From positions 372,001 to 436,000 of the forward strand of contig NZ_SLXU01000001.1 in NCBI RefSeq assembly GCF_004343505.1: a stretch of 64,000 bases of DNA, read 5' to 3'. The stretch is from Rhodovulum bhavnagarense (GTDB taxonomy: Bacteria; Pseudomonadota; Alphaproteobacteria; Rhodobacterales; Rhodobacteraceae). The notes below the pieces were generated by a model. It saw only the letters and a list, made by a program, of their open reading frames with translations. It made no database searches and was not told the origin of the DNA. Positions within the stretch are counted from its first letter, which is position 1. The number at the start of each line of letters is the position of its first letter. This document shows, in pieces, positions 1-64,000 of the stretch. Position numbers and translations under genes: made by a program.

Positions 1-319
1 CGAATCCCGGCGTCTGTTCGTATTCCAGCCCGCGCGAGGCCATCATCTGCATCCCTATGCAGATCCCCATGAAGGGTCGGCCCTGCCCGATCACCGTTTC
101 CTCGATCGCCTCGAACAGGCCGGAGTGATCGAACAGCGCCCGGCGGCAGGCCGGAAAGGCCCCGTCGCCCGGCAGAACGACACGGTCGCAGCGGCGCACG
201 GTATCGGGGTCGGCGGTGACGATCACCTCGCCCGCGCCCTGTTCGCGTGCGACGCGTTCAAACGCCTTTTGGGCCGAGTGCAGGTTGCCGGATTCGTAAT
301 CGACGATCGCGGTCAGCAT
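1..319 (-). CDS. hisH: Imidazole glycerol phosphate synthase subunit HisH (C-terminal part outside window)
   Basis: Glutamine amidotransferase subunit that supplies ammonia to HisF for imidazole glycerol phosphate in cytoplasmic histidine synthesis. The visible 106 residues begin MLTAIVDYESGNLHS, carry the LPGDGAFPA glycine-loop segment and end just after the GICIGMQMM nucleophile elbow, whose Cys is the catalytic thiol of class I amidotransferases. The gene is cut by the window edge, so the His/Glu of the triad are not seen. Its ATG lies 4 nt downstream of the hisB stop, so the two are one operon. Ordinary sequence; identity is very secure. Confidence 0.96.
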   Translation of the reverse strand, partial: MLTAIVDYESGNLHSAQKAFERVAREQGAGEVIVTADPDTVRRCDRVVLPGDGAFPACRRALFDHSGLFEAIEETVIGQGRPFMGICIGMQMMASRGLEYEQTPGF

Positions 320-323
320 GATA

Positions 324-911
324 CTACAACGCCCCCTTGGTCGATGGGATTGCATCGGCCTTTCGCGGGTCGGTTTCCACTGCCTCGCGCAGTGACCTTG
401 CGACGGCCTTGAACGCAGCCTCGGCGATATGGTGGCTGTTGACGCCGTGCAGGCAATCGACATGCAAGGTGATGCCGCCATGGGTCGCCAGCGCCTGGAA
501 GAACTCGCGCACCAGCTCGGTGTCAAAGCTGCCGATCTTTGCCGTCGGGAAATCCACGTTCCACACCAGGTAGGGCCGCCCCGACAGGTCCAGCGCACAG
601 CGTAAAAGTGCGTCGTCCATTGGCAACAGGCATGCCCCGTAACGGCGGATGCCGCGCTTGTCGCCCAGCGCCTGCGCCAGTGCCTGGCCCAGCGCGATGC
701 CGACATCCTCGACGCTGTGGTGGTCGTCGATATGGGTATCGCCCGCGCAGCGGATATTCATGTCGATCAGCGAATGGCGCGCCAACTGGTCCAGCATGTG
801 GTCGAAAAAGCCAACGCCGGTGGCCATCTCGTAGGCGCCGGTGCCATCGAGGTTCAACTCGACCGAGATGTCGGTCTCTGCCGTCTTGCGCGCGATCTTC
901 GTCGTCCGCAT
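324..911 (-). CDS. hisB: Imidazoleglycerol-phosphate dehydratase HisB
   Basis: Dehydrates imidazole glycerol phosphate to imidazole acetol phosphate in histidine biosynthesis. The 195 residues are the normal length of the monofunctional enzyme without the N-terminal phosphatase of enteric HisB. The metal-binding repeats are visible as [14 protein letters not shown] at about residues 58-70 and as [14 protein letters not shown] in the second half. GFFDHMLDQ near residue 34 is also a family hallmark. It is read just before hisH with 4 nt between them, and starts from an ATG preceded by GGAGG. Confidence 0.97.
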
Positions 912-1040
912 GGGGGCCTCCTGTCAGTGATGCCTTGCGTCCTTACACCCATGGGCGGCGCGCTCCAAGCGGGGTTTTGCGGCTTGCCGGGGGCGGGCCG
1001 GGCGCCTAGGTTTGGCGCGACCCACAAGAGGAGCTGTCCA

Positions 1041-1283
1041 ATGACCACCTGCGTCTTCGTGCAACTGCGCTGCCGCCCGGGCAAGACCTACGAGGTGGCC
1101 GAGGATATCGTCCTGCGCGAGATCCATTCAGAGCTTTACTCGACCAGTGGCGAATTCGACCTCTTGCTCAAGCTGTATATCCCCGAGGATCAGGATATCG
1201 GAAAGTACATCAACGATTGTCTCCTGGACATACCCGGGATCGAACGGTCGCTGACGACACTGACATTCAGGGCGTTCTGCTGA
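1041..1283 (+). CDS. Stand-alone Lrp/AsnC ligand-binding (RAM) domain protein
   Basis: An 80-residue protein that is only the effector-binding RAM domain of the Lrp/AsnC family (beta-alpha-beta-beta-alpha-beta), without the DNA-binding helix-turn-helix. Visible elements are the first strand TTCVFVQLRC, the GEFDLLLKL strand and the C-terminal IPGIERSLTTLTF strand. Such proteins assemble into octamers or decamers and can bind amino acids or join full-length Lrp proteins; the ligand here is unknown. The ATG was chosen for the AGAGGAG site 8 nt upstream. A longer reading from 717 would overlap hisB and is not credible. It diverges from hisB. Confidence 0.85.
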   Translation: MTTCVFVQLRCRPGKTYEVAEDIVLREIHSELYSTSGEFDLLLKLYIPEDQDIGKYINDCLLDIPGIERSLTTLTFRAFC

Positions 1284-1360
1284 GAACTGAATACTGACGA
1301 GGGCGCGCTGCGCAGGCCGGATGACCCGAACGCCTGGCATGCGCATCCGTCGTCTTTATC

Positions 1361-1756
1361 CTAGGCCTCGTCTTGGCGGGGAACCGGGCGCGGTTTGCCG
1401 TTTTCATCGATGGCCACGAAGGTGAACACGCCGCGCGTGACCTGCTCGGTCCATTCCTGGCAACGTGGGCGGTGCCAGGCGCGCACCTCGATACGCATTG
1501 AACTGCGGCCTATTTTCAGAACCCTGGCATAAAGCGAAACTTCGTCGCCGACCTGGACGGGCTTGTGAAATTCCATTTCGTCCACGGCGATGGTTGCCGC
1601 CCGGCCACGCGAGACGCGCGCCGCCACGTTGCCCGCGGCAAGGTCCATCTGCGACATCAGCCAGCCACCAAATATATCGCCCGCAGGATTGGTATCGGCG
1701 GGCATGGCGATGGTGCGGATGACGGGTTCACCTTTCTCGGGGGTCAGTTCGGGCAC
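1361..1756 (-). CDS. Acyl-CoA thioesterase, hotdog fold (YciA/BACH type)
   Basis: Predicted cytoplasmic acyl-CoA hydrolase of 131 residues. The N-terminal half has MPADTNPAGDIFGGWLMSQMD, the hotdog helix with the catalytic Asn/Asp region of the YciA family, followed by ATIAVDEMEFHKPVQVGD and the strand FTFVAIDENGKPRPV. The start is a GTG because AAGGAGG sits directly upstream with ideal spacing. The upstream frame stays open to 1945 but overlaps the neighbouring epimerase and is not used. The chain-length specificity cannot be told from sequence. It ends tail to tail with the RAM-domain gene and follows the epimerase gene on the same strand. Confidence 0.9.
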   Translation of the reverse strand: MPELTPEKGEPVIRTIAMPADTNPAGDIFGGWLMSQMDLAAGNVAARVSRGRAATIAVDEMEFHKPVQVGDEVSLYARVLKIGRSSMRIEVRAWHRPRCQEWTEQVTRGVFTFVAIDENGKPRPVPRQDEA

Positions 1757-1833
1757 TTGGGCCTCCTTTTGGGTTCGTTGGGCCGGTGCCCTATAGCCTT
1801 TCGATGCGGGGCCGCCAACAGGGCCCCGAGCGA

Positions 1834-2847
1834 TCAGGCGGGTGCGTCCGCATATTCGGCCCGGTACCAGTCCACGAACCGCGCCACGCCATCTTTCAGA
1901 TCGGTTTCTGGACGATAGCCGGTCAGGCGCTGCAACAGCGTGCAATCGGCCCAGGTCGCGGGCACGTCGCCTTGCTGCATGTCCATGTAGTTGCGGATCG
2001 CGGCCCGCCCGGTGGCGGCCTCGATCGCGTCGATGAAATCCTCCAGCCGGATCTTGGTGGAATTGCCGATATTGACGATGCGAAAGGGTGCAACGGGTGA
2101 CAGGCTGTCGCCCTCAACGCCCGTCTCCGGCCCGCCCGGCACAGCGTCGATCAGCAGGCGGATGCCGCGCACCAGGTCGGTGACATAGGTGAAATCACGC
2201 CACATCTGTCCGTGATTGTAGACGTCTATGGGTCGACCCTCCAGGATTGCGGCCGTGAACTTGAACAGCGCCATGTCCGGCCGTCCCCAGGGGCCGTAGA
2301 CGGTAAAGAACCGGAACATGGTGGTGGGCAGGCCGTGGATATGCGCCCAGGCATGGCCCATCGCCTCGTTCGCCTTCTTGGTGGCGGCATAGAACGACAT
2401 CTGCGTGTCGGCCTTGTGCGTCTCGGCATAGGGCATCTCGGTATTGGCGCCGTAAACCGAACTGGTCGACGCCAGCAGCAGATGCGCCGGGCGGGCGGCC
2501 AGCGCCGCCTCCATCAGGTTGAAGGTGCCAACGATATTGGCATCGACATAGGCGCGCGGGTTCTCGATCGAATAGCGCACGCCGGCCTGCGCGGCGAGGT
2601 GGACAATGACGTCGGGCCGGGCGCGATCAACAGCGCTGGCCAGTGTTTCTGCCGTCTCAAGCCGCGCCTCGGTCGCGACAAAGCGCGACGACCTGGCCAA
2701 ATGCGCATGGCGGCGTTGTTTTAGGCGGATGTCGTAATAATCCGTCATCCCGTCATAGCCATGCACCTCCCAGCCCTCGCGCAGCAAAAGCTCGGCAAGG
2801 TGAAAGCCGATGAACCCGGCAGTCCCCGTGATGAAGGCGCGTTTCAT
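1834..2847 (-). CDS. NAD-dependent nucleotide-sugar epimerase (UDP-glucuronate 4-epimerase-like)
   Basis: Extended SDR enzyme of 337 residues that probably interconverts UDP-glucuronate and UDP-galacturonate for surface polysaccharide. The NAD motif TGTAGFIGFHLAELLL is at residues 7-22. The segment YYDIRLKQRR after it and YGANTEMPYAETHKAD are typical of the LpsL/Cap1J group. The catalytic pair is in SFYAATKKANE (YxxxK), and RFFTVYGPWGRPDMALF is the substrate loop. The ATG has AGGAGA upstream. It is not in a visible polysaccharide operon, so the pathway is inferred from family only. Confidence 0.88.
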   Translation of the reverse strand: MKRAFITGTAGFIGFHLAELLLREGWEVHGYDGMTDYYDIRLKQRRHAHLARSSRFVATEARLETAETLASAVDRARPDVIVHLAAQAGVRYSIENPRAYVDANIVGTFNLMEAALAARPAHLLLASTSSVYGANTEMPYAETHKADTQMSFYAATKKANEAMGHAWAHIHGLPTTMFRFFTVYGPWGRPDMALFKFTAAILEGRPIDVYNHGQMWRDFTYVTDLVRGIRLLIDAVPGGPETGVEGDSLSPVAPFRIVNIGNSTKIRLEDFIDAIEAATGRAAIRNYMDMQQGDVPATWADCTLLQRLTGYRPETDLKDGVARFVDWYRAEYADAPA

Positions 2848-3044
2848 GCCGTCTCCTGTCGGTGGTGGCGCGTGCGCGGCACAGTAGCGGCGCGCCCGCT
2901 CAGCGCAAGCCCCGCGCGGGTGGGCGCGTAGCCGCCGATCCGGCGGGGGGATGCGCGACTTTCCGCCAGTGCGGGCGTTCACGGGATGGCAAGGAGTTTG
3001 CCGCAGCTTGCCGGATCAGGACGATGCAGCTAAGGGACACGGCC

Positions 3045-4622
3045 ATGATCAATGAAAATAAACGTTTCTGGCCGCGTGCGGCCCATCCGGTGCGCCGGCT
3101 ATCCTTGGTGCGTGGTATCGCGGCATCGTGCCTGCGCCGGGCATCGCATCCGTCGGGATTGGCGGCGCTCGCGATCGCGGCGCTTGGCGTGGCGGGGGTG
3201 TCGGTGCTGTCACCCGTGAACACGGGCGCTGAACTTGCCCCCGTCGCCATTGTCGACCTCTCGCCCGCGGGCGGCTTTGCCAATGCGCCACAGCCGTTGC
3301 CGGGGACCTACCGGATCGGCGCAGAGGACCCGGTCGCGCGATCGCAATTGCCCCGTGCCGAGGCGCCGGGCGCCGCGCCGCAGTTGACGGCTCTCTATCG
3401 CTACGACGTGGACCGCTCGTTCATGCCCCATGGCCTGCGGCTGATCACTGGTCGACCGGCCGCCGTCCCGCCGCCTCGCCCCGAGAATAACGCGGTGGCG
3501 CGCCTGCGTCCACAGGCACGGCCTGGCGCCGTGGCGCCAAGCCGTATCGAAACCCCGGCCGACGTATTGCGTCCCGCTGCGCGGCCTCTGGATTACGTCG
3601 CGCTCGCGTTGCCGGTTACCAAGCCGCCGCGCCCCACTGCGCGTCCCGAGGGTATGACCGCGACCGTGATGTCAGTGCCTAGTCACGCCGCCTCGGCAAT
3701 GTCGCGGCCTGCCGCCGCGATCCGGCCCAATGCCCGGCCCGAGATCGCGGTTCAGCGTGTCGCGATGGCCGCCATGCCTCGCGGTCCTGTCGCGGGGCAC
3801 CCCACCGATGCGGCACCGCGCGGCAAGACCGCGGCGGCATGTTCGGTCCGGCTGGCCCGCGGTATTCCGCAACGCCCGCGCGGGGCTGCCGGCGGCAGTG
3901 CCCTTGCCGAGCGGATGCGGTCCCTGCAAGGCGTCGACCGTGACCGGCTGATCGCGCAAGAGTTGTTGTCGGGCAACATGCCTGGTTTCCTGCGCAATTT
4001 GACACCCGTGACCGTGTCGGGCCGCATGCCCGATGGCCGCGGGGCCAATGTCACGATCTGCGTCACCCCCGATTACCTGGCACTTGGCCGGGATACGGAT
4101 TTCCTGCGCGTGCCGATGGGTCTGCCCGCCGCCGCGCAGATTGCCGACCGGTTCGGTTTCCTGCTGCCCACCACGCGTATGGTCGACGCCATCTACGCGC
4201 AGGCCGGTCTGCGGCTTGACCCTCGCCCGATGACCCCGGGCGCGCAGATGACCTCGACCAGTTATTTCTGGCAGCATCACCAAACCGTCGAGGGGCAGAC
4301 CGGCGGGCGCGCGGGCCAACTTGTCGCCGGCCAGAAAAAGGACCTGGTGCTGACCAATCGGTTGCGCCGCACTCCCGGGCGGGTGGCGATCTATGGCTGG
4401 CATCGTCCGAACGGGCGACCGATTCAACCGCTTTCGACCGTGCATGGTGCGCTTTACGCCGATTACAGCCACGGCGTGCGGCTGGTAAGCGATACGGCCT
4501 TCGTTGATGGCCGCGCCGTGTCGCTGGGGGCGTTGCTGGCCGATCCGGCCTATGGTGCGATTTTGTCGGACGAGGGACCGATCCCCGCACCAGAGCGGTT
4601 GATCGCGTCGCTTTATCGCTAG
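3045..4622 (+). CDS. Conserved exported protein with RPxARP-rich linker, unknown function
   Basis: A 525-residue protein whose function I do not recognise. A hydrophobic segment at about residues 38-56 looks like a signal anchor. Residues 135-280 form a low-complexity Pro/Arg/Ala linker with four RPxARP motifs (RPQARP, RPAARP, RPTARP, RPNARP). The folded C-terminal half holds conserved-looking stretches such as ICVTPDYLALGRDTDFLRVP, GFLLPTTRMVDAIY and AIYGWHRPNGRPIQPLS. The charged linker suggests wall or envelope spanning. It faces the SUMF-like and glycosidase-like genes tail to tail, and I suspect shared function. The ATG at 3045 has AAGGGA; 3024 is an alternative. Confidence 0.7.
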   Translation: MINENKRFWPRAAHPVRRLSLVRGIAASCLRRASHPSGLAALAIAALGVAGVSVLSPVNTGAELAPVAIVDLSPAGGFANAPQPLPGTYRIGAEDPVARSQLPRAEAPGAAPQLTALYRYDVDRSFMPHGLRLITGRPAAVPPPRPENNAVARLRPQARPGAVAPSRIETPADVLRPAARPLDYVALALPVTKPPRPTARPEGMTATVMSVPSHAASAMSRPAAAIRPNARPEIAVQRVAMAAMPRGPVAGHPTDAAPRGKTAAACSVRLARGIPQRPRGAAGGSALAERMRSLQGVDRDRLIAQELLSGNMPGFLRNLTPVTVSGRMPDGRGANVTICVTPDYLALGRDTDFLRVPMGLPAAAQIADRFGFLLPTTRMVDAIYAQAGLRLDPRPMTPGAQMTSTSYFWQHHQTVEGQTGGRAGQLVAGQKKDLVLTNRLRRTPGRVAIYGWHRPNGRPIQPLSTVHGALYADYSHGVRLVSDTAFVDGRAVSLGALLADPAYGAILSDEGPIPAPERLIASLYR

Positions 4623-4758
4623 CACAGCGGACCGGGTCGGGGAAAACGTCCGGCGATCTGTCACAAGGCAGCGTCGAGTGGGCGCAACCCCACAAGGATC
4701 AAGCGTCATATCAAGATCCGGCGCGGAAGTTCATTGACTTTCGCGCCTGTTTTGCGGC

Positions 4759-5769
4759 TCAGTCCAGTGTCTTGCAGCAGCGAAAGCCCAGGTGATAGTT
4801 TTCGTGGCTGGCCGGGCTAAGCACCCGGCTGCCATGCCAGTAAGGCGCACGCCAGCGGCACCAGTCGGGATGGGCCTGGTACTTGTCCCAGATGAACCAA
4901 GACCCTTTCATCTCGGTGACGCCCAGGGTGCTGGAACCGCGGCTGGACATCTGGTCTGGCGCGAGTGGCAAATTCATGTGTTCGGCCGCGTTGCCGTTGA
5001 TATCGTAGACAAAAAGAGGGCTGGTACAGCCCGAAAACGCGCCGCTCGGATAGGTGTTGGACCCACAATTGCGCCATCCCCCGCCGGGGCATGTGGGACT
5101 TTTCTCGCTGTCTTGCGCGCAGATCCCGCGGCGGAAAACCTGGCCATAGCTCCAGGTCTTGGTGGTCGCGTATTTCGTGTTATGCGCCGCGCGCATCCGG
5201 TTCACCGCCGCCGAGGCCGAGAGCCCGCGCGCCAGGTCGAAACGGTAATCTGGGGCGGTCAGCGCGCCTGCGCAGGCACCTTCCCATTCATGCGCATCAC
5301 ATAGCCGCTTGCCCTCGGCTGCACATATTTCGGCGGCCTCTTTTGCCTTGACCCAGACGACGGGGTACGAGCAGGGGATGTTGGGATATTCGAACTGGTC
5401 GATGCAGGCCGTGGCGTCCTCTGGTCGCTGGGTTGCCGGATCGTACAGCGGTGCCATGAATTTCGCGCCGCAGATTCGGTCGAACCGACGGTTCGAATAG
5501 GCCGCGACCGCGTCGCCACCCGCGCGCGCATGACAATCGGCGCGGCTCATCGCATGACGGGTGATCGCGGGATTGCCCTGGCCGATTACGCCCGATCCGG
5601 CAAAGATCGCCTTGATCCGCTCAAGCTGTGCCCCGTTGACCCCGCGAATGGCCTCAAGTTCCATGAAAAGGCGGGCGTTTGCCTCTGCAAGCCCTTGGGC
5701 CGCGGCTGGGCCTTGCAGCCAAAGCGGCAAGACAAGCACCGCGATCAGCCCCCTGAGGGTCTGTCTCAT
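4759..5769 (-). CDS. Exported SUMF1/FGE-like (formylglycine-generating-enzyme fold) protein
   Basis: A 336-residue secreted protein with a signal peptide at residues 1-25 (hydrophobic core then AAAQ) and the C-type-lectin-like FGE-sulfatase fold. Visible marks are the substrate-groove segment IDQFEYPNIPCSYPVVWVKA, the EGKRLCDAHEWEGAC helix, DINGNAAEHMN and the closing LGFRCCKTLD. Canonical FGE uses two Cys in GGSFLC...C; here the first position reads KGSWFIW without Cys and only DWC remains. It is therefore unlikely to make formylglycine and more likely a structural or modified oxidase relative. Its ATG overlaps the stop of the upstream gene (ATGA), so the two are translationally coupled. Confidence 0.8.
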   Translation of the reverse strand: MRQTLRGLIAVLVLPLWLQGPAAAQGLAEANARLFMELEAIRGVNGAQLERIKAIFAGSGVIGQGNPAITRHAMSRADCHARAGGDAVAAYSNRRFDRICGAKFMAPLYDPATQRPEDATACIDQFEYPNIPCSYPVVWVKAKEAAEICAAEGKRLCDAHEWEGACAGALTAPDYRFDLARGLSASAAVNRMRAAHNTKYATTKTWSYGQVFRRGICAQDSEKSPTCPGGGWRNCGSNTYPSGAFSGCTSPLFVYDINGNAAEHMNLPLAPDQMSSRGSSTLGVTEMKGSWFIWDKYQAHPDWCRWRAPYWHGSRVLSPASHENYHLGFRCCKTLD

Positions 5770-7538
5770 TCGGCCTGCCTCCCTTCCTTGCGCAAGAGAT
5801 AAAAGAAATCCCGATTGTCCGGATAGCCTACGAAACGCGGGACACGGCTGCCATCGCGGCGCCGCGCATCGACATTGGCCATTCCCGACACCAGGTGGCG
5901 CGTGTTGATCCCGCCCTCGTCCGACGGGGTGTAAAGCGCCATGTAGGTGTGTTCGAGGGCGTTCATGTCCAGCAGCATCGCGTAGTCGCACCCATAGGCC
6001 TGGAACGTGCGCGCCATGGCAGAGGGTGTTGCCGTCGAGAACCACGCATAGATCAGCAAGGGGTTGTCGTCACCCGGTTTCAGGCAGGCACCGGCGCGCA
6101 GCGTGCGCAGCTCGGCCTTTGCCGAGCCCGACCAATTGCCGCCCCCCCAGCTCGTCACCAGCGGGCCGGGTATGCCGTTCTCGATCAGGGCAACGCCATT
6201 CTGGCGGGCAAAACGAATATCGCCCAGCATGGCGTTGTCGGTTTCATCCCATGTCTTCATGCCGATGCGGCCATCGTCCAGAACGTAAAACGTCGCCAAG
6301 TCGGGTTGCAGTGTGCTCAGCACCGCGCCGTGTACGATGAATCCATAGTGATGTCCGTGATTGTAATTCGCCTTGGGGCCAAAGCGAAAGGCACCGTGAT
6401 CTCGCTTGAACCCGCCGGTGAAGGTCGCCGCGACGCGCTGGGCCTGGGTGGGGTTGATCATTCCGCTCATGGCCAGCGGTGCGGGGCTGGCCACGCCATC
6501 GGGGCCCGGGATGGAAGGGTTGCGTCCCGCGCCCGAGGGCCGCGAGGACCAGTCGAGACGCGGATGCTCGGTGCCCAGTTCGAAACCGATGTCGAACCGG
6601 CCCATGTCAAAGCCGACGAGATAGACATCGGCCCGCCCCTCGATCGCATCCAGCCAGTTTGCTTCGCCCTTGCGGTTCAGGAGGTCGGGATGGATCATCC
6701 GTGGTTGCAGGGCGCTTGCATATATTCCCGGCGCGCCCTCTATCGCATACCAACTGCCCATTTCCATTCGCTCGGTGCTGCCGCCGCGCAGGTTAAAGGT
6801 CATTGTGGTATACATCACCGGGTGTTCGCGCAGGGCGGCCTGTCCCAGGCTTGATGCCGTGCGTCCTCGATCGACGCCCTCGATCAACTCGCCGCTTTCG
6901 AGATACTTGTCCTTGTAGAGCGTACTTTTCACGAATCCGACGACGCTTTCGCCGAAGGCCAGGTTGTCGCGCAGGAACTCTGCGCTGCGTTCCAGATTGG
7001 TGCGTGCGCCCCTGACCGGGTTGCGCAGGTAGAATGCGCCGTCACAAATCGGCACGAACGGGAGGCCATCGGCCTGTGCTGCCGAAAGCGCATCCTGCCC
7101 GGCCCAGGGACGGCACAGGTTTTCCTGTCCGCCTTCGGTCAGAACCAGCGCGGGACCCGGCCCTTTGCCAAGGTCAACTTGGCGCCGATGCGGTGCGGTG
7201 TTTTCCAGGTGGTATGTCTGGGTGTCGCGGCCCGGCCGCGTCACCTCGAGCAGGAACCATGCATTGCTTGAAGGCTTGATCGATGTCAGCCGCAACGCCG
7301 TGCCGTCGGCCATTCGTGCCGTCTGGGCGTTACGAAAAACCTGAAGCTCCAGCATGGATTTGCGGCGAACCTCGCGGGCGGCCGCGTTTTGCTGGGCCAA
7401 CTGGACCGCACCGGGCCTTTCGATCGCCTTGGCCGCGCCCGCGGTCATGGTCGCGCTGGCAAACGACAGGGCCACGACCAGGGCCGAGGCTGCCCATCGT
7501 GCCGTGCTATGGGATGCCTTGCGGAACAGGCAGGTCAT
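5766..7538 (-). CDS. Exported phosphodiester glycosidase family (NAGPA-like) protein
   Basis: A 590-residue secreted protein with an N-terminal signal sequence (hydrophobic core ASALVVALSFASA, cleavage near AGAA). The C-terminal half resembles the NAGPA domain (PF09992), which in animals uncovers mannose-6-phosphate by cleaving a GlcNAc phosphodiester. Marks are FTGGFKRDHGAFRFG, YGFIVHGAVLSTLQPDLATF, NGIPGPLVTSWGGGNWSG and the CDYAMLLDMNALEHTYMAL strand. The substrate in bacteria is unknown. It is the first gene of a two-gene unit with the SUMF-like gene, which overlaps its stop by 4 nt. The start is the first Met before the signal sequence; no clear ribosome site is seen. Confidence 0.72.
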   Translation of the reverse strand: MTCLFRKASHSTARWAASALVVALSFASATMTAGAAKAIERPGAVQLAQQNAAAREVRRKSMLELQVFRNAQTARMADGTALRLTSIKPSSNAWFLLEVTRPGRDTQTYHLENTAPHRRQVDLGKGPGPALVLTEGGQENLCRPWAGQDALSAAQADGLPFVPICDGAFYLRNPVRGARTNLERSAEFLRDNLAFGESVVGFVKSTLYKDKYLESGELIEGVDRGRTASSLGQAALREHPVMYTTMTFNLRGGSTERMEMGSWYAIEGAPGIYASALQPRMIHPDLLNRKGEANWLDAIEGRADVYLVGFDMGRFDIGFELGTEHPRLDWSSRPSGAGRNPSIPGPDGVASPAPLAMSGMINPTQAQRVAATFTGGFKRDHGAFRFGPKANYNHGHHYGFIVHGAVLSTLQPDLATFYVLDDGRIGMKTWDETDNAMLGDIRFARQNGVALIENGIPGPLVTSWGGGNWSGSAKAELRTLRAGACLKPGDDNPLLIYAWFSTATPSAMARTFQAYGCDYAMLLDMNALEHTYMALYTPSDEGGINTRHLVSGMANVDARRRDGSRVPRFVGYPDNRDFFYLLRKEGRQAE

Positions 7539-7771
7539 TGAAACAGGACACCGAACCAATAATTTCAGGGCGGGCGCCGCGACAGGCCGAACGCCCTTGC
7601 CGGTCAGCCTAGCCGCGCCCGGCCCGCTGCGGCAACAGTTTTCCCCTGGTGCAAGGTGGTGCGCCGGTCCTGCGGGAAACCGCCCGTTGTTACATGTCCG
7701 TCGTTGGCCCATGCTAGAGCCAAGGCGCGCCAGCGATCCGACGGGCCACCGCCGGGGCGAATGAAAGGACG

Positions 7772-9190
7772 ATGACAGGAATGAAGATCGAGGAAAACCG
7801 AACCTTCGAGGAAATTTCGGTGGGTGACGCGGCCCAGGTTGTCCGGGTCTGCACAGAAGACGATTTCTATATCTTTGCCACTGCCTCGGGCAATCACAAC
7901 CCGATGCACCTGGCCCGTCACGATGGCGACGGGGACGGTGCCGAAGAGGCGATCGCGCCCGCGCTCTGGGTGGGCTCGCTGGTTTCGGCGGCGATCGGCA
8001 ACGTGTTGCCGGGGGCGGGGGCGCTCTACCGGGCGCAAAGTTTCGTATTCCATGAGCGTGCCCATGCGGGCGATGAACTGGTCGCGCGGGTCACGGTAAC
8101 CGAAAAGCACCCGCCCGATGGGTTGGTGATGGCCACCGATGTCACGCGCAAATCCGACGGGGCGGTGATCCTGAGCGGCGAGGCCAGGGTGCAGACACCT
8201 GCCCGCAAGATGGTATTCGAGGATCTTGAAATCCCCGGCCTTCTGATCGAGAGGCATCGCCATTTCGATGCGCTGATTGCGCGGGCCGAACCCTTGCCGC
8301 CGCTGCCTACCGCGGTGATCGCACCCGAAGAACCGAAATCTCTGGGCGGTGCGTTGCTGGGCGCGCGGCATACGATCATCACACCGATCCTGGTCGGGAA
8401 TGCCGCGCTGATTACCGCTGTCGCCGCCGAGATCGGTGAGTCGCTGGACGGAGTCGAGGTGATCGACGCCCCCGATCACGCCCGCGCAGCGAATATCGCG
8501 GTCGATCTTGTCTGCGAGGGTCGCGCACAGGCCGTTATGAAGGGGCATCTGCATACCGACGTGATGCTCAAGGCGGTGCTACGCAAGGAAAACGGTCTGC
8601 GCACGGGGCGTCGCCTGACCCATGTCTTCGTCATGGATGTGCCGGGTGTGCCGCATCCGCTGCTTGTGACCGATGCCGCGATAAACATCGCTCCGGACCT
8701 GCGCACCAAGATGGATATCTGCCAGAACGCCATAGATCTGGCCATTTCTCTTGGGATAGAGTTGCCCAAGGTGGGCGTTCTTTCGGCGGTCGAAACCGTG
8801 AACCCGGATATTCCCAGTTCGCTGGACGCGGCGCTGTTGTCAAAGATGGCCGAACGCGGCCAGATCTTCGGAGGGCTGGTCGACGGGCCGCTGGCGATGG
8901 ACAATGCGGTGGATCTTTCCGCCGCGCGCACCAAGGGCCTCACCGGCCAGGTGGCGGGCCGGGCCGAGGTGCTGGTCGTTCCCAACCTCGATGCGGGCAA
9001 CATGCTGGCAAAGCAGCTTGCCTATATCAGCCATGCCGAGGGGGCTGGCGTGGTGATGGGGGCGAAAGTGCCGATCATCCTGAATTCGCGCTCGGATGAC
9101 GACAAGGCGCGGCTTGCCTCTTGCGCCGTCGCCGCCCTGCACGAGGCCCGGATCTCGGGGCGGATTGCGGCGCCCAGGGCGGCGGAATAG
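7772..9190 (+). CDS. Bifunctional enoyl-CoA hydratase (MaoC) / phosphate acetyltransferase
   Basis: A 472-residue fusion. Residues 1-150 are a MaoC hotdog hydratase with FYIFATASGNHNPMHLARHD, the hydratase-2 type Asp/His motif region. Residues 170-470 are a phosphate acetyl/butyryltransferase, seen in AQAVMKGHLHTDVMLKAVL, HVFVMDVPG and AEVLVVPNLDAGNMLAKQL. It would make acyl-phosphate from acyl-CoA, with the MaoC part acting on short enoyl-CoA or tuning specificity. ackA begins 4 nt after the stop, giving a CoA-ester to acyl-P to ATP route. ATG 7772 is used; ATG 7781 is possible because both sit near GAAAGGA. Confidence 0.92.
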   Translation: MTGMKIEENRTFEEISVGDAAQVVRVCTEDDFYIFATASGNHNPMHLARHDGDGDGAEEAIAPALWVGSLVSAAIGNVLPGAGALYRAQSFVFHERAHAGDELVARVTVTEKHPPDGLVMATDVTRKSDGAVILSGEARVQTPARKMVFEDLEIPGLLIERHRHFDALIARAEPLPPLPTAVIAPEEPKSLGGALLGARHTIITPILVGNAALITAVAAEIGESLDGVEVIDAPDHARAANIAVDLVCEGRAQAVMKGHLHTDVMLKAVLRKENGLRTGRRLTHVFVMDVPGVPHPLLVTDAAINIAPDLRTKMDICQNAIDLAISLGIELPKVGVLSAVETVNPDIPSSLDAALLSKMAERGQIFGGLVDGPLAMDNAVDLSAARTKGLTGQVAGRAEVLVVPNLDAGNMLAKQLAYISHAEGAGVVMGAKVPIILNSRSDDDKARLASCAVAALHEARISGRIAAPRAAE

Positions 9191-9194
9191 ATCC

Positions 9195-10385
9195 ATGCCC
9201 CACGCGCTGACGCTGAATGCCGGATCGTCCTCTCTGAAATTCGCGCTGTTCGAACTGGGCGATTTGTCCGGTGCGCCCGCAGTCCGCATCACCGGCCTGA
9301 TCGAACGGATCGGCGGATCGTCTCACATGCGGGCCCAGCGCGCCGATGGCACGACGATTTCCGACGCGCCCCTGCCGCCCGAAGAGGCCGCCGATCACGA
9401 GACGGCGCTGGGCCGCGCGCTGGACCTGATCGGACAGGAGCGGCCCGATGCACGGGTCGTCGGAGTGGGGCACCGCGTGGTGCATGGTGGCCCCGACCAT
9501 GCCGTGCCGATCGTGCTGAATGCCGAGGCCCTTGAAAAGTTGCGCGCACTAGAACCTCTGGCACCGCTGCATCAGCCGCATAACCTGTCGGGTGTGCGTG
9601 CGGCCCTCGCGGCCTTTCCCGAGGCGGTCCAGGTGGCCTGTTTCGATACCGCCTTTCACCGGCACCACCCCTGGGTGAACGACACGTTCGCCTTGCCGCG
9701 CGGCTATTACGACAAGGGCGTGCGGCGCTACGGTTTCCACGGGCTGAGCTATGACTACATCTCTGGTCGGCTGGCCGAGATCGCGCCGCACCTGCATGCC
9801 GGGCGGGTGGTTGTGGCACATCTCGGCAACGGGGCCTCGATGTGCGGGATGATCGGCGGTCGCTCGATCGCCTCGTCGATGGGCTTTTCGGCGCTGGACG
9901 GGTTGCCGATGGGCACGCGCTCGGGGCAACTGGACCCCGGCGTCGTTCTCTACCTCATGAGCCAGGAGGGCATGGGCGCCGACGAGATCGCCGACCTGCT
10001 GTACAAGCGGTCGGGGCTTTTGGGGTTGTCGGGGCTGTCCAACGACATGCGCAAGCTGGAAGAGGCCGGCACCGACGCCGCGCGCGAGGCGATTGCCTAT
10101 TTCGTGTTCCGTGTCCGCCGCGAACTGGGGGGGCTTGCCGCGGCGCTTGGCGGGATTGATGCGCTGGTCTTCTGCGGCGGTATCGGCGAACATTCCGTGC
10201 ATGTCCGCCAGAAGGTCTGCGAAGGCATGGGCTGGATCGGGCTGGAACTGGACGAGGCGCGTAACATGCGCGGCGAGACCGTCGTCAGCACGGACCTGTC
10301 CCGCATTCGCGTGCTGGTAATTCCCACCGACGAGGAAATCGTCATCGCGCGCGCGGTGCGCGACATGCTGGCCCGGCGCGGCTAG
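9195..10385 (+). CDS. ackA: Acetate kinase
   Basis: Transfers phosphate from acetyl phosphate to ADP; 396 residues, the normal length. The ASKHA fold shows LTLNAGSSSLKFALFE at the start, GHRVVHGG, CFDTAFH, YGFHGLSYDYI, VVAHLGNGASMCG and the MGTRSGQLDPG loop near residue 240. It may accept propionate or butyrate as well. It follows the MaoC-Pta fusion with 4 nt between stop and start, so it is in the same operon. Its stop overlaps that of the convergent P-type ATPase gene by 4 nt, leaving no room for a terminator between them. Confidence 0.96.
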   Translation: MPHALTLNAGSSSLKFALFELGDLSGAPAVRITGLIERIGGSSHMRAQRADGTTISDAPLPPEEAADHETALGRALDLIGQERPDARVVGVGHRVVHGGPDHAVPIVLNAEALEKLRALEPLAPLHQPHNLSGVRAALAAFPEAVQVACFDTAFHRHHPWVNDTFALPRGYYDKGVRRYGFHGLSYDYISGRLAEIAPHLHAGRVVVAHLGNGASMCGMIGGRSIASSMGFSALDGLPMGTRSGQLDPGVVLYLMSQEGMGADEIADLLYKRSGLLGLSGLSNDMRKLEEAGTDAAREAIAYFVFRVRRELGGLAAALGGIDALVFCGGIGEHSVHVRQKVCEGMGWIGLELDEARNMRGETVVSTDLSRIRVLVIPTDEEIVIARAVRDMLARRG

Positions 10386-12976
10386 GGCCTGCGGACCTTG
10401 GAATTGCGTGTTTGAACATGGCGCGCGGCGACGGCCTTGGCCAGTTCCGGTACGACCACCAGGGGAAGCGCGAGAGCTGCGATCAGCCGCCACTCGGCCC
10501 AGCCCAGGGCCTGTGTCTGTAACAGTACCTGTAGCGGCGTCCAATAGATCGCGGCCATCTGCGCAGCCAGTGTTATGGTCAGCGCCACCAAGAGCAACGG
10601 GTTTGAAAACCAGCCGATCCGGGTACAGGGCAGGTGCAGCGAACGAAATGCAAAGACCGAGAGTTTCTCGAACACCACCATCGCGGTAAAGGCGGCGCTG
10701 CGGGCCAGATCCTCGCCCATGGGCAGCAGGGAATAGAAAATCCACAGGCTTGCCGTGCCCGTATAGGCGCCAAAGCCCAGGATGGCCAGAACTCCGCCTT
10801 TGCCCAGGATGGGCTGTGTCTTGGGGCGCGGGGGGCGATCCATTTGGCCGGGGGAAGACTTTTCCAGCCCCAGCGCCACCGCCGTCATCCCATCGGTCAC
10901 GAGGTTCATCCACAGGATCTGCGTCGCCAGAAAGATCAGCGGCCCGCCCAAGATCAGGTTCACGACCAGCGCCACCACCTCGCCCGCGTTCGAGGACAAC
11001 AGGTAGCGGACGAACTTGCGCACGTTTTCATATTGTCGCCGCCCCTCGCGGATCGCATGCAGGATCGTGGCGAAATTGTCATCCAGCAGCACCAGGTCGG
11101 CGGCATCGCGGGCGACATCGGTCCCGCGTGCGCCCATGGCAACACCGATATCTGCCTTTTTAAGGGCGGGGGCGTCATTCACCCCGTCGCCGGTCATGGC
11201 GACGACCTGCCCGGTTTGTTGCAGTGCGGTGACGATGCGCAGTTTCTGCGCGGGCGCGGTGCGCGCGAAAAGCACATCCTCGCGCAGGGCGGCGCGCAGG
11301 GCCGCATCGTCCATCGCCGCCAAGGCGTCGCCGTCGATTACCCGGCTTGGCCTCAGGCCCACCTGCCTGGCAATGGCTCGTGCGGTCAGGGCGGCGTCTC
11401 CGGTAATCAGGATCACGCGAATGCCGGCGGATTTCGCTGCGCGGATCGCCGGACCCACCTCTGCGCGCGGCGGGTCGATCAGTCCGACGAACCCCAGAAA
11501 GGTAAGGCCTGCCTCGTCCTCTGGCAGGCGCATGTCCTGTTGTCGCCTGCGGGCCAGCGCGATGACCCTCAGACCGTTCGAGGCCATCCGTTCATACTCG
11601 GCTTGAAGTCCAGCCCGCACGGCCCCTTCCAGAGGCTCTGGCCCCGACACGCCCATGACATGGGTGCAGCGCGCCAGCACCGGCTCGGGCGCACCCTTGG
11701 TATGCAGCACGTACCCCTCCGGGCCAAGAGCAAGAACGCTCATCCGCTTGCGCTCGGATGAAAACGGCAATTCGGCAAGCGCCGCGTTGCGACCGGGCAG
11801 CGGCGCCCAGCCCTTGTAGGCCAGTGTCACCAAGGCCCCCTCGGTTGGCTCGCCCAGCATCTGCCAATCATCGCCCGCCCGGCGCAGCCGTGCATGGTTG
11901 CAAACCAGCGCTGTTTCCAAAAGCGCGCCAAGCGCCGTGTCGCAATCAGCCCGCACCCGGCGACCTGCCCGCGCGATATGGCCGGTCGGGTCGTAGCCGG
12001 TGCCGGTCACGTCATAACGGCCCGCCGCCATGACCACCTGCACGGCTGTCATCCTGTCCTCGGTCAGCGTGCCCGTCTTGTCGGTGCAGATAACAGATGC
12101 CGCGCCCAGCGTTTCCACCGCCTGCAACCTGCGGGCCAGCGCCTTTTGGCGCACCATCGCTTGTGCCCCCAGCGCAAGCGTGATGGTGACCACCACCGGC
12201 AGGCCCTCGGGCACGATGGCAACCGCCAGGGACAGCGCGGTCATGAACATCTCTGTCAAGGGCTTGCCGACGCTCACCCCCAACATGCCGATCAGCGCCG
12301 CAACGCAAAGCGCGGCCAGGCCCATCTGCCGGGCCAGCCGGCCAAGTTGTCGTTGCAGGGGGGTGCGCTTGGGGCCGACCGATCCGGTCAGTATCGCGAT
12401 CTTGCCGAACCGGCTACGCGTGCCGGTGGCGGTAACCATGCCTTCGGCCCGGCCCGCCACCACTATGGTGCCCATGAACAGGGGATCGCCCGCTTCCTTG
12501 GTAACGGGTACGGATTCCCCGGTCAGGGCGCTTTCATCGGCTTTTATCTGCACCGCGAGCAACAGGTCCATATCGGCCGGAACCCGGTCGCCAGTCTCGA
12601 CGATCACCACGTCGCCGGGCACGATCTCTTGGGCGGGCAATTGCCGTTCCTCACCGTCGCGACGCACCCGTGCGACCGAGGCGACCATGCGGCCAAGCGC
12701 GGCAAGGGCGGTTTCGGCCCGCCATTCCTGCACAAAGCCCAACACGCCGTTCAAGATCACCACGACCATGATCGCCAGTGCGTCGGTCCGTTCGCCCAAT
12801 GCCAGCGCAATCGCGGCGGCGACGATCAGGATCACCACGAGAAGCCCGGCGAACTGGCGCAAGAATATCACGGCGGGCGAAACGCGCGGCCCCTCGGCGA
12901 GGCGGTTCGCCCCGACCCGCGCCAGCCGGATGCAGGCCTCGGCCTGTGTCAGTCCTAGGGATCGGTCGGGCGTCAT
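10382..12976 (-). CDS. Type II (SERCA/PMA-like) cation-transporting P-type ATPase
   Basis: An 864-residue membrane ATPase with an N-terminal cation-ATPase domain (SLGLTQAEACIRL), the actuator loop DESALTGESVPVTK at 147-160, the ion-site PEGLPVVVTITLALG at 256-270, phosphorylation Asp299 in CTDKTGTLTEDR, the hinge TGDGVNDAPALKKADIGVAMG and a C-terminal membrane bundle. PEGLP plus overall length place it with Ca2+/Mn2+ pumps of the SERCA/PMR1 branch, although the ion cannot be proven. It is transcribed divergently from ppsA. A minus-strand TAGAGT at 13007-13002 lies where a -10 would be for activation from the FNR-type box at 13029. Confidence 0.9.
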   Translation of the reverse strand: MTPDRSLGLTQAEACIRLARVGANRLAEGPRVSPAVIFLRQFAGLLVVILIVAAAIALALGERTDALAIMVVVILNGVLGFVQEWRAETALAALGRMVASVARVRRDGEERQLPAQEIVPGDVVIVETGDRVPADMDLLLAVQIKADESALTGESVPVTKEAGDPLFMGTIVVAGRAEGMVTATGTRSRFGKIAILTGSVGPKRTPLQRQLGRLARQMGLAALCVAALIGMLGVSVGKPLTEMFMTALSLAVAIVPEGLPVVVTITLALGAQAMVRQKALARRLQAVETLGAASVICTDKTGTLTEDRMTAVQVVMAAGRYDVTGTGYDPTGHIARAGRRVRADCDTALGALLETALVCNHARLRRAGDDWQMLGEPTEGALVTLAYKGWAPLPGRNAALAELPFSSERKRMSVLALGPEGYVLHTKGAPEPVLARCTHVMGVSGPEPLEGAVRAGLQAEYERMASNGLRVIALARRRQQDMRLPEDEAGLTFLGFVGLIDPPRAEVGPAIRAAKSAGIRVILITGDAALTARAIARQVGLRPSRVIDGDALAAMDDAALRAALREDVLFARTAPAQKLRIVTALQQTGQVVAMTGDGVNDAPALKKADIGVAMGARGTDVARDAADLVLLDDNFATILHAIREGRRQYENVRKFVRYLLSSNAGEVVALVVNLILGGPLIFLATQILWMNLVTDGMTAVALGLEKSSPGQMDRPPRPKTQPILGKGGVLAILGFGAYTGTASLWIFYSLLPMGEDLARSAAFTAMVVFEKLSVFAFRSLHLPCTRIGWFSNPLLLVALTITLAAQMAAIYWTPLQVLLQTQALGWAEWRLIAALALPLVVVPELAKAVAARHVQTRNSKVRRP

Positions 12977-13028
12977 GTGCCGCTCGGGTTGGAATGGTGC
13001 AACTCTACATGGGCCAGATTTGTTTGCC

Positions 13029-13042
13029 TTGATGCGGATCAA
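13029..13042. promoter_or_regulatory. Perfect FNR-type box between P-type ATPase and ppsA
   Basis: TTGATGCGGATCAA is an exact match to the FNR/FnrL/Dnr consensus TTGAT-N4-ATCAA. It is centred at 13035.5 in the 131-base divergent intergenic region. About 41 bases away on each side lie weak -10-like hexamers: TAGTCT near 13066 toward ppsA and TAGAGT at 13007-13002 toward the ATPase. That spacing would allow class II activation of both genes under low oxygen. The match is seen directly; the regulator and effect are inferred. Confidence 0.75.
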
Positions 13043-13107
13043 CGCAAGGTTTCGTTCTGCATGCCTAGTCTCTGGCAAGGCCGTTCCAATCTGCGGGAGG
13101 ATGTCAG

Positions 13108-15474
13108 ATGGGTGCCCATATCCGGTGGTTCGAGTCCCTACGGCGTGGTGACGTCGCAACGGTCGGGGGCAAGAATGCCTCGCTGGGCGAAATGGTGGCC
13201 GCACTGGCCGGGCAAGGCATCAAGGTGCCCGCCGGCTTTGCCACCACGGCTGATGCTTATCGCGCGTTTCTTGCGCATAACGACCTGGAGGCCCGGATCA
13301 CGGCGTCGCTGGCGGCACTCGACGCTCACCGGACCGAGTTGCACGAGGCGGGCACGACGATCCGCCGGATGATCCGCGAGGGCCACTGGCCCGACAACAT
13401 CCGCGCCGAGATCCGTGACGCCTATGCCGAACTGTCGCGCCGGTCGGGCGTTGACGCGGTGCCGGTCGCCGTGCGCAGTTCCGCAACCGCCGAGGACCTA
13501 CCCGATGCCAGTTTCGCCGGCCAGCAGGAAACCTATCTCAACGTGCGTGGCCCCGACGACCTGCTGGCGGCCTGCCGGCGCTGTTTCGCGTCGCTGTTCA
13601 CCGACCGGGCGATCACCTATCGCCGGATCAAGGGGTTCGATCACGACAAGGTCGCGCTGTCGATCGGGGTGCAGCGGATGGTGCGCTCGGATATCGGCGG
13701 CTCGGGCGTTATGTTCTCTCTCGATACCGAGACGGGCTATCCCGATCTCGTGCTGATCAACGCCGCCTGGGGGCTGGGCGAGAACGTCGTTCAGGGCGCT
13801 GTCACCCCCGACGAATACCAGGTCTACAAGCCCTTCCTCGACCGGCCAGGCCTGGTGCCGATCCTGGAAAAGGGGCTGGGTGCCAAGGAAAAGAAGATGA
13901 TCTACGGCCGCGACGGGCAATCGACCCGGAACGTGCCAACATCCAGGGCGGAGCGCGGGCAGTTCGTGCTGTCGGACGCCGAGATCCTCGACCTCGCCCG
14001 CATGGCCGTCACGATCGAACGCCATTACGGCATGCCGATGGACATGGAATGGGCCCGCGACGGCGAGACGGGCGAGCTTTTCATCGTGCAGGCCCGCCCC
14101 GAGACCGTACAGTCGCGCGCGGATGCCGCGGGCTTCCGCAGCTATACAGTCCACGACAAGGGCAGGACGCTTCTGACCGGCCTTTCCGTCGGCGCGGGCC
14201 TTGCCAGCGGCCATGTCTGCGTGATCGAAAGCGCCAAGGACATCGACCGCTTTGTCGATGGCGCGATCCTCGTCACCTCGATCACCGACCCCGACTGGGT
14301 GCCGATCATGAAGCGCGCCGCCGCGATCGTCACCGATCATGGCGGGCGCACCAGCCATGCCGCCATCGTCAGCCGCGAACTGGGCCTGCCCGCCATCGTC
14401 GGCACGGGCGACGCCACCCACATCCTGCATGACCAGCAGGAGGTGACGGTATCCTGCGCCGAGGGCGAGACCGGCTATGTATACGAGGGGATGGCGGAAT
14501 ATTCCGTCGAGGATATCGCGCTGTCGGACGTGCGCGAGACAAAGACGCGGGTGATGCTGAACATGGCGAACCCATCGGCCGCGATCCGCTGGTGGCGGCT
14601 GCCCTCGGCGGGCGTGGGCCTGGCCCGGATGGAATTCGTCATCAACAATGCGATCAAGGCGCACCCGATGGCGTTGATCCACCCTGAGCGACTGGATGAG
14701 CCGACGCGTGAGGAAATCGAAAGACTCACATCAGGTTTCCAAGATAAAATACAGTTTTTCTTGGAAAAACTTTCGATGGGGTTGTCGCGCATCGCGGCCC
14801 CCGTCTATCCCGAGCCGGTCATCGTGCGGATGAGTGATTTCAAGACAAACGAATACGCCGAGCTGCTGGGCGGGCGGGGTTTCGAGCCCAGGGAAGAGAA
14901 CCCGATGATCGGCTTTCGCGGCGCATCTCGTTACTATTCAGATGCTTATGCACCGGGCTTCGCGCTGGAATGCCAGGCGATCCGACGGCTGCGCGATGAG
15001 ATGGGCTTCGACAACGTGATCGTCATGATCCCGTTCTGTCGAACCCCCGAAGAGGCCGACCGCGTGCTTGAAGTCATGGCTGCAAACGGTTTGAAACGCG
15101 GTGAAAATGGCTTGAAGGTCTACGTGATGTGCGAGGTGCCGTCGAATGTGATCCTCGCCGAGGAATTCGCGCGCCGCTTCGACGGGTTCTCGATCGGGTC
15201 TAACGACCTGACGCAGCTGACGCTGGGGGTGGACCGGGATTCCGAGGCGTTGGCCACGCTGTTCGACGAACGCAACGCCGCCGTTCAGTGGATGATCCGG
15301 TCCGTGATCGAACGTGCCCACGCGGTCGGGTGCAAGGTCGGCTTTTGCGGACAGGCGCCTTCGAACGATCCCGGTTTCGCGCGCCTGCTGGTCGGCTACG
15401 GCATCGACACGATCTCGGTCACGCCCGACAGCTTTCTCGCCGTCAAGCGCAACGTCGCGGAGGCCGAGCGCTGA
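13108..15474 (+). CDS. ppsA: Phosphoenolpyruvate synthase
   Basis: Converts pyruvate, ATP and water to PEP, AMP and phosphate. The 788 residues match the family. The N-terminal ATP-binding domain starts GGKNASLGEMVAAL and contains RSSATAEDLPDASFAGQQET. The phosphohistidine domain has GGRTSHAAIVSRELGLPAIV with catalytic His417. The C-terminal PEP/pyruvate barrel has GSNDLTQLTLGVDRDS and VGFCGQAPSNDP, with the conserved Cys. The ATG is preceded by GGGAGGA. It diverges from the P-type ATPase, with an FNR-type box between them, which suggests use when oxygen is low and pyruvate or acetyl-CoA overflow matters. Confidence 0.97.
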   Translation: MGAHIRWFESLRRGDVATVGGKNASLGEMVAALAGQGIKVPAGFATTADAYRAFLAHNDLEARITASLAALDAHRTELHEAGTTIRRMIREGHWPDNIRAEIRDAYAELSRRSGVDAVPVAVRSSATAEDLPDASFAGQQETYLNVRGPDDLLAACRRCFASLFTDRAITYRRIKGFDHDKVALSIGVQRMVRSDIGGSGVMFSLDTETGYPDLVLINAAWGLGENVVQGAVTPDEYQVYKPFLDRPGLVPILEKGLGAKEKKMIYGRDGQSTRNVPTSRAERGQFVLSDAEILDLARMAVTIERHYGMPMDMEWARDGETGELFIVQARPETVQSRADAAGFRSYTVHDKGRTLLTGLSVGAGLASGHVCVIESAKDIDRFVDGAILVTSITDPDWVPIMKRAAAIVTDHGGRTSHAAIVSRELGLPAIVGTGDATHILHDQQEVTVSCAEGETGYVYEGMAEYSVEDIALSDVRETKTRVMLNMANPSAAIRWWRLPSAGVGLARMEFVINNAIKAHPMALIHPERLDEPTREEIERLTSGFQDKIQFFLEKLSMGLSRIAAPVYPEPVIVRMSDFKTNEYAELLGGRGFEPREENPMIGFRGASRYYSDAYAPGFALECQAIRRLRDEMGFDNVIVMIPFCRTPEEADRVLEVMAANGLKRGENGLKVYVMCEVPSNVILAEEFARRFDGFSIGSNDLTQLTLGVDRDSEALATLFDERNAAVQWMIRSVIERAHAVGCKVGFCGQAPSNDPGFARLLVGYGIDTISVTPDSFLAVKRNVAEAER

Positions 15475-15515
15475 GAGGGCTGGACCGAGGTCAAGAATCC
15501 GGCGACATCTTTGTC

Positions 15516-15959
15516 ATGTTGCTTCAGATCTCCATCGGCACGGGGCTGATCCTTGCCACGATCCTGATCGCCGCGGCAGGCTTCTGGCTGGGCGAGGCGT
15601 TGGTGAGCGTCTTCAACGCCTGGCTTATCCGTCGTCCGCACCCGCCCAAACTGGCGCTTGTGCTGGTCGTCTCCGTAGTGCTGGTTTTGGGAATGATGAC
15701 CGCCTCGGTCTGGATCTGGGCGCTCGCCTTCGTGGGGTTGCAGGTCTTCGAAACGATTGAGCCGGCCGCGTATTTCTCACTCGTTTCCTTTACCACGCTG
15801 GGCTTCGGCGACATCCTCCTGCCGGTCGAGTGGCGCATTCTCGGCGGCATGGCCGCCGCGAATGGACTGCTGAATATAGGGCTGTACACCGCGGTTCTGG
15901 TCGAGGCCCTGCGCCGTGTCCGGTCCGAGCAGGTGCGCGGCGTGGTGGACGAACGCTAG
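15516..15959 (+). CDS. Two-TM potassium channel-like protein
   Basis: A 147-residue inner-membrane protein. An N-terminal helix (residues 5-25) is followed by a second segment around 48-70, then a pore loop YFSLVSFTTLGFGDILLP whose TLGFGD is a variant of the TVGYGD potassium filter, and a last helix NGLLNIGLYTAVLVEAL. This is the Ion_trans_2 (PF07885) layout. The RCK domain of full K+ channels is absent, so it would work as a bare pore. The ATG 41 nt after ppsA has no clear ribosome site, so the start is uncertain. Gating and selectivity are unknown. Confidence 0.78.
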   Translation: MLLQISIGTGLILATILIAAAGFWLGEALVSVFNAWLIRRPHPPKLALVLVVSVVLVLGMMTASVWIWALAFVGLQVFETIEPAAYFSLVSFTTLGFGDILLPVEWRILGGMAAANGLLNIGLYTAVLVEALRRVRSEQVRGVVDER

Positions 15960-15962
15960 GGC

Positions 15963-16014
15963 CTTCTTCTTGGTTCAAATACCCCGCCGGAGGCACGCGC
16001 CCGGCACGGGCGCG
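15963..16014. terminator. Terminator-like dispersed element, copy 1 (convergent gene ends)
   Basis: Core TTCTTCTTGG followed by AAATACCCC and then a perfect 8-bp stem CGCGCCCG/CGGGCGCG with a 3-base loop (15996-16014). Read from right to left it is a GC hairpin followed by a pyrimidine-poor to T-rich tail, as in intrinsic terminators. It fills the gap between the K+ channel gene and the ynjD stop codon. Five more copies occur in the window, all at gene 3' ends. Confidence 0.7.
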
Positions 16015-16650
16015 TCAATCCAGATCTATCCTCGCCCCCCCGGCGGCTTGCGCATCCTCGGCATCGTGGGTCACCAGAATGACCGGTAGCCCTCCGGCCC
16101 GTGCCCGCCCGAGAACCATCTGCCGGATCTGTCCGCGCAATTGCGCATCCAGTCGCGAGAAAGGCTCGTCCAGCAAGAGTGCGCGCGGCTCGGCCAGCAA
16201 CATCCGCATCAGCGCCACCCGCGCCTTCTGCCCCCCTGATAACGTGGCAGGATCGCGCGTGCCAAAGCCGGACAGGCCGATCTCTTCCAAGGCGCGCTGG
16301 ACTCGCGCCTGTCGCTCGGCACGCCCCCGCACATGGCGCGGCAGGGCAAAGGCCAGGTTGCCCGCGACGCTCAGATGCGGGAACAGCAAGCTGTCCTGGA
16401 AAAGTATGCCGACCCCACGGGCCTCCGGCGGCAGGCCGGTGATCTCGCGCCCGTCCAACCAGATCCGCCCCGTCATGGCAAAGCCGGCTGGCAGCGTGCC
16501 CATGATCGCGGCCAGAAGCGTGGATTTGCCGATCCCCGAGGGCCCCATCACGCTGAGGACTTCGCCGGGCCGCACGGTGGCTTCGACTTCCAGCAGTGGC
16601 CGCCCCCCGCGCGTGATCCGCAGATCCTCCAGCCGTAACGCCGCGCTCAT
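16015..16650 (-). CDS. ynjD: ABC transporter ATP-binding protein, YnjD type
   Basis: A 211-residue ATPase subunit with Walker A GPSGIGKSTLLAAI, Q-loop GILFQDSLLFPHL, signature LSGGQKARVALMR, Walker B ALLLDEPFSRLD and the switch His in LVTHDAEDA. It powers the importer encoded with the two genes upstream. The start at 16650 overlaps the stop of ynjC (ATGA). The open frame continues far upstream through ynjC, but the Met at 16650 is where the ATPase fold starts. Assignment to the E. coli YnjBCD family rests mainly on the substrate-binding gene; substrate unknown. Confidence 0.85.
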   Translation of the reverse strand: MSAALRLEDLRITRGGRPLLEVEATVRPGEVLSVMGPSGIGKSTLLAAIMGTLPAGFAMTGRIWLDGREITGLPPEARGVGILFQDSLLFPHLSVAGNLAFALPRHVRGRAERQARVQRALEEIGLSGFGTRDPATLSGGQKARVALMRMLLAEPRALLLDEPFSRLDAQLRGQIRQMVLGRARAGGLPVILVTHDAEDAQAAGGARIDLD

Positions 16651-18341
16651 GCCGTTCTCAATCCCCGGCGGTTCCGGGTAACGATCCGGGGCAGGGCCAG
16701 CGCCAGCGCAAAGCCGAGCATGACCAGTCCGGTCTGCATCAGCGCCGTGACACCGATCACCCGCCGATCCCCGCCCGAGGCCAGCGCCACCGCCTCGGTC
16801 GTCAATGTCTGCACCCGCCCGCCGCCGATCAGCAGGCTGGGCAGGTATTGCCCGACCGAAACGGCGAATCCCACCGCCGTCGCTGTCAGCACCGGCGCGA
16901 TCAGCATTGGCAGGCGCACGCTCCAGAAAATGCGCCAAGGCCCCGCGCCCAGCGTGGCGGCTACCGTCGCATGACGTGCATCCCATGCCCTCCAGGGGGC
17001 GGCCATGGACAATAGAACATAAGGCAGCACAAAGACGAGATGGCCGATCACCACGACGCCCATCCCGGCTGTCATACCCGCGACAAGCGCAAGGCTCTGC
17101 ATCCCCGGCAGAAACGCCACCTGCGGCACCAGCAACGGCAGGTATAACAGCCAAAGACCGCCGCTGACGCGTGCGCCGCGCATCGATCCGAAACGATACT
17201 CGGCCTCCAGGCAGGCCAGCACCAGCACCAGTGCCAGTGCCGTGGCAACGGTTCCGATCCAGACCGTGCGCCCCAAAGTCCCGGCCAGCGCAGGCGCCTG
17301 GGTTGCCCAGTACCGCAGCGTGATACCCTCCGGCCAAGGCTCGGGAAAGCGCCAGAACCCTGCCACCGACCACGTGGCGAGCCCTGCAAGCCCGGCCACC
17401 ACGGCACCGCCGGCCAGCAATACCGTGACCAGCCCGAGCATCCTGAGCACCCCTTCGCCATGGCCGCGCCCGCCGCTCTCGGCCCAGCGACGCCCGGCCT
17501 GTCCAAGGACATGCTCGCAAAGGTGCCACAGGGCCATCGCCCCGAGCACCAGCCCAAGTTGCAGCATCGCGCCGGCCGATGCGATGAAGCGCATGGACAG
17601 GTCCGGGTCGGCCATCCAGCGCACCACCTGCACCGCCAGGGGGGGCGGGGTGTTTGGCCCGAGGATGATCGCGACATCGACAACCGACATCGAGTAGGCC
17701 AGCACCGCGTAGACCGGCAGGCGGATCTGGGGATAGACCGCGGGAAAAACGACCTTCATCCAGCCGGTGACCGGCCCGTACCCCAGGGCGCGTGCGACCT
17801 CCATTCTGGATGGGGCGCCGGCCTGGGGCAGGGCGGCCAGCGTCATCAACATGAGAAAAGGCACCTCTTTCGCCACCAGCCCGGCCACCATTGCCGCCCC
17901 CCAGGGGTCTTGGACGATCAACAGGTCCGGCGGGTTTTCCCAGCCTGTCGCCCAAGGCGACAGCGCCCGTGCGATCCAGCCCGAGGGTGCGATCAGGAAA
18001 ACAATGCCAAGGGCTGCGGCGGCATGGGGAACCGACAACAGCGGCGCCAGCACCCGCTCCAGCCCGCGCATCGTCCTGCTGCCCTGCCAGCCCGCCACGA
18101 ACAGAACGACCACCATCAGCGAGACCGCCGTCGCCGTCAGTCCCGTGCCCAGCGACAGCGCCACCGCGCGCTCTAGGCCCGGCCAGTCGAAAAGCGCTTC
18201 AAAGGGCGCTATTGCCGGGCGTTCTCCGCCCAGGGCGGGCAATATCCCCAGCGCCGGGGCCAGCGTGCCCGCCAGCCCGGCCGCCACGGGCCCAAGCATC
18301 AGGGCCAGCGTCACCGCCGGGGCCGCGCGCAGCGGGCGCAT
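16647..18341 (-). CDS. ynjC: ABC transporter permease, two-domain, YnjC type
   Basis: A 564-residue inner-membrane permease made of two fused BPD_transp_1 halves, each with about six hydrophobic segments. EAA-like loops occur at EVARALGYGPVTGWMKVVFP and later ATVAATLGAGPWRIFWSV. The fused layout is found in the iron(III), thiamine and YnjC permeases. It is coupled by 4-nt overlap to ynjD and lies 3 nt after the ynjB stop, so the three genes form one operon ynjBCD. The transported compound is not known for this family; metal or thiamine-like cargo has been suggested by fold only. Confidence 0.85.
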   Translation of the reverse strand: MRPLRAAPAVTLALMLGPVAAGLAGTLAPALGILPALGGERPAIAPFEALFDWPGLERAVALSLGTGLTATAVSLMVVVLFVAGWQGSRTMRGLERVLAPLLSVPHAAAALGIVFLIAPSGWIARALSPWATGWENPPDLLIVQDPWGAAMVAGLVAKEVPFLMLMTLAALPQAGAPSRMEVARALGYGPVTGWMKVVFPAVYPQIRLPVYAVLAYSMSVVDVAIILGPNTPPPLAVQVVRWMADPDLSMRFIASAGAMLQLGLVLGAMALWHLCEHVLGQAGRRWAESGGRGHGEGVLRMLGLVTVLLAGGAVVAGLAGLATWSVAGFWRFPEPWPEGITLRYWATQAPALAGTLGRTVWIGTVATALALVLVLACLEAEYRFGSMRGARVSGGLWLLYLPLLVPQVAFLPGMQSLALVAGMTAGMGVVVIGHLVFVLPYVLLSMAAPWRAWDARHATVAATLGAGPWRIFWSVRLPMLIAPVLTATAVGFAVSVGQYLPSLLIGGGRVQTLTTEAVALASGGDRRVIGVTALMQTGLVMLGFALALALPRIVTRNRRGLRTA

Positions 18342-18344
18342 CGC

Positions 18345-19553
18345 TCAGTCGCCCAAGCCGTATCGGGCCATCCAGTCGGCCTCGAGCTGCCGCATCCAGC
18401 TCGGATGTGGCTCTGGCAGGGCGGGGCCCAGCTCTTCGGGGCTCAGCGTCGCAATGCCCATGTCCAGCTCCGCGAACCGCGCGCGATCCACTTGTGCCAG
18501 CTTGTCCATCGCCAGGACCGTGCCATAGCCCAGAACGTCCGGATCCTGCGCGCGCGCCTGCGCTTCGGGGGATAACAGGAAATCGGCCAGCACCATCGCG
18601 CCCGCTTTTGCCGTCGCATTGTAAGGGATCGCGACAAAGCTGGCATTGCCGATGGTCCCGCCTTCCAGCACGAAAGTCCGTACCGTGTCGGGCAACTGCC
18701 CGTTCGCGATGGCGGTAGAGGCCTCGCCGGGGCTGAAGGAAATCGCGAGGTCGATCTCGCCATCGGCCATCAACTGGATCTGGCGCGGCCCGCTCTGCGG
18801 ATAGGCGCGACCCTGGCGCCACAGATGCGGGGTCAGCTCGTCGAGAAAGGCCCAGAGCGGGGCGCTCACCTCTGCGTAATCCACCGCCTCGATGGGGCCT
18901 TGCAACAGCGACGGGTCGGAAACCAACTCGTAAAGAGCCTGCTTCAGAAAGGTGCTGCCCAGGAAATCGGGTGGTTGGGGATAGGTAAAGCGGCCCGGAT
19001 TGCCCTTGGCCCAGTCCAGCAGCGCGGGCATGCTCTGTGGTGGGTCCGGCAGGCGCGCGGTATCGTGGTAAAAGACCACCTGCGCCATGGCCCAGGGTGC
19101 TTCCAGCCCCTCGGTTGGCACCGTGAAATCCGAACGCAGCGCGGGCTTGCCTGCCACATCGACCAGGCGCCAGTTCGGCAGTGCTTCGGCCCAGGGCCCG
19201 AATAACAGGCCCGCCTCCTTCATCGCGGCGAAATTGGCCCCGTTGATCCAGATCAGGTCGACCGCCCCGCCGCTATGCTTGCCCGCGGCCCGCTCGGCCA
19301 GGACCCGGCTGACCGCATCGGCCGTGTCCGACAGCTTGACATGTACGACCCTCACGCCGTTGCGCGCCTCGACCCTGTCGCCCGCCCAGCGGATGAAGGC
19401 ATTCGTTGCCGTGGCGCCTCCCCATGCGTTCCAATAGACCGTCTGACCGCGCGCCTGCTCCAGCACGCCCTGCCAGTCGGCGGGATCGGGATCGGCCCAG
19501 GCGGGTGTCGTGACAAGTGCGGCAAGCGCGTATAGGCGGGCGAGGATCGTCAT
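18345..19553 (-). CDS. ynjB: ABC transporter substrate-binding protein, YnjB type
   Basis: A 402-residue periplasmic binding protein with a signal peptide (LYALAALVTTPAWA, residues 7-20). The N-terminal lobe reads ARGQTVYWNAWGGATATN and VRVVHVKLSDTADAVSRVL, then GAVDLIWINGANFAAMKEAG, which I recognise as the YnjB family (about 390 residues in E. coli). Type 2 periplasmic-binding fold. It is the first gene of the operon, with GGAGTGAG upstream of the ATG. Ligand unknown. Confidence 0.85.
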   Translation of the reverse strand: MTILARLYALAALVTTPAWADPDPADWQGVLEQARGQTVYWNAWGGATATNAFIRWAGDRVEARNGVRVVHVKLSDTADAVSRVLAERAAGKHSGGAVDLIWINGANFAAMKEAGLLFGPWAEALPNWRLVDVAGKPALRSDFTVPTEGLEAPWAMAQVVFYHDTARLPDPPQSMPALLDWAKGNPGRFTYPQPPDFLGSTFLKQALYELVSDPSLLQGPIEAVDYAEVSAPLWAFLDELTPHLWRQGRAYPQSGPRQIQLMADGEIDLAISFSPGEASTAIANGQLPDTVRTFVLEGGTIGNASFVAIPYNATAKAGAMVLADFLLSPEAQARAQDPDVLGYGTVLAMDKLAQVDRARFAELDMGIATLSPEELGPALPEPHPSWMRQLEADWMARYGLGD

Positions 19554-19644
19554 GGCTGGGGCTCACTCCATTTTCCTGGCCCCCTTATGCCAAGGGATGG
19601 CGTCCTTAGGAAACGCAAAGGGAAAAAAACAGCGTGATCGCCTC

Positions 19645-19697
19645 GTTCTTCTTGGCGAAAAATACCCCGCCGGAGACACGCGCCCGGCACGGGCGCG
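19645..19697. terminator. Terminator-like dispersed element, copy 2
   Basis: Nearly identical to copy 1: TTCTTCTTGGCG, then AAAATACCCCGCCGGAG and the 8-bp stem CGCGCCCG/CGGGCGCG with a gca loop at 19679-19697. It lies between the ask stop and the ynjB start on the minus strand. Read on the minus strand, ask ends first, then the hairpin, then a T-containing tail, so it would end ectABC-ask transcription before ynjBCD. The rest of the 247-base gap holds no gene that I can see. Confidence 0.7.
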
Positions 19698-19800
19698 CGA
19701 GGCCCGGCCCTGGCCTGCCGCAACCGAACGGCCCGTCGAGGCTCGTTTTGGTGGCCCGTGCAAAAGACAGGCCCCGCACTTACCTGCCGGGCCGCGCGCC

Positions 19801-21240
19801 TCAGGCCGCCAGTTGCGGGCGTTTGCAATCGCGTTCGACCAGCATCGCGTGCAGGGCTCGGATCGCCTCGTCCATCCGGTCGCGCGGCACCACGAATTGC
19901 GCGTCGACGTCTCGGGTGGTTTGTTGGACGGCCACCGCTTGGATTCCCGCGCCCTCCAGCGCGTCCAGCCCGCGTGACAGTACCCTGAGCCCCGACAGGT
20001 CTCGCCCGATGGCCGAAACCACGCCCAGGTTGCGCGCTTTCAGCGTGGCGCCGGGGTAAAGCGTTTCGAGATCGTGCTCGACCCGGCGCACGGATTTCAA
20101 TGGCGCATCCAGGTAATGTGTGATCGTGTTGGCGTTCGAGGTCTTGGCCACGATCCGCACGTTATGACGGGTCAGCACGTCCAGGATCGCGCTGTCATAA
20201 CCTTTCACGCCCACCATATCCTGTTCGAACAGTTCCAGCGCATACACGCCCAGGCCCGTTACCATTTCAACGCGCCGCGATCCTGCCTCGGCCTCGTCGA
20301 TCAGGGTTCCGGGATCTTCGGGTTCGAAAGCGTTGGTCACGCGCAGCGGGATACCTGCCTGGCGCAGCATCTTGGCGGCCTTGGGATGCACCGCCTCCAT
20401 TCCCATGTTCGACAGTTGGTCTGCCACGTCGTAATTGGTATGACCCAGCTTGACCACGTTTTCCGGCCCTACCAGTTTCGGATCGGCCGAGGAAAGGTGG
20501 AATTCCTTGTGGATGATTGCCTCTGCCGCACCGGTGCGTGCGGCGATGCGGGAAAAGGTCACTTCGGAATAGCCGCGATCGAATTCCGCCATGAGGCCCT
20601 CGGCGCATTGCGCATAGCCCGTTACGATAGGCATCTCGCGGGCGAGGTCCACGTCCGACAGCCCTTGGGCGATGCGTTCGTCCAGCGTGTAATGCCCCTC
20701 ATCGCGCCAGCCCGACAGATCGACGAAGCGGGCGTCCAAGCCGTGACGGCGCAGCATGAGCGCGGTGGCGAATGCCGAATGCGCCTCGCCCAGTCCCGAC
20801 AGCAATTCCCGGATCACCGCCATGTGGCTGGCCAGCCGGAAATGCCCGTAGGAACACAGCCTTTGCAGGTCGATCAGGCAGGAGCGCGCCCCTTCGATCC
20901 GTTCGCGCACGAAATCATCGGCGGCGGCAAGGTCGGCGGGGTGATCCAGAACGGTGTCATGGGCCCTGCGCATCGCCTCGGCGACGGTATTCAGCGCATC
21001 TGACCAACCCTGGTCGTTATCGGCGTTGGAAAACAGCGCATAGACCCCCGGTTCGCCGGATTTCTTGTGTTCCAGCAGAAGATTGGTAATGCCGCCAAAG
21101 GCCGAGACCACGAAGATGCGGTTATACAGTTCGTCGCCCGTCCTGCTGCCGATGAACAGGGTGTCGGCCAGTTCATGGACGCGGCTCATCGACGTGCCGC
21201 CAATCTTTTCGACGGTATGCTTTTGCTTGGTCACTCTCAT
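19801..21240 (-). CDS. ask: Ectoine-cluster aspartate kinase (Ask_Ect)
   Basis: Phosphorylates L-aspartate, the first step toward aspartate semialdehyde and ectoine. The 479 residues start MRVTKQKHTVEKIGGTSMSR, where KIGGTS is the kinase motif, and contain FVVSAFGGITNLLL and the ACT pair at the C-terminus (GVKGYDSAILDVLTRHNVR and LGVVSAIGRDLSGL). The long insertion of the ectoine-specific branch is visible. This isoenzyme is typically relieved of lysine/threonine feedback. It lies 45 nt after ectC on the same strand, so it is last in the ectABC-ask operon. Confidence 0.95.
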   Translation of the reverse strand: MRVTKQKHTVEKIGGTSMSRVHELADTLFIGSRTGDELYNRIFVVSAFGGITNLLLEHKKSGEPGVYALFSNADNDQGWSDALNTVAEAMRRAHDTVLDHPADLAAADDFVRERIEGARSCLIDLQRLCSYGHFRLASHMAVIRELLSGLGEAHSAFATALMLRRHGLDARFVDLSGWRDEGHYTLDERIAQGLSDVDLAREMPIVTGYAQCAEGLMAEFDRGYSEVTFSRIAARTGAAEAIIHKEFHLSSADPKLVGPENVVKLGHTNYDVADQLSNMGMEAVHPKAAKMLRQAGIPLRVTNAFEPEDPGTLIDEAEAGSRRVEMVTGLGVYALELFEQDMVGVKGYDSAILDVLTRHNVRIVAKTSNANTITHYLDAPLKSVRRVEHDLETLYPGATLKARNLGVVSAIGRDLSGLRVLSRGLDALEGAGIQAVAVQQTTRDVDAQFVVPRDRMDEAIRALHAMLVERDCKRPQLAA

Positions 21241-21285
21241 GTTCCGCGCGCGGGTTGGCCCTGCGCGCGCCCCTTTGAAATGAAT

Positions 21286-21681
21286 TTATTCCGCCGCGCT
21301 CGCGGGCGGCGCATAAGAGCCGTCCTCACGGTGGACCTCGTTGCCGGTGACGGGCGGGTTGAAACAGCAGGCCATGACCAGGTCTTCGTCGGCCCGCAGG
21401 GTGTGCTTGTCATGCTGATCCAGCGCGTACATCACGCCGGGCCGGATCTCGAAGGTTTCGCCCGTGGCCAGATCGGTGATCGCGCCACGCCCCGAGATAC
21501 AGTAGACGCTCTCGAAATGGTGCTTGTAATGAAACGTATGTTCGCTTCCGGCGTAAAGCGTCGTGATGTGGAATGAAAAGCCCATCCCGTCATCGGCCAG
21601 CAGCATTCGAACAGAGGTCCATTGCGCGTCCGAAACCGCGCGGTTGGTATCTTTCAGCTTGTTGAAATCTCGAACGATCAT
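21286..21681 (-). CDS. ectC: L-ectoine synthase
   Basis: Cyclises N-gamma-acetyl-diaminobutyrate to ectoine. The 131-residue cupin begins [16 protein letters not shown], with [15 protein letters not shown] and [14 protein letters not shown] as the metal and substrate-site strands. The stop and start with ectB are 4 nt apart. The end reads [15 protein letters not shown], typical of the family. No ectD hydroxylase follows in the window, so 5-hydroxyectoine is not supported here. Confidence 0.97.
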
Positions 21682-21685
21682 GGGC

Positions 21686-22975
21686 TTACTCCGCCGCCAT
21701 GGGGAAAGGGACAAGGGTATCGACGGCCGCCTCCAGGACATCTAGCCCCTGCTTGAACTGTTCCATCGGAATGGTCAGCGGTGCCAGCACCTTGACCACC
21801 TCGTCATGGGCCCCCGAAGTTTCGATGATCAGGCCGCGGCGGAACGCTTCTGCGCAGATGCGCCCGGCCAGTTCGCCACTGCCGACATCGATCCCGCGCA
21901 TCATGCCGCGGCCCTTGATCCGGGCGCCGTCGATACGCGCGGCAATGCCGTGCAACCGTTCCTCCAGCACCTGGGATTTCAACGCGATCTGGTTGCGTAG
22001 CCGGTCATCGGCCCAGAACTTTTCCAGCGCCACGCGGGCGGTGACAAAGGCATGGGTGTTGCCGCGGAAGGTGCCGTTATGTTCGGCCGGTTTCCAGATG
22101 TCATGTTCCGGGCGCACCAGCACGCAGGCAAAGGGCAGGCCAAAGCCCGACAACGATTTCGCCAGCGTCACCATGTCGGGTTCCACCCCCATGTGGTCGA
22201 AGCTGAAGAAGCTGCCGGTGCGACCCATGCCGGCCTGGATGTCGTCGACGATCAAGAGGGCGCCATGCGCCCTGGCGATCCGCGCGATACCTTGCACCCA
22301 TTCGGTCGAGGCGGCGTTAAGCCCGCCCTCACCTTGCACCAGCTCAACCACGAAGGCGGCCGCGGGCTCGATCCCCGACGAGGGGTTCGACAGCATCGTC
22401 TCGATCACCGCAAGGGTATCGACATCCTCTCCTAGCGCGCCTTCGAAGGGCATGCGTGTAACGTCGGGCAGCGTGACGCCACCGGCGCCGGCGCGTTTGC
22501 CCTGGTTGCCGGTCAGCGCCAGCGCGCCCAGCGTCATGCCGTGAAAGCCGTTGGTGAAAGAGATCACGTTCTTGCGGCCGGTGACCTTGCGCGCCAGCTT
22601 GATCGCGGCCTCGACCGCGTTGGTGCCGGTGGGGCCGGTCATCATCACCTTGTGGTCCATCCCGCGAGGGCGCAGGATCAGCGTTTCGATCGTTTCCAGA
22701 AAGGCCGCTTTTTCATCCGTGTGCAGGTCCAAGGCATGGGCGAGCCCGTCGGTCGAGACATGCTCGATCAGCGCAGCCTTCATATCGGGGTCGTTATGGC
22801 CGTAATTCAGTGACGAACACCCGGACAGGAAGTCGATGTAGCAATTGCCGTCGGCATCGGTCAGCGTCGCGCCCTGTGCGCGGGCAAAGCTGACCGGAAA
22901 GCTGCGGCAATAGCTGCGCGCCTCGGATTCGCGGCGCTCGTAAATGGTGGGCTCGGCTGTCTTGGCAGTCGACAT
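21686..22975 (-). CDS. ectB: Diaminobutyrate-2-oxoglutarate transaminase
   Basis: Makes L-2,4-diaminobutyrate from aspartate semialdehyde using glutamate. The 429-residue class III PLP enzyme has [20 protein letters not shown], the active-site [16 protein letters not shown] and the PLP Lys in [16 protein letters not shown]. The start [22 protein letters not shown] matches EctB. Second gene of the ect operon, 45 nt after ectA. Confidence 0.97.
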
Positions 22976-23020
22976 CGAAAATACCTCTCGGGTTTTCTGG
23001 ATTGGGTGGCGCGGCGGGGC

Positions 23021-23560
23021 TCAGGCGGCCTGCCGCAGCTCCTCGGCGAGGGAAATCGTGACCATGTATTCGGTCGCGTGCTTGCCCTCGAAATGGCGGT
23101 CACGCTTGAAATAGGGTTCGTCTTCGAGCCGCGCGCCAAGGCTGCGGGCAAAACTGCGGAACAGTCCCCATGATGCGGTGTTGTCCGGCGTGATCGTGGT
23201 CTGAAGCCGCATCACCTCTGCGCAGGCCTCGCGTTCAACGAGCTCGAACAGCATCTTGCGCCCCAGGCCGCGTCCGCGTGCCTTTTCCGACACGGCGACC
23301 TGCCAGATGAACAGCGTTTCGGGATCTTTCGGCAGAACGTAGGCGGAAATCCAGCCCACGATGTCACCTTCCGTCTCGGCAACGATACAGGTGTCGCGGA
23401 AATGGTCGCATTGCAACAGGTTGCAGTAAAGCGAGTTCTCGTCGAGCGGCCTGCTGGCCCGGATCAGTGCCCACACGGCCGCGCCATCCTCGTCGCGCGG
23501 CATGCGAAAAGTGATTTGTCCTGTTTCGGCAGGCGGGGTGTCGGTGCTGGCTTGGCCCAT
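23021..23560 (-). CDS. ectA: L-2,4-diaminobutyrate acetyltransferase
   Basis: GNAT acetyltransferase (179 residues) that acetylates diaminobutyrate with acetyl-CoA. Family marks are FRMPRDEDGAAVWALI, DENSLYCNLLQCDHF, the CoA loop VSEKARGRGLGRKML and TITPDNTASWGLFRSFA. It is the first gene of the minus-strand ect operon. Its upstream region is unusually AT-rich for this genome and shared with divergent ectR. Confidence 0.97.
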   Translation of the reverse strand: MGQASTDTPPAETGQITFRMPRDEDGAAVWALIRASRPLDENSLYCNLLQCDHFRDTCIVAETEGDIVGWISAYVLPKDPETLFIWQVAVSEKARGRGLGRKMLFELVEREACAEVMRLQTTITPDNTASWGLFRSFARSLGARLEDEPYFKRDRHFEGKHATEYMVTISLAEELRQAA

Positions 23561-23812
23561 GTCGTTCAGTCCTCGTTCTGTTGCTCCGTTGTATATAGTT
23601 AGTCATCATAAATTTCAATAGACTAAGGGTATGCTCGAAAATTCCCTTATTTTATCTGTTTTTGTCTTCTTTGATCGGGTTTGATGATTATCTTTTGCGA
23701 AGTATTTTGTGTGTGCGGGCGGTATTATCCTTCGTGTGACGAATTTGTGGCACTTGCGCCCGCGTGCAGTTGGTGGAAAACCGGCCGGGCGGCGTTATCC
23801 GGGGGTGGTGTG
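23561..23812. promoter_or_regulatory. AT-rich divergent promoter region of ectA and ectR
   Basis: The 252 bases between ectA and ectR are clearly AT-rich compared with the surrounding DNA. They contain a 6-bp inverted repeat TTAGTC/GACTAA (23599-23604 and 23621-23626, 16-base spacer). Read on the ectA strand, the adjacent ACTATATA (23592-23599) equals one half-site of the published EctR1 operator of Methylomicrobium and can also serve as a -10. Repression of ectA by EctR and salt induction are inferred. Confidence 0.55.
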
Positions 23813-24298
23813 GTGAAACGATCCGATGTCAGTCTGGTTGCGCTACGGCGCATCCTGCGCGCGACCGAGCTTTACGGCCGGGAACTGGCCAAGGCCGCCG
23901 GCCTGACAGCAGTGCAGATTCGCGTGCTTCAGATCGTGGCAGAGACCGGACGCAGCACGCCCAAGGCAATTGCCGCGCGCATGGGCGTGTCGCAGGCCAC
24001 GATGACCACCCTGATCGACCGGCTGGTCGCCAAGGGGCTGGTCGACCGACGCCGATCTGATGCCGATCGACGGCAGATGAATATCTTTATCACTGATGCG
24101 GGGCGCGAGGCGATCGCGCGGGCGCCCGATCCGTTGCATGATCGCTATGTGCATGCCTTCGACGCTCTGCCTGACTGGGAACAGGCGATGATCGTCGCCG
24201 CGCTCGAACGTGTGGCGGGGCTGCTGGATGCGGGCAACATGGATGTGGCCCCGGTGCTGGACCTGGGCGACATAAAGCGTAACACGCCTGCGGGCTGA
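23813..24298 (+). CDS. ectR: MarR-family transcriptional regulator of ectoine genes (EctR-like)
   Basis: A 161-residue winged-helix protein. The recognition region reads STPKAIAARMGVSQATMTTL and the wing DRLVAKGLVDRRRSDADRRQM, a standard MarR layout, and the N-terminus SLVALRRILRATELYGRELA is close to EctR proteins. It is divergent from ectABC-ask, the position of EctR1 in methylotrophs and many halophiles, where it represses the operon. Start is GTG at 23813 (another GTG sits at 23810), with GGGGGTGG upstream; no ATG fits. Its stop is 6 nt from that of the convergent flavoprotein gene. Confidence 0.85.
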   Translation: MKRSDVSLVALRRILRATELYGRELAKAAGLTAVQIRVLQIVAETGRSTPKAIAARMGVSQATMTTLIDRLVAKGLVDRRRSDADRRQMNIFITDAGREAIARAPDPLHDRYVHAFDALPDWEQAMIVAALERVAGLLDAGNMDVAPVLDLGDIKRNTPAG

Positions 24299-24304
24299 GC
24301 GTGG

Positions 24305-25537
24305 TCAGGGGGCGGGTGCGCCTGTTGCGTTCGCCGTTGCCTTGCCTGCCCCGATCGCGGCCAGCAGGTCGGGGATGTGTTGCCTGAAACGGAAAAAGCC
24401 CCGGGTCGCATGCGGCCATGCGCGCAGGTCGTAGGGGCGGGGATGACGGGTCAGCGCGATGGCCCGATCGGCAAGGGCCGCTTCAAGCGTGGCCAGCGCT
24501 TCTGCGGCAGGTCCGGTCGGGGCATGGGCCGTCGCAACCACCGCCAGATCGTGTTCCGCGGCCCAGTCTGCGATGGCCTCCGGTGTCTCGTGGATCGGGC
24601 CGTCATCGCATATGCGGGCCAGCGCGTCGGCCGCCAGCGCGCGGGTAAATTCCGTCACGCCTGCCGAAACGGCCAGCGGCGAACGGCGCGCATGGGACAA
24701 AAGGGCGGCCATTGTCACGGGTCTGATCCCGGCCTCGATCAGCCATCCCGGCGAAAGATCTTCCTCGGTCAGCAACAGCCCGACCCTCCCGGACGGCAGG
24801 CGGGTGGCGCTGGGCAGTGGGGCAGGCGAGGGCGGTGGCGGGCCCTCTAGGGGGGCGGCCTCGGCCACCAGCCCGCGGGGATGGAACCGTCCCCCGGTAT
24901 AGGTCACGATATTGTCAGCGCGGGCGAGATAATGCTTGCCGCGCGTTTGCAGACCCGCAACCCAGCGCCAGCCAAGCGTGTTCGACGCAGGGTCACCATC
25001 CAGCAGGTGCCGCAGAAAGAAATCGGCGCCCAGTTCCCAGGGCAGGCGCAGGGTAAAGATCCAGATCGAGGCGAACCACATGCGCGCGTGGTTGTGAAGG
25101 TATCCGGTCTGTACCAGTTCCCGTGCCCAGGCGTCGAACGCGTCGATCCCGGTCGTGCCCTGGCAGGCAGAGGCCCAGCGCGCGCGCAGCCCGTCCTCGG
25201 TTGCGATCCGGTCGCGGGCGCGATTCAGCCCGGCACGGTATTGCACCCAGCTATCGGGACGTTGTTCCATCCAGCCTTTCCAATAGGTTCGCCAGAACAC
25301 TTCTTGTATGAACTTTTCTGCCTGCACCGGCGTGTGGCGGGCCAGAACGGCGCGCAGCACTTCCTCTTCGGTCAGCGCGCGGTGGCGCAACCATGGCGAA
25401 AGGCAAGAGACATGCAGGTGCTGTCCGGGGCCGAGGTCGAAATTGCGCCGCGCGGCATAGTCGCGGCCCGCGCGCGGCACGAAACGGGCCAGTCGGTCCA
25501 GCGCGGCATCTCTGGTGGGAGGAAAGCGGGTGGTCAT
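24305..25537 (-). CDS. Photolyase/cryptochrome-like FAD-binding protein with apparently permuted domains
   Basis: A 410-residue protein. Residues 30-235 match the FAD-binding half of photolyases: [67 protein letters not shown] and [16 protein letters not shown]. In normal photolyases an alpha/beta domain precedes this; here nothing does. Instead a second domain follows (about 250-400), starting [16 protein letters not shown] and ending [19 protein letters not shown], which I think may be that alpha/beta domain moved to the C-terminus. DNA repair or light sensing is plausible; activity is unproven. Confidence 0.75.
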
Positions 25538-25709
25538 GATCTGCCTCTTTTGCCGGCGGAGTGCCCGCCAGATATCTCGCGATCGCGCCGGTTCAACCAT
25601 CCTGGCACAAACGTCCCGCTTGCCCTTGCAGGGCTGCGGGCGCGCCACTAAGACTCCGTTTGGTATCCGGGGCACATCCTGTCCCCTTGAACATCGAAGG
25701 CAGGCCTAC

Positions 25710-26342
25710 ATGACCGATCCGATCGAGCACTACATGCAAAACCTCGTGCCCATGGTGGTCGAGCAGACATCGCGCGGCGAACGCGCCTACGACATCTTCT
25801 CGCGCCTGCTGAAAGAGCGGATCATTTTCGTCACCGGCCCCGTCCATGACGGGATGGCCAGCCTGATCGTGGCGCAGCTTTTGCATCTTGAGGCGGAAAA
25901 CCCGTCCAAGGACATATCGATGTATATCAACAGCCCCGGCGGAGTGGTGACGTCCGGCCTGTCGATCTATGACACGATGCAATACATCAAGCCGAAAGTG
26001 TCCACGCTGGTAGTCGGGCAAGCGGCATCGATGGGGTCGCTCTTGCTGGCGGCCGGCGCGCCGGGCATGCGTTTCTCGTTGCCTAATTCGCGGATCATGG
26101 TGCATCAGCCCTCGGGCGGTTACCAGGGGCAGGCAACGGATATCATGATCCACGCCCAAGAGACGCAGAAACTCAAGGACCGGCTTAACCACATCTATGT
26201 GAAGCATACCGGCCAGGAATTCCAGGCAGTCGTCGACGCGCTGGAGCGAGACAACTTCATGGATCCCGAGGCGGCCAAGGCTTGGGGCCTGATCGACGAG
26301 ATCGTCGAAAGCCGCGTTGGCGCAGGGGGCGGCGAAAGCTGA
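25710..26342 (+). CDS. clpP: ATP-dependent Clp protease proteolytic subunit
   Basis: Serine peptidase of the ClpXP and ClpAP complexes, 210 residues. The catalytic triad is visible as Ser107 in GQAASMGS, His132 in MVHQPSGG and Asp181 in [11 protein letters not shown]. The handle helix [15 protein letters not shown] is intact. ATG at 25710 is the family start; the longer reading from 25515 is not credible. clpX follows after 168 nt in the same direction. Confidence 0.98.
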
Positions 26343-26510
26343 TCCCGACATCGGGGCGCGCAGCGATACGCGCCTCGGAACCCGCTCTTGGCGCGGCCTA
26401 TTTTGGCGTTGTGCCTCACACTGACCTGCCCTACCCTGATGGGGTGCTTGTCCCGCAAGGGGGCGCGTCCGTCGCGATGGCGGGCCATAGAGAAAGCCTA
26501 GAGGACCGAC

Positions 26511-27773
26511 ATGGCGAATAGTTCCGGCAGCGACTCGAAAAACACGCTCTACTGCTCGTTCTGCGGCAAGAGCCAGCACGAGGTGCGCAAGCTGATCGCC
26601 GGGCCGACCGTGTTCATCTGCGACGAATGTGTCGAGCTTTGCATGGACATCATTCGCGAGGAAACCAAGGCCACCGGCCTGAAATCCGCCGACGGTGTTC
26701 CCACGCCCAAGGATATTTGCGACGTTCTGGACGATTACGTGATCGGTCAGGCCCATGCCAAGCGGGTGCTGTCGGTCGCGGTTCACAACCATTACAAGCG
26801 TCTCAACCACGCGGGTAAATCCGAGATCGAGCTTGCGAAATCCAACATCATGCTGATCGGCCCGACCGGCTGCGGCAAGACGTTGCTTGCGCAGACGCTG
26901 GCGCGCATCCTGGATGTGCCCTTTACCATGGCCGACGCCACCACGCTGACCGAGGCGGGTTATGTCGGCGAGGACGTGGAAAACATCATCCTGAAACTGC
27001 TTCAGGCCAGCGAGTACAACGTCGAACGCGCCCAGCGCGGCATCGTCTATATCGACGAGGTCGACAAGATCACGCGCAAGTCCGACAATCCCTCGATCAC
27101 CCGCGACGTGTCGGGCGAGGGCGTTCAACAGGCGCTATTGAAAATCATGGAGGGCACGGTGGCCAGCGTGCCGCCGCAGGGTGGGCGCAAGCATCCGCAG
27201 CAGGAATTCCTGCAGGTGGATACCACCAACATCCTGTTCATCTGCGGCGGCGCCTTTGCGGGGCTGGAAAAGATCATCGCCCAGCGCGGCAAGGGCTCGG
27301 CAATCGGTTTCGGCGCCGATGTGAAAGAGAACGATTCGCGTGGCGTAGGCGAGATGTTCAAGGAACTCGAACCCGAGGATCTGCTGAAGTTCGGCCTGAT
27401 CCCCGAGTTCGTCGGCCGCCTTCCGGTGATCGCCACGTTGCAAGACCTCGACGAGGATGCCCTGGTGCAGATCCTTACAGAGCCGAAGAACGCACTGGTC
27501 AAGCAGTATCAGCGCCTGTTCGAGCTTGAGGATGTCAAGCTGACCTTTACCGACGATGCGCTGAGCGCGATTGCCAAGCGGGCGATCGCCCGCAAGACTG
27601 GCGCGCGCGGTTTGCGTTCGATCATGGAAGACATCCTATTGGATACCATGTTCGACCTTCCCGGCATGGAGGGTGTCGAAGAGGTCGTGGTCAACGAAGA
27701 GGCCGTTTCCGCCGAGGCGGCACCGCTGATGATCTATGCCGACCACAAGAAGGAAGGCGCGAGCGCCGGGTGA
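26511..27773 (+). CDS. clpX: ATP-dependent Clp protease ATP-binding subunit ClpX
   Basis: AAA+ unfoldase of ClpXP, 420 residues. The N-terminal zinc domain has Cys15/Cys18 (YCSFC) and Cys37/Cys40 (ICDEC). Walker A is [13 protein letters not shown], Walker [11 protein letters not shown], and sensor motifs [16 protein letters not shown] complete the module. Together with clpP it forms the usual adjacent pair. The 168-base gap between them holds no gene I can see and may carry a separate clpX promoter. Confidence 0.98.
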
Positions 27774-27915
27774 GCTGATCGCGCCTTTGTCCTGCGGAGC
27801 GCTGAGGGGCGCCCGCTCCGTCGCTGTAACAGGTCGCGAGCCGCTCCGCGCGGCCATGACGCTGGACCTTGCCACGCGCTTGCGCCATATCTTGGCAAAT
27901 GATCGGGAGGACTGC

Positions 27916-28299
27916 ATGGGCGTGATCGACAGCGTTTTGAAACTCGTGACCTGGTGGAACAACGAAACTGTTGGCACCCGGCTCTTTACCGCGCGCAACG
28001 GCCAGAAGGTCGGTGAGGACGAGCAGGGAAATGTCTTTTACCAGTCCCGTGACGGAAAGCGGCGTTGGGTTATCTACGATGGCGAGGTCGAGGCCAGTCG
28101 TGTGTCGCCTGACTGGCATGGCTGGCTGCACCATACCTATGACACGCCGCCGACCGAGGCGCCCCTGCCGAAAAAGTCGTGGCAAAAACCCCATTCCGCG
28201 AACCTGACCGGTACGCCTTTCGCCTATGCGCCTTCGGGGTCATTGCGCCGTGCGCAGCCCGCAGAGCGGCGCGATTACGAGGCATGGCAGCCGGAATAA
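27916..28299 (+). CDS. NADH:ubiquinone oxidoreductase 17.2 kDa accessory subunit (NDUFA12-like)
   Basis: A 127-residue accessory subunit of respiratory complex I in alphaproteobacteria, homologous to mitochondrial NDUFA12/B17.2. Typical strings are [53 protein letters not shown] and [19 protein letters not shown]. Ribosome site GGGAGGA precedes the ATG. It starts the conserved alphaproteobacterial string with mlaD, DUF2155, aat and accBC, 3 nt before mlaD. Confidence 0.95.
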
Positions 28300-28302
28300 C
28301 AG

Positions 28303-28764
28303 ATGGCCGAGAACAGCTCTTCAGAGATCATGGCCGGCGGTGCGGTGCTTGCGCTGGCGCTTGGCTTTTTCGTCTATGCCGCCAATATCGCCGATCTGGG
28401 CGGGGGCAAGTCGGGCCATTACGAACTGACGGCCAGTTTTCGCTCGGTCGAGGGGGTCTCGGTGGGCACCGATGTGCGCCTGGCCGGGGTCAAGGTGGGA
28501 ACCGTTACCGCCCTCGACCTGAACTCTGAAACCTTTCGCGCAGATACCCGTTTCACCGTGAAAGAGGGGATCGAGCTTCCCGATGACAGTACGGTTCTGG
28601 TGTCCTCGGAGGGGCTGTTGGGCGGAACGTTCATAGAGATCATGCCGGGTGGTTCACCTTTCAATCTTGCCGCGGGCGACGAGATGCTGGACACACAGGG
28701 CGCGGTCAGCCTGATCAACCTCTTGATGAAGTTCTTTACTGCGTCCGGGGACGATGCCACATGA
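28303..28764 (+). CDS. mlaD: MlaD-like MCE-domain lipid transport protein
   Basis: A 153-residue protein with one N-terminal membrane helix (MAGGAVLALALGFFVYAA, residues 10-27) and a periplasmic MCE domain: TASFRSVEGVSVGTDVRLAG, KVGTVTALDLN, VLVSSEGLLGGTFIEIMPGG. In E. coli MlaD forms a hexamer in the inner membrane for phospholipid traffic to and from the outer membrane. The other Mla genes are not here. The stop overlaps the DUF2155 start (ATGA). Confidence 0.92.
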   Translation: MAENSSSEIMAGGAVLALALGFFVYAANIADLGGGKSGHYELTASFRSVEGVSVGTDVRLAGVKVGTVTALDLNSETFRADTRFTVKEGIELPDDSTVLVSSEGLLGGTFIEIMPGGSPFNLAAGDEMLDTQGAVSLINLLMKFFTASGDDAT

Positions 28765-29324
28765 ATATCCGTCTCGCGGCGCTTGCGCTGACGGTGGTGG
28801 CCGCGCCGCTTTCCGCCCAAGAGCAGTCCTCTCAACAGGGCTGGCCCTCGGAGGGCTGGGCTGTTCTCCCGCTGGAAGATGCACCCACGCTTGACATGGA
28901 TCCGGGCGCGATAGAGATCGTTCCCGCCCCGCTGGAGGGTGGCCCGGTTCTGGAAATGTACGACACGCCCATCCCGGACGGGATCGGTTTTGATACCGAG
29001 CCGATGGCGACGCCCGACCTGGTGACCGAGGTGGCCGCATCTGGTGCGGTGCTGCGCTGGTTGGACAGGGTGTCTGGTGAGACTGTTGATCTGTCGCTTT
29101 CTCCCGGTCAGGTCGGGCGGGTGGGTCGGCTGAGCGTGGTTCTGGGCGAATGCCGATATCCGGCGGACAACCCGGCGTCGGACGCCTTTGCTTTTCTCAC
29201 GATCCACGAGGAAGGGCAGGACAGGCCCCTGTTTTCGGGCTGGATGCTTGCCTCCAGCCCGGCGTTGAACGCGCTCGACCATCCACGCTACGATATCTGG
29301 GTGCTGCGCTGTAACAAGTCCTGA
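28761..29324 (+). CDS. DUF2155-domain exported protein
   Basis: A 187-residue exported protein with a signal peptide (MNIRLAALALTVVAAPLSAQ). The C-terminal 90 residues are DUF2155: VLRWLDRVSGETVDLSLSPG, RLSVVLGECRYPADNPASDA, LFSGWMLASSPALNALDHPR, YDIWVLRC. Function is unknown; it always travels with NDUFA12, mlaD and aat in Rhodobacterales, so an envelope role is likely. The 3' end overlaps the convergent aat gene by 37 bases. Confidence 0.9.
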   Translation: MNIRLAALALTVVAAPLSAQEQSSQQGWPSEGWAVLPLEDAPTLDMDPGAIEIVPAPLEGGPVLEMYDTPIPDGIGFDTEPMATPDLVTEVAASGAVLRWLDRVSGETVDLSLSPGQVGRVGRLSVVLGECRYPADNPASDAFAFLTIHEEGQDRPLFSGWMLASSPALNALDHPRYDIWVLRCNKS

Positions 29325-29932
29325 GGCGACGGGATCGCGCCCTGTCGATCGAAATCCGCCTCAGACCGAAGCGCCGTGGCAAGTTTCACGCGATAATCCT
29401 CACGGCTTATCTCGATGCCGCCCAACCGCGCCAGGTGGTCGGTCAGGAACTGGGTGTCAAACAGCCGGAACCCGCCCGCGCGCAGCCGGTCGACCAGGTA
29501 GGCCAACGCCACCTTCGAGGCGTCAGTCCGCCGTGAAAACATGCTTTCGCCGAAAAATGCGCCACGCAGCGTCACGCCATAAACCCCGCCGATCAACGCG
29601 CCATCCTGCCAGACCTCTAGCGAGTGAGCATGGCCCATTTCGTGTAACTCGTTATAAAGGCGAAAGATGCTGTCATTGATCCAGGTCTCGTCGCGATCGG
29701 CACAGCCGCGCACCACCCCTGCGAAATCTGTATCTGTGCGGATCGTGAACACGGCACGCCGGATCGTGCGCCGCAGGCTGCGCGAGATGTGAAAGCCATT
29801 CAACGGCATGATCCCCCGACGCTGCGGATCGACCCAGAACACCTCGGGGTCATCGCGCGATTCGGCCATCGGGAAAACACCTGCCGCGTAGGCATTCAGC
29901 AGAAGTTCGGGAGTGAGGGCGGGGCCTTGCAC
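29288..29932 (-). CDS. aat: Leucyl/phenylalanyl-tRNA-protein transferase
   Basis: Attaches Leu or Phe to N-terminal Arg/Lys of proteins, which marks them for ClpS/ClpAP degradation (N-degron pathway). The 214 residues have LTPELLLNAYAAGVFPMAES, VFWVDPQRRGIMPL, ETWINDSIFRLYNELHEMGH, SLEVWQDGALIGGVYGVTL and FDTQFLTDHLARLGG. Minus strand, with its last 37 bases antisense to the end of the DUF2155 gene. accC ends 30 nt upstream on the same strand. Confidence 0.97.
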   Translation of the reverse strand: MQGPALTPELLLNAYAAGVFPMAESRDDPEVFWVDPQRRGIMPLNGFHISRSLRRTIRRAVFTIRTDTDFAGVVRGCADRDETWINDSIFRLYNELHEMGHAHSLEVWQDGALIGGVYGVTLRGAFFGESMFSRRTDASKVALAYLVDRLRAGGFRLFDTQFLTDHLARLGGIEISREDYRVKLATALRSEADFDRQGAIPSPQDLLQRSTQIS

Positions 29933-29962
29933 CGTCTCAGCCCCAACAATCGGGGCGTTGAC

Positions 29963-31312
29963 TCACAGCTCGGCCCCGGACTCCAACCAGCGTTCCAGCC
30001 AGTGGATATCGTAGTTGCCGCCCAGGATATCCGGTTCGCACAAAAGCGCACGGAAAAGCGGAACGGTGGTTTCGACCCCGTCCACGATCAGTTCGCCCAG
30101 CGCCCGGTTGAGGCGCGCCAAAGCCTCTCCGCGGTCGCGGCCATGCACGATCAGCTTGCCGATCAGGCTGTCGTAATAGGGCGGGATCGAATAGCCGTCG
30201 TAAAGCGCCGAATCCATCCGCACGCCCAGGCCGCCGGGCGCGTGATAGGCGGTGATCCGGCCGGGGCAGGGGGCGAAATTCGGCAGCCGCTCAGCGTTGA
30301 TCCGAACCTCGATCGCATGGCCGTTGAGTTGCAGTTCGTCCTGCGTAAACGATAGCGGCTGTCCCTCTGCGACCCGAATCTGTTCGCGTACAAGATCGAC
30401 GCCAAAGATCGCCTCGGTTACGGGGTGTTCCACTTGCAGGCGGGTATTCATCTCGATGAAGTAGAACTCGCCGTTCTCGTAGAGGAATTCGATCGTGCCC
30501 GCGCCGATATAGTTGATATTGGCGACAGCCTCGGCACAGATCTGGCCGATCCGTGCGCGGGTGTCGGCATCGATCACCGGGCCGGGGGCCTCTTCCAAAA
30601 CCTTTTGGTGACGTCGCTGCAACGAACAGTCCCGTTCGCCCAGGTGAACCGCGTGGCCCTTGCCGTCGCCGAAGACCTGGATCTCGATATGCCGAGGCTT
30701 GCCGAGATATTTCTCGATATAGACCTCGTCATTGCCAAAGGCTGACTTCGCCTCTGCACGGGCGGTCTGAAAGGCATGGTCCAGCTCGTCGGCGGTTTTC
30801 GCCAGTTTCATGCCGCGCCCGCCGCCGCCGGCGGTGGCCTTGATGATGACCGGATACCCGATTTCGGCGGCCACGCGGCGCGCGGTTTCAAGGTCCGGCA
30901 CGCCCCCGTCCGATCCCGGCACGCAGGGCACGCCGAGCGCCTTCATGGTTTCCTTGGCGGTGATCTTGTCGCCCATCATGCGGATATGTTCCGCCGAGGG
31001 GCCGATGAAGGTCAGGCCGTGATCCTCGACGATCTGCACGAAGCGGGCGTTTTCCGACAGGAAGCCATAGCCCGGATGGATCGCCTGGGCGCCGGTGATC
31101 TCGCAGGCAGAGATGATGGCCGGGATTGAAAGATAGCTGTCAGTGCCCGGCGGGGGACCGATACAAACACTTTCGTCGGCCATGCGCACATGCATCGCGT
31201 CGGCATCGGCGGTGGAATGCACCGCGACCGAACGGATGCCCATTTCGCGACAGGCGCGGATGACGCGCAGCGCGATTTCCCCCCGATTGGCGATGAGGAT
31301 TTTTTCGAACAT
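29963..31312 (-). CDS. accC: Acetyl-CoA carboxylase, biotin carboxylase subunit
   Basis: Carboxylates the biotin of AccB using bicarbonate and ATP, the first half-reaction of fatty-acid synthesis. The 449 residues start [20 protein letters not shown], have the glycine loop [54 protein letters not shown] and [16 protein letters not shown] with the active Arg. It follows accB by 12 nt, so accBC is one operon. Confidence 0.98.
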
Positions 31313-31324
31313 GGGGCGGGCGCC

Positions 31325-31810
31325 TTATTCGATGATCATAAGGGGGGCGCCGAATTCGACCGGCGCGCCATCCTCGACCAGAATGCGTTTCACGGTGCCA
31401 GAGCGGGGCGCGGGGATATGGTTCATGGTCTTCATCGCCTCGACGATCAGTAGTGTCTGACCCTCGGTGACGGTGCTGCCCAGCTTGACGAACGGTTCAG
31501 AGCCCGGTTCGGCCTGAAGGTAGGCGGTGCCGACCATGGGCGAAGTTACCGCGCCGGGATGCAGTGCGGGATCTTCGGCCGGGGAGTCCGTGGCGGCGGT
31601 TGTGGGGGCCGGGGCCGCGACCGGGGCTGCGGCCATCATTGGCGTGGCCGCGGCGACCGGGGCGGGGGCGCTGCGCGACACCCGGACATCCAGAGAGTCG
31701 TCCTCGCCATATTCGCGCTTGACCTGAAGTTCGGTCAGGTCGTGCTCGCGCAGGAGTTCCGCAAGCGCCTGAATGAAAGCCACATCCGCCTCGTGGGAAG
31801 TTTTCGTCAT
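31325..31810 (-). CDS. accB: Biotin carboxyl carrier protein of acetyl-CoA carboxylase
   Basis: Biotin carrier, 161 residues. The biotinylated Lys127 is in EAMKTMN, 35 residues from the end as usual. An N-terminal interaction domain is joined by an Ala/Pro/Thr-rich linker (residues 53-88). The start at ATG 31810 gives MTKTSHEADVAFIQALAELL. It precedes accC by 12 nt. The 259 bases upstream, toward the divergent transaminase, contain no gene that I can see. Confidence 0.97.
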   Translation of the reverse strand: MTKTSHEADVAFIQALAELLREHDLTELQVKREYGEDDSLDVRVSRSAPAPVAAATPMMAAAPVAAPAPTTAATDSPAEDPALHPGAVTSPMVGTAYLQAEPGSEPFVKLGSTVTEGQTLLIVEAMKTMNHIPAPRSGTVKRILVEDGAPVEFGAPLMIIE

Positions 31811-32069
31811 GCCAGTCCTCGATCGGTTGCGCGTTCGCCACTCGCGCCCGGCGCCCGCATCCTGCATTGAAATTGGGCCGCTTATACGCGAGGGGAAAAC
31901 CCATGGAAAGGCGAAGCGCGCGCTTTTTCACGCGTGAGACTGCGGCAAGAGGCGCCCAACACCCTTTGCAGTCAGGGATTTCCCTTTCCATTTCAGAAAC
32001 AAAGTCCCATCATCGGGTGCGTCCGAAACCCCCGTCCACTTACGGACGGCCCTTTTCCCGGAGTGACCC

Positions 32070-33398
32070 ATGGCGCTCGACCGCAAGCCCGTTCCCAACG
32101 ACCTGTCCGCGTTCTGGATGCCGTTCACCGCGAACCGCCAGTTCAAGAAGGCCCCGCGCATGTTGGTGGGGGCAAGTGGGATGTTTTATCACACCGCCGA
32201 CGGGCGCGAGGTGCTGGACGGCACCGCGGGGCTGTGGTGCTGCAACGCGGGCCATTGCCGGCCCAGGATTACCCAGGCGATACAGGAACAGGCGGCGGAA
32301 CTGGACTATGCCCCCGCCTTCCAGATGGGTCACCCCAAGGCGTTCGAACTGGCATCTGCCCTGCGCGATATGGCGCCCGAGGGGATGGAGCATGTTTTCT
32401 TCACCAATTCGGGTTCCGAGTCGGTGGAAACCGCGTTGAAGATCGCCATCGCCTATCACCGTGCCCGCGGCGAGGGTGCGCGCACGCGGCTGATCGGGCG
32501 CGAACGCGGTTATCACGGGGTGAATTTCGGCGGCATTTCCGTGGGCGGTATCGTCAACAACCGCAAGATGTTCGGCACCCTGCTGGGCGGTGTCGACCAC
32601 CTGCCGCACACCCATCTGCCGGACCAGAATGCGTTCACCCGCGGCCAGCCCGAGCATGGCGCGCATCTGGCCGACGACCTCGAACGCATCGTGGCCCTGC
32701 ACGGGGCGGAAACCATCGCGGCCGTGATCGTCGAACCGATGGCGGGATCGACCGGTGTGCTGATGCCGCCCAAGGGCTACCTGGAACGGCTGCGCGAGAT
32801 CTGCACGAAGCACGGCATTCTGCTGATCTTCGACGAGGTCATCACCGGTTTCGGGCGGCTGGGTTCGGCCTTTGCCGCGGATCATTTCGATGTGATGCCC
32901 GACATGATGACCGTGGCAAAGGGTCTGACCAACGGGGTCATTCCGATGGGCGCGGTGCTGACGACGCCGGCGATTCATGATGCGTTCATGCAGGGCCCCG
33001 AACACGTGATTGAACTGTTCCACGGCTATACCTATTCCGGCAACCCGATCGCCGCCGCGGCGGGGCTTGCCACGCTGGAAACCTATCGCGAGGAGGGCCT
33101 TTTCGAGAATGCCGCCAGCCTTGCCTCCTATTGGGAGGACGCGCTGCACAGTCTCAAGGATCAGCCGCATGTGATCGACATCCGCAACATGGGCCTTGTC
33201 GGCGCCATCGAGCTGGAGCCGATCGCGGGCGATCCTACCAGACGCGCCTTTGGTGCCTTTCTTGCGGCCTATGAAAAGAACCTGATGATCCGAACGACTG
33301 GCGACATCATCGCGCTGTCCCCGCCGCTGATCATAGGCAAGGCCGAAATCGATCGGATCGTGGAAACGCTATCCGAGGTTCTCAGGACGCTTGACTGA
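32070..33398 (+). CDS. Class III omega-amino acid:pyruvate aminotransferase
   Basis: PLP enzyme of 442 residues, closest by motif to beta-alanine:pyruvate transaminases. It starts with LSAFWMPFTANRQFKKAPRM, has NSGSESVETALKIAIAYHRA, GRERGYHGVNFGGISVGG, LLIFDEVITGFGRLG and PLP Lys in TVAKGLTNGVIPMGAV; GYTYSGNPIAAAAGLATLE is also diagnostic. The amine donor may be beta-alanine, taurine or other omega-amino acids; neighbours do not say which. ATG at 32070 follows CCCGGAGTG. Confidence 0.92.
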   Translation: MALDRKPVPNDLSAFWMPFTANRQFKKAPRMLVGASGMFYHTADGREVLDGTAGLWCCNAGHCRPRITQAIQEQAAELDYAPAFQMGHPKAFELASALRDMAPEGMEHVFFTNSGSESVETALKIAIAYHRARGEGARTRLIGRERGYHGVNFGGISVGGIVNNRKMFGTLLGGVDHLPHTHLPDQNAFTRGQPEHGAHLADDLERIVALHGAETIAAVIVEPMAGSTGVLMPPKGYLERLREICTKHGILLIFDEVITGFGRLGSAFAADHFDVMPDMMTVAKGLTNGVIPMGAVLTTPAIHDAFMQGPEHVIELFHGYTYSGNPIAAAAGLATLETYREEGLFENAASLASYWEDALHSLKDQPHVIDIRNMGLVGAIELEPIAGDPTRRAFGAFLAAYEKNLMIRTTGDIIALSPPLIIGKAEIDRIVETLSEVLRTLD

Positions 33399-33415
33399 CC
33401 GCGAGATTGGCGGAT

Positions 33416-33429
33416 TTGACCGGGATCAA
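33416..33429. promoter_or_regulatory. FNR-type box upstream of small lipoprotein gene
   Basis: TTGACCGGGATCAA fits TTGA(T/C)-N4-ATCAA. It is centred at 33422.5. A -10-like TATAGT at 33451-33456, inside a 6-6-6 inverted repeat CTGAAC/GTTCAG (33442-33459), would place a start near 33462, so the box sits close to -40, the class II position. The binding protein is inferred. Confidence 0.6.
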
Positions 33430-33500
33430 GGTGTGTCTTTACTGAACGGTATAGTTCAGATTTGCGGATGTCGGAATCCGCCGAACCAAGGGAGATGAAA

Positions 33501-33653
33501 ATGACGGAACGCATGAGGATCTTGACGGGCCTTGCGCTGGCTCTTGGGCTTTCGACGCTGGTTGCGGCTTGCGCCGGGCAGCAGCTGGCGGAATGCGAGC
33601 CCGGCCTGGGTGAGATCAGCGAGATGGGATCGGTCACGCCGCCGGGCTGTTAG
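33501..33653 (+). CDS. Small predicted lipoprotein (50 aa)
   Basis: A 50-residue precursor. A hydrophobic signal (ILTGLALALGLSTLV) runs into the lipobox LVAAC, so the mature lipopeptide would have about 27 residues: it begins CAGQQLAECEP and ends in PPGC. It resembles entericidin-like small lipoproteins in size but not clearly in sequence. ATG 33501 is chosen because AAGGGAG ends 6 nt upstream; ATG 33495 is too close. An FNR-type box and a likely -10 precede it, which suggests low-oxygen expression. Confidence 0.7.
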   Translation: MTERMRILTGLALALGLSTLVAACAGQQLAECEPGLGEISEMGSVTPPGC

Positions 33654-33804
33654 CAGAAAAGCCGCGCGAACGCGCCGCGCCCGCATTCAAGTTGCATCCG
33701 GCGGCTGCGGGCGCGCTGCACGTCGAGATTGTCTTTCATATCCCATTTTCCGCCCGCGGGAGGGCAGGGGAAACGCAGCGCAACAGGCGGATGCCGTCAG
33801 AGGG

Positions 33805-35412
<1,608 letters not shown>

Positions 35413-35456
35413 GGCCGGGGATATAGCGACGGGCGCGCAAAGGTGCAATCGTCGTT

Positions 35457-35480
35457 GCGCCACAACGGGCCTTGTGGCGC
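35457..35480. promoter_or_regulatory. 9-bp inverted repeat between prfC and parA-like gene
   Basis: GCGCCACAA and TTGTGGCGC are perfect complements separated by six bases. The site lies 45 bases upstream of prfC and 92 upstream of the parA-like gene, within their 159-base divergent region. It could be an operator or an RNA hairpin; I cannot decide from sequence. Confidence 0.45.
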
Positions 35481-35571
35481 GATGGGATGGATCCCTTTAT
35501 AGCTGTCGAGGACATCTTCAGGCCGGTATTACGGTTGCGACCCGCAATGCCGACACCAGTGAGGACACGCC

Positions 35572-36201
35572 ATGGCAAGGACCGTGCTGATCGCCAACCG
35601 CAAGGGGGGGTGTGGAAAGACAACCATCGCCGTGACACTGGCCGCGGCGTTGGCTGACGGGGGGTGGAAAGTGGCCCTTGCCGACGCGGACCCGCAGAAA
35701 TCGGCCTGGCGCTGGCTGAGACGCCGACCCGTCGATGCGGCCCGGATCGAGGCGCTGGACTGGACGTTACCGGGGGGCTTTGGCAAGACGTCCAAGGCGG
35801 TCGATTGGATCATCGTGGATGCGCCCGGCTCGCTTTACGAAGATGCCACGCGCGAACTGGTGGCCGAGGCGAAGGCGCTGGTCGTTCCGGTGCTGCCGTC
35901 GTTCTTCGATGCCGACGCGACGCGGCGCTTTCTCAAGGAAGTGGCCGAGATCAAACGTATCCGCAAGGGCAAGGTCGATGTCGAATTCGTTGCCAACCGC
36001 GTGCGCCCGCGCCGCCGCGACGAGGCCCGGCTTGCCGCGTTCGCCGAAAAGATAGGCCAGAGGCCCATCGCAGAGCTGGCTGAACGCGTGGCCTATGCCG
36101 ATCTCGCCGAGGTTGGGCTGACGATCTTTGATCGGCCGCAAAAGCTCTATGCGCCGATGCGGGCGCAATGGACGCCACTCTTGTCGGCGCTGCTCGGCTG
36201 A
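35572..36201 (+). CDS. Orphan ParA-family ATPase
   Basis: A 209-residue deviant-Walker ATPase. Walker A is KGGCGKTTIAVTLAAAL with the signature Lys, A' motif is ADADPQKSAWRWLRRRP, and Walker B is WIIVDAPGSLYED. Members of this short ParA group position chromosomes, chemoreceptor clusters or other cargo. No parB or centromere-like repeat is adjacent, so the cargo is unknown. ATG preceded by GAGGACACGCC. Confidence 0.87.
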   Translation: MARTVLIANRKGGCGKTTIAVTLAAALADGGWKVALADADPQKSAWRWLRRRPVDAARIEALDWTLPGGFGKTSKAVDWIIVDAPGSLYEDATRELVAEAKALVVPVLPSFFDADATRRFLKEVAEIKRIRKGKVDVEFVANRVRPRRRDEARLAAFAEKIGQRPIAELAERVAYADLAEVGLTIFDRPQKLYAPMRAQWTPLLSALLG

Positions 36202-36221
36202 GGGGACAAGGGCGACGGGAG

Positions 36222-37271
36222 TCAGGCCCGCCGGGGTGCCCGATGCAACGCCTCGGGGCCGCGCAGGCGCAACAGCGCGACATCGGCTTCGCTGCCGTAA
36301 TGGGGGCGCTGGGTCATCTGGGGAAAGCGGTGGCTGACCTCCTTTGCCAGGTCGTCAGGCAGTCTGCCCAGCATCGCCTCATTCACCAGCAGACTCTCGG
36401 TCGGGACGCCCTCGGCATAGATGATCTCGTGATTGTCGAATACAAGGTTAAAGTAATCGACAAAGCCTCCTCTGCGGATGAACACCCTGTCATCCTCGAC
36501 AAGGTGCAGTGCCTTGAGCAGAACCTCGGGTGTTCTGGCCAGGCGCTCAGCGCCGCGCCGGTAGAGAAACACCCTCTGATGCTGACTGACGATCAGATCC
36601 GCATCATTGCCCAGCGTGCCCTTGGAAATGACCACCGGGGCACATGACCCCACCGCCCTCACTGTTCGCTGACCCACCCAGCGCAACGGTTGTGGACCAT
36701 GGTCGCGTGTCAGCACCCGGTCGCCGGGGCGCAGATCCTCGACCGCGCGGGGCGCGCCACCGGCCAGCGCGATCATCGTGCCGCGGGTGAAGGCAACCGC
36801 GGTGATATCGGCCAGCCGGACCGGACCCGGTTCGGTTTCGACCCGGATCAGCGCATAGCTCACCTTTGGTTCGATCGGGTCCAGCGGCAGAAAGACGGGG
36901 CGGTCCCGCTCGCCCTCCACCGAGATCAGAAGGATGGCCACCTGCGCGCCATCCGCCCCCATGAAGGTCAGCCGCCCCTCAAGCGTCAGGGTCGCACCGG
37001 GACGGCCATATTCTGTGCCTGCCGCAACGCTTGGGGCGATAGGGCCTGCCCCCAGGAATTCGCCGCAGCGCCCGCCCGTATCGCGAATCGCCAGGTGCAA
37101 CGCCTCGGCGCCGGGACGCAGCGTGTAGATATCGCCGGGGCACAAGTCGTCCAGACACCCCAGCCCGTCACCCAGGTTGGCGCCGGAGACCACCGCCAGG
37201 TCGGTCGCGGGGAAGACATGGCACCCGTAACTGGCCGTGTCGGGACATTCATCGGGGGAAGCAACGGTCAT
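36222..37271 (-). CDS. Hint-domain protein lacking the N-terminal nucleophile Cys
   Basis: A 349-residue protein of the Roseobacter Hint family. Residues 1-155 are a beta-rich region (YTLRPGAEALHL, GATLTLEGRLTFMGADGAQV). From about 160 comes the Hint/intein-like domain: FTRGTMIALAGGAPRAVEDL, RPGDRVLTRDHGPQPLRWVG, LIVSQHQRVFLY, FDNHEIIYAEGVPTES. In active Hint domains the residue before FTxGT is Cys; here it is Ala160. Self-cleavage by the usual thioester route should therefore be lost. No secretion signal is evident. Confidence 0.83.
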   Translation of the reverse strand: MTVASPDECPDTASYGCHVFPATDLAVVSGANLGDGLGCLDDLCPGDIYTLRPGAEALHLAIRDTGGRCGEFLGAGPIAPSVAAGTEYGRPGATLTLEGRLTFMGADGAQVAILLISVEGERDRPVFLPLDPIEPKVSYALIRVETEPGPVRLADITAVAFTRGTMIALAGGAPRAVEDLRPGDRVLTRDHGPQPLRWVGQRTVRAVGSCAPVVISKGTLGNDADLIVSQHQRVFLYRRGAERLARTPEVLLKALHLVEDDRVFIRRGGFVDYFNLVFDNHEIIYAEGVPTESLLVNEAMLGRLPDDLAKEVSHRFPQMTQRPHYGSEADVALLRLRGPEALHRAPRRA

Positions 37272-37512
37272 GGCAACTGTCTCTCACGCTGGTGCGAAAG
37301 GACGATCAACCCCCGTCTCCGACCTTCGCAGCTATGATCACAAGCCTACGCCCGGCCGTGCCATCGGTCAATCATGGTCGCGGGGCGTTTGGTAAACGAT
37401 CGGCCTCGATTGTCGCCCGTTGCAGAACGGCACGGCACTTCGTGCGGGACTTTCCGTTCCCGCGCAGGGCTGTTAACCGTCGTCCGGGAAATCGCGAACA
37501 GGGAGGGACATC

Positions 37513-38292
37513 ATGGATCTCGGGATCAGGGGAAAGCGTGCGCTTGTCTGCGCGTCCTCCAGGGGGCTTGGGCGCGGCTGTGCCGAGGCATTGGCAGAGG
37601 CCGGGGTTGACCTGGTGATGAATGCCCGCGGCGCCGACATGTTGGAGGCGGCCGCCGCGGCAATTCGTGAGGCTCATGGCGTGCGTGTCACCGCCGTTGC
37701 CGCCGATATCACCGCCCCCTCGGGCCGGGCCGAGGTTCTGGCGGCGGCCGGCGATATCGACATCCTCGTGACGAATGCGGGCGGGCCGCCGCCGGGCCTT
37801 TGGTCGGACTGGGACCGTGACGATTTCATCGAGGCGTTGGATGCCAACATGCTGACGCCGATCGCACTGATGAAGGCCGCCCTGCCCGGGATGATCGCGC
37901 GTGGCTGGGGACGGGTGATCAATATCACCAGCCAATCCGTCAAGGCACCGATCGCCGTGCTGGGGCTGTCGAACTCGGCGCGGGCAGGGCTGACGGGCTA
38001 TGTCGCGGGCACCGCGCGGCAGGTCGCCCCCCATGGCGTGACGATCAACAACCTTCTTCCTGGCATCCATGCGACCGACCGCGCCGATGCGCTGGACAGG
38101 GGCGTCGTCGAGGCCGAGGGTATCTCCCTTGACGAGGCGCGCGCCCGCCGCGCGGCCACCATCCCCGCCCGGCGCTACGGCACCGCGCGGGAATTCGGCG
38201 CGATGTGCGCATTCCTGTGCTCGCAGCATGCGGGCTTCGTCGTGGGGCAGAACATCCTGCTCGATGGCGGCGCGGTGAACGCGACCCTCTGA
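37513..38292 (+). CDS. SDR-family oxidoreductase with atypical active site
   Basis: A 259-residue short-chain dehydrogenase. The NADP motif is CASSRGLGRGCAEALAEAG and the structural motif TNAGGPPPG (NAG). The usual YxxxK is replaced: after INITSQSVKAPIAVLGL comes SNSAR, so Tyr is Ser153 and Lys is Arg157. Related proteins with GLSN..R exist, so this is a recognised divergent branch, often labelled 3-oxoacyl-ACP reductase without proof. The C-terminus GQNILLDGGAVNATL is standard. Ribosome site AGGGAGG. An ABC ATPase gene follows. Confidence 0.9.
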   Translation: MDLGIRGKRALVCASSRGLGRGCAEALAEAGVDLVMNARGADMLEAAAAAIREAHGVRVTAVAADITAPSGRAEVLAAAGDIDILVTNAGGPPPGLWSDWDRDDFIEALDANMLTPIALMKAALPGMIARGWGRVINITSQSVKAPIAVLGLSNSARAGLTGYVAGTARQVAPHGVTINNLLPGIHATDRADALDRGVVEAEGISLDEARARRAATIPARRYGTAREFGAMCAFLCSQHAGFVVGQNILLDGGAVNATL

Positions 38293-38378
38293 GGGGGATG
38301 CTTGCAGCGGGGCAGGTGCGTTGCTATGTCACGCCAATACCCGATTGTTTTGATCGGACTCCACGCGCGAGGCCGCCC

Positions 38379-39473
38379 TTGACCACACCCCGGCTGGAAA
38401 TCCGCAACATCTCTCGCATTTTCGAGGGGCGCCGGGTGGTGGACGATGTTTCACTGTCGGTGCTGCCCGGACAGGTTACCTGCCTGCTGGGGCCATCGGG
38501 CTGTGGCAAGTCCACCACGCTTCGAATCATTGCCGGCGTCGACATGCAGGATGCTGGCGAAATTCATATCGATGGCAGGCTGGTCTGCGACACGCTCTAT
38601 CGGGTGCCGCCCGAACGGCGCTCGGTCGGGCTCATGTTCCAGGATTTCGCGCTGTTTCCGCATCTGACGGTGGCGCAGAACGTGGCCTTTGGCCTGTCCG
38701 GGTCCAAGCTGGCCAAGCGCACACGGGTCGAGGAATTGCTGCATCGTGTGGATCTCGTGCGCCATATCGACGATTATCCGCACCAGTTGTCGGGCGGCGA
38801 ACAACAGCGTGTTGCCTTGGCGCGCGCGCTGGCGCCGCGCCCCAAGATCATGCTGATGGATGAACCCTTTTCCGGGCTCGACAACCGCCTGCGCGACGAG
38901 ATCCGGGATGAGACGCTAGGCGTACTAAAGGACGAGGGCGCAGCCGTCTTGCTGGTGACGCATGAACCCGACGAGGCAATGCGCATGGCCGATGAGATCG
39001 CGCTGATGCGCGCGGGCCGAATCGTTCAGCAGGGCGCGCCCTACAATGTCTACAACGCACCAGTGGACCGGGACGCTGCGGCGTTTTTCAGCGATATCAA
39101 CGTGATTCGGGGTAAGGTTCAGAATTTTTTGACCGACACGCCCTTTGGCCGCTTCCTGACGCCTGCAATGCCTGACGGTTCCGAGGTCGACATCATCATT
39201 CGCCCCCAGCACGTCAAGATAGACCTCGACCGAAACGGGCGCGGTCCGCATCCCACCCCCGAGGACGGGGTGCCCGCCCGCGCCGTGGTCGAGCGTGCCC
39301 GCTTCATGGGCGCCGAAAGCTTGGTCGAGTTCCGCATGGATCACGACGGTTCTGTACTCAAGGCCACGGTTCCCGCGGTCTTCCTGCCCAGGTCCGGCAC
39401 ACCGATGTGGCTAATGATCCGCCGCGATCGCTGTTTCGTCTTTCCCGCATCGGGACAAGAACGCCGGGGTTAG
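38379..39473 (+). CDS. Iron(III)-type ABC transporter ATP-binding protein (FbpC-like)
   Basis: A 364-residue ATPase with Walker A GPSGCGKSTTLRIIAG, Q-loop GLMFQDFALFPHL, signature LSGGEQQRVALARAL, Walker B IMLMDEPFSGLD, switch LVTHEPDEAMRM and a C-terminal TOBE/OB regulatory domain (IIRPQHVKIDL). It belongs with the FbpC/FutC/PotA group. The start is a TTG at 38379 with GAGG 6 nt upstream; this gives LTTPRLEIRNIS, the family N-terminus. No permease or binding protein is next to it; a matching permease lies at 54.7-56.4 kb. Confidence 0.88.
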   Translation: MTTPRLEIRNISRIFEGRRVVDDVSLSVLPGQVTCLLGPSGCGKSTTLRIIAGVDMQDAGEIHIDGRLVCDTLYRVPPERRSVGLMFQDFALFPHLTVAQNVAFGLSGSKLAKRTRVEELLHRVDLVRHIDDYPHQLSGGEQQRVALARALAPRPKIMLMDEPFSGLDNRLRDEIRDETLGVLKDEGAAVLLVTHEPDEAMRMADEIALMRAGRIVQQGAPYNVYNAPVDRDAAAFFSDINVIRGKVQNFLTDTPFGRFLTPAMPDGSEVDIIIRPQHVKIDLDRNGRGPHPTPEDGVPARAVVERARFMGAESLVEFRMDHDGSVLKATVPAVFLPRSGTPMWLMIRRDRCFVFPASGQERRG

Positions 39474-39505
39474 GGCGCCGCGGTTGCCCGGCATGTCGGC
39501 CTTAC

Positions 39506-39553
39506 CTTCTTCTTGGCGAAAATACCCCTGCTTGCCGGCGCCCGCCCGGGCGC
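39506..39553. terminator. Terminator-like dispersed element, copy 3 (convergent gene ends)
   Basis: CTTCTTCTTGGCG then AAAATACCCC and a perfect 7-bp stem GCGCCCG/CGGGCGC with a 2-base loop at 39538-39553. It sits between the convergent ABC ATPase gene and the rhodanese gene and nearly touches the rhodanese stop. Same core as copies 1, 2 and 4. Confidence 0.68.
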
Positions 39554-39557
39554 GCGA

Positions 39558-39938
39558 TCAGGCGTTATGAACCTCGATCGGCCCGCCCGTTGCCATGTCG
39601 GTGCCGATATAAGGCTTATGTGCCGTTTTCCATGCTGCAAATCCCCCCTGAAGATGTGCCGCGCGCCCATGGCCCGCCGCCAGGTAGGCCTCTGCCACCT
39701 TGCGCGAACGCACCCCCGATCCGCAATGGAACACGATCCGCTTGTCGCCCTCCTCGGGCAGGAACCCGGTTTCGAATCCGGCCAGCGGGAACAGCAACGC
39801 ACCATGAATATACTCGAACATGTACTCCTGTGGCGTGCGCACGTCGATCAGGACCACTTTGCCGGCCTTCATCCCCTGTTGCAGGTCGTCGCTGTCCCAA
39901 TGTTCCAGCACCTTGCCGTCGATATCCTCGGTATGCAT
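39558..39938 (-). CDS. Rhodanese-domain protein
   Basis: A single-domain rhodanese of 126 residues, likely cytoplasmic sulfurtransferase. Marks are LIDVRTPQEYMFEYIHGALL, the active-site loop FHCGSGVRSRK with the persulfide Cys, and HLQGGFAAWKTAHKPY near the end. Physiological donor and acceptor are unknown, although the genome oxidises thiosulfate through Sox. ATG preceded by AAGGAAAG on the minus strand. Confidence 0.93.
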   Translation of the reverse strand: MHTEDIDGKVLEHWDSDDLQQGMKAGKVVLIDVRTPQEYMFEYIHGALLFPLAGFETGFLPEEGDKRIVFHCGSGVRSRKVAEAYLAAGHGRAAHLQGGFAAWKTAHKPYIGTDMATGGPIEVHNA

Positions 39939-40152
39939 GGGACTTTCCTTCCTTGCCCGATACTCGTTTCATTCGTGACGAGTTTGGGTGAAAGCGGCAT
40001 GACACCGCAAGGGGGCGCATGGCGGGTGGTATCGGCAAATTATCGCCCCCTGGCGGTTGAATGGGGCTTTGATCTGCCCTCAAGACCCAATAGATGTTTC
40101 AGTCAGACCACGCAGCCGGCCCACCTGCGAACCGGCCCCAAGGGAGAAGACC

Positions 40153-40365
40153 ATGCTGAACAATATCGGCCTTCCCGGCCTCCTGCTCATCGCCGTCGTC
40201 GTTCTTGTGCTTTTCGGGCGCGGCAAGATTTCCTCGCTGATGGGCGAGGTCGGCAAGGGGATCACCGCCTTCAAGAAGGGCGTGAAGGAAGAAACCGAGG
40301 AGGCCACCAAAAGCCTCGAAACCGCGCGCGACGTGACGCCCGAGGAAGAAAAGGACAAGGTGTAA
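40153..40365 (+). CDS. tatA: Sec-independent protein translocase TatA
   Basis: Pore-forming Tat component, 70 residues: N-terminal membrane helix [21 protein letters not shown] hinge, amphipathic helix [18 protein letters not shown], then an acidic tail. Start ATG 40153 has AGGGAGAAG upstream. First of tatABC. The Tat pathway exports SoxY and SoxB precursors encoded in this window, both of which carry twin-arginine signals. Confidence 0.97.
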
Positions 40366-40398
40366 TCGCCTTGACCAGGTCTCGGGGGCGCATCGTAC

Positions 40399-40854
40399 AT
40401 GTTTGATCTCGGTTGGACCGAACTTCTGCTGATCGGCATCGTGGCGCTGATCGTGGTGGGCCCCAAGGACCTGCCCGGCATGTTCCGCACGCTCGGCCGC
40501 TTCACCGCCAAGGCCCGCAACATGGCGCGCGAGTTTCAGCGTGCCATGGACGATGCGGCCGACCAGGCAGGCATGAAGGACACCGTGAACGAGCTGCGCG
40601 ATGTGGCCAACCCGCGCAAGATGGGGCTCGATGCGCTCAAAGATGCCGCTGACAGCTTCGAGAAATGGGATCCTTCGCGCGGGCGGGATGCGACAGGCGA
40701 AGGTGCCAGTCCGGCCACGGCAGAAATGACCGAGGAACGCGCCGCCCAGGCCGAGGCCCTGCGCCGGGCGGTCGAGGAAAAGGCGGCTCAGCGCCGCGCC
40801 GAGGCCGCGGGCCGGGCCACGCCCTCCGCGCCCGAACCCAAGAGCGACGCATGA
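40399..40854 (+). CDS. tatB: Sec-independent protein translocase TatB
   Basis: Tat receptor-complex subunit, 151 residues. It starts [21 protein letters not shown], then [20 protein letters not shown], the TatB hallmark, and an amphipathic helix and long Ala/Glu-rich tail. The stop overlaps the tatC start by 4 nt (ATGA). It is 33 nt after tatA. Confidence 0.97.
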
Positions 40855-41735
40855 CGCGCGACGAAATCGACGACAGCACCGCCCCCCTGATCGAACATCT
40901 GGCCGAGTTGCGTACCCGGCTGATCTACTCGGTGGCTGCCTTCGTGGCGGCCATGGTGATATGTTTCACGGTCTGGAACCCTATCTTCAACTTCCTGACA
41001 AACCCGATTTGCGGTGCGCTGGCCGAGCGAGGACAGGATTGCGGTCTCTACCTGATCAAGCTGCAAGAGGGTTTCTTCGTCGCGATCCAGATATCGCTGG
41101 TGGGTGGCCTCGCCTTGGCCTTTCCTTTCATTGCCTACCAGATGTGGCGTTTCGTGGCGCCGGGGCTCTACCGCTCCGAGAAAGGCGCCTTCCTGCCATT
41201 CCTGCTCGCCTCGCCGTTCATGTTCTTCTTGGGCGCGGCTTTTGCCTTTTACGTGGTTACCCCGCTGGCATTCAACTTCTTCCTCGGCTTTCAGCAGGTC
41301 GGCGCCATCGCGGCCGAGGGGGCCGAGACCTCCAGTCGGACCGCGGGCATCACCTTCCACGGCTCCGTACAGGAATACCTGTCGCTCACCATCAAGTTCG
41401 TCGTTGCCTTCGGGCTCTGCTTCCAGTTGCCCGTGCTTCTGACCTTGATGGGAAAGGCCGGGCTCGTCTCGGCAAAGGGGCTGGCAGAGATGCGAAAATA
41501 TGCCGTGGTGGGCATCCTGCTGCTGGCCGCGTTGGTGACGCCGCCCGACGTCATCACTCAAGTCATTCTCTTCACGGTGGTCTACGGTCTTTACGAAATC
41601 TCCATCCTCCTGGTGCGGCGGGTGGAACGTAAACGAGAGGCCGCGTTGCGCGAACAGGGCCTCTGGTTCGATGAGACCGAACAAGACGATCCCTTGATGC
41701 GAGAATTCGACAAGAATGAGGAACAGCGGCCGTGA
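40851..41735 (+). CDS. tatC: Sec-independent protein translocase TatC
   Basis: Polytopic Tat signal receptor, 294 residues with six expected helices. Marks are [71 protein letters not shown] and [15 protein letters not shown]. The C-terminal tail is longer and more acidic than in E. coli. Coupled by overlaps to tatB and to the following ATPase gene (GTGA). Confidence 0.98.
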
Positions 41736-42577
41736 GCGCAGGGTCAAAGGCGCTCAGGCGTATCGCCGAGGCGCTCGAACGGATACAGCCCGCCCCGGCC
41801 GATGCCCCTGATTTCGAGGGCGCCGATGCCTTCGTCTGGCATGTCGCACCAGATCGGCTGGCCCCGGTGCCGCGGGTGAACCGCGTCGACCTGGGGCTTT
41901 TGCACGGCATCGACCGCGCCCGTGACACGCTGCTGGAAAACACCCGCCATTTCGCCCGCGGCTTGCCAGCCAACAACGCGCTTTTGTGGGGCGCGCGCGG
42001 CATGGGCAAGTCGAGCCTTGTCAAGGCGATCCACGCCGCGATCGTGGCCGAAGGGCACGCGCTCAAGATCGTCGAGGTCCAGCGCGAGGACCTGCCCTCG
42101 ATTGGCCGCCTGCTGACCCTGCTCCGCGCCGCGCCGCAGCGTTTCGTGCTGTTCTGCGACGACCTGTCGTTTTCCCATGACGACCAGCACTACAAGTCGC
42201 TCAAGGCCGTGCTGGACGGCGGGATAGAGGGCCGGCCCGAGAACGTGGTGTTCTACGCCACGTCCAACCGGCGTCACCTGATGCCGCGCGACATGATCGA
42301 GAACGAGCGGGGCTCTGCGATCAACCCCTCCGAGGCGGTCGAGGAAAAGGTCTCGCTCAGCGACCGGTTCGGCCTCTGGCTCGGCTTTCATCCTTGTAGC
42401 CAGGATGACTATCTCGCGATGATCGAGGGCTATTGCGCAGCCTGGGGCATCATCATCGACAAGGCCAGCCTGCGTGCCGAGGCGATCGAGTGGCAGGCCA
42501 CACGCGGCGCCCGCTCAGGCCGCGTTGCGTGGCAATTCTTCACCGATCTTGCAGCGCGCCGCGGCGTGCAGCTCTGA
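41732..42577 (+). CDS. DUF815 AAA-type ATP-binding protein
   Basis: A 281-residue ATPase. Walker A is [16 protein letters not shown], Walker [15 protein letters not shown], and [18 protein letters not shown] is sensor 1. DUF815 proteins have no firm role. It begins with GTG overlapping the tatC stop, so it is translated with tatABC; whether it helps Tat is unknown. The last part has [20 protein letters not shown], typical of the family. Confidence 0.92.
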
Positions 42578-42587
42578 ACGCGGCCCG

Positions 42588-42631
42588 TTCTTCTTCTTGG
42601 CCGAAATACCCAACCTGGCGCGGTACGCGCC
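42588..42631. terminator. Terminator-like dispersed element, copy 4 (convergent gene ends)
   Basis: TTCTTCTTCTTGGCCG followed by AAATACCC and a 6-bp perfect stem GGCGCG/CGCGCC with loop gta (42617-42631). It lies between the convergent DUF815 ATPase and NlpD-like genes, as do copies 1 and 3 between other convergent pairs. Confidence 0.65.
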
Positions 42632-42685
42632 CCTCGAAAAATCCGGATCAGGCTTTTTCGTCCCTAGATGGTTCCCCTTGTCCCC

Positions 42686-43858
42686 TCAGGGGGTAAGGTA
42701 GGGCATTGGGTCGACGCTTTCGAACCCCTTGCGCAGCTCGAAATGCAGGAATGGCGGATCGCCTGCGCGCAGACCCGCGACTCTCTGGCCGCGCGTGACG
42801 CGCTGGCCCTTCTCCACTGCAATATTGTCGATATTGGCATAGACCGACAGCATGTTGTCATCATGGCGCAGCACCAGGATGGGTACCTGCTCGGTGTCGC
42901 GGGTAATCGCGGCCACGGTGCCGTCGGCGGCCGCGACCACCGGGCTGCCGGCGCTGCCTGAAATGTCTATGCCGTCATTCTTGCCCTTCTGGTAGCCCCG
43001 GATGATGCTGCCGGAAACCGGCATGGCAAAGCGCGACTTGGCGGTGCCCTCGTCGGCCATCTTGGGCGAAGGCGGGGTCGGGGCGGGTTTTGCAGTCTCT
43101 TCCTTGGGCAATGGCTTTGCCGCACTTGGCGGGGCAGGGGCGGCGGTGCCCTGGCCGGGGGCAGAGGCGGCGACCGGCCTGGGCACCGCGACGGCCTCGC
43201 GCGCGGGGACCGGGATCAGCAGGTATTGCCCCTCGCGCACGCTCAATTCTGGGCCAAGTCCGTTCCAGTCGGCCAGCGCGCGCACGGTGACGTTGTAAAG
43301 CCGGGCGATGGAATAGGCTGTCTCGCCGCGTTCGACCTTGTGGCGCACAGGCTCTGTGCCCATGGTGGTATCCGGCGTGGCGCGCGCCGGGGCGGCCGCA
43401 GGTTCTGCCCGTTCGATCGCATCACCTGCCAGCCGCGCGATGTCGATCTCGCCTGCGGGCCTGATCGGTCCTGTTGTTTCGACGCCCGTGGCCGGCGAAG
43501 GTTCGGAAACGCGGCGGGGAAGGGCTATGATTTCGCCCGGGCGCAGCCGGGCATCCTCGGGCAGACCGTTGTAGCGCGCGAGTTCCGCAGGCGGCAGGCC
43601 GACCCGCGCGGCAACGTTGCCCACCGTATCGCCGGATCGCGCGACCGCGACCTGGTAATTCGGGTAGGAAATCACGCCCCGATTGTCCGGCGTTGGCCGC
43701 GGGGCGGTCTCGACGCGTGTCGCAGCGGGCCCCGCATCATGGTCAAGATTGCGGAAATCGTAGTCCCATCCACTTTCGCAGCCCGCCAAGAGGCTCAGCG
43801 AAACTCCCAGTGCCAGGGTGCGGGCGGGCAGTCGAAGGCTTGGATGCGGGGTTGGCAT
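42686..43858 (-). CDS. nlpD: NlpD-like lipoprotein: two LysM domains plus degenerate LytM (M23) domain
   Basis: A 390-residue lipoprotein with lipobox LLAGC at residues 22-26. Two LysM peptidoglycan-binding domains follow, YQVAVARSGDTVGNVAAR and HKVERGETAYSIARLYNV. A Pro/Ala linker leads to a LytM domain. Two zinc-ligand positions are changed: NDGIDI where active enzymes have His before GxDI, and VYANID where they have YxHL; only HFELR is kept. This is the pattern of NlpD/EnvC activators of cell-wall amidases, not of a hydrolase. It follows surE-pcm, the E. coli order. ATG 43858 has GATGAGG. Confidence 0.88.
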   Translation of the reverse strand: MPTPHPSLRLPARTLALGVSLSLLAGCESGWDYDFRNLDHDAGPAATRVETAPRPTPDNRGVISYPNYQVAVARSGDTVGNVAARVGLPPAELARYNGLPEDARLRPGEIIALPRRVSEPSPATGVETTGPIRPAGEIDIARLAGDAIERAEPAAAPARATPDTTMGTEPVRHKVERGETAYSIARLYNVTVRALADWNGLGPELSVREGQYLLIPVPAREAVAVPRPVAASAPGQGTAAPAPPSAAKPLPKEETAKPAPTPPSPKMADEGTAKSRFAMPVSGSIIRGYQKGKNDGIDISGSAGSPVVAAADGTVAAITRDTEQVPILVLRHDDNMLSVYANIDNIAVEKGQRVTRGQRVAGLRAGDPPFLHFELRKGFESVDPMPYLTP

Positions 43859-43905
43859 GGCTCGATACCTCATCGCTCTGGGGGCGGTTTGGCGGCCCCT
43901 CGGGT

Positions 43906-44550
43906 TCATTCCTGTCCGAGTCCCTCGACCAAGGGCACAAAGCGCACCTGGCGCAACTCCTCGTAGTCGAACCCGCTTTCGGTTCGGGTAACCTTGATCA
44001 GGCTTTGCACGGCGTCCGACTGCCCGACGGGCACGACCATGATACCGCCTGCGCGCAATTGCGCCAAGAGCGGCCCGGGCGGATCTTCGGCCGCCGCTGT
44101 CACCAGGATGCGATCGAAAGGAGCCTGGTCCGGCAAGCCGTGCGATCCGTCGACTGCGATCGCGGTCACGTTGGTAAGGGCCAGCGCCTCGAACCGTTTC
44201 TGCGCCTCCGCGACCAGGCGCCGGTGACGTTCCACGGTATAGACCCTGCGCGACAGTCGGCTCAGGATCGCGGCCTGGTAGCCCGATCCGGTGCCGATTT
44301 CCAGAACCTTGTCGCGGGGCTGGGGGGCCAGCGCCTGGGTCATGATGCCGACCACCGAGGGTTGGCTGATGGTCTGTCCGCACGCGATGGGCAGCGGCAT
44401 GTCCTCGTAGGCGCGCGGCGCGAAATGCCCGGTGACAAAAGCGCCCCGGTCGATCTCTTCCATGGCGTGCAGCACGCGGTTGTCCGTCACCCCCTTCGAA
44501 CGCAGGGCAAAGAGGAATTGCATCTTCCGTTCGGCGGCGGTGTCGGTCAT
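43906..44550 (-). CDS. pcm: Protein-L-isoaspartate O-methyltransferase
   Basis: Repairs isoaspartyl damage using S-adenosylmethionine, 214 residues. The AdoMet motif is [20 protein letters not shown], the substrate loop [21 protein letters not shown], and [16 protein letters not shown] follows. Its ATG overlaps the surE stop (ATGA), so the two are coupled. In the surE-pcm-nlpD block it is linked to stationary-phase survival in other bacteria. Confidence 0.97.
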
Positions 44551-45332
44551 TCCAGCCTCGCCTTCAATTCGTCCAGTCGATCATGGGCGGTCAGGTCCGC
44601 CCGCATCGGCGTCACCGCGATATAGCCGTCGAGATTCAGCGCCGCGTCAGTTCCTGGCGCGGTGGGGATGTTCTGCGCGCCGCCCTTGATCCACAGGAAT
44701 TTGCGCCCCGAGGGCGAGCGGTGCGGTTCGACCCCGAAACTTGCATCGCGACGGTATCCCTGCGCCCCGACGCGCAATCCCTTGACCTTGTCGGCGGGCA
44801 GGGGGGGGAAATTGACGTTGTAAAAGAGGCGGTAATCGGCGCTGTCCCAATGGCCCCGTTCCAGCAGGGTGCGCACCGTTGCCGCCCCATGGGCGCGGGC
44901 GGCCTCGAATTGCAGCGGTTCGTCGAAATTCAGCGGGCCCAGGTATTGCGACAGCGCGATCGCGGGCAGTCCTTGCAGGGCAGCCTCCATCGCGCCGCCG
45001 ATGGTCCCGGAATACAGCGTGTTCTCGGCGGCGTTGTTGCCCCGGTTCACGCCCGAAAGCACGAGATCGGGTTTCGTATCCGTCATCACGTCATAAAGCC
45101 CGGCCAGGACGCAATCGGCGGGCGAGCCCTCGGTGGCAAAGCGGCGCGGGCCCAGTTCCGCGATCATCATCGGATGGGTATAGGAAATCTTGTGTGCCAC
45201 GCCCGATTGTTCAAAGGCAGGGGCGACGACCCAGATTTCGCCGTCCTCGCCCGCAACCTCTGCCGCGATAGCCTCGAGCACCTTCAGACCCGGTGCGTTG
45301 ATCCCGTCATCATTGGTGATGAGAATGCGCAT
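44547..45332 (-). CDS. surE: 5'/3'-nucleotidase SurE
   Basis: Metal-dependent nucleoside monophosphatase and exopolyphosphatase, 261 residues. The active site is in [19 protein letters not shown] (Asp8/Asp9), then [17 protein letters not shown], the AsnSer region [20 protein letters not shown], and [11 protein letters not shown]. First gene of surE-pcm-nlpD on the minus strand. Confidence 0.97.
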
Positions 45333-45426
45333 GTTGACCTGCCGCCCCCCGCTGTTTGCCCCTCAATAGTGGAGCACCGGCAAGGCGTAAAGCGTATCGG
45401 CGCAGGCACGGGGGAAAGCGGACGGA

Positions 45427-46089
45427 TCAGGCCGGAAACAGGCTATCCAGCATGCGTTTGGCCTCGTCCGCGGGGTGTGCGAGCGTTTCGGTCTTTTCGC
45501 CCGGATAAAGCCGATTGCGATGCGCGGTGGGCATCGGCGCGGGGACAAAGCACTGAACGTGAACATCCTGCAGGCGCGCCTGTTCGGCCTGCCAGGCCTC
45601 GAACAGCGTGCGCTGCGCCGCCTTGCAGGCGGAATAACCCCCCAGGAACGGCCCGGTCATGGTGTCATCGACAAGGATCGCATGCCCGCCACCCTCGGCC
45701 GCGCGCAACAGCGGCGCAACGAAGTTGATCAGCACACCCGTCGCGTGAACATTTACAGACACTGCCTTGTCCCAGAAGGACAGATCGAACTGTTCAGTCG
45801 GGCTGAAAGGGGCGGTCTGGATCGCGCTATGCACCCACAGATCGACCTTGCCCCACCGGTCAAAAATACCCCGGCATAGCTGACGCATTGCGTCGGTCTC
45901 GGCAATGTCCATCGGGGCGAGCGTGGTATTGCCGCCGGCCGCACGGATACGGTCGTCCAGCTCTTCCAGGCCGCCTTGGGTGCGGGCGACGGCCACGACA
46001 TGATATCCGCGGCGGGCGAGTTCCTCGGCCACGGCGGCACCAAATCCGCGCGAGGCCCCGGTGACAAGGGCGATTTTCTGATCGGTCAT
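45427..46089 (-). CDS. SDR-family oxidoreductase
   Basis: A 220-residue short-chain dehydrogenase. NADP motif is VTGASRGFGAAVAEELARRG and the active-site YxxxK is GYSACKAAQ. The Ser of the triad appears as DDTMTGPF, where the usual Ser position is Thr/Asp, a conservative change. It is short for SDRs and lacks a specific label. ATG 46089 (MTDQKIALVTG) is preferred over 46098. It lies 95 nt upstream of surE on the same strand, so it may be part of that unit. Confidence 0.85.
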   Translation of the reverse strand: MTDQKIALVTGASRGFGAAVAEELARRGYHVVAVARTQGGLEELDDRIRAAGGNTTLAPMDIAETDAMRQLCRGIFDRWGKVDLWVHSAIQTAPFSPTEQFDLSFWDKAVSVNVHATGVLINFVAPLLRAAEGGGHAILVDDTMTGPFLGGYSACKAAQRTLFEAWQAEQARLQDVHVQCFVPAPMPTAHRNRLYPGEKTETLAHPADEAKRMLDSLFPA

Positions 46090-46255
46090 GAGCCGCATTT
46101 GCGCCTAATCACGGGCGAGGTCAAGGCCTCGCGCAGAGATCAGATTGATGCAGGCCGGTCGCCGTGCATGGTGATCATCGCAATAGGCCTGCGAATGGGC
46201 GTTCTGCCACCCCGCCGCACCCGTGCCGACGCCTGAACCGGGGCGGCAGGCCGCG

Positions 46256-47722
46256 CTATTCGGCGGCCTTGGTCCGGAAACCCTTGTCGATCATGTCGCT
46301 GGGCGCCACCGGGTATTCCCCCGAAAAGCAGGCATCGCAATATTGCGGGCAGGCCGCGTTTCGCCCCTCGCTTGCGCCGACCGCGCGGTACAGCCCTTCG
46401 AGCGAGATGAATTTCAGGCTGTCCACGCCCAGATGCGCGCGCATCTCATCCTCGTTCATGCGGCTGGCGAGCAGCTTTTCGCGCTCTGGCGTGTCCACGC
46501 CGTAGAAACAGGGCCACGCGGTTGGCGGGCTGGCGATGCGGAAATGCACCTCGCGTGCGCCCGCATCCAGGATCATTTCCTTGATCTTGCGGCTGGTCGT
46601 TCCGCGCACCACCGAGTCGTCGACCAGGATAACCCGCTTGCCTGCGATCAGTGCGCGGTTGACGTTCAGTTTCAGCCGCACGCCCATGTTGCGGATCTGT
46701 TCTGTCGGCTCGATGAAGGTGCGGCCCATATACTGGTTACGAATGATCCCCATGCCATAGGGAATGCCGCTTTCGTGGGAAAAGCCGATTGCCGCAGGCG
46801 TGCCGCTATCGGGCACCGGACAGACCAGATCGGCCTCAACCGGCGCTTCTCGGGCCAGTTCCACGCCGATCTGACGGCGGGTTTCATAGACCGATCGACC
46901 GCCCAGGATGGAATCGGGGCGCGAAAAATAGACATGCTCGAAAATGCAGAACCGTGGCGAAGCCGGCCGGAAAGGCCGAAAGCTTTCGACACCGCCATCG
47001 GCCGAGATCACCACCATCTCGCCGGGATCGACATCGCGCACGAATTCCGCTCCGATGATGTCCAGCGCGCAGGTTTCCGAACTCAGGACCCATCCCTCGC
47101 CCACGCGGCCCAGCACCAGCGGGCGCACGCCCAGGGGATCGCGCACGCCGATCAGTTTCGTCCGGGTCATGGCCACCACCGAGAACGCCCCCTCGACCCG
47201 GCGCAGGGCGTCCTTCATCCGCTCCGGGATCGTCTTCTGGAAGGATCGCGCCATCAGGTGAATGATGCATTCGCTGTCGGAGGAGCTTTGGAAGATCGAG
47301 CCGTGCTCGATCAGTTCGCGCCGCAGTGCCAGCGCGTTGGTGATGTTGCCGTTATGCGCAAGCGCCGCGCCGCCCATCGAGAACTCGCCGAAAAACGGCT
47401 GCACGTCGCGGATCGCGGTCTGTCCCTTTGAACCGGCGGTCGAATAGCGCACATGCCCAATGGCCAGTTGGCCGGGCAAGGTTTCCATCAGGCTGGCCTT
47501 GGTGAAATTGTCTCGCACATAGCCGAATCGGCGAACCGACTGGAACCCGGTCACGGGATCATGGCTGACGATGCCGCCAGCCTCTTGGCCGCGATGCTGC
47601 AAGGCATGCAGCCCCAGCGCCACGAAATTGGCAGCATCCGCGACGCCGATCACGCCGTAGACGCCGCATTCCTCGCGCAGCTTGTCGTCGTCAAAGGGGT
47701 GGGCGAGGGGCAACTGGGGCAT
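46256..47722 (-). CDS. purF: Amidophosphoribosyltransferase
   Basis: First committed enzyme of purine synthesis: glutamine plus PRPP to phosphoribosylamine. The 488 residues have a short propeptide before the nucleophile Cys19 (REECGVYGVIG). ALQHRGQEAGGI and GHVRYSTAGSKGQT belong to the Ntn domain, and VDDSVVRGTTSRKIKEM is the PRPP loop. Cys runs near FYGVDTPER and QYCDACF fit the family's Fe-S or processing types. cvpA lies upstream on the same strand, as in many bacteria. Confidence 0.97.
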   Translation of the reverse strand: MPQLPLAHPFDDDKLREECGVYGVIGVADAANFVALGLHALQHRGQEAGGIVSHDPVTGFQSVRRFGYVRDNFTKASLMETLPGQLAIGHVRYSTAGSKGQTAIRDVQPFFGEFSMGGAALAHNGNITNALALRRELIEHGSIFQSSSDSECIIHLMARSFQKTIPERMKDALRRVEGAFSVVAMTRTKLIGVRDPLGVRPLVLGRVGEGWVLSSETCALDIIGAEFVRDVDPGEMVVISADGGVESFRPFRPASPRFCIFEHVYFSRPDSILGGRSVYETRRQIGVELAREAPVEADLVCPVPDSGTPAAIGFSHESGIPYGMGIIRNQYMGRTFIEPTEQIRNMGVRLKLNVNRALIAGKRVILVDDSVVRGTTSRKIKEMILDAGAREVHFRIASPPTAWPCFYGVDTPEREKLLASRMNEDEMRAHLGVDSLKFISLEGLYRAVGASEGRNAACPQYCDACFSGEYPVAPSDMIDKGFRTKAAE

Positions 47723-47816
47723 CGGCCAGGGCTCCGAATCCGTTTGGGCGGGGTCGGCCCCTCTCTAGTGGCTCGCGGCGGCAGTGTCACGAAAGGATCA
47801 TGAAATGGCGCGCGCC

Positions 47817-48377
47817 TCAGCGCGGCGCGTCGCAATAGCCTACCAGCTCGTCGTATTGCGATGTCAGCCAGCCCAACGCCTGATCGGGATCCTGCGCCGC
47901 GATCCTGTCGGTCAGCCGGCCGAAAACGGCCGCCGATTGCGATCCATCGATCATCGCAATGTCCTGGCCTGTGACGACCGTGGCGTAGACGAAGAAGGCC
48001 AGCGCCACCAGCACGATCCCCCGCAGCACACCGAAAAGAAAACCAAGCCCCTGGTCGATCCGGCCCAGGATGGAACTCTGGATCATCGAGGACAATAACG
48101 GCGTAAAGATCGAAACGACCACCAGTGCAAGGGCAAAGACCGCGGCAAAGGCGGCGATGATCGACAATTCGCACGACTCCCCGAGAAAGTCGCCGACCAC
48201 CGGAACCTCGCGCATCAGCGGCTCGGCCTGGGCGGCGAACATGAAGCCGACGGCCGCGGCGATGATCCAGCCCGCGATCGCCATCGCTTCGCGTACGAAG
48301 CCCCGCGAATAGGCAAGAAGACCCGAAACCACGATTATGGCGGCTACGATTCCGTCGATGGCTGTAAATGCGTCCAT
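47817..48377 (-). CDS. cvpA: CvpA-family membrane protein
   Basis: A 186-residue inner-membrane protein with four predicted helices: AIDGIVAAIIVVSGLLAYSR, AGWIIAAAVGFMFAA, the SIIAAFAAVFALALVVVSI stretch and GVLRGIVLVALAFFVYA. The signature GRIDQGLGFLFG is present. In E. coli CvpA is needed for colicin V production and envelope stress resistance. It precedes purF, the classic arrangement. ATG 48377 follows a G-rich stretch. Confidence 0.93.
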   Translation of the reverse strand: MDAFTAIDGIVAAIIVVSGLLAYSRGFVREAMAIAGWIIAAAVGFMFAAQAEPLMREVPVVGDFLGESCELSIIAAFAAVFALALVVVSIFTPLLSSMIQSSILGRIDQGLGFLFGVLRGIVLVALAFFVYATVVTGQDIAMIDGSQSAAVFGRLTDRIAAQDPDQALGWLTSQYDELVGYCDAPR

Positions 48378-48396
48378 GTCCACGCCCCCCCGCAGT

Positions 48397-49764
48397 CTAA
48401 CCCGCGCCGAACATCTCTCCGACAAAGGCGGTCAAATCGGCGATCTGCCGGACCTTCATGCCCGCCGGCGCGCCCGGCTTGCTGCGCGCGGGTACGATCG
48501 CCGTCGAAAAACCAAGTTTCCGCGCCTCTTTCAACCGGTTTTCCGCCTGACCCACGGGTCTGAGTGCCCCCGACAGCGAAATTTCTCCGAAAAGCACGCA
48601 ATCGGGCGGGAGCGCGGCATCTTCGCGCGCGCTCAGCAGCGCGGCGGCCACGGCCAGGTCGGCGGCCGGTTCGCTGATCTTGAGGCCGCCCGCAACGTTG
48701 AGAAAGACATCGAGCCCGGCAAAGGGGATGCCGCAGCGCGCCTCGAGCACCGCCAGGGTGGTCGCCAGGCGCCCCGAATCCAGGCCAACAACCGTGCGAC
48801 GCGGCGTGCCCAGAGGCGAGGGCGCAACCAGTGCCTGGATCTCGGTCAGCACGGGCCGGGTGCCCTCTATCCCGGCAAAGACCGCCGCACCCGGCGCGGG
48901 CTGACCGCGTTCGGACAGGAACAGGGCAGAGGGGTTGGCGACCTCTGACAGTCCTTTCCCCGTCATCTCGAATACCCCGATCTCGTCGGCGGGGCCAAAG
49001 CGGTTCTTGACGGCGCGCAGGATGCGGAACTGGTGCCCGCGCTCGCCTTCGAAATAAAGAACGGTATCAACCATGTGCTCGACCACACGCGGCCCCGCGA
49101 TCTGGCCTTCCTTGGTGACATGTCCGACCAGTATCACCGCCGATCCGCGGCGCTTGGCAAAGGTGGTCAACTCGTGCGCGGCGGCACGGACCTGGCTGAC
49201 CGAACCTGGGGCGCTGTCGACCATGTCGGCCCACATGGTCTGGATGGAATCGATGATCACCAGGTCGGGGCGCTCTGACTCCAGCGTGGTCAGGATGTCG
49301 CGCAGGTTGGTCTCGGTGGCCAGTTTCACCGGGGCCTCTGTCAGGCCCAGCCGACGTGCCCGCATCCGTACCTGCGCACTGGCCTCTTCTCCGGATATAT
49401 ACACGCATTTCAAACCGTTATTGGCGAAACTCGCGGTGGCCTGCAACAACAGCGTGGACTTGCCGATCCCGGGATCCCCGCCCACCAGAATGGCGGATGC
49501 CGGCACCAGCCCGCCACCCAGCACACGGTCGAATTCGGCCAGGCCAGAGGCCGCGCGGGATGGCTCGGGCTCTATCGTCGCGAGATCTGCCAGGGGAACC
49601 GCACGGCCGCGCGCCGCCCCCAATGTCCTGGACGAGGGGCCCGCGGAAAGGGGTGCCTCCTCGTGGATGCTGTTCCATGCGCCGCACGCCTCGCAGCGGC
49701 CGGCCCATTTCTTGTGGCTGGCGCCGCAGGCGGCGCAGGTGAACTGTGGTGCGGATCTGGCCAT
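48397..49764 (-). CDS. radA: DNA repair protein RadA
   Basis: RecA-like DnaB-type branch-migration ATPase, 455 residues. The N-terminal C4 zinc finger is CAACGASHKKWAGRCEAC. Walker A is GGDPGIGKSTLLLQA, the RadA-specific KNRFG motif is in RAVKNRFGPADEIGVFEM, and the C-terminal Lon-like domain includes FLNVAGGLKISEPAADLA. It starts the minus-strand run toward cvpA and purF, 20 nt before cvpA. Confidence 0.97.
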   Translation of the reverse strand: MARSAPQFTCAACGASHKKWAGRCEACGAWNSIHEEAPLSAGPSSRTLGAARGRAVPLADLATIEPEPSRAASGLAEFDRVLGGGLVPASAILVGGDPGIGKSTLLLQATASFANNGLKCVYISGEEASAQVRMRARRLGLTEAPVKLATETNLRDILTTLESERPDLVIIDSIQTMWADMVDSAPGSVSQVRAAAHELTTFAKRRGSAVILVGHVTKEGQIAGPRVVEHMVDTVLYFEGERGHQFRILRAVKNRFGPADEIGVFEMTGKGLSEVANPSALFLSERGQPAPGAAVFAGIEGTRPVLTEIQALVAPSPLGTPRRTVVGLDSGRLATTLAVLEARCGIPFAGLDVFLNVAGGLKISEPAADLAVAAALLSAREDAALPPDCVLFGEISLSGALRPVGQAENRLKEARKLGFSTAIVPARSKPGAPAGMKVRQIADLTAFVGEMFGAG

Positions 49765-49807
49765 GCCCCTTGTTGCCCGAGCCGCGTGCGGGGATCAAGC
49801 CGGGTCA

Positions 49808-49870
49808 GGGGGCGCTGCCCCCCGCGCCCCCTTCGGGTGCGCGCCCCCCGGGATATTTTGCCAAAGCAGG
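49808..49870. repeat. Terminator-like dispersed element, copy 5 (reverse orientation)
   Basis: GC-rich inverted repeats (GGGGGCGC at 49808-49815 with GCGCCCCC at 49824-49831, then further C/G arms) are followed by CGGGATATTTTGCCAAAGCAGGAA. Read on the minus strand the tail is TTCCTGCTTTGGCAAAATATCCCG, matching the core of the other copies. It lies 44 bases upstream of radA, between radA and the blh stop. Confidence 0.6.
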
Positions 49871-49938
49871 AACGGGCTGGCGCGAAAACGCCCCGATCCC
49901 GGGGGCTTGTGCCATGGGATCGGGGCGTCCTGCTTTGG
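49861..49938. repeat. Nested perfect inverted repeats
   Basis: Outer arms CCAAAGCAGG (49861-49870) and CCTGCTTTGG (49929-49938) enclose inner 13-base arms ACGCCCCGATCCC (49888-49900) and GGGATCGGGGCGT (49916-49928), with a 15-base loop. The right outer and inner arms are contiguous, while 17 bases separate the left ones, which would form a bulge. Both pairs are exact. It may be a strong transcription terminator for blh or a small palindromic unit. Confidence 0.7.
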
Positions 49939-49990
49939 ACGGTCATCGGCGTCCCCGCCTGTACCGTGGCGCCATCATGCACCCGGAAGG

Positions 49991-50042
49991 TTCTGCTTTG
50001 GTTAAAATATCCGCGCCGCAGGCAGCCCGCCCCCGGCGGGCT
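49991..50042. terminator. Terminator-like dispersed element, copy 6
   Basis: TTCTGCTTTGGTTAAAATATCCGCG then a perfect 8-bp stem AGCCCGCC/GGCGGGCT with loop ccc at 50024-50042, overlapping the end of the blh gene. It uses the GCTTTGG variant of the core, as does copy 5. Minus-strand blh transcripts would meet the hairpin first and then the A/T-rich tail. Confidence 0.65.
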
Positions 50043-50526
50043 ATCCGGTCTCGTCGCGGGCCGCCAACGCCGCGATCTGGTTGCGCAGTCCCGGCATGCG
50101 CAGCCCTGCCTGTGCCAGGGTTGCCATGATCTCGTCGGTGGGCATGCGCCCGGCGCTGGCGAAGGCCCAGATTACCGATGCGCGCACGCCTGCGGCGCAA
50201 TAGGCGAAATGGGGGCCAGGCAGCGTGGTCAGCGCATCGACCTGGGCGGCCAGGATATCGTCGGTGATGGGGCCGTGTGGCACGAAGACGGTTGCAAAAT
50301 GCAGCCCCGCAGCGCGGGCAGCGGCGGCCATGTCGGCAGCGCGTTCGCCGGGGGGGACTTCCTCGTCGGGGCGGTTGCAGATCACCGTGCGAAAACCCGC
50401 CGCGGCGAGGTTGGCCAGGTCATCGGCGGACGGTTGCGGCGCCGCTGCATAGTTGGCCGTGAGGCGGGCCATGGGGGGCAGGGAGGGCGCGGACTTATCG
50501 GGGTTGGTGGTGGTGTCGGCGGGCAT
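50041..50526 (-). CDS. TIGR01244/DUF442 phosphatase-like protein (Blh type)
   Basis: A 161-residue protein of the beta-lactamase-hydrolase-like DSP-PTPase-fold family. Marks are LAAAGFRTVICNRPDEEVPP, FVPHGPITDDILAAQVDAL and the P-loop YCAAGVRAS (C-x4-R). In related bacteria these proteins are tied to sulfide/persulfide metabolism or glutathione persulfide chemistry, often with a fused dioxygenase; here it stands alone. The 347-base region upstream separates it from a divergent TraR/DksA gene. Confidence 0.85.
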   Translation of the reverse strand: MPADTTTNPDKSAPSLPPMARLTANYAAAPQPSADDLANLAAAGFRTVICNRPDEEVPPGERAADMAAAARAAGLHFATVFVPHGPITDDILAAQVDALTTLPGPHFAYCAAGVRASVIWAFASAGRMPTDEIMATLAQAGLRMPGLRNQIAALAARDETG

Positions 50527-50873
50527 GAAACATCCTTGCTGGCGAGATGAAGGCGGGCGTCGCGTTCGCCGCGCCGTGGCGCGGTTATTGTCGCCGAGGG
50601 TTCGAACGGTTGCGCGGCCTTCGACGGCATGCCGCATCTTTTGTCCCGGCCGCGGCGGTGGTGGCTGTGTTGCAGCGTCTGCCCGTGCCGACCGGGATTG
50701 TTGGCGAAAAGGGATCTGTTGGTGATGACATGACGTTCGCGCCCTGTGACCTCGCGTACATATGCGAAAAACAATATACGTTGCAATAGCAACAAGTGCG
50801 CCGCTTGACGTGGGTCAAGGCAGGCGGGGCGCACCCGGTGCAAGTCTTTTCCAAAGTCGGACGGAGTATGGAA
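50527..50873. promoter_or_regulatory. Divergent regulatory region between blh and traR/dksA-like gene
   Basis: No credible gene in 347 bases. The part next to the TraR/DksA gene contains two 14-base dyads with centres exactly 25 bases apart: GTTGCAATAGCAAC (50780-50793) and TTGACGTGGGTCAA (50805-50818). The second fits the FNR/Dnr consensus. The DNA between 50755 and 50795 is AT-rich (ACATATGCG, AACAATATACG), as expected for a promoter or activator-binding region. Confidence 0.6.
50805..50818. promoter_or_regulatory. FNR-type box upstream of traR/dksA-like gene
   Basis: TTGACGTGGGTCAA is a perfect 5-4-5 dyad of the FNR/Dnr type (TTGA(T/C)-N4-(A/G)TCAA). It ends 55 bases before the chosen start of the zinc-finger gene and could act on it, or on blh in the other direction. 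No clear -10 at the class II distance is visible, which lowers confidence in the target. Confidence 0.55.
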
Positions 50874-51191
50874 ATGTTGTCTTTGGTGGAACGAAAGCAA
50901 CAGCTTTTGAAGCGGTTGTCCGAACTCGACCGGCGCCTGCACGGGATCGAGGACGAACTCGATGCGCACCAGTCAAAGGATTGGAACGAGCTGGCTGTCG
51001 AGCGCGAGGAGGATGAGGTGCTCGAGGGGATCGGCAGTTCGGGGCTTGCAGAGGTGCAGCAGATACGTGCCGCGCTGGCGCGAATCGAGGATGGGAGTTA
51101 CGGTTTTTGCGTGCGCTGCGGCGATGAGATTTCGCAGGACCGTCTCGACATCCTGCCCGCCACGCCATTTTGCCGCAATTGCGCGGGCTGA
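50874..51191 (+). CDS. TraR/DksA-family zinc-finger protein
   Basis: A 105-residue protein: an N-terminal coiled coil (LVERKQQLLKRLSELDRRL to the mid-region ELAVEREEDEVLEG) and a C4 zinc finger with CVRC and CRNC near the C-terminus (FCVRCGDEISQDRLDIL, PATPFCRNCAG). Such proteins bind the RNA polymerase secondary channel. ATG 50874 is chosen because GGAG lies 7 nt upstream; ATG 50868 is too close. A TTGAC-N4-GTCAA box upstream suggests low-oxygen or nitrogen-oxide control. Confidence 0.88.
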   Translation: MLSLVERKQQLLKRLSELDRRLHGIEDELDAHQSKDWNELAVEREEDEVLEGIGSSGLAEVQQIRAALARIEDGSYGFCVRCGDEISQDRLDILPATPFCRNCAG

Positions 51192-51216
51192 GTCTTGCTT
51201 TAATGGAATGCGCGCC

Positions 51217-51432
51217 ATGATCGATTCGAACCGATCCTCTTTTTCGATGCGTTCCGGCCGGGCGGCAGCCAGTGACGGCCGCGCGGAAATCCGCGCGCGC
51301 ATCGAGGCGTTGCTGAGCAACGGATCGGTGGCCGCCCAGGTCAATCGGGGATTGACCCGCAAGCGCGGGGGGCGCAGCCCCTGGGCCGATACGCCCACTA
51401 GGGCATTGCGCGGGCCCGCCCGTGACAGCTAG
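51217..51432 (+). CDS. Small hypothetical protein (71 aa), uncertain
   Basis: An open frame of 71 codons, Arg- and Ala-rich, with RAEIRARIEALLSNGSVAAQ as a possible helix. No domain is recognised. It is read in the same direction as the TraR/DksA gene 25 nt upstream and ends 13 nt before the next small gene, so the position fits an operon. No strong ribosome site precedes ATG 51217 or ATG 51208. Could be non-coding. Confidence 0.35.
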   Translation: MIDSNRSSFSMRSGRAAASDGRAEIRARIEALLSNGSVAAQVNRGLTRKRGGRSPWADTPTRALRGPARDS

Positions 51433-51445
51433 ACAGGAGCAGAAC

Positions 51446-51658
51446 ATGGCCTTTGAACAGCTCAAGGCGGGGATCGCGTTGATCCTTGAAGAGATCGAGA
51501 AACGGCCCGGGGACCGGCATGTCCTCCAGGAAGAGTTGCGCGCCAAGATTGCCGAGTTTCGGGCCTTGGGCTTGTCGGTGCCCGAGGATATCGTTCGGCT
51601 CGAAGAGCAGCTTGGCAAGGACGACTCGGACGATCTTTACGACAACATGCCCGTCTGA
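51446..51658 (+). CDS. Small acidic conserved-looking protein (70 aa)
   Basis: A 70-residue, mostly helical acidic protein: MAFEQLKAGIALILEEIEKR, then HVLQEELRAKIAEFRALGLS and VPEDIVRLEEQLGKDDSDDL. No known domain is recognised. Amphipathic heptad-like spacing suggests a helical hairpin. AGGAGC sits 5 nt before the ATG, and codon use looks normal for the genome, so it is likely real. It may be in one unit with the TraR/DksA gene. Confidence 0.7.
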   Translation: MAFEQLKAGIALILEEIEKRPGDRHVLQEELRAKIAEFRALGLSVPEDIVRLEEQLGKDDSDDLYDNMPV

Positions 51659-51789
51659 TTCCTCGACATCACTTACCAATCCCCCTGAAACCTTGCCTTT
51701 TCGGTATGCCTGACGCCTAATGCGCCGCAGGGTGCCCGGTTGCGTCTCATGTCTGGCCGGCGCGCGCGTGATGAGCGGGGAGGCCGGGC

Positions 51790-53928
51790 ATGTCGCAGTT
51801 CGTAAAGTTGGAAGAGCCCCGCGCAGGTATCGTGCGGCTGGTTATGGCCCGCCCGCCCGCCAATCTTCTGGTTGCGCCGATGCGCCGGGAACTTGATGCC
51901 TGCCTGGCCGCGGTACTGGCCCGGTCTGACCTGCGTGGGATCCTGCTGGCGGGCACTGGGGGCTCTTTCTCGATGGGGTTGAACCCCGCGCAGGCCGAAA
52001 AGCCCGGCGAGGGGCCGGGGTTGGCCGAGCTATGTGCCCGGATCGACGGGGCCAACGTCCCGGTGGTTGCCGAGTTGCAAGGCATGGTGATGGGAGGCGG
52101 CGCAGAGCTGGCGATCGCGGCGCATTACCGGGTGGCTTTGCACGACGTGCTGATCGGGTTGCCGGATGTGATGATGGGCCTGCCACCCCAGGCGGGAACG
52201 ACCCAGCGCCTGCCGCGCGTCGTGGGGGCCGAGGCTGCGCTGCACCTGATGCTTACGGGGCAGTCATTGTCTGCCCCCAAGGCGCAGCGGGCAGGTTTGC
52301 TGGATGCCGTCGTGACAGCAGATTTACCCGGCGCGGGCCTGCGTCTTGTCGGGGAATTGATTGACGCCGGGGTGGGGCCGCGCCCGGCCTCCGATATGCC
52401 GGTGCCGGATTTTTCCGTTCTCGGCGCGGCGGTCGCGCGCCGGCGTGCGTCCTTGCAGGCAAATAGCCCTGTTTTGGCCCCGGCGCGCATTGTCGATTGC
52501 GTCGAGGCGGTGGCGCTGTTGCCTTATCAGGCGGGCCTTGCCTTCGAGGCCGCGGCGGTCGAGGAATGCCTTGGTACGCAGGCCGCCGATGCCATGCGCC
52601 ACGCCTTCCTGGCCGAGCGGCGCGCGCAGAAACAGGCAAATGACTGGATGGTGCGCGCGCGAAAGGTGAGCCGTGTCGGCATCTGGGGCACGGGAACGGC
52701 TGCGGCCGGGCTGGCGGCGGGGATGTTGGCCGCGGGCTCTACGGTGCGCATGGCCGCGCGCGACGCGGGCATGCTCGAGCAAGGCGTTGCGGCGGTTGAT
52801 GGCCTTTTCGAGGCCGCTCTCGGGGCGCGGCGGATTGACAAGGGCGGTCGAGAGGCGTTCTGGGCGCGGTTCTCGGGTGGGACCGGGATCAGCGCGCTGG
52901 GCGATTGCGAACTGGTGTTCGAGGCGGGCACCGGCCCCTGGGCGGCGCGCGCGCGCGATCTTGCCTCGCTGGGGGCGGCCTTGCCGCGGGGGGCGATCCT
53001 GGCGGCCACGGGGCCGCTGGCCTCGGGGCCTGCGCTGGTGCGCGCCGCGCGTCGCCCGGCCGAGACATTGTGGCTGCACATGCCCGAGCTGGTGGCCGAC
53101 GGTCGTCTCGCGGAACTGGTGATCACGCCGGCAACTGCGCCCGACACGGTTGCCGCCGTGGCTGCACTGGCCCGCAGGATGAACAGGCTGCCCTTGCCGG
53201 CACAGGATGAAAGCCCGCTCTTGGGCGTTCTCGTCGGCGCATTGGAGGCCGCCGATACGCTGGTCGAGGAGGGTGCCTCGCCTTATGCGGTGGATGCGGC
53301 ATTGCGCGCTTGGGGGTTTTCGGCAGGTCCGTTCCAACTGGCCGACCGGTTGGGGCTTGAGACGGTTCTTGCTCTGCGCGCGCGCTTGGCCGATGGCGGG
53401 GACCCGGTCCGACGACCGATCCTGTTGCCGGGGCAACTGGTGGCCGAGGGCCGTCCGGGCCGTACGGGGGGACGGGGCTATTACCTTTATCCCGGCAGCG
53501 CGCCTGGCGGGCAGCCTGATCCGGCCGTCACGGCGATCATTGCCTCTGCACGCGAGGTGCTGGGCCTGAGCCCGCGCGCGATCGACGCGCAGGAAATCTG
53601 TCTCAAGGTGTTGGCGGGGATGGCACAGGCGGGGGCACGGCTTTTGCGTCGCGGTGTGGTTCGGCGGGCGGACGATATCGATCTGGTCATGGTGCTGGGC
53701 GCGGGAATCGTGCGCTGGCGCGGCGGACCGATGCACGCGGCCGATGCCGGGGGGCTCCTGGTACTGCGCCGGGCGCTGTTGCAGATGGCTGAACGTCCGG
53801 GCCGACACGAGATGTGGACGCCCGATCCCCTGATACGCGACCTTATCAAGACAGGCCGGCATTTTTCAGATGTCAGGAGCGGGGTTGCCGGAACGGGCAT
53901 CCTGCCCGATCGACTCAGCCCAGCATGA
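51790..53928 (+). CDS. FadJ-like enoyl-CoA hydratase / 3-hydroxyacyl-CoA dehydrogenase, divergent
   Basis: A 712-residue protein with the multifunctional fatty-oxidation layout: crotonase domain (1-190), linker, NAD-binding domain (from about 290) and C-terminal dehydrogenase repeats. Key changes are visible. The crotonase Glu in PE(I/V) is Asp (GLPDVMMGLPPQAG) while the GGGAEL Glu is kept. The NAD loop is GTGTAAAG rather than GxGxxG. The PGF..NR segment is SPLLGVLVG, losing the Asn. The catalytic His in WLHMPE remains. It may have reduced or altered activity. ATG has GGGGAGG. Confidence 0.8.
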   Translation: MSQFVKLEEPRAGIVRLVMARPPANLLVAPMRRELDACLAAVLARSDLRGILLAGTGGSFSMGLNPAQAEKPGEGPGLAELCARIDGANVPVVAELQGMVMGGGAELAIAAHYRVALHDVLIGLPDVMMGLPPQAGTTQRLPRVVGAEAALHLMLTGQSLSAPKAQRAGLLDAVVTADLPGAGLRLVGELIDAGVGPRPASDMPVPDFSVLGAAVARRRASLQANSPVLAPARIVDCVEAVALLPYQAGLAFEAAAVEECLGTQAADAMRHAFLAERRAQKQANDWMVRARKVSRVGIWGTGTAAAGLAAGMLAAGSTVRMAARDAGMLEQGVAAVDGLFEAALGARRIDKGGREAFWARFSGGTGISALGDCELVFEAGTGPWAARARDLASLGAALPRGAILAATGPLASGPALVRAARRPAETLWLHMPELVADGRLAELVITPATAPDTVAAVAALARRMNRLPLPAQDESPLLGVLVGALEAADTLVEEGASPYAVDAALRAWGFSAGPFQLADRLGLETVLALRARLADGGDPVRRPILLPGQLVAEGRPGRTGGRGYYLYPGSAPGGQPDPAVTAIIASAREVLGLSPRAIDAQEICLKVLAGMAQAGARLLRRGVVRRADDIDLVMVLGAGIVRWRGGPMHAADAGGLLVLRRALLQMAERPGRHEMWTPDPLIRDLIKTGRHFSDVRSGVAGTGILPDRLSPA

Positions 53929-54130
53929 TGCCGATCACCACCATCATGAGCCCAAGTGCCGAAAGACCCAGCGCCGCCATGTTCTCGGCCACGATGCGTT
54001 GCAGGCGCGCGCGCAGCTCGTCATCGGGCAGGTTCGCGCGCCGCGCGGCCAGCATCCGCAGGATGCAGCGGACCAGCCATGCCAGCCCGGTGATCGACAC
54101 CGCCGCCCCGGCCCAGACCAAGATTTCCAT
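53915..54130 (-). CDS. Small membrane protein with two helices (71 aa), unknown
   Basis: A 71-residue protein with helices at residues 3-26 (LVWAGAAVSITGLAWLVRCI) and 50-70 (NMAALGLSALGLMMVVIGIM), joined by a charged loop (RRANLPDDELRARLQRIV). No family is recognised. GGGAGAG precedes the ATG. Its last 14 bases overlap the end of the convergent FadJ-like gene. Confidence 0.75.
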   Translation of the reverse strand: MEILVWAGAAVSITGLAWLVRCILRMLAARRANLPDDELRARLQRIVAENMAALGLSALGLMMVVIGIMLG

Positions 54131-54298
54131 GGTGCTCTCCCTCTCTGGCTGTGTTGCCGCCTAGTCGATCCTGGCCATTTGCGCAAGGCCGGGACTTGCG
54201 GCCGGGCGGGGGCTTGGATAGGTCTGACCGGCCCCGGCGGCGCCGTTTCGGCCTGCGACCGGGACAAGGTCCGAAAGAGGCAGGACAGGAGGGACGAG

Positions 54299-54565
54299 AT
54301 GCAGGACGAAGACAACTACCAGCCCGATTCCTACAAGGTCAGCGCGGCCGAACTGCGCCAGTTCATCGAGCGGATCGAGCGTTTGGAGCAGGAAAAGAAG
54401 GACATCGCCGAGCAGATCAAGGAGGTCTACGCCGAGGCCAAGGGCCGGGGCTATGACACCAAGGCGATGCGCTCGGTCATCTCGCTGCGCAAGCGCGACA
54501 AGGACGATATCGCCGAGCAGGAAGCAGTGATCGCGATGTACAAGGAAGCGCTTGGCATGACCTGA
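54299..54565 (+). CDS. gapR: GapR-family nucleoid protein (DUF2312)
   Basis: An 88-residue DNA-binding protein. AAELRQFIERIERLEQEKK forms the coiled coil, IAEQIKEVYAEAKGRGYDTK follows, and RSVISLRKRDKDDIAEQE contains the basic DNA-clamping patch. In Caulobacter GapR binds overtwisted AT-rich DNA ahead of forks and RNA polymerases. Start ATG at 54299 is preceded by AGGAGGGA. A tRNA gene lies 9 nt after the stop on the other strand. Confidence 0.93.
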   Translation: MQDEDNYQPDSYKVSAAELRQFIERIERLEQEKKDIAEQIKEVYAEAKGRGYDTKAMRSVISLRKRDKDDIAEQEAVIAMYKEALGMT

Positions 54566-54574
54566 GCCGCGCGT

Positions 54575-54650
54575 TGGTGCCCCCAGAGAGACTCGAACTC
54601 CCGACCCTCTGATTACAAATCAGATGCTCTACCAGCTGAGCTATAGGGGC
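54575..54650 (-). tRNA. tRNA-Thr (anticodon TGT)
   Basis: A complete 76-base cloverleaf on the minus strand. Acceptor GCCCCTA pairs with TGGGGGC (one G-U), followed by discriminator A and encoded CCA. D-arm AGCTCAGCTGGTAGAGC, anticodon arm CTGATTTGTAATCAG with anticodon TGT, and T-arm GGGAGTTCGAGTCTCTC are all visible. It reads ACA (and by wobble other ACN) threonine codons. Confidence 0.98.
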
Positions 54651-54694
54651 GACGCGCCTCATCTAGCCTCGCAAAACGGGCCGCGCAAGGCCCG

Positions 54695-56353
54695 TTAGCG
54701 GTTGGTGCGAGCCAATAACGCCACTGCGGCCAGTCCTACCGCGCTGACCAACAGGGCGGCCGGGGCTGCGTCACCGAGGTTTTCCAGGCTTGCCTTGTCG
54801 TAAACCCGCGTGGCCAGGGTGTTGAAATTGAACGGCCGTAACAGCAGCGTGGCAGGCAATTCTTTCACGCAATCGACAAAAACCAGCAAAAGCGCTGTGC
54901 CAACAGAGGACCGGATCAGCGGCAGGTATATCTCTGCCAGGGTGCCACGCGCGGTCCGGCCCAGCGAGCGTGCCGCCATCGGCAGGCTGGGAGCGATCCG
55001 CCCCATCGCCGCATCCGCGGCCCCCTGTGCTATGGCGAAAAACCTTACACCGTAGGCATAGATGATCGCAAAGGCCGAGCCGGTCAGGGTCAGGCCGATG
55101 GTGATGCCGAACATTCGTTCGGCGCTGTCGGCCAGAGCGTTATCGAGGGCCGCCATCGGGATCAGCAATCCCACGCCCAGAACGGCCCCTGGCGCCGCGT
55201 AACCGATAGTCGTGACCGGCAGGAGCAGCCGGGGCAGGCTCTTGCCCGTAAGCCGTACCGCATAGACAAGGAACAGACCGGCCGCCACGGTGCCCAGCGC
55301 CGCGATCCCGCCGACCATCAAGGTATTGCCAAGTGCGCGCAGCAGGCCGGGCGCGGCCCATCCCTCGGGATTGCCCAGCGCATAGGCAGAGATCACCCCC
55401 ACCGGCAGAACGAAGCCCACTGCCACCGGCAATGCGCAGGCCAGCGTCGCCGCCCAGGCCCGCGCACCGGTCAACCGGATCGGGATGAGCGGGCGGTGGT
55501 GGCGACCCAGATTGTGAAAGCGCAGGTTGCGGCGGCTGACCTTTTCCAGCGCCACCAGTACCAGGATCAGGATCAGGATGACGGTGGCGATCTGTGCTGC
55601 ACCCCCGGCATTGCCGCTTTCCAGCCAGACGCTGAAGATGCCCGCGGTCAGGGTTTGCACGGCGAAATATTCCACCACGCCGAAATCGTTGACGGTTTCC
55701 ATCATGACAATGGCCGCACCTGCCGCGATGGCAGGACGTGCCAGCGGCAGCCCGACCCGCCAGAACAACGCGAACGGGCCGCTGCCGAGGGCGCGGGCGA
55801 CCTCGTAGGAACAGCCCGATTGTTCTCGGAACGCGGCGCGCGACAACAGGTAGACATAGGGATAAAGCGCTGCGGCCAGCACCACGATGGCTGCTCCCCT
55901 TGAGCGGATCTCGGGAAACCAGTAATCGCGGGCGCTTTGCCAACCGAATACCGCCCTCAGTCCGGTCTGCACCGGTCCTGCGTACTCCATGAAATCGACC
56001 AGCGCATAGGCCCCCACATAAGCCGGGATCGCAAGCGGAAGCAAAAGCAGCCATTCAAGCCACCTGGCCAGGGGAAAACGATACATCGAGATCAGCCATG
56101 CCGCCCCGGTGCCCATCGCCGCCGCCAGAAGCGCCACACCTCCCATCAGGATCGCGGTATTGGACAGGTAACGGGGCAGGGTGGTCGCGATCAGGTGCGG
56201 CCAGATGTTCTCTTCCGGGGTCAGGGCAAGCCAGAGCACCGACAGGATCGGCATCAGCACCAGTGCCGCGATCAACACCGCGCCCACCGACCACGGGTCG
56301 AGGCGCGGGCGCCGGCGCGGAATGGTTTTTACTTGAGTGAAATAATCGATCAT
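54695..56353 (-). CDS. Iron(III)-type ABC transporter permease (FbpB-like), fused
   Basis: A 552-residue inner-membrane permease with two BPD_transp_1 halves. EAA-type loops are EVARALGSGPFALFWRVGLP and AARSLGRTARGTLAEIYLPL. RAAFREQSGCSYEVARALG is typical of FbpB/FutB/SfuB. The start MIDYFTQVKTIPRRRPRLDP is at ATG 56353. No ATPase or binding protein is adjacent; an FbpC-like ATPase is at 38.4 kb, and a binding protein is not in the window. Iron uptake is inferred from the family. Confidence 0.87.
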   Translation of the reverse strand: MIDYFTQVKTIPRRRPRLDPWSVGAVLIAALVLMPILSVLWLALTPEENIWPHLIATTLPRYLSNTAILMGGVALLAAAMGTGAAWLISMYRFPLARWLEWLLLLPLAIPAYVGAYALVDFMEYAGPVQTGLRAVFGWQSARDYWFPEIRSRGAAIVVLAAALYPYVYLLSRAAFREQSGCSYEVARALGSGPFALFWRVGLPLARPAIAAGAAIVMMETVNDFGVVEYFAVQTLTAGIFSVWLESGNAGGAAQIATVILILILVLVALEKVSRRNLRFHNLGRHHRPLIPIRLTGARAWAATLACALPVAVGFVLPVGVISAYALGNPEGWAAPGLLRALGNTLMVGGIAALGTVAAGLFLVYAVRLTGKSLPRLLLPVTTIGYAAPGAVLGVGLLIPMAALDNALADSAERMFGITIGLTLTGSAFAIIYAYGVRFFAIAQGAADAAMGRIAPSLPMAARSLGRTARGTLAEIYLPLIRSSVGTALLLVFVDCVKELPATLLLRPFNFNTLATRVYDKASLENLGDAAPAALLVSAVGLAAVALLARTNR

Positions 56354-56446
56354 CGGTCCCCGCTTACCGGAAAGCGCTTTTCCTGTCCAGAATGGCTGGT
56401 ATAACCGGCCCTTGCGGGGCTCGCGATGGCAAGAGAGGTTGCGACG

Positions 56447-57322
56447 ATGGAGATGGTTTATCACATCGGGGCGCATTGCACGGACGAAGACCGGCTCCTG
56501 AAATGTCTTCTCAAGAATCAGGGGTCCTTGTCACGCGAGGGAATCGTGGTGCCCGCGCCCAGCCGTTACCGCCCTGTCTTGCGTGAGATGCTGGTGTCTC
56601 TGCGGGGCAGGGCCGCCACCGAAGAACAACAACAGATCGTGTTGGACGCGGTCATGGACGAGGATGACGCGCGTCGGTTGGTCTTTTCCAACGAGTCCTT
56701 TATCTGCATGCCGCAAAAGGTTCTCGAACAGCACATGCTGTATCCCATGGCCGGCGAGAAATCGAACTGGCTGTCCCAGCTTTTTCCGAATGATCCGTGC
56801 GTCTTCTTCCTGGGGGTACGCAATCCCGCGACCTTTATCCCGGCACTGTTCCAGCGCAGCAACGAGGCCGATTTCACGGCCTTCATCGCCGGCGTGGACC
56901 CGCGCCGCCTGTTGTGGTCGGACACGGTGCGCCGCATCCGCAATGCCAATCCCGATGCGGAACTGGTGGTGTGGTGCAACGAGGACACGCCGCTGATCTG
57001 GACCGAGTTGCTACAGGTGCTGTCGGGTTGTCAGGAGGGGACCGAACTGCGCGGCAGTCTTGATTTTCTCGCCACGCTGATGAGCGATGCGGGGCTAAAG
57101 CGGATGCGGGCCTATCTTGAAAGCAACCCGCCGGTGAACGCGGTGCAGCGGCGCAAGGTGATTGCCGCCTTTCTTGACAAATACGCCATCCCCGAGGCCG
57201 TCGAGGAAGAACTGGACCTGCCAGGCTGGACCCCGGAACTGGTCGATGAGATGACGGAACGCTACGAAGAAGACCTCTACGAGATCGAGGACATGCAGGG
57301 CGTGCGATTCATCGCCCCGTGA
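56447..57322 (+). CDS. Conserved hypothetical protein, possible sulfotransferase-like fold
   Basis: A 291-residue protein I cannot assign. It begins MEMVYHIGAHCTDEDRLLKC, reminiscent of the strand-loop-helix of sulfotransferases but without a clear PAPS loop. Middle segments include DPCVFFLGVRNPATFIPALF and NPDAELVVWCNEDTPLIW; the end is acidic (YEEDLYEIEDMQGV). No signal peptide or membrane helix. ATG 56447 has AGAGAGG 8 nt upstream; 56426 is an alternative. It stands alone between the permease and soxT. Confidence 0.65.
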   Translation: MEMVYHIGAHCTDEDRLLKCLLKNQGSLSREGIVVPAPSRYRPVLREMLVSLRGRAATEEQQQIVLDAVMDEDDARRLVFSNESFICMPQKVLEQHMLYPMAGEKSNWLSQLFPNDPCVFFLGVRNPATFIPALFQRSNEADFTAFIAGVDPRRLLWSDTVRRIRNANPDAELVVWCNEDTPLIWTELLQVLSGCQEGTELRGSLDFLATLMSDAGLKRMRAYLESNPPVNAVQRRKVIAAFLDKYAIPEAVEEELDLPGWTPELVDEMTERYEEDLYEIEDMQGVRFIAP

Positions 57323-57334
57323 GGGGGGTGCGTT

Positions 57335-58381
57335 TCAATCCGGCTGGAATCCGGCGATCAGGCGACGCAATCCGATCATCGCGCCGCCCGCGATCGCGGC
57401 AAGCGTGACCGGGGCGGAATAGGCCAGCGTCGAAAAGGCCGTGACCCCTTGTCCGACAGAGCAACCCAACGCGACGACGCCCCCAACTCCCATCAGCGCC
57501 GCGCCGCCCACCTGGCGGCCCAGTTCGCGCGGGTCCTCGCAGGCCTCCCAGCGGAAAGTGCCCTTGCGCAACGAACCGATCCAGGCTCCCAGCAGAACCC
57601 CCAGCACCGATCCCACGGAAAACGACAGCCCGCCCGCCGAAGAGGTCATCAGCCACATGAGTGTGCGCCCAAGAGGGGCTGTGAACGTGTGGCCCTCGAC
57701 ATCGACTGCCCCGAGGCTGGCCGCGTTGAGGGCGCTCATTCCCCACAGCGCCGCGGCAATCGCCAGCCCGACCGCGATGCCCCAGCCCAACAGCCGCCGT
57801 TCGGCGCGTAGGGGCGCGTGGGCAAGCCCCCACAAGACGAATGCCGCCGCGATTGCCAGCGCAGCGATCAGCACCGGCAGGCCAAGCACGGCCTCTACCA
57901 GGTGCGCGAAGCCTTGCATCTGATCGGAGGGAATTTGCGGAAAGGCCCAATCGCGTAACGGTGAAAGGGGGCCCGACAGCGTGATGAATCCGAAGATCGA
58001 TATCACCACCACGATTACCAGCGACCGCAGATCGCCCCCCCCGAAGCGGGCCAGCGCGCCGAAACCGCAATTGCCCGCCAGCGCCATGCCATAGCCGAAC
58101 AGCGCCCCGCCGAGGATGCTTGCCAGCGGGTTCCAGGCGAGCCCGTGATAGGGCGTCTTGATCAGGTCTATCTGGCCAAACGCCGCCAGCAGGTAGGTCG
58201 CTGCGATTCCGGTGCCCAGGATGATCCCCCACATCCGCAGCCGCCGCTGATCTGCGCCGTAAACGGCGGTTTCGATTGCGCCCAACGTACAGAAATCGCC
58301 CAGCCGCGCGGCCAGCCCCAGCACGGTGCCGGTGACAAGGCCAATCAGCGCAGCCCATGCGCCAACCGGAATTACGTCCAT
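57335..58381 (-). CDS. soxT: YeeE/YedE-family sulfur-compound transporter SoxT
   Basis: A 348-residue membrane protein with about nine helices. Two repeat motifs carry the conserved Cys: GMALAGNCGFGALARFGGG and VVALGCSVGQGVTAFSTLA, plus ARLGDFCTLGAIETAVYG. YeeE/TsuA proteins import thiosulfate. In sox loci the homologue is SoxT, linked to thiosulfate uptake and signalling to SoxR. The ATG has GGAGGAAAG, directly after a run of ten G on the minus strand. Fourth gene of the soxS-hbpS-soxR-soxT unit. Confidence 0.88.
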   Translation of the reverse strand: MDVIPVGAWAALIGLVTGTVLGLAARLGDFCTLGAIETAVYGADQRRLRMWGIILGTGIAATYLLAAFGQIDLIKTPYHGLAWNPLASILGGALFGYGMALAGNCGFGALARFGGGDLRSLVIVVVISIFGFITLSGPLSPLRDWAFPQIPSDQMQGFAHLVEAVLGLPVLIAALAIAAAFVLWGLAHAPLRAERRLLGWGIAVGLAIAAALWGMSALNAASLGAVDVEGHTFTAPLGRTLMWLMTSSAGGLSFSVGSVLGVLLGAWIGSLRKGTFRWEACEDPRELGRQVGGAALMGVGGVVALGCSVGQGVTAFSTLAYSAPVTLAAIAGGAMIGLRRLIAGFQPD

Positions 58382-58428
58382 CTTTCCTCCCCCCCCCCGG
58401 CCGGGGCGCACTGGCACGCCCCGGTCCG

Positions 58429-58818
58429 TCATTCGGCCTTGCCGCTCGCCGCGGGCGGCGGGTTCTGGGCATTGCAGAACATGTCGTACATCAGGTCAAG
58501 CATCCGGCGTGCCCGTTCGTCGGCCAAGGAGTAATAGATCGCCTTGCCTTCGCGCCGGTGCGACACCAGCCCCTCCAGCCGAAGGCGCGCCAGTTGCTGG
58601 CTGACCGCGGCCTGCCGCGAGGAAAGAAGCGTCTCAAGTTCCGTCACCGTCTTTTCGCCGGTGGACAGATGGCACAGGATCATCAGCCGCCCTTCGTGCG
58701 ACAGCGCCTTTAGAAAGCCCGAGGCCGTCTCGGCGTGGTTCACCATGTCCTCGGCCGGAACCCCGTGATCGAGGTCGGGGGCGCCGGTGCGCGCGGGGTG
58801 TGCCTGCTCTGATGCCAT
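58429..58818 (-). CDS. soxR: ArsR-family sulfane-responsive repressor SoxR
   Basis: A 129-residue winged-helix repressor. Recognition segment is LLSSRQAAVSQQLARLRLEG and wing VSHRREGKAIYYSL. Two Cys, Cys49 in MILCHL and Cys115 in DMFCNAQ, match the sensor pair of SoxR/SqrR/BigR that forms a polysulfide bridge on sulfane sulfur. In Paracoccus/Pseudaminobacter SoxR binds the soxS-soxV and soxW-soxX gaps; both gaps here carry a shared dyad-like element. Start ATG 58818; no strong ribosome site. Confidence 0.92.
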   Translation of the reverse strand: MASEQAHPARTGAPDLDHGVPAEDMVNHAETASGFLKALSHEGRLMILCHLSTGEKTVTELETLLSSRQAAVSQQLARLRLEGLVSHRREGKAIYYSLADERARRMLDLMYDMFCNAQNPPPAASGKAE

Positions 58819-58834
58819 CTGCCGGTTCCGGACC

Positions 58835-59329
58835 CTATAGGCCCATATCCTCGTCGATCGCCGCGATACCGGCGCGTGCGCAGATATCATCGAGTTCGGG
58901 GCTGGGCGCGCCCGAGACGCCGATGCCGCCCACCAGCGCGCCTGCATGTTCGATCTGCACCCCGCCACCCAGTGCCAGCGGCTGACTGAGGTCTCGGATG
59001 CCAGAGAACATGGTGCCCGGTGCGGTCAGATCGCCAAGTGCCATCGTGTCTGTGCGGAAACTCGCCGCGGTCCATGCCTTGCGCCGCGCCGTTTCCTCGA
59101 CATGGGCGCCGGCATAGCGGTCGCGCACGAAAGCCTGCATGGTGCCGAAACGATCCACGACCGCCACGCCCACCTGGTAGCCCTCTGACCGGCAATGGGT
59201 CATGGCGGCCATCGCCGCCTTGGCCGCCAGTTCGGGTTTCAGCGCCTTGAACTCGACAAAGGCATCCTGTGCGCTTGCCGTTGTTGCCGCAAGCACCAGC
59301 GCCGCGGCCAATCCCGGTGTCTTGATCAT
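58835..59329 (-). CDS. GlcG/HbpS-family haem-binding-like exported protein
   Basis: A 164-residue exported protein with signal peptide IKTPGLAAALVLAATTASA. The GlcG/HbpS domain is clear: AAMAAMTHCRSEGYQVGVAV, VDRFGTMQAFVRDRYAG, TARRKAWTAASFRTDT, PLALGGGVQIEHAGALVGGI and GVSGAPSPELDDICARAG. HbpS of Streptomyces is a haem-related redox sensor, and GlcG sits in glycolate loci. Inserted between soxS and soxR with an ATGA overlap to soxS. A role in sensing or protecting the sox periplasm is only inference. Confidence 0.85.
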   Translation of the reverse strand: MIKTPGLAAALVLAATTASAQDAFVEFKALKPELAAKAAMAAMTHCRSEGYQVGVAVVDRFGTMQAFVRDRYAGAHVEETARRKAWTAASFRTDTMALGDLTAPGTMFSGIRDLSQPLALGGGVQIEHAGALVGGIGVSGAPSPELDDICARAGIAAIDEDMGL

Positions 59330-59727
59330 TTCCCCAGTCCTCCCTCTTGATCCAGATATCGCGCCCATTCAGGCTGTTGCTTCAGCATCTTGCCGATCAA
59401 GCCCCAAAAGAAATCCTCTCCCGGATATCCCTCCAGGCGATCGACCTCGACGCCGTCACGCAACAGCACGAAGGTCGGTGTGAATTGCGGCGGGCTTTTC
59501 AGATCGATGCCAGCGGGTAGTGTTTCGCGCAGTTGGAACTTGCGCAACGGGGCCACCGCGCCTTCGGTCGTCTTGGGGTAGATTGGCCCGATCTGGTTAT
59601 CCCACATGATGCAATAGGCACAGCCCGATTGTTCGAACATGGCCAATGAAAGATCGGCCCTTGCGCTGTCGGCAGAGGCCGCCAGCGCCCCGCCCACGCA
59701 AAGCAATGCCGCAAATACTCGTTTCAT
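59326..59727 (-). CDS. soxS: SoxS periplasmic thioredoxin-like protein
   Basis: A 133-residue exported thiol protein with a signal sequence (FAALLCVGGALAASADSARA) and active CxxC at Cys36/Cys39 (SGCAYCIMWD). The cis-Pro segment is QFTPTFVLLRDG. In Paracoccus SoxS reactivates SoxYZ with electrons from SoxV. Divergent from soxV with 67 bases between, in which a shared sox motif lies. The stop overlaps the hbpS start. Confidence 0.9.
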   Translation of the reverse strand: MKRVFAALLCVGGALAASADSARADLSLAMFEQSGCAYCIMWDNQIGPIYPKTTEGAVAPLRKFQLRETLPAGIDLKSPPQFTPTFVLLRDGVEVDRLEGYPGEDFFWGLIGKMLKQQPEWARYLDQEGGLGK

Positions 59728-59759
59728 TGGAGGCTGTCCCGTTACATAGAAAAAACGTA

Positions 59760-59775
59760 ATTTGTTTTTGCATCC
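59760..59775. promoter_or_regulatory. Shared sox promoter motif, soxS-soxV intergenic
   Basis: ATTTGTTTTTGCATCC matches ATTTGTTGTTGCATAC of the soxW-soxX gap at 14 of 16 positions. The mirrored arm present in the other site is poor here (ATAGA in place of ATGCA around 59746). It lies 19 bases upstream of soxV and is probably a SoxR operator. Confidence 0.55.
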
Positions 59776-59794
59776 ACGGCAAGGGAGGGCCTAG

Positions 59795-60532
59795 ATGCTT
59801 GAAATTTCATATGGCGGTGCAGCCATCGCGGGCATTTTGTCATTCCTGTCACCCTGCATCCTGCCCATCGTTCCGTTCTACCTGTGTTACATGGCCGGCA
59901 TCTCGATGAACGAGCTGCGAGGCGAGGATGATATTGCGCCGGGCGCGGTGCGCAGGCTTGTGATTTCGGCCATTTTCTTTGCCCTTGGCGTGACGTCGAT
60001 CTTCGTGCTGCTGGGCATGGGGGCGACGGCGCTGGGGCAGGGTTTCCGTGAATGGAAGGACGAGCTGTCCTATATTGCCGCGGCGCTGCTGTTCGTGTTC
60101 GGCCTGCACTTCCTTGGCGTGTTGCGAATCCCGTTTCTTTATCGCGAGGCGCGAATCGAATCCAAGGCGGAACCCACCACTGTCCTGGGCGCGTACATGA
60201 TGGGTCTTGCCTTCGGTTTTGGCTGGACGCCCTGCGTTGGCCCGGCACTGGCGGCGATCCTGATGGTGGCCAGCGGCATGGGTGACATCATGCGTGGTGC
60301 AGCGCTGTTGTTGGTTTACGGCCTGGCGATGACGCTGCCTTTCGTGATCGCGGCGGCCTTTGCCAAGCCATTCCTGCGCTGGATGCAGCGCAACCGGAAA
60401 TACCTCGGCCATGTGGAAAAGGCGATGGGCGTGATGCTGATCCTGTTCGCCGTACTGATCGCGACGAACTCGGTCGCCTACATCGCACAGTTCATGATCG
60501 AGAACGTGCCTTGGTTCTCGAAAATCGGATGA
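59795..60532 (+). CDS. soxV: SoxV, CcdA/DsbD-type thiol electron transporter
   Basis: A 245-residue six-helix membrane protein that moves reducing power from cytoplasmic thioredoxin to periplasmic SoxW/SoxS. The redox Cys are Cys21 (LSPCILPIVPF) and Cys147 (GWTPCVGPAL), the CcdA pair. ATG has AAGGGAGG. First gene of soxVWXYZA, followed 20 nt later by soxW. Confidence 0.95.
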   Translation: MLEISYGGAAIAGILSFLSPCILPIVPFYLCYMAGISMNELRGEDDIAPGAVRRLVISAIFFALGVTSIFVLLGMGATALGQGFREWKDELSYIAAALLFVFGLHFLGVLRIPFLYREARIESKAEPTTVLGAYMMGLAFGFGWTPCVGPALAAILMVASGMGDIMRGAALLLVYGLAMTLPFVIAAAFAKPFLRWMQRNRKYLGHVEKAMGVMLILFAVLIATNSVAYIAQFMIENVPWFSKIG

Positions 60533-60552
60533 TATCGACAAGGGAGGAAAAC

Positions 60553-61110
60553 ATGAAACTGACTTCGCTTTTGGCTGCCGGTCTCATGGCGCTTGCCGTT
60601 CCGGCCATGGGCGCCGAACTGGGCGATGACGGTCTGCACAAGGCCGACTGGATGCGAAACACCTTCAAGGACATGGCCGAGGATCTTGCCGAGGCCAATG
60701 CCGAGGGCAAGCGCATGATGATCATCTGGGAACAGCGCGGCTGTATCTATTGCAGCAAGATGCACGCCGAGGTCTTTCCCGACCCGCGCATCGATGCACT
60801 TTTGAAAGACCAGTACTTCGTTGTGCAGATGAACCTTTTCGGTGATGTCGAGGTTACCGACTTCGACGGCACCACCCTGTCGGAAAAGGCCATGGCACAG
60901 CGCTGGGGCGTGTTCTTTACCCCAACGATGATGTTCATGCCCGAAGAGGTGCCCGAGGGCAAAACCGCAGCACAGGCGGCGGTGGCAACCATGCCCGGCG
61001 CGTTCGGCAAGGGAACGACGCGCTCGCTGCTGCAATGGGTGCTGGAAAAGGGCTACGAGGGCGACGAGCATTTCCAGAAATATGTCGCCCGAACCTTGGC
61101 CGAAGACTGA
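60553..61110 (+). CDS. soxW: SoxW periplasmic thioredoxin
   Basis: A 185-residue exported thioredoxin. Signal peptide LLAAGLMALAVPAMGA; active CxxC is Cys64/Cys67 (RGCIYCSKMH), and cis-Pro is FTPTMMF. Known role is acceptor of electrons from SoxV. It follows soxV by 20 nt and is separated from soxX by a 151-base control region. Confidence 0.93.
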   Translation: MKLTSLLAAGLMALAVPAMGAELGDDGLHKADWMRNTFKDMAEDLAEANAEGKRMMIIWEQRGCIYCSKMHAEVFPDPRIDALLKDQYFVVQMNLFGDVEVTDFDGTTLSEKAMAQRWGVFFTPTMMFMPEEVPEGKTAAQAAVATMPGAFGKGTTRSLLQWVLEKGYEGDEHFQKYVARTLAED

Positions 61111-61170
61111 AACCAATATCCACAAGTCACCTTTGAAATTGGCAACTGTCTGAAAAGGAGGCGATATTTT

Positions 61171-61202
61171 GTATGCAGGAAATTATATTTGTTGTTGCAT
61201 AC
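61171..61202. promoter_or_regulatory. Sox operator candidate: inverted repeat in soxW-soxX gap
   Basis: GTATGCA (61171-61177) and TGCATAC (61196-61202) are perfect 7-base complements with an 18-base spacer; centres of the arms are 25 bases apart. The right arm is part of the motif ATTTGTTGTTGCATAC shared with the soxV promoter. TTGGCA (61139) and GATATT (61163) 18 bases apart could be the promoter, which puts the dyad over the start site, as expected for a repressor. Confidence 0.65.
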
Positions 61203-61261
61203 CGCGGTGCACCTCCGCTAGCTTTTGTCGCAGGGACAAGACACTGGGAGGAGTCTTCGAA

Positions 61262-61741
61262 ATGAAAAAAGGTGCACTTGGCGCCCTGTGCCTGTTGGTC
61301 GCCGCGGGAACGGCCTCGGCCGGGACCGTCGCGCCCGGCGATGTGAAGATGGACGAGTATGGCTTCGTTCCGGTCCCGTTGACCGATCAGCCGGGCGATC
61401 CGGTCAACGGGCGCAAGATCGCCGGGACCAAGAGCCTGGGCAACTGCGTCTCTTGCCACGTGATAGGTGAAATGGCGTCGGATGTACCTTTCCACGGCGA
61501 GGTCGGCCCCGAGCTTGACGGGCTGCCGGGCCGTTATCCCGAGGCTATGGTGCGCGGTATCCTCGTCAATTCGAAGAACATCTTCGAAGGCACTGTGATG
61601 CCCGCCTATTACAAGGTGGACGGGTTCAATCGTATCGCCGACGGTTTCACCACTAAGCCGCTCGAAGGCGAGATCGAGCCGCTCTTGTCGGCTCAGCAGA
61701 TCGAGGATGTCGTCGCCTACCTGATGACGCTCAAGGATTGA
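61262..61741 (+). CDS. soxX: SoxX monohaem cytochrome c
   Basis: Subunit of SoxXA, which oxidatively couples thiosulfate to SoxY. The 159-residue precursor has signal ALCLLVAAGTASA and one haem site Cys62-VS-Cys65-His66 (NCVSCH). The axial Met is likely in GTVMPAYYK. The ATG is preceded by GGGAGGAG. A 30-codon frame with AGGAGG upstream overlaps this start (see findings). Confidence 0.96.
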   Translation: MKKGALGALCLLVAAGTASAGTVAPGDVKMDEYGFVPVPLTDQPGDPVNGRKIAGTKSLGNCVSCHVIGEMASDVPFHGEVGPELDGLPGRYPEAMVRGILVNSKNIFEGTVMPAYYKVDGFNRIADGFTTKPLEGEIEPLLSAQQIEDVVAYLMTLKD

Positions 61742-61779
61742 CGATCCCGGCGGGATCGGTTCCGGAAAAGGAGAGAGAG

Positions 61780-62199
61780 ATGGATTTCACCAGACGAGGG
61801 GTTCTTGCGGTCGGCGCCGGTGTTGCCGCGACTCTTATGTTGCCGGTGCGCGGTGCAATGGCTGCGACCGAGGACAAGATCGCCGCGTTTACCGGTGGTG
61901 CGGCCACGGGCACGGGCGGGATCACCCTGACTTCGCCCGAGATTGCCGAGAACGGCAATACCGTGCCGATCGAGGTCGACGCGCCCGGCGCCGTATCGAT
62001 CCTGGTGCTGGCCGCCGGCAACCCGACGCCGGATGTGTGCACCTTCGGCTTTGGCCCTCTGTCCGGTGCCCAGCGCGCCTCTACCCGCATCCGCCTTGCC
62101 GGTACGCAGGACGTGATCGCGGTGGCCAAGATGGCCGATGGTTCCTTTGTGAGGGCCCAGAATACCGTGAAAGTTACCATCGGCGGCTGCGGCGGCTGA
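61780..62199 (+). CDS. soxY: SoxY sulfur carrier
   Basis: Covalently carries sulfur intermediates on Cys137 of the C-terminal GGCGG swinging arm. 139 residues with a Tat signal (DFTRRGVLAVGAGVAATLML) ending at GAMAATE, and the immunoglobulin-like body VPIEVDAPGAVSILVLAAGN. ATG preceded by GGAGAGAG. It forms a heterodimer with SoxZ, whose gene follows by 20 nt. Confidence 0.97.
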   Translation: MDFTRRGVLAVGAGVAATLMLPVRGAMAATEDKIAAFTGGAATGTGGITLTSPEIAENGNTVPIEVDAPGAVSILVLAAGNPTPDVCTFGFGPLSGAQRASTRIRLAGTQDVIAVAKMADGSFVRAQNTVKVTIGGCGG

Positions 62200-62219
62200 G
62201 CGAACAGGAGGAAAGACAA

Positions 62220-62549
62220 ATGGCAGAAGGCGTCAAAGCCCGCGTGAAAGCCCCCAAATCGGCGGCAGCAGGCGAGTCTGTGGTCATCAAGACCCTGATC
62301 AGCCACCCGATGGAGTCGGGCCAGCGCAAGGATGGTAACGGCAACGTCATTCCGCGTTCGATCATCAACCGTTTCACCTGCGAATTCAACGGACAGAGCG
62401 TGATCGACGTGGACATCGCCCCGGCGGTATCGACCAACCCCTATTTCGAGTTCGAGGCGGTCATCCCCGAAGCCGGTGACATGAAGTTCACCTGGTATGA
62501 CGATGACGGCTCGGTCTACGAGGACGTCAAGTCCATCGCGATCGGCTAG
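62220..62549 (+). CDS. soxZ: SoxZ sulfur carrier partner
   Basis: Partner of SoxY, 109 residues without a signal peptide, so it is co-exported with SoxY by Tat. Marks are KSAAAGESVVIKTLISHPME, GQRKDGNGNVIPRSIINRF, SVIDVDIAPAVSTNPYFEFE and MKFTWYDDDGSVYED. ATG 62220 has CAGGAGG. Confidence 0.97.
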   Translation: MAEGVKARVKAPKSAAAGESVVIKTLISHPMESGQRKDGNGNVIPRSIINRFTCEFNGQSVIDVDIAPAVSTNPYFEFEAVIPEAGDMKFTWYDDDGSVYEDVKSIAIG

Positions 62550-62581
62550 GCCGCTGCTGACGTTTCAAGGGAGGGAAACGC

Positions 62582-63442
62582 ATGAACAAGGCATCGATCA
62601 GGACAATGACGGCAATGGCTGCGGCGTTGGGGATCGCCGCAGGTGCCGCCATCGCGGGGCCGGATGACGAATTGGTCATCAACGGCGAAATCCGCATCGT
62701 CACCCGCACCGAGGCGCCCGCCCACCTGGAGGGGGTTCTCGACGAGATCCGCTCGGGCTGGACGTTCCGCACCGAGGAGACCCAGGCACTTGAAATGGAT
62801 GATTTCGAGAACCCCGGCATGGTGTTCGTCGAAGAGGCCATGAGTGTCTGGGACACCGCGGAAGGAACGGCCGGAAAGGCCTGTGCAGATTGTCACGGCA
62901 CCGCCGAGGAAAGTATGCTGGGCGTCAAGGCCGTCTATCCGAAATGGAACGAGACCGCGGGAGAGGTCCGGACCATCGAACAGATGATCAACGAATGCCG
63001 AACCGACCGGATGGGCGCGCAAGAATGGAAATACCATGGCCTCGACATGACCCAGATGGTTGCGTTGATCGCCTCGGTATCGCGAGGCATGCCTGTCAAC
63101 GTGGCCATCGATGGCCCGGCCGCCGAGACATGGGAAAAGGGCAAGGAAATCTACTATACCCGCTTCGGCCAGCTCGACCTGTCTTGTGCGAATTGTCATG
63201 AGGAAAACTACGACAATTACATCCGGGCCGATCACCTGAGCCAGGGGCAGGTCAACGGGTTCCCCACATACCGGCTGAAGAATGCCAAGTTGAACGCGCT
63301 GCATGACCGCTTCAAGGGGTGCATCCGCGATACGCGCGGCGTTCCCTTTGGTATCGGATCTCCCGAATTCGTGGCGCTTGAGCTTTACGTCGCCTCGCGC
63401 GGTAACGGCCTGTCGGTCGAAGGCCCCTCTGTCCGCAACTGA
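62582..63442 (+). CDS. soxA: SoxA dihaem cytochrome c
   Basis: Catalytic SoxXA subunit, 286 residues with signal TMTAMAAALGIAAGAAIA. It has two CxxCH sites, Cys101-Cys104-His105 (ACADCHG) and Cys202-Cys205-His206 (SCANCHE), so it is the dihaem type. Cys247 (FKGCIRDTRG) is the persulfide-bearing haem ligand. Ribosome site GGGAGG. Followed by a strong terminator before soxB. Confidence 0.97.
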   Translation: MNKASIRTMTAMAAALGIAAGAAIAGPDDELVINGEIRIVTRTEAPAHLEGVLDEIRSGWTFRTEETQALEMDDFENPGMVFVEEAMSVWDTAEGTAGKACADCHGTAEESMLGVKAVYPKWNETAGEVRTIEQMINECRTDRMGAQEWKYHGLDMTQMVALIASVSRGMPVNVAIDGPAAETWEKGKEIYYTRFGQLDLSCANCHEENYDNYIRADHLSQGQVNGFPTYRLKNAKLNALHDRFKGCIRDTRGVPFGIGSPEFVALELYVASRGNGLSVEGPSVRN

Positions 63443-63450
63443 TCCGAAGA

Positions 63451-63483
63451 CCCCGCGCCGGGCGGCTGGCGCGGGGTTTCTTC
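63451..63483 (+). terminator. Intrinsic terminator between soxA and soxB
   Basis: CCCCGCGCC (63451-63459) and GGCGCGGGG (63468-63476) form a perfect 9-bp GC stem with an 8-base loop, followed by TTTCTTC. It begins 9 bases after the soxA stop and would end or attenuate soxVWXYZA transcripts before soxB. Confidence 0.8.
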
Positions 63484-63496
63484 GCTGTAAAATATT

Positions 63497-63518
63497 CATT
63501 TTCGCGCATGTGAGAATG
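63497..63518. promoter_or_regulatory. Dyad upstream of soxB
   Basis: CATTTTC and GAGAATG are 6/7 complementary with an 8-base spacer, in AT-rich DNA (63485-63540) between the terminator and soxB. Spacing and ATTTTC-N8-GAGAAT shape recall sites of SqrR/BigR-type repressors (ATTC-N8-GAAT). It ends 30 bases before the soxB start. Confidence 0.45.
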
Positions 63519-63548
63519 TAAGAATCGATAAAAAGGGACGCTGAGACA

Positions 63549-64000
63549 ATGATTTCGCGTAGAGATTTCCTTCAGGCGGCGGTTGCAGCCTCGGCTGTCT
63601 ACGGGGCCTCGGGGGTTGGCAACTGGGCCAGGCTTGCCGCGCAGCAGGCGCTGACCCAGGACCAGTTGCTGAACTTCGACACGTTTGGCAATGTCACGCT
63701 GATCCACGTCACGGACATTCATGGTCAGTTGAAGCCCTTGTGGTTCCGCGAACCTGAAATCAATCTTGGCGTGGGCGCCGTGAACGGCTTGCCGCCGCAT
63801 GTCACGGGGCAGGATTTCCTGAAGATGTTCAACCTGGCGCCTGGCACGCCGCATGCCTACGCGCTCAGCCATGTCGATTTCGTTTCGCTGGCGCGCGCTT
63901 ATGGCAAGATGGGCGGGCTTGACCGCGTGGCGAGCGTGGTCAACGCGATCCGTTCCGACCGCCCCGATGCCCTGCTGCTGGATGGCGGCGACACCTGGCA
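63549..64000 (+). CDS. soxB: SoxB thiosulfohydrolase (N-terminal part)
   Basis: Releases sulfate from SoxY-bound thiosulfonate. The visible 150 residues contain a twin-arginine signal (SRRDFLQAAVAASAVYGASG), then TLIHVTDIHGQLKPLWFREP with the DIHxQ manganese ligands and LLLDGGDTWQ with Asp of the dimetal site. The gene runs off the window. A weak ribosome site (AAGGGACGC) precedes the ATG. Confidence 0.97.
   Translation, partial: MISRRDFLQAAVAASAVYGASGVGNWARLAAQQALTQDQLLNFDTFGNVTLIHVTDIHGQLKPLWFREPEINLGVGAVNGLPPHVTGQDFLKMFNLAPGTPHAYALSHVDFVSLARAYGKMGGLDRVASVVNAIRSDRPDALLLDGGDTW

Follow-up and report, generated by a model that had tools for sequence, protein, structure and literature searches.

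A candidate FnrL operator between ppsA and a divergent P-type ATPase gene in Rhodovulum bhavnagarense

An exact FNR box in an intergenic region of 131 bp separates two divergent genes in the genome of Rhodovulum bhavnagarense, one encoding phosphoenolpyruvate (PEP) synthase (ppsA) and the other a cation-transporting P-type ATPase (Table 1). We put at roughly 70% the probability that this box is the operator from which FnrL starts ppsA and, in this species, also the ATPase gene at low oxygen. The initial annotation of the 64,000-nucleotide stretch of DNA analysed here (hereafter, the window) described an exact FNR consensus flanked by the ATPase gene and ppsA, with maoC-pta and ackA next to them, and all these assignments were borne out. 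The sequence is present in a single copy in the window, where it is also the sole exact match to the palindrome. It is one of five exact sites in the 3,152,696 bases of the genome, compared to 0.34 expected from the base composition of the window and none for a reversed control pattern. Four sites in the window have at most one mismatch to TTGATNNNNATCAA, against 1.05 in shuffled sequences, and only the box between ppsA and the ATPase gene is exact; the near-matches are located at 33416, 19243 and 25917, the first of these (L130) lying past a gene end with no gene to drive. On the whole, the comparisons described below show that the site is real and conserved, and suggest that its reading as a low-oxygen control element is right for ppsA and probably right for the ATPase gene, but overstated for the acetate node.

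Table 1 Features of the locus and examples of the small protein family found opposite ppsA elsewhere
Feature	Position	Strand	Details
maoC-pta, fused MaoC-like and phosphate acetyl/butyryltransferase	7781..9190	+	NF006045 613.8 bits, cut-off 282; PF01575, PF01515
ackA, acetate/propionate kinase	9195..10385	+	TIGR00016 362.6 bits, cut-off 293.4
P2A-like cation-transporting P-type ATPase, 864 aa	10382..12976	-	across the box from ppsA
-10-like hexamer TAGAGT of the ATPase gene	13007-13002	-	21 bases beyond the box; predicted start ~12994
Exact FNR/FnrL box TTGATGCGGATCAA	13029..13042	.	palindrome TTGAT-N4-ATCAA
-10-like hexamer TAGTCT of ppsA	13066..13071	+	starts 23 bases past the box edge; predicted start site ~13077
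ppsA, phosphoenolpyruvate synthase (pyruvate, water dikinase), 788 aa	13108..15474	+	GGGAGG ahead of ATG
~120-aa family, examples	L023:5492-5848	-	also L016, L022, L042, L011, L015, L024, L025, L035, L065, L067, L070 and others

The rightward gene encodes a true PEP synthase and carries the FNR box in its own promoter: the protein scores 1111.7 bits against TIGR01418 (cut-off 739.75) and 1127.4 bits against NF005057 (cut-off 598), and contains the PPDK_N, PEP-utilizers and PEP-utilizers_C domains. We took the 80 most similar named ppsA loci, one of which has too little upstream DNA, and found, between -125 and -40 relative to the start of ppsA, a box with at most two mismatches in 70 of the remaining 79 (49 with at most one mismatch, 9 exact); 9 loci show no recognisable box. 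Dinucleotide shuffles of the same upstream regions yielded 1.9 such boxes on average (maximum 6), and control windows farther upstream contained boxes in 0 of 77 and 3 of 77 cases. Because the 79 loci are mutually related and were chosen by similarity, sampling was extended genus by genus; these wider samples share some loci with the set of 80 and are, therefore, not independent of it. Among 295 genomes of the family, one per genus, 59 have a ppsA match at E 1e-150 or better; with this genome and a partial match (G196:C104) left out, 59 upstream regions from 58 genomes (G268 contributed two) were scored, and a box at -150 to -25 was detected in 52 (shuffle mean 2.45, maximum 7). In the class sample, ppsA was found in 32 of 385 genomes, with 33 matches; after removal of this genome, G309 (counted with the family) and G432 (at a contig end), 8 of the 30 loci outside the family have the box (shuffle mean 0.85, maximum 4) and 22 lack it. 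Thus, the link between the box and ppsA appears to be near universal among the sampled ppsA genes of the family and patchy outside it.

Within the genus, represented by 16 Rhodovulum genomes, a ppsA match is present in 11, and the box accompanies ppsA in all 11, the window included. In one of these genomes (L123, G010), ppsA is seemingly split over two frames near residue 200, apparently through a frameshift or sequencing error, and its box has one mismatch. It is very likely, given this pattern of conservation, that the FNR/FnrL-type site in the window controls ppsA. The genome also encodes a pyruvate phosphate dikinase (PPDK)-like protein (G000:C8:74027-76327, L292), which at 825.9 bits narrowly misses the TIGR01828 cut-off; PEP may be made from pyruvate in two ways here. 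No near FNR box was found at this gene in the first 1.7 kb of the locus, where the best match, with two mismatches, lies about 800 bases before the frame; PpsA may, therefore, be the low-oxygen enzyme of the pair.

In class II activation, the centre of the activator box is at -41.5 from the start site, and the ideal offset of the -10 hexamer from the box is 22 bases. The offsets of the two hexamers in the window, 23 on the ppsA side and 21 on the ATPase side, flank this value, and the hexamers agree with TATAAT in three (TAGTCT) and four (TAGAGT) of six bases. The distance of about 41 bases to the -10 elements given in the initial annotation holds for the predicted start sites but not for the -10 elements themselves, which are centred 31 and 33 bases away from the middle of the box. 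No sigma-70 promoter with both -35 and -10 elements was detected at 12900-13200, as would be expected of an activator-dependent promoter. On the ppsA side, scanning of offsets 20-24 revealed a TANNNT hexamer in all 11 genus loci, at 21-23. Across 71 box-bearing ppsA loci (a set that counts the start of the box and hence exceeds the 70 above by one), TANNNT occurs 21 or 22 bases past the box in 28 loci, with 0-2 loci at each of the other offsets; the chance of any TANNNT within five consecutive offsets is 1.2%. The two offsets in the window and the peak over the 71 loci both fit the class II position.

On the ATPase side, TANNNT at offsets 20-24 is present in all three genus loci that carry the ATPase gene and in none of the eight that do not (Fisher 0.006, from three loci only); the two relatives have TATTGT at 23 (G006) and TAGACT at 21 (G008). 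The same tendency is seen in the 71 box-bearing loci, where a far-side TANNNT is found in 8 of the 26 loci with a divergent gene, in 0 of the 28 with a codirectional one (Fisher 0.0015) and in 1 of the 17 others. An opposing trend affects the ppsA side, where the hexamer is found in only 7 of 26 divergent loci versus 18 of 28 codirectional ones and 4 of 17 others.

The ATPase contains the E1-E2_ATPase, Cation_ATPase_N and Cation_ATPase_C domains and, among solved sequences, most closely matches SPCA1 and the Ca2+-ATPase lmo0841 of Listeria; its score against TIGR01522 (calcium-transporting P2A ATPases of the PMR1 type) is 649.4 bits, under the cut-off of 798.3. Comparison with SPCA1 shows that the glutamate of PEGLP in M4 and the asparagine and aspartate of the M6 motif, which we take to be the Ca2+-site residues, are present. 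The protein is possibly a Ca2+ pump, and is at most PMR1-like in function. Orthologues with 77-100% identity were identified in 3 of the 16 genus genomes (the window, G006 and G008), always facing ppsA, with all other matches at 37-46%; the 8 remaining genus ppsA loci contain no ATPase match in the stretch taken, which in G011 begins only 445 bases upstream. In G008, two genes that look CoA-transferase-like by eye are located between ackA and the ATPase gene.

In the family sample, an ATPase orthologue was found at E 1e-200 or better in 36 of the 295 genomes, this genome and 35 others; 29 of the 35 loci were taken, and 28 have enough upstream DNA. An FNR box of their own precedes 16 of these 28 orthologues outside the genus (shuffle mean 1.0, maximum 4), 12 having no recognisable box, and none of 13 ATPase paralogues within the genus (35-44% identity). 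The boxes at the orthologues suggest that this ATPase family is itself a low-oxygen target and make a shared two-way promoter credible. Moreover, the ATPase and PpsA co-occur: PpsA is present in 19 of the 35 ATPase-bearing genomes, compared to 7 expected, among 294 genomes, 58 of which have PpsA (Fisher 1e-6, uncorrected for kinship). The two genes lie within about 11 kb of each other in 5 of the 19 genomes, and in G309, one of the five, they are head to head but separated by a phasin gene. With genes called by a codon-based caller, the ATPase orthologue was found to face a phasin gene in 6 of the 29 loci (Phasin_2 was detected in all 3 proteins scanned); its neighbours also include genes for an M50 protease (7 loci), VIT1 (4), PhaC (4) and a PAS-kinase (9). 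Among the 80 named ppsA loci, more distant P-type ATPases recur near ppsA as well: in both L016 and L041, one related at 40-42% is encoded upstream, on the opposite strand and past a small gene facing ppsA; a 41% related one lies upstream in L038, on the strand of ppsA, and a 56% related one just downstream in L074. The direct head-to-head pair is found only in the three Rhodovulum loci.

These observations bear on the possibility that the box serves ppsA only, the ATPase gene having been rearranged upstream of it and relying on another weak promoter, with a -10 hexamer that arose by chance. Such an arrangement would agree with the retention of the box in the absence of the ATPase gene, seen in 8 of the 11 genus loci, and with the lack of grouping, at mixed support, of the three ATPase-bearing loci in the PpsA tree, which implies a fluid neighbourhood; but it would leave to coincidence both the properly placed hexamer in all three ATPase-bearing loci, at 21-23, and in none of the other eight, and the FNR boxes that orthologous ATPases own elsewhere. 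We consider it rather unlikely. The suggestion of the initial annotation that one site could drive both genes is thus credible, being well supported for ppsA, and the box probably drives the divergent ATPase gene, too.

With regard to the history of the locus, the ATPase gene is unlikely to have been the original owner of the box, which is kept at ppsA in the eight genus loci lacking the ATPase orthologue, followed by CGC in all eight and preceded by CC in seven. A single clean insertion was also rejected: the window, G006 and G008 do not group together in the PpsA tree, and the PpsA and Pta trees disagree, so that gain, loss and transfer are indistinguishable. Elsewhere, the position opposite ppsA is often occupied by an apparently undescribed family of proteins of about 120 amino acids with the motif LPGWTI...GHWxCSLR...RDxDE.IG, the genes for which start beyond the FNR box and point away from ppsA. 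By length and appearance, this family accounts for 19 of the 26 divergent ppsA loci (12 of the 19 proteins were aligned), and relatives are present in two ATPase islands (L170 and L173). Five of these proteins had no Pfam match at E values up to 1, a PHROG search with three produced one weak match (E 0.047), and a search of the 16 genus genomes, run without a positive control, returned zero matches.

The second gene over the CRP-type helix threshold must be considered next to FnrL as a candidate regulator. FnrL is encoded in the genome (NF045989, 467.8 bits, cut-off 300) and combines an N-terminal Cys cluster with an ETVSR helix that conforms to the E-x-x-S-R pattern of the recognition helix, features that we read as the FNR-type signature. 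Genome-wide, the looser pattern TTGAYNNNNRTCAA has 23 sites, compared to 2 for the reversed control, and the flanks of 17 of these were inspected (15 with loci L001-L005 and L126-L135, and two in L194). Boxes adjoin hemN/fnrL, ccoN, bchE and tldD, all named by scores over the NCBIfam cut-offs, whereas cydA-like (cut by the locus end), DksA-like and MauG-like genes next to TTGAYNNNNRTCAA sites score under the cut-offs; a Usp-like gene opposite ccoN, with zero NCBIfam matches, was assigned by eye.

Several of these sites point to further members of the regulon. Within the window, TTGACGTGGGTCAA at 50805-50818 (G000:C1:422805-422818, L131) lies 49 bases upstream of a gene for a 107-aa DksA-like protein, with an NF033459 score under the cut-off, and is likely to be another FnrL site. 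Two of the five exact sites in the genome (L005:1501-1514 and L001:1501-1514) precede small genes, in the former case for a 90-aa Cys-containing protein followed by a similar 86-aa ORF, and in the latter for an 81-aa protein; these look like additional FnrL targets.

Only two proteins of the genome exceed the cut-off for PF13545, the CRP-type helix domain. One is FnrL; the other (G000:C1:549777-549968, L286) has an EVVSR helix and no N-terminal Cys cluster, and could recognise FnrL sites, too. FNR, FixK and DNR are known to recognise very similar sites (section 9 of PMC2908626), which would allow another member of the family to use the box between ppsA and the ATPase gene instead of FnrL, or to share it. 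Nevertheless, with FnrL present, boxes of this type at its classic targets hemN/fnrL, ccoN, bchE and tldD, and a single alternative candidate over the cut-off, the involvement of a different regulator seems improbable.

The sign of the regulation can be addressed through the same geometry. FNR-type proteins also act as repressors, and FnrL bound at the box could, conceivably, block one or both promoters at low oxygen. However, with the hexamer peak at 21-22, the box sits where a class II activator would bind rather than over the -10 element or the start, the region from 12900 to 13200 contains no consensus promoter with both -35 and -10 elements, and the Bradyrhizobium counterpart is activated (PMC9104804, available in part). 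Repression is, accordingly, a reading to which we give very little weight. Finally, although 3 of the 17 inspected TTGAYNNNNRTCAA sites are intragenic and 2 more, at gene ends, have nothing downstream to drive, a functionless chance palindrome is ruled out by the conservation of the box at ppsA (70/79 and 52/59 loci versus about 2 in shuffles).

The acetate genes, which the initial annotation included in the FNR-controlled unit, do not seem to belong there. The 300 bases preceding maoC-pta and those preceding ackA contain no FNR-like site with up to two mismatches in any of the 8 genus loci that have both genes, the one in the window among them, and in the window ackA and the ATPase gene run towards each other. 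In the 5 genus loci that lack the ATPase but possess maoC-pta and ackA, both genes are located upstream of the box on the strand of ppsA, so the box cannot drive them. Position and missing upstream sites led us to reject control of the acetate genes by the same box. The convergent ackA and ATPase genes overlap tail to tail by 4 bases (10382-10385), and because of this overlap a low-oxygen ATPase transcript may extend antisense into ackA.

The preferred reading, that is, an FnrL operator serving both genes, implies the following chain of events. The box would be the operator of FnrL, an oxygen-labile Fe-S activator. When oxygen drops, an FnrL dimer would occupy the box and recruit RNA polymerase in the class II position. 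Rightward, this would switch on ppsA, the product of which would supply PEP from pyruvate for gluconeogenesis and anaplerosis during growth on organic acids at low oxygen. Leftward, the gene for the P2A-type ATPase, transporting a cation that is possibly Ca2+, would be switched on here and in two other members of the genus. We infer that the ppsA half is the older one and that the ATPase gene settled in the interval from the ackA side to the box, the other face of which it now uses.

More generally, we see about even odds that the FNR box at ppsA acts as a two-way control site with exchangeable partners, at which FnrL directly ties the supply of PEP from pyruvate to low oxygen across the Rhodobacteraceae and the far-side genes have repeatedly changed: the Ca-type ATPase in some Rhodovulum, the ~120-aa family in other genera, followed in two loci by another P-type ATPase. 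Oxygen sensing by FnrL would then govern PEP synthase, and hence which way carbon flows at the PEP-pyruvate node, in those members of a large marine and phototrophic family that possess ppsA. The locus also provides a natural experiment on the adoption of the second side of an activator site by a neighbour gene, as the ATPase gene is present in some close relatives and absent from others, such as G002, with 91% PpsA identity. The link between FnrL and PEP supply, if true, is not reported for two model Rhodobacter species in the literature examined, and a search of the literature outside most subscription journals found nothing that connects FnrL to ppsA or PEP synthase, or to a P-type ATPase together with PEP synthase.

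The layout of the site, if not the identity of its targets, has precedents in the FnrL regulon. A single box between divergent genes is also the layout at hemN/fnrL and ccoN in this Rhodovulum genome. The core FnrL regulon of Rhodobacter sphaeroides was predicted and tested (PMC2908626, Table 1), and the genes with boxes here, hemN/fnrL, ccoN, bchE and tldD, are, by their names, members of that table. In contrast, the table lists neither ppsA nor a P2A-type ATPase, the sole P-type ATPase being the heavy-metal one, RSP0690; targets were retained there if conserved in at least 20% of the regulator-bearing species (PMC2908626). As ppsA was found in only 59 of the 295 family genomes in our sample, about one-fifth, the model Rhodobacter species may lack it.

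The low-oxygen-activated (lxa) locus of Burkholderia cenocepacia is reportedly a low-oxygen group with acetate, ATPase and stress genes; an island of this type would be marked by linked Usp, Hsp20, PHB and phosphoketolase genes. No such island was apparent at the window, whereas elsewhere in the family the neighbours of the ATPase gene include, in some genomes, those for phasin, M50 protease, VIT1, PhaC and a PAS-kinase. Among P-type ATPases, PA1429 of Pseudomonas aeruginosa, described as a cation-transporting enzyme, has a comparable link to low oxygen; we know of no box that it shares with ppsA. In the parts of the articles available, PA1429 is included in a table headed as a selection from the Anr regulon (PMC8087004) and in another devoted to anoxia-responsive genes (PMC8575079).

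The closest parallel to the ppsA half comes from Bradyrhizobium diazoefficiens and involves FixK2. This regulator acts under FixLJ and has no Fe-S sensor of its own. The ppsA gene of this bacterium, blr4655, is a direct FixK2 target for which validation by in vitro transcription is stated, activated by FixK2 from the box TTGACCTGCCTCAA at -47 (PMC9104804), and PEP synthase is among the top microoxia-induced proteins, with a log2 value of 4.3 (PMC6515984), according to the available parts of these articles. In our class sample, one locus (L279) has TTGACCTGCCTCAA at -47 of ppsA, the sequence and position printed for blr4655. The two systems share the ppsA gene, a promoter box and a regulator of the same superfamily; they differ in that the regulator is FixK2 there and likely FnrL here, that the box is exact here, and that the available part of the Bradyrhizobium report mentions no divergent ATPase (PMC9104804). 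The view that such genes are tied to oxygen limitation in other proteobacteria, also put forward in the initial annotation, is therefore upheld by ppsA under FixK2 (PMC9104804) and by PA1429 under Anr (PMC8087004), and with these two cases published, as far as the available parts of the articles go, the Rhodovulum locus would be an instance of known control.
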